Part shown: one piece after another, positions 1 to 25,504 of the stretch | Layout of the letters: each line of letters begins with the position of its first letter | How positions within the stretch are numbered: the first letter of the stretch is position 1 | Notes under the pieces: generated by a model | Told to the model about the DNA's origin: nothing | Seen by the model: the letters and a program-made list of their open reading frames with translations, nothing else | Databases searched by the model: none | Translations under genes and position numbers: made by a program | Origin: a virus | Virus record (IMG/VR): IMGVR_UViG_3300048004_000031 | Span: 1-25,504 of that record | Reading direction: 5' to 3' (one strand) | DNA: 25,504 bases

Positions 1-311
1 ACCGTGCTTATATGACATACATTTAATAATTATCATATAAAATTTATCCTATACGGCGCGGTAAAGAATCTTTAAAGACATAATATACTATTTATTGTAC
101 CATAAAAAGAATAATACCACAATACATTTATAATTAAATATTTAAAATAATTTAAAGTAAGTTTATACTGTCCTTTAAACTGTACCAGCACGGTCCAGAT
201 TCTGCACCGCTTAGACCCTTTTGTTATATAGGTTTCTTGTTAGATAACTAGGGGTTATTTTAAGGTTCAATTTTGATCTTTTTTGTGTCTAGGTAGCAAC
301 ATACAGAATAG

Positions 312-320
312 TTATCAACA
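312..320 (+). promoter_or_regulatory. DnaA-box-like 9-mer
   Basis: TTATCAACA matches the bacterial DnaA-box consensus TTATCCACA at 8 of 9 positions. A single 9-mer of this kind is expected by chance fairly often in AT-rich DNA. Its weight comes only from lying in the gene-free leader next to AT-rich DNA and direct repeats. Confidence 0.25.
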
Positions 321-362
321 TAGTCCCTCCCCCGGCCCGATAACGACGATGAAACGGCGCAG

Positions 363-402
363 TCAGTACCAAAATAGAACCTACTCAGTACCAAAATAGA
401 AC
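363..402 (+). repeat. Tandem pair of identical 18-bp repeats (iteron-like)
   Basis: The 18-mer TCAGTACCAAAATAGAAC occurs at 363-380 and again, without a mismatch, at 385-402. The copies are separated by 4 bases, giving a 22-base period, close to two helical turns, so bound proteins would lie on the same DNA face. They sit about 200 bases upstream of the first gene. An operator for a repressor or activator, or a replication iteron, would both fit. Confidence 0.7.
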
Positions 403-418
403 TCACAAGGTGAGGTGC

Positions 419-459
419 GAGAGTCTGTGATGGACCCCATAGCTACACCTCAGACTCTC
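419..459 (+). repeat. Inverted repeat downstream of the direct repeats
   Basis: GAGAGTCTG (419-427) is the exact reverse complement of CAGACTCTC (451-459), a 9-bp stem around a 23-base loop. A second pair, GAGGTG (412-417) with CACCTC (446-451), crosses the first, so the two stems are alternatives or would form a pseudoknot if transcribed. No U-run follows, so this is not a normal intrinsic terminator. A protein-binding dyad or a leader RNA switch is possible. Confidence 0.5.
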
Positions 460-606
460 AACCGTCCTCTGCATAACACACCTCAACAGAGATGCTTATT
501 CATTTCGTGAATGTTTTCTTGTTTCAGTATTTGCAAAAAAGTATTGTGTTTTCAAATGTCAATGTCTAATCTGTACCTATCAACACAAACAACGGAGTAA
601 CAAGAC

Positions 607-822
607 ATGACACGCAAGATTAAAGTAGCAATCGAACAAATCGAAAACACACTTTACAGCTTCGGCTTAGAACATATCAGAAACATCAACGCAACATTGA
701 TTGCGCCAGTATTGAAAATCACAGGATTCAGATTCAGCAAAGATTACAGACAAGGTACAACAATACGGCACCAGTTAGTATACATGCTGGTCAATACTGT
801 ACAAGCTAACACGGCCGCGTGA
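607..822 (+). CDS. Small hypothetical protein (71 aa), first early gene
   Basis: This is the first gene of the rightward unit. A GGAG at 594-597 lies 9 bases before the ATG and supports this start. The product is a small, basic, soluble-looking protein with no cysteine motif and no membrane segment; the middle (around RNINATLIAPVLKITGFRF) mixes hydrophobic and basic residues. I do not recognise a family. First genes of lytic phages often act on the host, but nothing in the sequence shows that here. The stop codon lies in the loop of a GC-rich hairpin (814-827), which could affect transfer of ribosomes to the next gene. Confidence 0.75.
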   Translation: MTRKIKVAIEQIENTLYSFGLEHIRNINATLIAPVLKITGFRFSKDYRQGTTIRHQLVYMLVNTVQANTAA

Positions 823-827
823 GCGGC
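814..827 (+). promoter_or_regulatory. GC hairpin with GTGA loop over a stop codon
   Basis: GCCGC (814-818) and GCGGC (823-827) form a perfect 5-bp GC stem closed by GTGA (819-822), which as RNA is a GNRA-class tetraloop (GUGA). The TGA stop of the first gene (820-822) is inside the loop. No T-run follows, so it is not a classical terminator. It may stabilise or process the leader mRNA, or act on termination and re-initiation. Confidence 0.4.
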
Positions 828-852
828 TCTATAACTCAACGGAGACAACACA

Positions 853-1197
853 ATGAACAATTTACAAGACTTTGATAACTACATTGACTCGCTATGTGAT
901 GACGTCTGGTTCAACTATGAGCATGGCCTGAATGATCAAAATGATTGGCATGATATTGCACACGAATTAGCAGATGGTAGTCAGTATGTTATTTACTACG
1001 GTATGGCGTGGGATCTGGTAACGATGATGCGCCACGCTGATTCAGCGCTGTTTGACGATGCAGAGGACGCCGCGTTCGATCACGGTGTAGAATTTGAAAG
1101 CGCTAATCAGATGATGACATTGATCGCGTATGAGTTGATCTATCAAGCGATTATGCTCACATTGAACGACAAATTTAACAAGCAAGAGGCAGCGTAA
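853..1197 (+). CDS. Acidic hypothetical protein (114 aa)
   Basis: The start is set by GGAG (841-844) 8 bases upstream. The protein is strongly acidic, rich in Asp, Glu, Trp, Tyr and Met, with no lysine until its last residues, and looks like a compact alpha-helical protein. Small, very acidic early phage proteins are sometimes DNA mimics that bind host nucleic-acid enzymes; that is a guess from composition only. Its stop shares a base with the next start (TAATG). No family recognised. Confidence 0.8.
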   Translation: MNNLQDFDNYIDSLCDDVWFNYEHGLNDQNDWHDIAHELADGSQYVIYYGMAWDLVTMMRHADSALFDDAEDAAFDHGVEFESANQMMTLIAYELIYQAIMLTLNDKFNKQEAA

Positions 1198-1367
1198 TGA
1201 CAGCCAAACAATATTATTTATCTTTACTAGTGGGATTACCTACGCACGTTATACAAGAGAGCATGACAAACCCTACCGATTATATGACGCGAACACATAT
1301 CTTATTGCATGGTGTTGTATTACGTAGACGCGGAGCAGAAATTCCTAAACAGGAGACAACAGCATGA
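1197..1367 (+). CDS. Small hypothetical protein (56 aa)
   Basis: This short frame fills what would otherwise be a 166-base gap. Its ATG overlaps the previous stop (TAATG at 1195-1199), a GAGG lies 8 bases upstream within the preceding gene, and its TGA overlaps the next ATG (ATGA at 1364-1367). It encodes a basic protein beginning MTAKQYYLSLLVG and ending KQETTA. Tight overlap at both ends is the main evidence. No family or motif is recognised. Confidence 0.65.
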   Translation: MTAKQYYLSLLVGLPTHVIQESMTNPTDYMTRTHILLHGVVLRRRGAEIPKQETTA

Positions 1368-1558
1368 CAAAAGAATACCATTCAGCACTGGTACGCATCA
1401 ACAAAGCCAACAGCGTTAAAGAGTTGGAGAAATTGGAGCGAGTCTTTTCAGACATATACGAAATAGGTTTTTTCACTGTTAGCGAGTTTGGACGGCTTTG
1501 TGAAAGAATACTTGACAAAATTGTAGATATTGAACTATCGGAGGAAACAGCAGCATGA
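1364..1558 (+). CDS. Small hypothetical protein (64 aa)
   Basis: The ATG overlaps the previous stop by ATGA and is preceded by GGAG (1352-1355) at 8-9 bases. The predicted protein is helical and charged, with heptad-like leucine/isoleucine spacing (VKELEKLERVFSDIYEIG), suggesting a short coiled coil or helical bundle. It ends in SEETAA, with those codons overlapping the GGAGG of the next gene. No family recognised. Confidence 0.75.
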   Translation: MTKEYHSALVRINKANSVKELEKLERVFSDIYEIGFFTVSEFGRLCERILDKIVDIELSEETAA

Positions 1559-1731
1559 ACCCAACACTACTTGACATAGCGATTCTATTCAGCTTTGTGC
1601 CAGTCTGGGCTGGCCTTTGCTGGGCTTATGAGAAGCATTCAGATCCACGAGCGCAACGCAGACGCAAGCGCAAGGCACGACGCAAGGAACTACGCAGAGA
1701 GTTACAGCGACAAGGGAGGCTGCTGCAATGA
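1555..1731 (+). CDS. Small single-pass membrane protein with basic tail (58 aa)
   Basis: The ATG overlaps the previous stop (ATGA, 1555-1558), with GGAGG about 10 bases upstream, and the stop overlaps the next start (1728-1731). Residues 4-24 are hydrophobic (LLDIAILFSFVPVWAGLCWAY) and look like one membrane segment. The rest is a dense Arg/Lys helix (about residues 31-53) with scattered glutamates. By the positive-inside rule the basic tail should face the cytoplasm. The function is unknown; small membrane proteins of phages can be involved in superinfection exclusion or lysis timing, but nothing specific is visible. Confidence 0.65.
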   Translation: MNPTLLDIAILFSFVPVWAGLCWAYEKHSDPRAQRRRKRKARRKELRRELQRQGRLLQ

Positions 1732-1946
1732 GATTCACAACGGCTCACAGATACTACGGCGTGTCCGCTGGTAACAACGGGCTTGTTATTGAGACGGACA
1801 GGCACTTGATTGATCTGTACTTTACAGGTACCTTTAGGCTATCGACGGCGTACATTCCAGCTGATAAGTTTTGCGGTAAGAGCTACATCGCATGGCTCGG
1901 ATGGCTACACGTTGAGATAACAGGGCAAGCAGTATTGGAGGCGTGA
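1728..1946 (+). CDS. Hypothetical protein (72 aa)
   Basis: The start is preceded by GGGAGG (about 1714-1719) and overlaps the upstream stop as ATGA. The protein alternates hydrophobic and polar residues (LVIETDRHLIDLYFTGTFRL), suggesting a small beta-rich fold, with several aromatics in the second half. No family recognised. Its TGA (1944-1946) is followed immediately, in the same frame, by a GTG start for the next gene, whose Shine-Dalgarno GGAG (1937-1940) lies in this gene's last codons. Confidence 0.75.
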   Translation: MRFTTAHRYYGVSAGNNGLVIETDRHLIDLYFTGTFRLSTAYIPADKFCGKSYIAWLGWLHVEITGQAVLEA

Positions 1947-2120
1947 GTGGGACGCAAGCAGAACGTAGTCATAGGTACGAAAGAATATTACATGTCACAA
2001 GTAGAAGTGGCAAAGGCGCTAGGTTTGACCAGATCAGAAGTGCAACAGGCAGAAGCAAGCGGTTTGAAAAAGCTGAAGCGATCCGGCAAGCTAAACAGAT
2101 TCTTAGGAGCAAAGGAATAA
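1947..2120 (+). CDS. Stand-alone sigma-70 region-4-like HTH protein (57 aa)
   Basis: Reading from GTG at 1947 gives a protein whose residues 16-45 follow the sigma-70 region 4.2 helix-turn-helix pattern: SQVEVAKALGLTRSEVQQ, then AEASGLKKLKR. The positions matching the sigma consensus are E20, A22, L25, G26, T28-R29, V32, Q34, E36 and L40-K41-K42-L43. In sigma factors this helix pair reads the -35 element. Here it stands alone, with only about 15 residues before it. GGAG at 1937-1940 lies 6 bases before GTG, and an internal ATG at 1992 is a weaker alternative start. A longer frame in another register (from 1943) covers the same DNA but reads as low-complexity Arg/Ser-rich sequence. Likely role, inferred: transcription regulator acting with host RNA polymerase. 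Confidence 0.75.
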   Translation: MGRKQNVVIGTKEYYMSQVEVAKALGLTRSEVQQAEASGLKKLKRSGKLNRFLGAKE

Positions 2121-2296
2121 TGCACATGATTGGTGTTCATACAACATATACAGTGGAGTTATACGACGATGTTTGGTCGCAGGTTTGGTCGATAGATTGT
2201 ATTGATCAAGCGAAGGACTACGTATATTCTAAACGTGGCAATGGTAAACGATACCGAATTGTCAAGCACACAACGGAGGTAATTTATGAACGGTGA
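2120..2296 (+). CDS. Small hypothetical protein (58 aa)
   Basis: The ATG shares a base with the previous stop (TAATG, 2118-2122). AGGAG (2105-2109) and AAGGA (2112-2116) lie upstream; a second ATG at 2126 is also possible. The protein (MHMIGVHTTYTVELYDDVWSQ...) looks like a small beta-alpha fold with Tyr, Trp and Lys. No family recognised. The frame stays open upstream to 1943, but that extension conflicts with the HTH gene, so the short form is preferred. Confidence 0.65.
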   Translation: MHMIGVHTTYTVELYDDVWSQVWSIDCIDQAKDYVYSKRGNGKRYRIVKHTTEVIYER

Positions 2297-2489
2297 ATGT
2301 AATATGTATGACCTTAATATGACCATTGATGTAAAAGTCAAATATCACTACGACAGACGCGACAAGTTTATTGAATTAACATCTGTCAAGTGGTACGGAT
2401 CAGAAATAGTGGAGCATATTAGCGACAAAACTTATGACAAAATTGTTGAACATATTTCTGAAGAGGACTTGTACAGGCACGAAGAGTAA
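2286..2489 (+). CDS. Hypothetical protein (67 aa)
   Basis: A near-perfect Shine-Dalgarno GGAGG (2275-2279), 6 bases before the ATG, fixes the start, and the gene overlaps the preceding one by 11 bases. The product is charged, with a beta-like N-terminal half (MTIDVKVKYHYDRRDKFIELTSVKWY) and a repeated phrase in the second half, VEHIS at residues 42-46 and again at 54-58. No family recognised. Confidence 0.75.
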   Translation: MNGECNMYDLNMTIDVKVKYHYDRRDKFIELTSVKWYGSEIVEHISDKTYDKIVEHISEEDLYRHEE

Positions 2490-2556
2490 TGTTAGACTCT
2501 ATGCAGAAAGCATATAAGACTATCTTAAATTTATTATCTTATAAGGTATTTAACCT
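2490..2556. other. Intergenic gap before the replication block
   Basis: At 67 bases this is by far the largest gap between + strand genes, most of which overlap. It is AT-rich and includes the palindrome CTTATAAG (2538-2545). TTAGAC (2492-2497) and TATAAG (2513-2518) have the rough look of -35 and -10 boxes, but the 15-base spacing is poor. An internal promoter for the replication genes is possible but not demonstrated. Confidence 0.3.
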
Positions 2557-2739
2557 ATGAGTATCTCTAAAGAGCAGAAGATAACGGAACTTGTTGAACG
2601 GCAGTTGGACTTGTTAACTGTAACGGAAGCGTTAAACATTGCGGGTGGGTTTTTCACTGAGTTGTTAGAGTCAATGGACGACGGTGAGATTGATGAACTG
2701 TACAACGACATGGGAGCAGGACGTAATGGCCTTCACTGA
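2557..2739 (+). CDS. Small acidic helical protein (60 aa)
   Basis: A helical, acidic protein (MSISKEQKITELVERQLDLLTVTEAL..., then LLESMDDGEIDELYNDM) lying directly upstream of and overlapping the primase-helicase by 14 bases. A weak AAGG (2543-2546) sits 10 bases before the ATG. The overlap suggests translational coupling to the primase-helicase. No family recognised; the sequence resembles the short helical proteins often found next to phage replication genes. Confidence 0.7.
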   Translation: MSISKEQKITELVERQLDLLTVTEALNIAGGFFTELLESMDDGEIDELYNDMGAGRNGLH

Positions 2740-4345
2740 AACACACCAGCCTTGTTCAGACTGCGGTAGCAGTGATGCGTTATCGTACAACGAGGACGGC
2801 TCTAGTTATTGTTTTAACTGTAGCAAGTACACCAAAGCCGCCAGCAGAGACAACGTACGAGAGCTAGGATCTATCAGCGATGCACCAAAGCCATCGTTTA
2901 GCCAGACAGAACACCGTTTAATTACAGCGGAGTATAGATCTATTACTGACCGCCTCATTACAGGAACAACGGCGAAGAAGTACGCAGCACTTAAGCAGGG
3001 TGACATCACAACATTCGGTTACTACAACCCTGAAGATCCAACAAAACCCATCGCCGCCAAGGTACGTAACCCAGACAAACGGTTCAGTATCATTGGTGAT
3101 TGGAAACAGGCTGGCTTGTATGGTCAACATTTGTTTCCTGAAGGTGGTAAGTATGTAACTATCGTTGAAGGTGAGTACGATGCGTTAGCGGCTCATCAAA
3201 TGACAGGTAGTATGTATCCCGTTGTCAGTGTCCGTAACGGTGCAACGTCGGCGGCAAAGGACTGTCGCCTTTTTTATGATTGGCTGAACAGCTTCGAGAA
3301 CATTGTTATTTGTTTCGATGCTGATGAGCCGGGACAGAAGGCAGCAAAGGAGTGTGCTGATCTGTTCGGTAACAAGGCAAGGATTGTTAAGCACGTCAAC
3401 GGCTACAAGGATGCGTGTGATTACCTTGTTAACAATCAGTCAGAACTGTATACGAAAGCGTTCTGGTCTGCTCAACCCTACACACCTGAAGGTATCGTTG
3501 GTGCTGGTGAGCTACGCGATCTGATCAAGAAGCCACTCACCAAGGCGAAGGTACAGTACCCGTTCGATGGGCTGAACAAACACCTGTACGGTATACGCAC
3601 GTCTGAACTGGTTACTATTTGTGCAGGCTCTGGACTGGGTAAGAGTACGCTACTGCGTGAGATAGTCAGTTCCATTATGGCACAGTCTGAAGATAACCTT
3701 GGGTTGATGTTCCTTGAAGAGACACCTGAGCGTACCATGCGTGGTCTTGTTGGTCTTGAACTGAACAAGCCTATCCACTTACCTGACTGTGAGTACGACG
3801 ACACTGACATTGACCTAGTGTACGATACGATGGACTATGAGAATCGTGTGTATCTCTGGGAACACTTCGGTAGTAACGAGATAGAAAACGTACTGGGCCG
3901 TATGAGATACTTCGTCAAGGTACTAGGCGTACGTTATATCGTACTGGATCACGTCTCTATCTTGGTATCTGACCAGAGCAACGGTGATGAGCGACGTGCC
4001 TTGGACATGATCATGACTAAGCTGCGGACGTTCGTACAAGAGATGGGGATTTGTATGTTCCTTGTAAGCCACCTGAGACGCCCTGAAGGGAAGCAATTGG
4101 AGGACGGTGCTGTCACTAGCCTTGGTATGTTACGTGGCTCTGCGTCGATTGCACAGCTGTCTGATGCGGTCATCGGTGCTGAACGTAACAGTCAGAGTGA
4201 TGATCCTGTTGTTAGAAACACGACCGTGCTGCGTGTGTTGAAGAACCGATACACTGGCAAGACAGGCAAGGCGTGTGAGGTGTTCTACAACGAAGCAACA
4301 GGACGACTAACACAACGTGATGAACGTGAGGAGAAACCGTTATGA
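2726..4345 (+). CDS. T7 gp4-like DNA primase-helicase (539 aa)
   Basis: Bifunctional replisome protein: it unwinds DNA ahead of the polymerase and synthesises lagging-strand primers. Domains in order: an N-terminal zinc-binding domain with C10-x2-C13 and C29-x2-C32; a TOPRIM primase domain with VEGE (E148, E150) and the DAD triad (D198, D200); and a RecA-like hexameric helicase. The helicase shows Walker A GSGLGKST (301-308), the catalytic EE after FL (331-332), Walker B ending in D408, the SHLRRPEG motif (448-455) and LRG (469-471) as arginine-finger region. Length is close to T7 gp4 (566). The start at 2726 is chosen because GGGAGCAGGA lies just upstream and the zinc domain begins normally. 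An upstream ATG at 2684 would add 14 unlikely residues inside the previous gene. The stop overlaps the next ATG. Confidence 0.95.
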   Translation: MAFTETHQPCSDCGSSDALSYNEDGSSYCFNCSKYTKAASRDNVRELGSISDAPKPSFSQTEHRLITAEYRSITDRLITGTTAKKYAALKQGDITTFGYYNPEDPTKPIAAKVRNPDKRFSIIGDWKQAGLYGQHLFPEGGKYVTIVEGEYDALAAHQMTGSMYPVVSVRNGATSAAKDCRLFYDWLNSFENIVICFDADEPGQKAAKECADLFGNKARIVKHVNGYKDACDYLVNNQSELYTKAFWSAQPYTPEGIVGAGELRDLIKKPLTKAKVQYPFDGLNKHLYGIRTSELVTICAGSGLGKSTLLREIVSSIMAQSEDNLGLMFLEETPERTMRGLVGLELNKPIHLPDCEYDDTDIDLVYDTMDYENRVYLWEHFGSNEIENVLGRMRYFVKVLGVRYIVLDHVSILVSDQSNGDERRALDMIMTKLRTFVQEMGICMFLVSHLRRPEGKQLEDGAVTSLGMLRGSASIAQLSDAVIGAERNSQSDDPVVRNTTVLRVLKNRYTGKTGKACEVFYNEATGRLTQRDEREEKPL

Positions 4346-4893
4346 GTCAAAGATGCCGACCTATGTTTTATGTACCGCCTGAAGATGGCGCAGTTAGCTT
4401 TGAGCGTAATCCTGAGTGTGAAGAGCGTGGAGATTTTCACGAGACCATCGACGCTGGTGAATTTGATTTCGCATTAGCTCATACTATGGCTTTCATGGTA
4501 TTGTTAAACGACAAGTTTGAAGAGATAGGAGAGTACGAAGAGCATTTTATGAAGGAAGCTAAAAGAGTTTTTAAAAGTTTCTCTAAATGGCAGGACGATA
4601 CAAGCCACATTCCTTTTGAGTACGACTGGCAAGAGTATGATTCTCCGTATAATCCAATGGCAAATATAGCGATACTGGCAAACGAAATTAATGTGTGCAA
4701 AGATGTTGCTAACGATTGGTTAGTAGATGAAGCTTTTGAAGAGCTAGAAATCCCTATTTATACTGAAAACTTAAGCAAAGAAGATAGAGAAAAAGTATCA
4801 GATCTTATCTTTTATTGGCATGGTGAGTGGTTCCATAGCGAAGAAGGTAAAGAGTGGTTAGCTAAGAAAAAGATAGAGTTGGGGCAGAGTTAA
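4342..4893 (+). CDS. Acidic hypothetical protein (183 aa)
   Basis: Starts within the primase-helicase stop (ATGA, 4342-4345) and ends sharing a base with the next start (TAATG). The protein is acidic and helical, rich in Glu, Asp, Phe and Trp, with no cysteine pair motif and no membrane segment. Its coding DNA, especially 4500-4880, looks AT-richer and uses more AAA/GAA/TTA codons than the flanking polymerase and primase genes, which hints at later acquisition. No family recognised. Confidence 0.8.
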   Translation: MSQRCRPMFYVPPEDGAVSFERNPECEERGDFHETIDAGEFDFALAHTMAFMVLLNDKFEEIGEYEEHFMKEAKRVFKSFSKWQDDTSHIPFEYDWQEYDSPYNPMANIAILANEINVCKDVANDWLVDEAFEELEIPIYTENLSKEDREKVSDLIFYWHGEWFHSEEGKEWLAKKKIELGQS

Positions 4894-5135
4894 TGAGATG
4901 CAAAGCGTGTGATGTAGATCTTACAGACTACGAAGCGACAAGACGGTATGCTATTAGCCAAGAGTTTGTAGACTTGTGCAACAGATGCTTCGCTGTTAGT
5001 CTTGATGACGGTGATGTGATTGACCGTGCTGATCTACGTACACTCGCAGACATAGAGGAGATGATTTACCATGAGCAAGATTGGGAGTTGGATATTGGAA
5101 CAGGAACAGTTGATGGAGACTTACAGGAAGTTTAA
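4893..5135 (+). CDS. Small zinc-ribbon-like protein (80 aa)
   Basis: Residues C3-x2-C6 and C29-x2-C32 form two CxxC knuckles separated by 22 residues, the pattern of a zinc ribbon. The rest is acidic and helical. It starts at TAATG, coupled to the previous gene. Its last 65 bases overlap another candidate gene (5071-5301), and its C-terminal residues (GTGTVDGDLQEV) look less protein-like than the N-terminus. Partner or nucleic acid is unknown; the site between primase and polymerase suggests a replication accessory role. Confidence 0.7.
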   Translation: MRCKACDVDLTDYEATRRYAISQEFVDLCNRCFAVSLDDGDVIDRADLRTLADIEEMIYHEQDWELDIGTGTVDGDLQEV

Positions 5136-5301
5136 CCACGACACTGAACGTAACGAACTGAACGAGAGATACGATGAATACCTGTTACTTGGATATAGAA
5201 ACCACTTTGGACCACTCAACGATCTGGTGTGCAGTTACGAAGGTGAAGAACGATATACAAGTTCACACCTCACCAGATACATTACAGAAGGTGTTGAATA
5301 A
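5071..5301 (+). CDS. Possible overlapping small gene (76 aa)
   Basis: A frame that starts inside the zinc-ribbon gene and ends inside the polymerase gene. Only about 38 bases belong to it alone. Support: GAGGAG lies about 10 bases before its ATG, and residues 1-42 read like a real charged amphipathic helix (MSKIGSWILEQEQLMETY..., then DTERNELNERYDEYLL). Against: the last 40 residues lie wholly on polymerase coding DNA and look like a shadow. It may be a true gene nested across two others. Confidence 0.4.
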   Translation: MSKIGSWILEQEQLMETYRKFNHDTERNELNERYDEYLLLGYRNHFGPLNDLVCSYEGEERYTSSHLTRYITEGVE

Positions 5302-6814
5302 TGCAGACGAAATCGTTGGACATAACCTCATCGGATTCGACGTGGGTATTCTTGATCGTGTTTGGAACGTACGGGTTGCTAGGCATCTTGTTGTGGATAC
5401 TCTCTACCTCTCCCGACTCTACAACCCCAGTCAAGACGGAGGACATTCACTGCGTAATTGGGGAACCATACTTGGAGGAACAGGGAAGCTCGACTTCACA
5501 GACTACGACGGTGGACTGACTGACGAGATGATTAAGTACTGTATCGCTGACGTTGAGTTGACTGAGCGTGTTCACCAGTGGTTGGATAGGCAGCTATTTA
5601 AAGAGGGCTTTTCTGAGAAATGTATTGATCTTGAGCATCGTGTGGGCTGGATCGCGACTGAGCAGGAACGTAACGGCTTCAAGCTTGACACGGAGTATGC
5701 TGAGAAATTAATGATGGACTTGATGTTTGAAATGAACAGCATTGAAGCAGAGCTACAGGCTATCTTTCCACCCATCGTTGAAGAACGCATCTCTGAAAAG
5801 ACAGGAAAGCGACTGAAAGATAAAGTCACTGTGTTCAACCCCGGCTCACGTAAGCAGATAGCAGAGCGTCTGCAAAGTCTTGGTGTAAAGTTCGACAAGA
5901 AGACTGAGAAAGGTAACATCATCGTTGATGAAAAGGTACTTGAAGGGATAAATCTTCCCGAAGCCAAGGCTGTTGCACGTTACATGATGCTGCAGAAGCG
6001 AGTAGCGCAGATTGATTCATGGTTGAAAGCTGTCAAGGATGATGGTAGAGTACATGGTAGAGTCATTACTAACGGCGCTGTGACAGGACGCATGACACAT
6101 CAATCACCTAACATGGCGCAGGTACCAGCAGTCTCCGCACCGTTCGGCACAGAGTGCAGGTCATGCTGGACAGTGGACGAAGGTAACAAGTTAGTTGGCA
6201 TAGACGCCAGCGGTTTAGAGCTACGTATGCTGGCTCACTACATGGATGACGAAGACTATACCAATGAAATCCTCAATGGCGATATTCATACGGCTAATCA
6301 ACGAGCAGCTGGACTTGAGACAAGACCTCTTGCAAAAACATTCATTTATGCGTTTCTGTATGGAGCCGGGGATGCTAAGATCGGAGCTATCGTTGGAGGA
6401 AATAGCGTCACTGGACGAAGACTTAAAGAAACATTTCTATCTAACACGCCGTCTCTTGAAAGAGTTAGAGGAAATACTCACAGGGAGGCTGTATCAGGCA
6501 TCCTTACTGCGCTTGACGGACGAAAGCTCAGAGTCAGATCAGAACACGCCGCATTAAATACATTACTGCAAGGTGCCGGGGCTATCGTTATGAAAGAAGC
6601 CTTGACAATCTTGAATGCTAAGTTACTGGACATACCACATAGATTTGTAGCTAACGTTCATGACGAATGGCAGATAGAAACAACAGCACACTACGCAGAT
6701 ACGGTTGGACGTATGGGTGTACGTGCTATCAGGCTTGCCGGAGAGACACTCAGCCTACGGTGTCCATTAGACGGCGAATATAGAGTAGGTAACAATTGGG
6801 CAGAAACTCATTAA
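5174..6814 (+). CDS. Family-A DNA polymerase with 3'-5' exonuclease (546 aa)
   Basis: Replicative polymerase of the Pol I/T7 gp5 family. The protein begins directly at the proofreading domain: Exo I DIE (D7, E9), Exo II NLIGFD (N51, D56) and Exo III YCIAD (Y122, D126). The polymerase domain has TGRMTHQSPNMAQVP (304-318), motif A DASGLELR (D344-R351), motif B K388 to Y396-G397 and motif C VHDE (H496, D497). In motif B the residue four after K388 is tyrosine (Y392), equivalent to Phe762 of E. coli Pol I and Tyr526 of T7. At 546 residues it is shorter than T7 gp5 (704) and lacks room for a long thioredoxin-binding insertion. All catalytic residues are intact. The ribosome site is weak (AGAGA just before the ATG), and the next gene begins after AAGGAG. 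Confidence 0.95.
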   Translation: MNTCYLDIETTLDHSTIWCAVTKVKNDIQVHTSPDTLQKVLNNADEIVGHNLIGFDVGILDRVWNVRVARHLVVDTLYLSRLYNPSQDGGHSLRNWGTILGGTGKLDFTDYDGGLTDEMIKYCIADVELTERVHQWLDRQLFKEGFSEKCIDLEHRVGWIATEQERNGFKLDTEYAEKLMMDLMFEMNSIEAELQAIFPPIVEERISEKTGKRLKDKVTVFNPGSRKQIAERLQSLGVKFDKKTEKGNIIVDEKVLEGINLPEAKAVARYMMLQKRVAQIDSWLKAVKDDGRVHGRVITNGAVTGRMTHQSPNMAQVPAVSAPFGTECRSCWTVDEGNKLVGIDASGLELRMLAHYMDDEDYTNEILNGDIHTANQRAAGLETRPLAKTFIYAFLYGAGDAKIGAIVGGNSVTGRRLKETFLSNTPSLERVRGNTHREAVSGILTALDGRKLRVRSEHAALNTLLQGAGAIVMKEALTILNAKLLDIPHRFVANVHDEWQIETTAHYADTVGRMGVRAIRLAGETLSLRCPLDGEYRVGNNWAETH

Positions 6815-6824
6815 GGAGAAACTT

Positions 6825-7229
6825 ATGTCTGCAAACAAACTACCACCCATCACTGTACGCGGTACCGTCTACTGGTGTGAGCGTAACAAGCTCAACAAGT
6901 ACAGTAACAAATATCAAGTACAGCTTGGTAACCTCAGCGAGAAAGCTGTTGAGGCCATTGAAGAAATGGGTATTGCACCTAGCAACAAAGGTGACGAGCG
7001 TGGCTTCTTTATTACGATGAAGTCTAATAACCCTATGCGACTGACCGATGCTGACGGCGTTGAGATACCTGAAGATGTACTTATCTCTAACGGATCTGAA
7101 GCTGTTGCTGTTGTAGGTTACTACGATTGGTCTGTAGGTACAGGTCGTTCACCCTCGATGATTAAGATGAAGATCACAAACTTAATCGAGTATACCGACA
7201 ACTCTATCTCTGAAGCGGAAGCGTTGTGA
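6825..7229 (+). CDS. Probable single-stranded DNA-binding protein (134 aa)
   Basis: A strong AAGGAG (6813-6818) lies 6 bases before the ATG. The protein is predicted to be beta-rich with regularly spaced hydrophobics (ITVRGTVYWCERNKLN, KYQVQLGNLS, AVAVVGYYDW, IKMKITNLIEY), consistent with an OB-fold. It lies between the DNA polymerase and the 5'-3' exonuclease, where podoviruses of this type encode their SSB. The C-terminus (DNSISEAEAL) is only mildly acidic, less than the acidic tails of T7 gp2.5 or bacterial SSB. Function rests on fold impression and context, not on a diagnostic motif. It overlaps the exonuclease start by GTGA. Confidence 0.6.
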   Translation: MSANKLPPITVRGTVYWCERNKLNKYSNKYQVQLGNLSEKAVEAIEEMGIAPSNKGDERGFFITMKSNNPMRLTDADGVEIPEDVLISNGSEAVAVVGYYDWSVGTGRSPSMIKMKITNLIEYTDNSISEAEAL

Positions 7230-7918
7230 TCCTAATCGACGGTGACATCGTAGCTTATCGTTGTGCTTTCAAGTGCAATGATGAGTCAGTTAAGACTGCC
7301 TGTTATACTACGGGCAGTTTCTTATCTGATCTGATTAGTGATCTATACACACAGATAGATAGCGAACCAGACTACCGTGTCTACCTTACCGGTAAAGGTA
7401 ACTTTCGTAATGACGTAGCTGTCACTGCGCCTTACAAGGGTAATCGTAAGGACAAAGAAAAGCCTGTACACTTGGAAGCTATACGTAAGTACTTGATCGA
7501 AGATTGGAATGCTGCTGTGTCAGAAGGTGAGGAAGCAGATGACTTGATTGCTATCGACGCTACCGCCATCCCTGACAGCATCATTGTTAGTCTCGACAAG
7601 GACTTCCAACAAGTACCGGGCAAGCACTACAACTTCAACAAACGTGAACTGACTTCTGTTAACGAAGAGGAAGGTCTGTTATTCTTCTACCGTCAAATCA
7701 TCATGGGTGACAAAGCTGATAACATTGTCGGTGTGTATGGTATTGGTGATAAGAAGTCTCAGAAGATCCTTGAAGGACTGACAGAGATAGAAATGTTCAA
7801 CAAGTGCGTTGAGTTGTTAGAGTCTGAAGAGCGTGTCATAGAGAACGCTAGGCTACTCTGGCTACGTCGTGAACCTAATCAGATGTGGGAAAGACCAAGT
7901 GAAGAGAACGAGACGTAA
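7226..7918 (+). CDS. 5'-3' exonuclease, FEN/T7 gp6-like (230 aa)
   Basis: Metal-dependent 5'-nuclease that degrades host DNA or removes RNA primers. Motifs seen: N-terminal DGD (D5, D7), PYKGNR (69-74) in the helical arch region, EADD (E103, D105, D106), LDKDF (D124, D126), then GDKADNIVGVYGIG (161-174), the FEN helix-3-turn-helix with metal ligands D162 and D165. The start is GTG, overlapping the SSB stop as GTGA; translation begins at once with the conserved ILIDGD strand, so an earlier start is unlikely. Length fits phage members of the family (T7 gp6 is about 300). The end overlaps the endonuclease gene. Confidence 0.9.
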   Translation: MILIDGDIVAYRCAFKCNDESVKTACYTTGSFLSDLISDLYTQIDSEPDYRVYLTGKGNFRNDVAVTAPYKGNRKDKEKPVHLEAIRKYLIEDWNAAVSEGEEADDLIAIDATAIPDSIIVSLDKDFQQVPGKHYNFNKRELTSVNEEEGLLFFYRQIIMGDKADNIVGVYGIGDKKSQKILEGLTEIEMFNKCVELLESEERVIENARLLWLRREPNQMWERPSEENET

Positions 7919-8306
7919 CATACCAAAGGGCTACGATAGTTGGTTCGAGTATGATCTTCACCAGAAGTTCAAACGGTGTGAGTACCATGTTAACAAGCTA
8001 ACGTACACGCAGGTTAAGACATACGAACCAGACTTTGTATATTACAGTACACATTCTACTATATATATTGAAGCTAAAGGGAGGTTCCGTGATAGAGCAG
8101 AAGCGAAGAAGTATGTTGATATTAGCCGATGCCTTGGCGAACAGGAGACGTTGGTATTCGTCTTCCAAAACCCAAGAACCGCTATGCCCGGAGCAAGACG
8201 TAGAAGTGACGGGACAAGATACACCATGCAAGAATGGGCAGACAAACAGGGATTCACGTGGTACACACCAGAAACCTGTCCTGCAGGATGGAGTAAAAAG
8301 CAATGA
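7899..8306 (+). CDS. T7 endonuclease I-like Holliday junction resolvase (135 aa)
   Basis: Resolves branched DNA and helps break down host DNA. The catalytic set of T7 endonuclease I is recognisable: E17 (T7 E20), PDF with D45 (T7 D55), and IEAKG with E58 and K60 (T7 E65, K67). The C-terminal half resembles gp3 in the FVFQNPRT and W-rich AGWSKK regions. Both in-frame starts are GTG (7869 and 7899). I choose 7899 because GGGAAAG lies about 6 bases upstream and the product then begins with a basic stretch as in T7, whereas 7869 has no ribosome site. The gene overlaps the exonuclease by 20 bases and the next gene by ATGA. Confidence 0.9.
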   Translation: MKRTRRNIPKGYDSWFEYDLHQKFKRCEYHVNKLTYTQVKTYEPDFVYYSTHSTIYIEAKGRFRDRAEAKKYVDISRCLGEQETLVFVFQNPRTAMPGARRRSDGTRYTMQEWADKQGFTWYTPETCPAGWSKKQ

Positions 8307-8485
8307 AGAGACATCTTGTAATACCTGATACGCAAGTCAAACCCGGTCTACCTACTGACCATCTGTACTGGGCTGGTCGTTACGCAGCCGCAACTAAGCC
8401 TGACGTTATCGTTCATCTGGGGGATCACTGGGACATGCCAAGTCTCAGTAGCTATGACGTTGGGAAGATGTCTTTTGAGGGATGA
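8303..8485 (+). CDS. Metallophosphoesterase, N-terminal fragment (60 aa)
   Basis: The 5' part of the interrupted phosphoesterase, started by an ATG overlapping the endonuclease I stop (ATGA). It holds the first two metal-binding motifs, D9 and GDHWD (40-44), but lacks the GNHE and GH motifs, so alone it should be inactive. Confidence 0.6.
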   Translation: MKRHLVIPDTQVKPGLPTDHLYWAGRYAAATKPDVIVHLGDHWDMPSLSSYDVGKMSFEG

Positions 8486-8521
8486 CGGTATACACTTGAC
8501 ATTGAAGCTGGCATCGAAGCT

Positions 8522-9067
8522 ATGAATCAATTCATGTTACCTATCCGCAAAGAACAGGAGCGACTGCGTAGTAACAAGAAGAAGATGTGGAATCCTCGTA
8601 TGGTATTCTTACTAGGAAACCATGAACAGAGAATCGAGCGGGCTATTGAAGCTGACCCTAAACTAGAAGGACTAATGAGCTATGATCATTTCTTATTGAA
8701 AGAAACCGGATGGGAGGTTGAGCCTTTTCTACAACCAATCATCATTGACGGTATTGCATACTGCCACTACTTCACAAGTGGAGTCATGGGCAGACCCGTC
8801 ACGTGTGCAAAACTCATGTTGCAAAAGAAGTTTATGTCGTGCATCATGGGACACGTACAAGACAGAGACATAGCCTTCGCACGTAAAGCAGACGGTAGTA
8901 ACATCACTGGATTGTTTGCTGGTATCTATTACAACCACAGTGAAGACTACTTAAACCCTCAAACAAACGGTAGCTGGTCTGGAATCTGGATGCTCAATGA
9001 AGTAAACAACGGTTCCTTTGATGAGCTACCTATCAGTATGAACTATCTTAGGAGAAAATACGGATGA
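8522..9067 (+). CDS. Metallophosphoesterase, C-terminal fragment (181 aa)
   Basis: The 3' part of the interrupted phosphoesterase, in the same frame as the N-terminal piece. The first ATG after the stop is at 8522, 36 bases downstream, with no convincing ribosome site (only GAAGC nearby). It carries LLGNHEQR and the MGHVQD motif but not the first metal ligands. It may be made only by readthrough or weak re-initiation. Its end overlaps the DUF3310 gene as ATGA. Confidence 0.6.
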   Translation: MNQFMLPIRKEQERLRSNKKKMWNPRMVFLLGNHEQRIERAIEADPKLEGLMSYDHFLLKETGWEVEPFLQPIIIDGIAYCHYFTSGVMGRPVTCAKLMLQKKFMSCIMGHVQDRDIAFARKADGSNITGLFAGIYYNHSEDYLNPQTNGSWSGIWMLNEVNNGSFDELPISMNYLRRKYG

Positions 9068-9351
9068 GTATTGATAACGCTACTCCTGAAGAGTGGGACA
9101 CAATTGCAGCACTTAACAACTTGTCTATCAGAAAGAAAGCTGATCCTGTAGAGAAGCCTGACCACTACAACAAAGGCGCAGTAGAAGCCATCGAAGCTAT
9201 CAAGGCATCCATGCCTGACCATGAGTTTCGTGGTTATCTCAAGGGTAACGCACTAAAGTACCTCTGGCGCTACGACTACAAAGGTAAACCCATCGAAGAC
9301 TTACGCAAGTGTCGGTGGTACATTGAACGACTAATTAAGGAATTAAATTAA
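9064..9351 (+). CDS. DUF3310 family protein (95 aa)
   Basis: The core DPVEKPDHYN, then LKGNALKYLWRYDYKG and DLRKCRWYIERLI, is the hallmark of DUF3310 (SaV-like) proteins, small helical proteins found widely in phages and sometimes labelled nucleotide kinase without biochemical proof. Members usually start near KPDHY; here about 30 extra acidic residues precede it. A position between the phosphoesterase and the ribonucleotide reductase suggests nucleotide metabolism. Both ends overlap neighbours (ATGA at 9064, TAATG at 9349-9353). Confidence 0.85.
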   Translation: MSIDNATPEEWDTIAALNNLSIRKKADPVEKPDHYNKGAVEAIEAIKASMPDHEFRGYLKGNALKYLWRYDYKGKPIEDLRKCRWYIERLIKELN

Positions 9352-11222
9352 TGGACGCATATCAACAGTACATACACAAGTCCCGCTACGCACGTTACCT
9401 ACCAGACGAGCAACGTCGAGAGACTTGGGAAGAAACAATCGACAGGTACTTAAACTTCTGGGTTGAGAAGGGTAAGCTTACTCTTGAAGAAGCTAATGGG
9501 ATGTTCAAAGATATTCATGATCTAGATGTTATGCCCAGCATGAGGGCTTTAATGACTGCAGGTGAGGCTCTTGACCGTGACAACGTAGCTGGGTTTAACT
9601 GTAGCTACCTACCTATTGATCACCCTAAAGCGTTTGACGAAATGATGTACGTCCTGATGTGCGGTACTGGCGTAGGGTTCAGTGTCGAACGTCAGTACAT
9701 CAGTAAGCTACCAGAAGTAGCGGAGGACTTTCATGCCACAGATACAATTATACATGTCGCTGACAGCAAAATTGGTTGGGCCAAGGCTTACAGAGAACTT
9801 ATCAGCCTGCTCTATTCGGGCCAAGTTCCAAAATGGGACGTGTCTGGAGTACGACTTGCAGGGGCAACCCTTAAAACTTTCGGCGGTAGAGCATCTGGTC
9901 CAGAACCTCTTGTCGATTTGTTTAACTTCACCGTTGACGTCTTTCGGGAAGCTCATGGACGTAAGCTTAGCTCCATCGAATGTCACGATCTCTGCTGTAA
10001 GATTGCACAGATCGTCGTTGTCGGGGGTGTCCGCAGGTCCGCTCTCATCAGTCTGTCTAATCTTACCGACGATAGACTTAGACGATGCAAGTCAGGACAG
10101 TGGTGGCAAGATAATCCACAACGTGGTTTAGCCAACAACAGCGCATGTTACACAGAGAAGCCAGACTTTGAGGCATTCCTAAATGAATGGAAAAGTTTAT
10201 ACGAGTCCCGATCAGGAGAGCGAGGTATGTTCTCTAGAGTCGCAAGTCAAAAGCAAGCTGCAAAGAACGAGCGACGAGATGCTACCTATGATTTTGGAAC
10301 TAATCCATGTAGCGAGATCATCCTACGACCTTACCAATTCTGCAATCTATCGGAAGTTGTTGTCCGGGCAACAGATACGTTGTCAGACCTTAAACGAAAA
10401 GTACGTGTTGCGTCTATCCTTGGAACTCTACAGGCTACCTTAACTGACTTTCGTTACCTACGTAAGGTGTGGAAGAACAACACTGAGGAAGAAGCACTTC
10501 TTGGCGTGTCGTTAACAGGTATCATGGATCATCCGACGCTGTCGGGAAGGAAGGATAAAGGTGTACTCAAGACATGGCTTACTGAGTTACGTGAAGAGGC
10601 TATCAGAACGAATAAATCATGGGCTGACCGACTGGCTATTAATACTTCTACTGCTATTACCGCCGTTAAGCCTAGCGGTACTGTGTCTCAACTGGTTGAT
10701 TCTGCTAGCGGTATACATCCACGATACGCACACCAGTACATCAGACGAGTACGAGCAGATGCAAGAGACCCATTGTGTCAAGTACTGGAAGCAGCAGGAA
10801 TCCCCGTAGAGGACGATGTAATGTCACCCAGTACCAAGGTATTCAGCTTTCCTATAAAGTCTCCTGACGGGGCTGTAGTAGCCTCTGAGATGGGTGCTAT
10901 GGAGCAGTTAGAACTTTGGGAGATTTATCAGGACTATTGGTGTGAACACAAACCGTCAATGACCTGTTACTACAGGGACGATGAGTTTCTTGAGGTAGGT
11001 CAGTGGTTGTATAACAAGTTCGATAAGATCAGTGGTATTAGTTTCCTACCCTACAGCGAACACACATACCAGCAAGCACCTTATGAGCCTGTTGATGAGG
11101 AAACTTATGAGACGTTGAAGGCAGAGTTCCCAGAGACAATCGATTGGAACATCTCTGAAAACTCTGATATGACTGAAGGATCACAGACGTTAGCCTGTAC
11201 TGGTAACAACTGCGAGATCTAG
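9351..11222 (+). CDS. nrdJ: Class II (adenosylcobalamin-dependent) ribonucleotide reductase (623 aa)
   Basis: Makes deoxyribonucleotides using coenzyme B12, with no need for oxygen or a second subunit. The residue pattern matches the monomeric Lactobacillus leichmannii triphosphate reductase: active-site cysteines C84 (FNCSY) and C331 with the thiyl-radical C320 (NPCSEI), E322 beside it, and a C-terminal redox pair C616/C621 (ACTGNNCE). The spacings of 11 between C320 and C331 and of 5 at the C-terminus equal those of the leichmannii enzyme (408/419 and 731/736). VKPSGTVSQLVDSASGIHPRYA (from residue 439) is the substrate and phosphate region. At 623 aa it is shorter than the leichmannii enzyme (739). 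All catalytic residues are present. Roseophage SIO1-type podoviruses carry similar enzymes. It is last in the rightward unit; its TAG lies in the CTAG shared with the opposing gene. Confidence 0.93.
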   Translation: MDAYQQYIHKSRYARYLPDEQRRETWEETIDRYLNFWVEKGKLTLEEANGMFKDIHDLDVMPSMRALMTAGEALDRDNVAGFNCSYLPIDHPKAFDEMMYVLMCGTGVGFSVERQYISKLPEVAEDFHATDTIIHVADSKIGWAKAYRELISLLYSGQVPKWDVSGVRLAGATLKTFGGRASGPEPLVDLFNFTVDVFREAHGRKLSSIECHDLCCKIAQIVVVGGVRRSALISLSNLTDDRLRRCKSGQWWQDNPQRGLANNSACYTEKPDFEAFLNEWKSLYESRSGERGMFSRVASQKQAAKNERRDATYDFGTNPCSEIILRPYQFCNLSEVVVRATDTLSDLKRKVRVASILGTLQATLTDFRYLRKVWKNNTEEEALLGVSLTGIMDHPTLSGRKDKGVLKTWLTELREEAIRTNKSWADRLAINTSTAITAVKPSGTVSQLVDSASGIHPRYAHQYIRRVRADARDPLCQVLEAAGIPVEDDVMSPSTKVFSFPIKSPDGAVVASEMGAMEQLELWEIYQDYWCEHKPSMTCYYRDDEFLEVGQWLYNKFDKISGISFLPYSEHTYQQAPYEPVDEETYETLKAEFPETIDWNISENSDMTEGSQTLACTGNNCEI

Positions 11223-13846
11223 TTATCTGTTAGTAAACGCTCTCTGCCTAGTTGCTCTTGAAGTGCCGGAGTCATTCGGATAATACGATCAATAGTAGCT
11301 AGGCCGGGAGTGTATGTTTGTAAAGACCTAAGCATAGGATCAACATCTCCTTCAAATAACTTAGGTGCTGCTGACAAAGTTCTACTTGCTGCTGACAAAG
11401 GAGCAGGTGTGATACTTACAGACTGACCGCCGTATTCTTCAGCACGTATGTTAACTGCTCCGCTAGTAATATTAGAAGCAAGTTGATTCATAGTTGCACT
11501 AGCAAAACCTTCAGGTGTTAACACATCCTCAAGGTACTTGTCGTTAGTAAAGTCAAGCGTCTTACGACCATCATCCCAAACACCCGCAACAACACCAAAC
11601 AATCCTACATATTTAGCACTGTTAAGCATTGCTGCACGAGCAGCTTCAGCGCCTTCTCTAGTGTTTAATCCTTTTTCCTGAGCTTTCTTTAAATTAAGAC
11701 CTACTTCAGTACGAAGATTGTTCATCTGTCTGTTCATGTACGACAACATGCTATACATAACGCGGAAGTTAGGGTTGTCGTTGTACGCTTTTGGCATAGT
11801 GCTGGCACTAACAGGCTGCCATTTGTTCAACGAAGCACCTGCAAAGTTTACTACCCAACCATTAGTCAGGTCTTCTTGCTTGAGAGCTTCAACAGTCTTG
11901 TTAAACTCAGACTCTGAAAGTCCTCTCATGCCTGCGTGTTTGCGTAATTTTTCTAAAGACTTTTCATCACCCTTTTTAGCTAGGTTTATACCTTGACGGA
12001 TAGATGAGTTAGTCAATATCTCTTGGCTCATTCGGTTTACTGTACGAACACCAGAAACGTTGTAAGCAAACTCGCCTACTTTGTCTACAGCGTTAGTTAT
12101 AAACTGAGGTAGTCTTGTAAACTTTACTAGTTCCGCACCGTCTTCTACAGTTTGTTTAGTAGCGGCTTGTAGCTCACCCATGTACTGTCTATCCAAACCA
12201 AGTTGTTTATTAGACAACCACTTAGGATCTACTGAGCCTAGATCCTTGTTGAACGTAGCAATAATAGCTTTCGGTACTGTTTGCAGTAAAGGTATAATAC
12301 CGTTCTGGTACACAGGAGAAGTAACGCCTTCTATCAAGTTAAGTATAGCGTTTATCGGGTTACCCAACAGAGCAGCTGATATTCCACGTCTTACTGTAGC
12401 ACCTACTGCATCACCACCAACTTTAGAAGATATGAGAATACTGCGTAAACCTTCAGCGTAGTTATCAGCAACAGCGGAAGGATCTGTTATATCTTTCTGT
12501 CTAGTTGCTTGCTCTCTAGTCTCATTACGAATCTTGTTAATAACAAAATTCATTCGAGACATGGGCTTACCTGTTTTCTTCAAAGCAATAAGGTCTGTTG
12601 CTTCGTCTTCGAACTTACCCATGCTAAGATTATGTCGTCGAGCAACAGCACGAGCAGCAGAAATATCTTTAGCCAAGTCTTTCAAGGCGTCGATAGGATT
12701 TACATAATCATCAGGAGTAGCTGTGCCGCTACGCTTACCTATGTTTTGAGTAGGAAAGTAATCAGTAAGTTTTCTGTCAAAACGTACAAAGTCGTATGCT
12801 TGTAGTGATTTTATTTCTAGCTCTAAAAAGTTTATAACATCTTTTTGTTCTTGCGTTTTAGCTAATCTTCGTGCCAGACCAAAAGTTACTCTGTTGTCTG
12901 CATCTATAGACTCACTCATACGAGTAAACAAACTTTTAAATTGTTTGTCGTTTTCAAACATCTCACGAGCAGTAGCAAACAAACCTTCGTCAAACTTTAC
13001 ATCAATATCGTTTAGTTCTTGACGAACCATTATCTCAGAGTCTTCAGCAAGCCTACCAGCACGAGTACTTACGTTTTTATCAACCCACTCTCTAGTTCCT
13101 AATACTAAATTACCTACTATGTTAGAGCCGCTTTTAGGATCTTCGTGGATACTTGCAGGCGCTTCGTCTTCTACACGTGTTACTTTTCTTTGAAGAGAGT
13201 TACCGTCTAGATCACCTACTCCTGACGTGGCTTTAGTAACATTGTTAAACCCTTCATCACCGCCTATATTTACAACAGCATCTTCACGTTCAACAGCTCT
13301 TTTTAAAGGTTCTTCTATTTCATCAGCGCTTCTAGTTAAGAACCGACCAGCAACACCACCTAGACCTGCGCCTAGACCAGCACCCATAGCAGCACCTGTT
13401 AGTCTTTCTTCTCCTTCACCACCTAAAAAACCATAAGCAGCGCCTTCAGCAGCACCTAGAGCAGCGCCTTGAGCAACACGTGCGCCTTTGGTAGCTGCTT
13501 GAGAAAGCTTCGCAAGACTTGCGCCGGGTATAAACAGACCTGCAGCTAAACCAGAAATGTCTATCGCACCAGAAAACAAAGGATTTTCTTCTTCAAAAGC
13601 TCGTAGTTGAGTGCGTGATTGACCTATAGCATCTTCCCAGTTGTCTGCTTCGCCTACAAGCAAACGAACAGTAGCGTCTAGTTCATCACCAGCACCTGTA
13701 GCGGCTTCAACAAATCCTACAACGCCTGATCTAACAGCACTGTAATCATCATCTACTTTCTCTTCAGGCTCACGCTCGTACCAAGGAACGTATGCACTAT
13801 CTGGGATAGATTCACTACCGTCGTATTCCCACCATTCTTTAGCCAT
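11219..13846 (-). CDS. Large internal virion / DNA-ejection protein candidate (875 aa)
   Basis: The last gene of the leftward unit. After an acidic N-terminus (about 1-90), residues 95-170 are Gly/Ala-rich with glycine-zipper spacing (AALGAAEGAAYGFLGG, GAAMGAGLGAGLGGVAG), a membrane-inserting pattern common in phage ejection proteins. The remaining 700 residues are mostly charged and helical. A second hydrophobic patch lies near ISAALLGNPINAILNLIEG. It follows two other large helical/Gln-rich proteins, as T7 gp16 follows gp14 and gp15, so an ejection role is inferred. No lytic transglycosylase motif is obvious. AGAGG lies about 7 bases before the ATG. Its TAG stop lies in the CTAG shared with the RNR gene. 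Confidence 0.7.
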   Translation of the reverse strand: MAKEWWEYDGSESIPDSAYVPWYEREPEEKVDDDYSAVRSGVVGFVEAATGAGDELDATVRLLVGEADNWEDAIGQSRTQLRAFEEENPLFSGAIDISGLAAGLFIPGASLAKLSQAATKGARVAQGAALGAAEGAAYGFLGGEGEERLTGAAMGAGLGAGLGGVAGRFLTRSADEIEEPLKRAVEREDAVVNIGGDEGFNNVTKATSGVGDLDGNSLQRKVTRVEDEAPASIHEDPKSGSNIVGNLVLGTREWVDKNVSTRAGRLAEDSEIMVRQELNDIDVKFDEGLFATAREMFENDKQFKSLFTRMSESIDADNRVTFGLARRLAKTQEQKDVINFLELEIKSLQAYDFVRFDRKLTDYFPTQNIGKRSGTATPDDYVNPIDALKDLAKDISAARAVARRHNLSMGKFEDEATDLIALKKTGKPMSRMNFVINKIRNETREQATRQKDITDPSAVADNYAEGLRSILISSKVGGDAVGATVRRGISAALLGNPINAILNLIEGVTSPVYQNGIIPLLQTVPKAIIATFNKDLGSVDPKWLSNKQLGLDRQYMGELQAATKQTVEDGAELVKFTRLPQFITNAVDKVGEFAYNVSGVRTVNRMSQEILTNSSIRQGINLAKKGDEKSLEKLRKHAGMRGLSESEFNKTVEALKQEDLTNGWVVNFAGASLNKWQPVSASTMPKAYNDNPNFRVMYSMLSYMNRQMNNLRTEVGLNLKKAQEKGLNTREGAEAARAAMLNSAKYVGLFGVVAGVWDDGRKTLDFTNDKYLEDVLTPEGFASATMNQLASNITSGAVNIRAEEYGGQSVSITPAPLSAASRTLSAAPKLFEGDVDPMLRSLQTYTPGLATIDRIIRMTPALQEQLGRERLLTDN

Positions 13847-13849
13847 AGT

Positions 13850-15364
13850 TTACCTCTGAGTGTATACAAAAGGAACTGCTGTAGAAGGTCTTTTAGATTC
13901 TACTTCTTCAGATTGTTCTATAAAGTCAACATCTACTGGTAAATTGTATTTATCAACTAAAGCAACAATTTTTTTAGCAGGTACACCAATTCTGGTTAAA
14001 CTGTTACGTACAAATTGGAGAGTGTTGCCTCTAGCAAGAGCATTAGAAACCATACCATCATAATCTTCCGGTCCTTTTAGAGGACGTATTGCAGGAGTTT
14101 CTTCAGCCTTTTCAGGCTCTTCAGGTTTTTCGCCTGCAATAGAAGCTCTTCTCGCTCGTAGCGTTGCTAGTGATGAGTTATGAGCAGCGTTATATCTCTC
14201 AGATAATTCTGTTCTAGCTTTATCCATATACTTTTTACGTTCACTAGAAGATAAATCAGATAGTTCTTTACCTGTTTCTGTTAAAGACATTCCTTCTGCT
14301 TCTTCTTCTACATTTTTAAACTCTATAGATTTTGGACCTTTTGCTATTAAAGCTTGAAGCTCGTTATCTATACCTCTTAATTGTATGATATTGTTGCTGG
14401 CTACTCTGCCAAAGTAATTGTCAATATCTTGTTCTGCACTTCTAATAAGTTCTCTAGCTCTGTCTCTAGCAACTGCATTTGTCCATCCTGTATTATTTTT
14501 ATGTTTCTTTTGTATGTCTTCAGCTGCTTTTAACTTATCTAAAGCGCCCTGTCTAACACCTTGCGCCAAATCAGGCAGCTCTTCTGCTCTTTTTCTAAGA
14601 TCCGTTACTGAGCCAGTCATGTCATACTTTCGCTCTTCTTCTGCACGCTCTCTTTTTTCTCTGTTTTCAATACTTGTTTGTTGTACGTTTACTAACTTTT
14701 TAATTTCTTCAGCATACTCAGGATTAGCCTTTAATAAAGTGTCGCTTGTTGTTTGTAGCGTATCGTAATCTTTTATTTGAAACAGTTGATTTGAAAAACT
14801 CTCTACCGCCGTCGTTGTTGCTTGAGTTGTTCTTAATTTATCAAGCTGATACACACTTGTTTCAACATCAGTTCCAAAATTTGCATAAGCTGTTAAATCT
14901 ACATTAGGATTAGCATCAATAATCTTTTGAGCTTCTACACGAAAACGTGCAAGATTTTCTTGCTTTTGTTGTGGACTAATTCCTTCTGACATTTGAACTG
15001 CAACAGCAGCCTGCTTTAAATTTTCTAATTTTGTTTTAGCAGTTATTTGAGCCTGTTGCTTACTTTGTTGACGCACAGACGCACCGACTCTACCAAGAGA
15101 TTCTCTAATTTCTTGAGATGCTTGCGGGTTTTGTCGCATAAGCTGCGTATAAGATCCTACAGCTTCTTTATACATTTCAGGAGTAAGATCACCTGACAAT
15201 GCCATTTGCTCAAGACCAAACAAACCTTTATCTAAAGCTGCTTGCTGTTGTGCTGCTCTTTGACGAGCAGGTGCAGAACCTATTTGTTGGCCTACTTGAA
15301 ATAAGTTTTGACCAAAGCTAGGCCGCATTAAAGACTGTAAAAATCCTTGTGAAAAAGTAGCCAT
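13850..15364 (-). CDS. Helical internal virion protein candidate (504 aa)
   Basis: AAAGGA about 8 bases before the ATG supports the start. The protein is rich in Gln, Glu, Lys and Ala, almost entirely predicted helical, with long heptad-like stretches (residues about 95-130 and 225-300) that should form coiled coils. There is no membrane segment and no enzyme motif. It lies 3 bases upstream of the 875-residue protein and follows a Gln/Gly-rich protein, the order seen for T7-like ejection proteins. A gp15-like role is a guess from position and composition. Confidence 0.65.
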   Translation of the reverse strand: MATFSQGFLQSLMRPSFGQNLFQVGQQIGSAPARQRAAQQQAALDKGLFGLEQMALSGDLTPEMYKEAVGSYTQLMRQNPQASQEIRESLGRVGASVRQQSKQQAQITAKTKLENLKQAAVAVQMSEGISPQQKQENLARFRVEAQKIIDANPNVDLTAYANFGTDVETSVYQLDKLRTTQATTTAVESFSNQLFQIKDYDTLQTTSDTLLKANPEYAEEIKKLVNVQQTSIENREKRERAEEERKYDMTGSVTDLRKRAEELPDLAQGVRQGALDKLKAAEDIQKKHKNNTGWTNAVARDRARELIRSAEQDIDNYFGRVASNNIIQLRGIDNELQALIAKGPKSIEFKNVEEEAEGMSLTETGKELSDLSSSERKKYMDKARTELSERYNAAHNSSLATLRARRASIAGEKPEEPEKAEETPAIRPLKGPEDYDGMVSNALARGNTLQFVRNSLTRIGVPAKKIVALVDKYNLPVDVDFIEQSEEVESKRPSTAVPFVYTQR

Positions 15365-15375
15365 TGTTTTATCCT

Positions 15376-16983
15376 TTAATCGAATATGTCACCAAGAGTG
15401 TCAATGATAGAGCTACCACCTGAAGGTGTTGGAGCAACTAGACCAGACAACAGTCCTGTACCAAGTTGACCAAACAACTCTGCTTGTCCAAGACCTGATC
15501 CAAGCAATGCTTGTAGCCCACCCATCTCTGCTTGACCGAACAAACCAGCCCCTTGTAGCTGACCACGTTGAGCCAACTCTGCTGCGGGCATACCAGCTTG
15601 TAATACATTGAGTGCCTGAGCTTGTGGCAAGTAAGCAGTACCTAAAGCGCCTGCACCAATCTGTTGTTGTAGTTGTTGCAAACCAAGCCCACCACCAAGT
15701 AGACTTTGACCTGCAGTCAACGCCTGTAGAGCCTGTTGCTGTCGCGCAGCGTCCAGAGCCTGCTGTTGTCCTGCTAGGTTTGCACCTAAGCCAGCAAACT
15801 GTGCGCCTAGTCCTGCCTGTTGAGCTTGTAAAGCACCCGCTAACTGAGCCAACTGACCAGTTTGTCCAGCAGCAGTAGCAGCTCTTCCAAGACCTTCTGA
15901 CTGAAGCTGTGACTGAACTTGCTCCGCAGACAGTCCAAGTTGCGATAGCTGTGCAGCCCTTTGTTGTGCCTGAGACTGCAACTGGCTTGACAAACCCGCT
16001 TGTTGTGTAAACAGACCACCAAGAGCCTGAGCTTCACCAAGTGCTTGTCTACGTTCTGTTCCAGCCTGTTGCATAGCTGCTAGTGACGCCCTATTACGTG
16101 CTTCTTCTTGTGCTGTAGCCATAGCAAGTTGTTCAGGCGTAGCACCGCCGTAGGCTGCTGAACGAGTACCAAGCCGTCCTTGTGCTGCCAAACGTTGCTC
16201 CAAAGCAAGACGCTGGCGTTCCTCTTCAGGACGTTGTGTAGCACGTATGCGTTCAAAGACTTCTGCTTCTCGTGCGCCTGTAGGTTGCAACACTTGCTGT
16301 GCCGCTTGACCCGCAAGACCACCGTACTGTTGACGTAAGGCCTCTACGTCAGAAGGAGCAGTAGTACCTAGTCCTTGCATACCAAGACCTAACGCTTGTT
16401 GACCAAGTTGTCCTATACCAGCACTAGGTTGTTGACCTAACAGTCCGCCTACTTCTCCTGCAAATTGCCCACGTAGTAAATTTATATCAGCAGGTTGCAT
16501 TTCAGCAGCGCCCATAAATTGACCACCAAGGCCAAAGGCTTGTTGTGCTGCAGCTTGAGTCGGAGCCATTCCAAACGTAGGCTGACCCATCAATTGCTGA
16601 CCTGCACCAAGAGTACCAAGACCTGCCTGAGTTAACTGTGTTTGTCCTGCAACAGGTTGTCCAAACATTTGGCCTGCTTGGCCCATCAACTGTTGAGATA
16701 TAGCCTGTTCTTGTGGTGCCAATGTAACGCCTAGACCACCTTCAGGAGTTGTCTGAAGAACACCGCCAGTTCCTGTAGTAACAGTAAAGGGTCTAAACTG
16801 TGTTTGTTCAAGTTGTTGTTGAGCAAGTGTTCCTGCTTCTCTGCGAGCTTGCTCACCTATCTCACCAAGTCGTTGATAAGCCTCCCCAGTAAGAAGACCG
16901 CCAGCAGCAGCAATACCGCCAAGGCCAAATAACCTGCCTAAATCTATTCCTGAAGTTTGTAAATCATCTGTTGCAACAGCCAT
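15376..16983 (-). CDS. Gln/Gly/Ala-rich virion protein (535 aa)
   Basis: Composition is extreme: Gln, Gly, Ala and Leu dominate, with recurrent short phrases such as GLGxQ, QQAGLG, QAxxLG and AQQQ throughout. Residues about 15-35 (LFGLGGIAAAGGLLTG) form a glycine-rich hydrophobic patch. A central part (about 235-330) is more ordinary and charged (AREAEVFERIRATQRPEEERQRLALEQRL), suggesting a coiled coil. It starts on the TAATG of the upstream fibre-like gene, with GGAGG 9 bases ahead. It is likely a structural or internal virion protein (gp14-like position). Confidence 0.65.
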   Translation of the reverse strand: MAVATDDLQTSGIDLGRLFGLGGIAAAGGLLTGEAYQRLGEIGEQARREAGTLAQQQLEQTQFRPFTVTTGTGGVLQTTPEGGLGVTLAPQEQAISQQLMGQAGQMFGQPVAGQTQLTQAGLGTLGAGQQLMGQPTFGMAPTQAAAQQAFGLGGQFMGAAEMQPADINLLRGQFAGEVGGLLGQQPSAGIGQLGQQALGLGMQGLGTTAPSDVEALRQQYGGLAGQAAQQVLQPTGAREAEVFERIRATQRPEEERQRLALEQRLAAQGRLGTRSAAYGGATPEQLAMATAQEEARNRASLAAMQQAGTERRQALGEAQALGGLFTQQAGLSSQLQSQAQQRAAQLSQLGLSAEQVQSQLQSEGLGRAATAAGQTGQLAQLAGALQAQQAGLGAQFAGLGANLAGQQQALDAARQQQALQALTAGQSLLGGGLGLQQLQQQIGAGALGTAYLPQAQALNVLQAGMPAAELAQRGQLQGAGLFGQAEMGGLQALLGSGLGQAELFGQLGTGLLSGLVAPTPSGGSSIIDTLGDIFD

Positions 16984-17216
16984 TAGTACGTACCTCCGTC
17001 AATTGTTCCTGTAGACAGCGTACCTGTAAAAGTCAATGCAGGAATTGTCACTGTGCCTGTAAAGGTAGGCGAAGCAGTGTCTGCCTTTGTAGCGATAGAT
17101 GTTGAGATAGCGTCAAACTCTGTCTCAAACTCGGCGCCCTTAATGATTTTACCGCTGTCTCCGGAAGGTAGACTGTCTTTAGCGGCAAAGTCAGTGGTCT
17201 TTGTATAGTTACTCAT
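16983..17216 (-). CDS. Short fibre-like virion protein (77 aa)
   Basis: The N-terminus (MSNYTKTTDFAAKDSLPSGD, then GAEFETEFDAIS) is a recurring phage tail-fibre head motif, followed by SPTFTGTVTIPALTFTGTLSTGTIDGGTY, the Thr/Gly-rich shaft pattern. It ends after one shaft segment, so it is either a short spike or adaptor subunit or the stub of a once longer fibre. The last residues IDGGTY match the end of the fibre gene at the right edge of the window. The codons for DGGT contain a Shine-Dalgarno for the next gene. The start overlaps the nozzle gene stop as ATGA. Confidence 0.8.
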   Translation of the reverse strand: MSNYTKTTDFAAKDSLPSGDSGKIIKGAEFETEFDAISTSIATKADTASPTFTGTVTIPALTFTGTLSTGTIDGGTY

Positions 17217-18739
17217 AGTACTTTACCCATTAGTGCTAATACGTTAATCTCTTGGAGAGACAAACCTGAACCGTCTATGTCTGCTTCCAACCCAATTGTT
17301 ATAACTCCACCGCCTCCGGTAGTGTTTATGCCACGGCGTGACGTAAGATCACCACCTGTAAACTCTGCTGTCTCGTTGTACTCACTTTCGTTAAAGTAAC
17401 CTGTTACCTGATTACCTACTGTAAACTCTGCTGTCTGAAAAAACGTACCAAAGTCATACGCCCACTTAAGAAACATGATGGCACTGTTAGCACCGACAAT
17501 CGTAGGACGTAGTTTCTTGAGTATCTTCAGACGTGAAGGATCACCAAAGGTTAGACCGGGGCTGTAGTACTTAAAACGATACTTTTCACCGTTGTCTCTG
17601 TACCCTGAGTAATTACCTATGCCTTCGCCGTTTCCTATTAACAACGTACCGTCGTCCTTTCTACCGTAAGACGTAAAGCCTGTGCCGGGCCATCGAGTAA
17701 CACGGTAAGCACCATTTTCTAATGTGCCTCGAACGTCGAAGCAGTAGGTAACGTCTTGACCAACAAAAGTAAGTAAGTAGAAACCTTCTTCTGGGCTGTA
17801 CACTGAACGATAAAACTCAGTTTCGTTCTGAAGCAAACCAATAATGTCCTTAGACACAGTGCTGGACAAGCTAGTGATAGGCATTGACTTTTCTTGTATT
17901 GTCCTGCCAAAGCTTTTGAGACCTGTGTGCGACAAGAACAATACGTCTGTACCAGTGTACTGTACAGTGTCTCTGTCTACGCAACCTACGCCTGCTACAG
18001 TGTCAGCCAGTGACATCGTTGCTGGTGCTTCTGCTCCTTGGTACACAACAATACTGTGCTTACCAAAGATGATAAGAAGGCCGTTGTGTGCAGCCAGTGC
18101 TACAATCTCGTCGTACCCATCAGGCCATACCTTAGACAAGTTAATAGAGCCACTAGTGCCTCCAGACCAGTCATGGCCTATCAAGAGGTCAGACCAGTAG
18201 ATAGTAGACTTGTCATTGTTAACGTCAGCAGTCCAGAGCCGACCGTAAGCCGCTAGAACCTCATTACCGTACATAGTAGAAGCAACACCAGCCGCACCAG
18301 AAACGCTGCTCAGAGTCACTACAGAGCCTCCTACAGCGTCATAAACAAGTGGTTCGTTACTTCGCTGAAAGAAATAAATCTTGTCATTGAAGTTAACCAT
18401 CTTCCAGTTGTCTTGAGTAATCGTATAACTACCGGGAGTTTCATCAGCTAGCGTAGTTGTGCCGCTAAGTATCTTGTTGTTACCTACAGAAAAAACTGTA
18501 GTGTTTCCAGCGTTGTCTTCAAACTCTTTGATTGCTCTGATCTTTGCAGAGCCTAACTCAGTCTTGTCTGTTGTAATAACAGCATAGCCTTTGCGTGACG
18601 CAATACGACCACGCTTGTCAATCACTGCGTTGTCAGCAATGTCAGCAAACGAAGGGTCTTGAGCTAACGGGGAATCTTCTGTATTGATTCCTTTGAAGGC
18701 TGGTGCAACAAGATTAATGCTTTGTAATTGTTGAGCCAT
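17213..18739 (-). CDS. Tail tube B / nozzle-like protein (508 aa)
   Basis: It directly follows the tube A-like gene, the same order as T7 gp11-gp12. The protein is beta-rich with repeated propeller-like strands (NDKIYFFQRSNEPLVYDA, YGRLWTADVNNDKSTIYWSD, NGLLIIFGKHSIVVYQG, SPEEGFYLLTFVGQDVTYCFD). The N-terminus (APAFKGINTEDSPLAQDPSFADIADNAVIDKRGRIASRKG) is typical of podovirus nozzle/stabilisation proteins (T7 gp12 or P22 gp10 type). It should form the distal tail tube. GAGGT lies 6 bases before the ATG. Confidence 0.8.
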   Translation of the reverse strand: MAQQLQSINLVAPAFKGINTEDSPLAQDPSFADIADNAVIDKRGRIASRKGYAVITTDKTELGSAKIRAIKEFEDNAGNTTVFSVGNNKILSGTTTLADETPGSYTITQDNWKMVNFNDKIYFFQRSNEPLVYDAVGGSVVTLSSVSGAAGVASTMYGNEVLAAYGRLWTADVNNDKSTIYWSDLLIGHDWSGGTSGSINLSKVWPDGYDEIVALAAHNGLLIIFGKHSIVVYQGAEAPATMSLADTVAGVGCVDRDTVQYTGTDVLFLSHTGLKSFGRTIQEKSMPITSLSSTVSKDIIGLLQNETEFYRSVYSPEEGFYLLTFVGQDVTYCFDVRGTLENGAYRVTRWPGTGFTSYGRKDDGTLLIGNGEGIGNYSGYRDNGEKYRFKYYSPGLTFGDPSRLKILKKLRPTIVGANSAIMFLKWAYDFGTFFQTAEFTVGNQVTGYFNESEYNETAEFTGGDLTSRRGINTTGGGGVITIGLEADIDGSGLSLQEINVLALMGKVL

Positions 18740-18746
18740 AGCTACC

Positions 18747-19394
18747 TCACGGCGTGTAGAAGACTACTTCTTCTGGGTGCTTTTGAGCGTCTAGTGCAAT
18801 AGCGTCAGACAGGTACTTATCAGCAATGCTAAAGTATTCAGGAGCAGAAGTGCCTCCGGTTTCTCCACGTTCACGGGCCAACAGAGCAATAGCTAAGTGG
18901 ATAATAGGCATACTAGGTACTAACGTCTCGTCACTGTCAGCAGACAAGTCAGCGTCACGTTTAACACAGTTAAAACGAATTGTGTACGCTTTTTCAGGAG
19001 TAGGGTAAATGTCTACCTGAGTGTCACCGTTGCTATCAACACCGTTGTACGTGTAGTACGTTGGCGCGCCTGTACGTGGGTCTGAGATTAAGTAAGCCTC
19101 ATCAAAGAACGTAGCTGTCTTGTACTCCATAAACAAGTTAGCCGTGTCGTTGATTACGTTAAGTGCTTTGATTCTATTCTGGCTTCCCGTTAGTACGTAA
19201 TTAAAGACGTCAGCAGTAGTAGTAATCGTTAGGGTAGTCCTGAGTGCTGACCAGTCCCATGCGTCCTCTACCATACGCTTTGCGTCGTTAACAAAGTCCC
19301 CTACCATTTTTGCATAGGTAGTAGAAGCAACAGAAGTAACTTCTTCTTCTCGCATCCTTCGCAGGACGTTGTTTACTATGTTTAAATAAGTCAT
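18747..19394 (-). CDS. Tail tube A-like head-tail adaptor (215 aa)
   Basis: Pattern of T7 gp11-like adaptors: an N-terminal helical region (YLNIVNNVLRRMREEEV, then YAKMVGDFVNDAKRMVEDAWDW), a beta domain (RTTLTITTTADVFNYVLTG, QNRIKALNVIND) and a C-terminal helix pair (MPIIHLAIALLARERGE and YLSDAIALDAQKHPEE). Length (215) is close to T7 gp11 (196). It joins portal to nozzle in the virion. The start overlaps the preceding stop (ATGA), with GGAAG just upstream. Confidence 0.85.
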   Translation of the reverse strand: MTYLNIVNNVLRRMREEEVTSVASTTYAKMVGDFVNDAKRMVEDAWDWSALRTTLTITTTADVFNYVLTGSQNRIKALNVINDTANLFMEYKTATFFDEAYLISDPRTGAPTYYTYNGVDSNGDTQVDIYPTPEKAYTIRFNCVKRDADLSADSDETLVPSMPIIHLAIALLARERGETGGTSAPEYFSIADKYLSDAIALDAQKHPEEVVFYTP

Positions 19395-21826
19395 ATCATT
19401 CTTCCAAACAAACTTCTTTCAATAAGAGCGTCTAGTTCTGCTACGTAATCTTTCTTAGGTACAGCAATCTGACGAATCTGAGGTGTTTGATACGCAATGC
19501 CGTACTGAGACACACCGTCAGTTTCAAAAGGAGTACCAGAAAGCATACCTCCGCCTAAACCAGTTCCTTCTCCAGTTCCGTCACCATCTCCAGCGCCAGT
19601 ACCGTCTCCAGTGCCTTCACCCTCGCCAGCACCTGTTCCTTCACCAACGCCCTCGTCACCTGCTTGGTCTTCACCTGTTGCTGGTTCCTCTGAAGGCTGT
19701 TCTGCTCCTGTTTCTTCTGGAGTAGTTTCAGCTTCTGGTGTAGGTTCTGCGGGTGTTTCTACAGGCTCCGCTGGTTCTGCTGGTTCTACAGCTTCATCAA
19801 TAGCTTCTTGAATTGGATCTGGTTCTACTGGAGTTTCTGCAGGAGTTTCTGCAGGAGTTTCTGCAGGAGTTTCTGCAGGAGTTTCTGCAGGAGTTTCTGC
19901 AGGAGTTTCTGCAGGAGTTTCTGCAGGAGTTTCTGCAGGAGTTTCTACTGGAGTCTCTACTGGAATCTCTACTGGAGTCTCTACTGGAGTCTCTACTGGA
20001 GTCTCTACTGGAGGTTCTACTGGAATCTCTACTGGAGTCTCTACTGGAGTCTCTACTGGAGTCTCTACTGGAGGTTCTACTGGAGGTTGAATAGGAGGTA
20101 GCTCTACTCTTACATCAGGAAGATCTGGAAGTTCAAAAGTAGGGGTTTCTGTCTCTTCTCTTGTTTCAGCTTCTTCTGCTACGTCTTCTGCGCCTAACTC
20201 AGGGCCAGTGTCTATTAACGAAGGAAGGTCAGAGTCTTCTGCTGCGTCTCCTTCAGCAATGTCCTCAGCTTGTTCAGCTGCTTCTTCGTATCTGTCTTGA
20301 GCTGCTTCTTCAATTTCTGTAGTCCACTCACGGTCTGTATACTGCTCCCACTGTCTGATTAAACCTTCTCTAACTTCTGGATCAGTCTCTCTAATAATAG
20401 CTTCTTCAATTTGTCTTCTTACAATATCTTCGTCATCTTCAAGCTCTACTTCTTCTACTACGGATATTACGTCTTCGCCTACTTCTTCAGTTTCTGTTTC
20501 AAATCCACCCTCCGCAGGAACAGAGTCAGCCAACTCAGAGTCAGCGTCTTCTACTGTATCTTCTTCAGCAATGTCTACTACTTCTACAGGCTGCTGTGGT
20601 ATAGGGGCTTGCCTTGGTGGGTCTCCTTTTACTGGCCCTGTTGGCTCTCCTTCTACTTCGGGAGCAGCTTCAGCGCCACCTCCGCCTTCTGGCTCAGGTT
20701 CTGGCTCAGGTTCTGGCTCCGGCTCAGGTTCTGGCAAAGGCTCAAGCTCAATTTCTAACTCGTCTTCAATAACATCAGGTTCTTGTTGTTGTTCCGGTTC
20801 GATTTCTTCAGTTTCAAGAACGTCTTCTACAATAGGAGTGTCAGGTTCTGGCTCTACGTCCGTAATAATTCGTATTGCTTCAGATACTATGTTGTTAATT
20901 TGTTCCGGAGTACTTTCTTCGTTTTCTTCTAGCTCATTAACTGCTTCTACCATGTTTATAATAACATTAGCATTGTTAAGAGCCGAAGCAGCCTCACTTA
21001 CGGAATAGCCTGCTTGATCGAACCTATCAAATACTTGAGAAACAACCTGAAGACTTTCGCCTAAATTTCCTAACGCTGCTTGGTCTGAAAGAAAGTTAGC
21101 AAAACGGCCTGTTGCTTCGCCTACCATCAAACCTATAGCAAATTCTATAGCAGCTTTTATGTAAGGAGTGGCTGAGTCGTCTACTTCATAAATTTCCGCA
21201 GAATTAAGACCGTTAAACTGAAAAACGTCTCCGTCGTTGTTTTGAAATATAAGATCTACATTATGATCTTGTAGTAACTGCTGATATGCAGGAAGCGCAT
21301 TCATAGCTTCAAGAGCAGTTCTAATTTCAGTTGTTCTATTTTGATTTGCGTCTATTAAAGCAGTAGATCCCGAACGCATGTCCTCCTCTTCCATGCCGTA
21401 GTAATAACTGGAAGGATCGCTCGTTGCGTCGTAAGTTTCTCCTGTAGTGCTGTCTAGTCTTCCAATATCCCACCAAGCAATTTCTGGATTCTCTTCTGCA
21501 AGAGCAAGCATTCCGTCCATGTAGGAAAGATAATTATTAAAGTCACCAAAAGTTCTTTTAAGATCAGAGTTTTGATTAAATTCAATTTGAAGCTGAGATT
21601 GCGTTAAAAAATTAACTTGTTGGTCTTGCCACGATTCTCTTTGAGCGCCACTGCCTAAATCTCTTGTAGAATACATATATGGGTATATGGCTTCTTGTTC
21701 CTGCCTAACAGGAGCAGTAGTAGGAATATCTGTGGGGGCAGTCGGAGAAGTTGATATTGTTTCTACAACACCACGATTAAAGTCGTCAAGTCCTGTCAAC
21801 ATTCCTATTGTAGGTCGTAATGCCAT
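19391..21826 (-). CDS. Acidic virion-cluster protein with TPVE/TPAE repeats (811 aa)
   Basis: Three parts. Residues 1 to about 300 look globular and helical. The centre is very acidic with a Glu-Pro run (near LEPLPEPEPEPEPEPE), a GGGG hinge and more Glu/Asp helix. Next is a Pro/Glu/Thr tetrapeptide array (PVE and PAE units, DNA 19822-20085), then a Gly/Glu/Asp/Thr-rich linker. A compact C-terminal peptide (TPFETDGVSQYGIAYQTPQIRQ..., ending KDYVAELDALIERSLFGRMI) looks conserved rather than repetitive. There is no enzyme motif and no membrane segment. A long extended linker between two ordered ends suggests a structural or scaffold-like tether in the virion; this is inference. It lies between the holin and the tail tube genes. 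Confidence 0.75.
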   Translation of the reverse strand: MALRPTIGMLTGLDDFNRGVVETISTSPTAPTDIPTTAPVRQEQEAIYPYMYSTRDLGSGAQRESWQDQQVNFLTQSQLQIEFNQNSDLKRTFGDFNNYLSYMDGMLALAEENPEIAWWDIGRLDSTTGETYDATSDPSSYYYGMEEEDMRSGSTALIDANQNRTTEIRTALEAMNALPAYQQLLQDHNVDLIFQNNDGDVFQFNGLNSAEIYEVDDSATPYIKAAIEFAIGLMVGEATGRFANFLSDQAALGNLGESLQVVSQVFDRFDQAGYSVSEAASALNNANVIINMVEAVNELEENEESTPEQINNIVSEAIRIITDVEPEPDTPIVEDVLETEEIEPEQQQEPDVIEDELEIELEPLPEPEPEPEPEPEPEPEGGGGAEAAPEVEGEPTGPVKGDPPRQAPIPQQPVEVVDIAEEDTVEDADSELADSVPAEGGFETETEEVGEDVISVVEEVELEDDEDIVRRQIEEAIIRETDPEVREGLIRQWEQYTDREWTTEIEEAAQDRYEEAAEQAEDIAEGDAAEDSDLPSLIDTGPELGAEDVAEEAETREETETPTFELPDLPDVRVELPPIQPPVEPPVETPVETPVETPVEIPVEPPVETPVETPVETPVEIPVETPVETPAETPAETPAETPAETPAETPAETPAETPAETPAETPVEPDPIQEAIDEAVEPAEPAEPVETPAEPTPEAETTPEETGAEQPSEEPATGEDQAGDEGVGEGTGAGEGEGTGDGTGAGDGDGTGEGTGLGGGMLSGTPFETDGVSQYGIAYQTPQIRQIAVPKKDYVAELDALIERSLFGRMI
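19822..20085 (-). repeat. 12-bp tandem repeat array (22 units) inside the 811-aa gene
   Basis: Twenty-two 12-base units run without interruption. Nine consecutive units (19834-19941) are identical, TTTCTGCAGGAG on the + strand, encoding ETPA. One unit before and twelve after are variants of TCTCTACTGGAG encoding TPVE, IPVE or PPVE. The twelve-unit part contains a higher-order 60-base period (19954-20013 and 20014-20073). Absence of synonymous changes in the nine-unit block indicates recent expansion by slippage. Units are in frame, so length can change without a frameshift. Confidence 0.95.
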
Positions 21827-22225
21827 TTATTTTTCCCTCGATACGCCCTTGGTTTTTTCATAAGAGCGCATAGCGCCAAGACCAAGCATGCCCATTAGTA
21901 CAGGCATCATAGTCTCTAGGTCAATGAGTGGTATAGTGACTTCAATAGCCAACAAAGCTAGTACAAAATTAGTAAAAGGTATAACCATAAAGTTACCCAT
22001 CATACCCAAGACACAACACCAGCCAACAGCAGGACGCCAACCAGAGACAAACAACGACTTGTGTGCCGCTTCTACTTTGTTAACCTCTAGCTGTGCCTTA
22101 GCAAGCTCCTGAGCGTGCCTCTGAGCCATTGTAGCGACTTCGTGGGCCAGCTTAGCCTTCTGGTCCTTGTCCTGTATAAACTTGTCTAGAAGCCCTGTAA
22201 CAGGCCCTATGAGTGCTTCAATCAT
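21827..22225 (-). CDS. Holin, 3-TM family (132 aa)
   Basis: N-terminal amphipathic/coiled region (about 15-55) followed by SGWRPAVGW (61-69), the hallmark of the 3-TM holin family. Three hydrophobic segments follow, near residues 66-83, 84-101 and 105-119, and a charged C-terminus. It should form the membrane lesion that times lysis. It overlaps the upstream small membrane protein by ATGA. No endolysin is adjacent or visible in the window. Confidence 0.85.
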   Translation of the reverse strand: MIEALIGPVTGLLDKFIQDKDQKAKLAHEVATMAQRHAQELAKAQLEVNKVEAAHKSLFVSGWRPAVGWCCVLGMMGNFMVIPFTNFVLALLAIEVTIPLIDLETMMPVLMGMLGLGAMRSYEKTKGVSREK

Positions 22226-22407
22226 CGTATGTACTCAGCAAAGACAATGGCACCAAGAATAAAAGGGTACAGAGCAAAGACAGCCTGACGGTTAACAGCA
22301 ATGTCCTTACCTGCTGAATCAAGCTGACGTTGGATCATGTCGTACCGCACTAGACACTCTTTCTCATGCCCCTCAAGTCTTGCAATAAGTTCTTCTGTTT
22401 TTGTCAT
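22222..22407 (-). CDS. Small coiled-coil membrane protein (61 aa)
   Basis: Residues 1-40 form a charged helix (KTEELIARLEGHEKECLVRYDMIQRQL) and residues 42-58 one membrane segment (AVFALYPFILGAIVFAE). This helix-then-TM layout resembles XhlA-type lysis accessory proteins. It overlaps both neighbours (ATGA at each side), lying next to the holin, so a lysis role is likely but inferred. The ribosome site is AGGTGG, about 9 bases upstream. Confidence 0.7.
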   Translation of the reverse strand: MTKTEELIARLEGHEKECLVRYDMIQRQLDSAGKDIAVNRQAVFALYPFILGAIVFAEYIR

Positions 22408-22868
22408 TTAAAACCACCTGCAATGAATATCACTAGAACTGCTACGACACCTAAGCCAACAAACGCTAACAATGTGCCTAGTATTTGTTCCTTTAGTTCC
22501 TGCTGTCGGTAAACAGCGTCCTGTCTTTGTTTGACTACTTGCTGTCTAAGTTCTCTAAGTTCTCTTAAGCCTTCTTTGCCATAGGCCATTCCAATTAAAG
22601 CATTTATTTCTTTGCGTTGAGCTTCTATCTTCTTCTTTCTGGCAAAAGCCTCTAGTGCTTCAGCTTCAGCAGACTTAGCAAACACCATCTTCTTAAAAGG
22701 ATTTGGGTTGCTCTTCTTCGACTCATCAAACAGTACGTCACTAGCTGCACCGTACCATTTAGCTACTTGTCCTAGTGTGTCCTCTGCAGACTTCCCAGCT
22801 TCAACAAAGGCCTTAGTCATCGCAAAGGCTTTAGATGCTGCGGCTATAGCTGTTACTGGATCAATCAT
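22404..22868 (-). CDS. C-terminally membrane-anchored helical protein (154 aa)
   Basis: Helical throughout: an Ala-rich N-terminus (VTAIAAASKAFAMTKAFVEAGKSAE), a long basic coiled coil (about 68-128, rich in Lys, Arg, Glu, Gln) and a C-terminal membrane segment (129-151, GLGVVAVLVIFIAGG). The coiled coil would lie on one side of the inner membrane. It precedes the XhlA-like gene and holin, so it may be a lysis or entry factor. The family recurs in marine phages in my impression, with no known function. AAGGT supports the start. Confidence 0.75.
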   Translation of the reverse strand: MIDPVTAIAAASKAFAMTKAFVEAGKSAEDTLGQVAKWYGAASDVLFDESKKSNPNPFKKMVFAKSAEAEALEAFARKKKIEAQRKEINALIGMAYGKEGLRELRELRQQVVKQRQDAVYRQQELKEQILGTLLAFVGLGVVAVLVIFIAGGFK

Positions 22869-23046
22869 CGTTATACCTTACGTACTTTGGACAACTATAT
22901 ATGCCTTGGACATACCATCGGTAGCGTTTGTTTGACTCTGAGTTTACCTCCTTATATTCGCAGACGGTGTGATAGACAACCCGTTTACCTACGTATGCTG
23001 AAGTACCACCTTCTAGTACTAAGTAGAGTACTAATGTTTTTACCAA
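22861..23046 (-). CDS. Small protein with TTG start (61 aa)
   Basis: This fills the only gap in the leftward unit, overlapping the upstream gene by 7 and the downstream gene by 8 bases. No ATG or GTG is available in frame; the start is TTG at 23046-23044. The N-terminus (VKTLVLYLVLEGG) is hydrophobic, and C29 and C52 could pair. The body is aromatic and charged (CEYKEVN..., RYRWYVQGIYSCPKYV). A short exported or membrane-associated protein is possible. The fit between its two neighbours and the protein-like sequence argue that it is real. Confidence 0.6.
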   Translation of the reverse strand: MVKTLVLYLVLEGGTSAYVGKRVVYHTVCEYKEVNSESNKRYRWYVQGIYSCPKYVRYNDD

Positions 23047-23345
23047 GGCATACCATCAGCAGACACAGGATTCTTCTGCGCTTCGATGTTAGCCGTCAGT
23101 GCCGCTTCAGTAGCACTTTGGTCTACCTCTGCGTGTATCCAGCCCAATACAGTAGCCTCTGTCAGACTGTCGTAAGCAACGAAGTCATCAGCATCAGCGT
23201 CAGGTGTAAAGCTTACAGTGCCGTATGCAGAGGCTGTGAATGTGTCGTCACCAACAGTTTCAGATTCAGTAACACGCCAGTGTGCAACGGTTACACCGCC
23301 GTCTGCCAAGTTACGCTCAAGGTTTGCGATAGTCCATGTAGCCAT
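23040..23345 (-). CDS. Small virion-cluster protein (101 aa)
   Basis: The frame extends 22 codons further upstream, but GGAG about 7 bases before the ATG at 23345, and the conserved-looking start MATWTIANLERNLADGGVTVAHW, favour the short form. The protein is beta-rich at the N-terminus and ends in a helix (TEAALTANIEAQKNPVSADGMPW). I recognise the pattern as a small protein frequent in tail-fibre neighbourhoods of marine phages; its role is unknown. Confidence 0.8.
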   Translation of the reverse strand: MATWTIANLERNLADGGVTVAHWRVTESETVGDDTFTASAYGTVSFTPDADADDFVAYDSLTEATVLGWIHAEVDQSATEAALTANIEAQKNPVSADGMPW

Positions 23346-23346
23346 T

Positions 23347-23574
23347 TTATGCTCCAAATACTGCGTTGCAGATGTCCTGCACATTCTGTGGTTCAGATGT
23401 CCAGTCGTCACCTGACTGAATTACATGACGGTGATACGACTGTGAAATTATAGCGCCGTCTTCGAGTACCTTAGTAGCAGTCCGTACTTGAACAGAGGTT
23501 ACGTCGTTGCCGTCCTCGTCTTGAGTAACGATTACCTCTACTTTGTCTGCTGTTACGCTTTTAGTTAATGCCAT
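23347..23574 (-). CDS. Small virion-cluster protein (75 aa)
   Basis: AAAGGAG lies about 7 bases before the ATG. The protein begins as two beta strands (ADKVEVIVTQDEDGNDVTSVQVRT) and ends in a helix (NVQDICNAVFGA). It lies one base ahead of the 101-residue gene, and both look like paired small proteins downstream of a fibre gene. No known function. Confidence 0.75.
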   Translation of the reverse strand: MALTKSVTADKVEVIVTQDEDGNDVTSVQVRTATKVLEDGAIISQSYHRHVIQSGDDWTSEPQNVQDICNAVFGA

Positions 23575-23594
23575 TGTCTTTCTCCTTTAGTCCG

Positions 23595-23614
23595 TCTCAA
23601 GAATCCACTTGAGA
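23595..23614 (-). terminator. 7-bp hairpin after the fibre gene; weak attenuator or processing site
   Basis: TCTCAAG (23595-23601) and CTTGAGA (23608-23614) form a perfect 7-bp stem with a 6-base loop, 3 bases past the fibre stop codon on the - strand. No U-run follows and the downstream Shine-Dalgarno is close, so full termination is unlikely. Partial termination or RNA processing would set the ratio of fibre to downstream genes. Confidence 0.4.
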
Positions 23615-23617
23615 TAA

Positions 23618-24925
23618 TTAGGCTACTTCGTATGTGCCAGAAATCATTAACGCCTTTGTTCCTGTTCCAGCGTACCCAATAAAGCTTGTTGAGTTATTTT
23701 CTATAGCAATAATTTTTGTACTGCCGTTATTAAAATAACCGCCGCTAGATAAAATTAAATTTCCGTGAGTAAACAGAACAGGAGCATAACCAGCTCCTAC
23801 TGTAAAAGGCAGGCCAGTAATTTGTGCGCCGCCTGAGCCAATACTTGTAAGGTTTACTGTTATGTACGCTTGTATATGAACCATCCGGCCTACTTTAGTG
23901 TAAGTAGCGTTGTTTACTGTTACTGCTGTTGGTGTAGGGTTTGTTGTACTTGCTTCAAGCGCAGGCGTCCACGTCCCTTCTTCGTAGTCGTCTAGCGTGT
24001 TCGCCGCCGCATACGTACCAACCGCTGTGCCTAGTGTTACGCCATTTGGGACGATGAGGTAGCCGCCTGAGTCGATGCGCATGCGTTCTGTGTTGTTAGT
24101 TCCGAACGTCATTGCGGCGTTGTAGTAATTAGTTAAATCAACAACATCTGTTGTGTTATTAATTGTAAGATTAAAGCCTTGAGAATTACCGGCTAAAGCT
24201 TTTTGTCTATAGTTTCCTATTACCTCAAGGTTTGCATTTGGACTGCTAGTACCAATACCCAAAGACTCCGCAGACGCATCCCAGAACAACTTCGCAGTCG
24301 TGCCAGTGTCTTCGTAGAAGCTGATGTCGTTATTAGAATCAATTTTTAAAGCAGGGGTTGCCGCATTATTAACGTGAAACCTAAAGTCATTTCTTGCTCG
24401 AATTGTTGACGTTCCAGTGGTGTCCACTAATGCAATTTGCGCTTCTGTATCTGTAGACTGGAAAGTAGCAACTAAGTTTTCTGCCCCAGAGTTAACAGTC
24501 AAACCATCAGCAGTCACAGTACCCGTAACGTCGATGCCTGTGTTGGTGGTGGCTAGTTTTTCAGAGTTGTCATAGTAGAGCTTTACGCCACCGTTAGCAT
24601 TAGCGGCCAAGTATTTTTCTTGAGCAGTACTTTGAATTTCAAGATTAGTACCACGAAGATAAAGATTGCCTGTTCCAGAGTCTTCAATAAAGCTGTGATT
24701 ACCATTGTGGTAAATCTGTAGGTCAGAGCCAGCACCGAAGATAGCCTTACGGTTATCAGCAAAGGTTACGTCCACACCGGGATTAGTACCTACTTCAATA
24801 ACAGTACCGCCTGAGTCTTCTGTGTACAGACGCTTGTTGGTCAAGTCTAATGCGGGTTCAGCGACTACCAAAGCTCCTGCTGACGGTGCGCCTGTTCCGT
24901 TTTTAAGTTTAATTGTGGTCGCCAT
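23618..24925 (-). CDS. Tail fibre / receptor-binding protein (435 aa)
   Basis: Typical marine-phage fibre: the MATTIKLKNG start, then the DLQIYHNGNHSFIEDSGTGN element (68-87), the related YDNSEKLATTNTGIDVTGTV (118-137), a second FYEDTGTTAKLFWDASAESLG block (203-223) and the conserved hinge LDDYEEGTWTPAL (311-323). The remaining 110 residues form a Thr/Gly/Asn-rich beta domain that should be the receptor-contacting tip. GAGGT about 8 bases before the ATG lies in the end of the HNH gene, so translation depends on readthrough of that transcript. Confidence 0.9.
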   Translation of the reverse strand: MATTIKLKNGTGAPSAGALVVAEPALDLTNKRLYTEDSGGTVIEVGTNPGVDVTFADNRKAIFGAGSDLQIYHNGNHSFIEDSGTGNLYLRGTNLEIQSTAQEKYLAANANGGVKLYYDNSEKLATTNTGIDVTGTVTADGLTVNSGAENLVATFQSTDTEAQIALVDTTGTSTIRARNDFRFHVNNAATPALKIDSNNDISFYEDTGTTAKLFWDASAESLGIGTSSPNANLEVIGNYRQKALAGNSQGFNLTINNTTDVVDLTNYYNAAMTFGTNNTERMRIDSGGYLIVPNGVTLGTAVGTYAAANTLDDYEEGTWTPALEASTTNPTPTAVTVNNATYTKVGRMVHIQAYITVNLTSIGSGGAQITGLPFTVGAGYAPVLFTHGNLILSSGGYFNNGSTKIIAIENNSTSFIGYAGTGTKALMISGTYEVA

Positions 24926-25381
24926 TTAAATAACCTCGTATTTGTTACTTTTCGCTGCGTTTTCTTCAGCAGTTAATATCTGTAAATTTTGTTCTACGTG
25001 TAAACCACATACTTGTTTGTGTTGTAGAGGAATAATATGGTCTACATGAAATTTTACATTTACGCCTACAGCATTAAAAAGTTTTTCAGCTTCTCTACAG
25101 TTTTTATATAAATCTTCTATGTACTCGTTATTAGCCCATGCTACATTTGCATTTAATTTAGACGCCCTATACTTAGCCCACTGCGCTCTTACTTTGCTTT
25201 TATTGTTTTCTTTCCATTGTTTTTTATAAAAACTATCTTTAGCTTTGTTTGTTAATCTTCTTTGTTTTGATCGTTCTTTTTCACAATTTAAACAAACAGC
25301 GCCTATACCTTTTAGTTTTCTTTTGTCTTTTACAAATAACTCAAATGGTTTTGTTGTTTTACATCTAGTGCAACACTTCAT
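24926..25381 (-). CDS. Free-standing HNH homing endonuclease (151 aa)
   Basis: N-terminal zinc knuckles C4-x2-C7 and C30-x2-C33, a long Lys/Arg-rich DNA-binding region (about 36-75), and an HNH core: VDHIIPL (D114, H115), N132 in the VEQNL motif, and the ENAAKSNK ending (N141, N146). The coding DNA is visibly AT-richer than the fibre genes on either side, which suggests transfer. It sits between two fibre genes without splitting either, as a mobile intronless endonuclease. TAATG joins it to the upstream fibre gene, and only TAA separates it from the next ATG. Confidence 0.85.
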   Translation of the reverse strand: MKCCTRCKTTKPFELFVKDKRKLKGIGAVCLNCEKERSKQRRLTNKAKDSFYKKQWKENNKSKVRAQWAKYRASKLNANVAWANNEYIEDLYKNCREAEKLFNAVGVNVKFHVDHIIPLQHKQVCGLHVEQNLQILTAEENAAKSNKYEVI

Positions 25382-25504
25382 TAATAAGTTCCCCCGTCAA
25401 TCGTTGACAGTGTAGTTGCAATAGAAGTTGTCCCTGAGCCTGTAATAGCCCCAGTCAGGGTAATCGTTTGGTTGCCAGTTATGTAGCTTTGAAGGTCACT
25501 AATT
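25381..25504 (-). CDS. Fibre-like protein, C-terminal 40 residues (partial)
   Basis: Open at the right edge. The visible part reads ISDLQSYITGNQTITLTGAI, then TGSGTTSIATTLSTIDGGTY and stop, the Thr/Gly-rich shaft pattern of phage fibres. The ending TIDGGTY matches the 77-residue fibre-like protein (16983-17216). Its stop overlaps the HNH start (TAATG). The N-terminus lies outside the window. Confidence 0.7.
   Translation of the reverse strand, partial: ISDLQSYITGNQTITLTGAITGSGTTSIATTLSTIDGGTY

Follow-up and report, generated by a model that had tools for sequence, protein, structure and literature searches.

Does a 57-codon reading frame hidden beneath a longer one in a phage genome encode a genuine protein, and what would a product resembling only one DNA-reading piece of a sigma factor do for the phage? 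The window analysed here is a 25,504-nucleotide stretch of viral DNA (IMG/VR record IMGVR_UViG_3300048004_000031, positions 1 to 25,504). A first-pass annotation had picked out a 57-residue product carrying the motifs ALGLTRSEVQQ and LKKLKR, and this frame is found exactly at positions 1947–2120 on the plus strand. It starts with GTG and ends with TAA at 2118–2120, and a GGAGG at 1937–1941 (plus strand), read from the sequence five bases ahead of the GTG, is its likely ribosome-binding site. Directly abutting the GTG is the TGA (1944–1946) of an upstream 72-aa gene (1728–1946, plus strand), which relatives conserve whether or not they have the helix-turn-helix (HTH) gene.

Homologues were gathered from IMG/VR in two steps, a protein search followed by a profile search, giving 45 distinct full-length family members with the window included. 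They are uniformly 54–64 aa long, and most have a single possible start. The frame of 1947 is open in all 45, a count that holds partly by construction because the homologues were picked by protein match. Two other measures are free of this effect. The frame of the overlapping ORF at 1943–2296 is open in one member out of 45, namely the window itself, and the median dN/dS of the mini-protein gene is about 0.15 (246 pairs). Differences among the 45 homologues number 16202, 13182 and 29260 at the first, second and third codon positions, with third positions making up about half of the total. The gene is thus under purifying selection.

The opposite reading is that the short frame is spurious, or the decaying remnant of a sigma gene, and that 1943–2296 (117 aa) is the real gene, as might be supposed from the window, where the latter is the longer frame. 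Besides the 45 homologues of even length, their low dN/dS and the closure of the alternative frame in 44 of them, the fate of the longer frame's second half speaks against this. Relatives conserve only residues 58/62–117 of the long ORF, where these make up a gene of their own (53–58 aa), and the true downstream gene of the window runs from 2120 or 2126 to 2296 (plus strand), with a product of 58 aa if it starts at ATG 2120 and of 56 aa if it starts at ATG 2126. The ATG at 2120 shares one base with the TAA that ends the HTH gene. Since only its second half is conserved, and this as an independent gene, the long ORF is an artefact in which two adjacent genes are read as one by accident. On these comparisons of reading frames, we consider the idea of a spurious short frame refuted and almost certainly wrong. 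The masking frame that had been noticed is thus present but spurious, and the short gene beneath it is real and conserved.

Insertions around the gene were observed in some relatives. Three contigs (L001, L002 and L003) hold an extra 62-aa gene between the HTH gene and the downstream gene. In L067, the HTH gene is separated from the homologue of the 72-aa gene by a 226-aa gene with a 'MYSGGLDS' PP-loop-like motif (3554–4234). Some phages of a second lineage encode a 290-aa protein with cytosine DNA methyltransferase motifs upstream of the HTH gene, either directly or at a distance of one gene (L095, 3968–4840; L101, 2070–2942; L138, 4108–4980). In addition, a small protein of the window that starts with MRCKAC and is possibly a zinc ribbon (4893–5135) has a relative in that lineage as well, encoded three genes further downstream than the HTH gene.

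To which family does the product belong? The window protein matches Pfam Sigma70_r4 (PF04545) with an E-value of 5.3e-7 and 29.5 bits, against a curated cut-off of 24.1, and so do all 13 family members tested. When the family profile was compared with solved structures, region 4 of sigma-A/RpoD came out on top (best 1.8e-6), and the aligned stretch extends from the HTH to the C-terminal tail ('RSxKLxxFL'). Sigma factors are also preferred in the NCBIfam and PHROG scans, where transcription proteins give the best family matches. The HTH proposed from the sequence thus has a match in profile searches, and of the two outcomes named in advance as refuting the proposal, a conserved 1943–2296 frame in relatives or the lack of any HTH match, neither occurred. 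HTH_3, the Cro/CI-like family, is a weaker yet real second match by profile score: the window protein scores 6.3e-4 and 20.2 bits, below the cut-off of 23, and other members do better, up to 2.4e-6. A 'putative cro repressor' of phage PAN70 is 54% identical over 26 aa (E = 0.5).

An AlphaFold2 model built on the family alignment places helices at residues 18–25 and 29–46, with core pLDDT above 90 and coil before residue 18. The first HTH helix would correspond to positions 1998–2021 and the extended recognition helix, which profiles align to sigma70 from R584 on, to 2031–2084 (both plus strand). The top structural matches from Foldseek and VIA are mostly sigma region 4, with weak scores: all Foldseek E-values exceed 0.1 and no VIA Z exceeds 4.1, so that structure alone cannot separate HTH families. 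The modelled fold thus supports the assignment to sigma region 4 without proving it.

Despite this kinship, the protein is not a sigma factor. It lacks regions 1–3 and region 4.1. In Pfam, region 2, which binds the core enzyme and reads the −10 element, has no match in the 57-aa protein, and Sigma70_r4 is the only sigma domain matched, as expected from the original description of a stand-alone region 4.2-like product. The helices of region 4.1 are absent as well: the family profile aligns to sigma chains from the 4.2 HTH onward (profile positions 15–17), and no helix is modelled before residue 18. In sigma70, R584, E585 and R588 have been linked to recognition of the −35 element (PMC2613000). 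Among the 45 members, R584 is kept in 32 and replaced in 13, and E585 and R588 are kept in none. The notion of a detached −35-reading domain is therefore not supported, and the protein would not be expected to read TTGACA or to act as a sigma factor. Compared with primary sigma factors (RpoD/SigA, PF04545), it has in common the HTH, the extended recognition helix, the signature EV......TR..(I/V)..(I)E..AL.KL and the 'RSxKLxxFL' tail, and differs in the missing regions and in the exchanged −35 residues. That a detached region 4.2 joins the host RNA polymerase and lends it a new upstream specificity, as a sigma split in trans for an accessory class of promoters, is very improbable.

What, then, might such a protein do? 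We favour, as the probable answer, a small sequence-specific transcription regulator with a sigma-4.2-type HTH. It would be made from the early operon, presumably transcribed by the host RNA polymerase, and would contact DNA directly through its extended recognition helix. The window protein is basic (pI 10.2), and net charge in the family ranges from +3 to +8. Positions 28–35 of the recognition helix mostly vary between subfamilies, the helix face reading TRSEVQQAE, TRAEVQHTE, HRITVQKIE, TQTDVKRIE or TETDVKRIE, and E36, K42, L43 and L49 are invariant. A varied face on a fixed scaffold is what would be expected if each subfamily owned a separate DNA site. Since an HTH of only two helices makes a domain of marginal stability, the protein is probably dimeric on DNA. 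Isolated region 4 of E. coli sigma has been described as intrinsically disordered in water (PMC4236625), and the lone HTH may likewise need a partner or DNA for folding. In its simplest form, the regulator would block or tune phage or host promoters, and the small repressor named in the first-pass annotation is a possible version of it. We infer the DNA binding, dimerisation and repression, as well as the existence of a target. Cro/CI-type HTH_3 repressors, which usually have about five helices, give weaker matches than sigma region 4, and the mini-protein has two confident helices only. Late regulators of the RinA/ArpU type were also considered, and no paper or family match supported them.

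The kinship with sigma factors invites another thought, namely that the protein is a decoy directed at the host enzyme: bound there, for instance at the beta flap, it would take the place of sigma region 4 or imitate it, and so lower or redirect host promoter recognition. Its closest relatives are indeed sigma region 4, and the family never varies at the positions that match sigma70 K597 and L598. Moreover, the phages seem to depend on the host enzyme: as had been noted for this sequence, a phage-type RNA polymerase was not found in the window, nor in 11 related contigs of 30.9–37.7 kb, in a search that detected the T7 positive control. Host RNA polymerase is also a known target of small modifying phage proteins: Xp10 P7 and T4 AsiA act at the contact between sigma region 4 and the beta flap (PMC3985653), although no sequence or fold match of the mini-protein to either was seen. 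On the other hand, much of the flap-binding groove is formed by the region 4.1 helices, exactly the part that is missing here, where the residues before 18 are modelled as coil.

The distribution of the gene bears on the same point. In the window's lineage, contigs were fetched by the exonuclease gene, so they were not selected for the HTH gene, and those holding both an upstream neighbour and the primase were counted (n = 24, not deduplicated). The HTH gene is present in 10 of these locus-spanning contigs and absent from 14, including the 37.7-kb record G001. In this record and in G003 the leader repeat recurs close to both ends, a sign that both contigs are probably complete. Gene-less relatives that were tested have no Sigma70_r4 (PF04545) match elsewhere, so there is no detectable diverged copy. 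The second phage lineage was sampled through a different gene; here the HTH gene is present at 27 of 28 loci, and the sole exception is a contig that ends close upstream of the anchor gene. The gene is thus near-universal in the second lineage and accessory in that of the window. A gene missing from 14 of 24 related contigs is no core take-over factor, and this patchiness, together with the lack of region 4.1, makes a role at RNA polymerase less likely; we consider it unlikely overall.

If the mini-protein is a DNA-binding regulator, where is its operator? The leader of the phage (window 1–606; also L172 and L175) sits between the leftward late operon, with a terminase small subunit-like gene, and the early operon. 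It contains a tandem repeat at 364–402 (plus strand), two copies of CAGTACCAAAATAGAAC with a 22-bp period, for which two 17-bp copies compare with 0.10 expected by chance. The repeats are conserved in many relatives, between the divergent arms and beside DnaA-box-like TTATCCACA/TTATCAACA sites, and the leader may be an origin or control hub. In some relatives the 22-bp repeat reads GTTC-N7-GAAC.

The repeats at 363–402 had been put forward as the binding site, and they are a candidate target only. They also occur in three gene-less contigs (L025, L027 and L031, of which L025 and L031 are partial), and within the window's lineage in 14 of 27 gene-bearing against 2 of 8 gene-less leaders (p = 0.24). 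None of 15 distinct second-lineage leaders has them, nor do records G004–G007. As the repeats do not track the HTH gene within the lineage or in the second one, their role as its operator was rejected and the proposed binding is unsupported. Among 8- to 10-mers, none convincingly separated gene-bearing from gene-less leaders, the differences following lineage, and the leader comparison found no operator that tracks the gene. A scan of positions 1–2600 for sigma-70 promoters gave 9 sites versus 7.2 expected.

The leader also brings up a role outside transcription, in which the protein is a DNA-binding adaptor, for instance in replication at the DnaA-box-like sites or in packaging. Its gene lies near replication genes, many relatives have the sites, and PHROG gives a weak match to terminase small subunit. 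Yet the leader with its sites is equally found in the gene-less L027 and L031, relatives carry a separate terminase small subunit gene (named from position and sequence), and the best family matches, as described above, belong to transcription. Such an adaptor appears less likely again than the polymerase decoy.

How does the presumed regulator relate to what is already known? Several stand-alone proteins of uncultured Caudovirales phages are named 'RNA polymerase sigma-70 region 4' (A0A6J5N2N3, 54 aa; A0A6J5LCA9, 62 aa; A0A6J5KJE7, 67 aa; A0A6J5LV43, 75 aa). They are similar in length and have a region-4-like fold, and the top hits in a viral structure library are such proteins, headed by A0A6J5N2N3 with 34% identity over 47 columns, but the sequences differ and E-values are weak (0.15 and above). 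With members of 54–64 aa, our family fits the description of a short phage protein with little but a region-4-like HTH, and it is an addition to these already named, uncharacterised mini-proteins. The open literature that was searched yielded no account of phage proteins made up of sigma region 4 alone, although one may still exist. Annotated phage records yielded no convincing homologue of the window protein or of one second-lineage member, and a single-pattern scan of 84,980 bacterial and archaeal genomes gave no relative, with one chance match inside a ParB-like protein. The family shows that pieces resembling the sigma C-terminus spread among phages as small proteins in their own right, with diverged DNA-reading residues. 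As a plain mini-repressor the protein would be ordinary; were contact with RNA polymerase true, it would be a minimal host take-over tool for phages without their own polymerase.

In these phages, the early arm runs rightward with primase/helicase, DNA polymerase, exonuclease and ribonucleotide reductase, and the late arm is opposed to it. Two opposed arms are also found in cobaviruses and other phages of the T7 supergroup that lack an RNA polymerase (PMC6775973), and the window phages are cobavirus-like in this layout, in their primase/helicase, DNA polymerase and ribonucleotide reductase, and in having no RNA polymerase. Their primase is about 44% identical to those of Roseobacter phages CRP-113, CRP-125 and CRP-171 and at best 48% identical to that of Pelagibacter phage HTVC104P. 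In the late arm of the window, an 811-aa protein (19391–21826, minus strand) contains long proline/glutamate/threonine repeats such as PVETPVE and PAETPAE.
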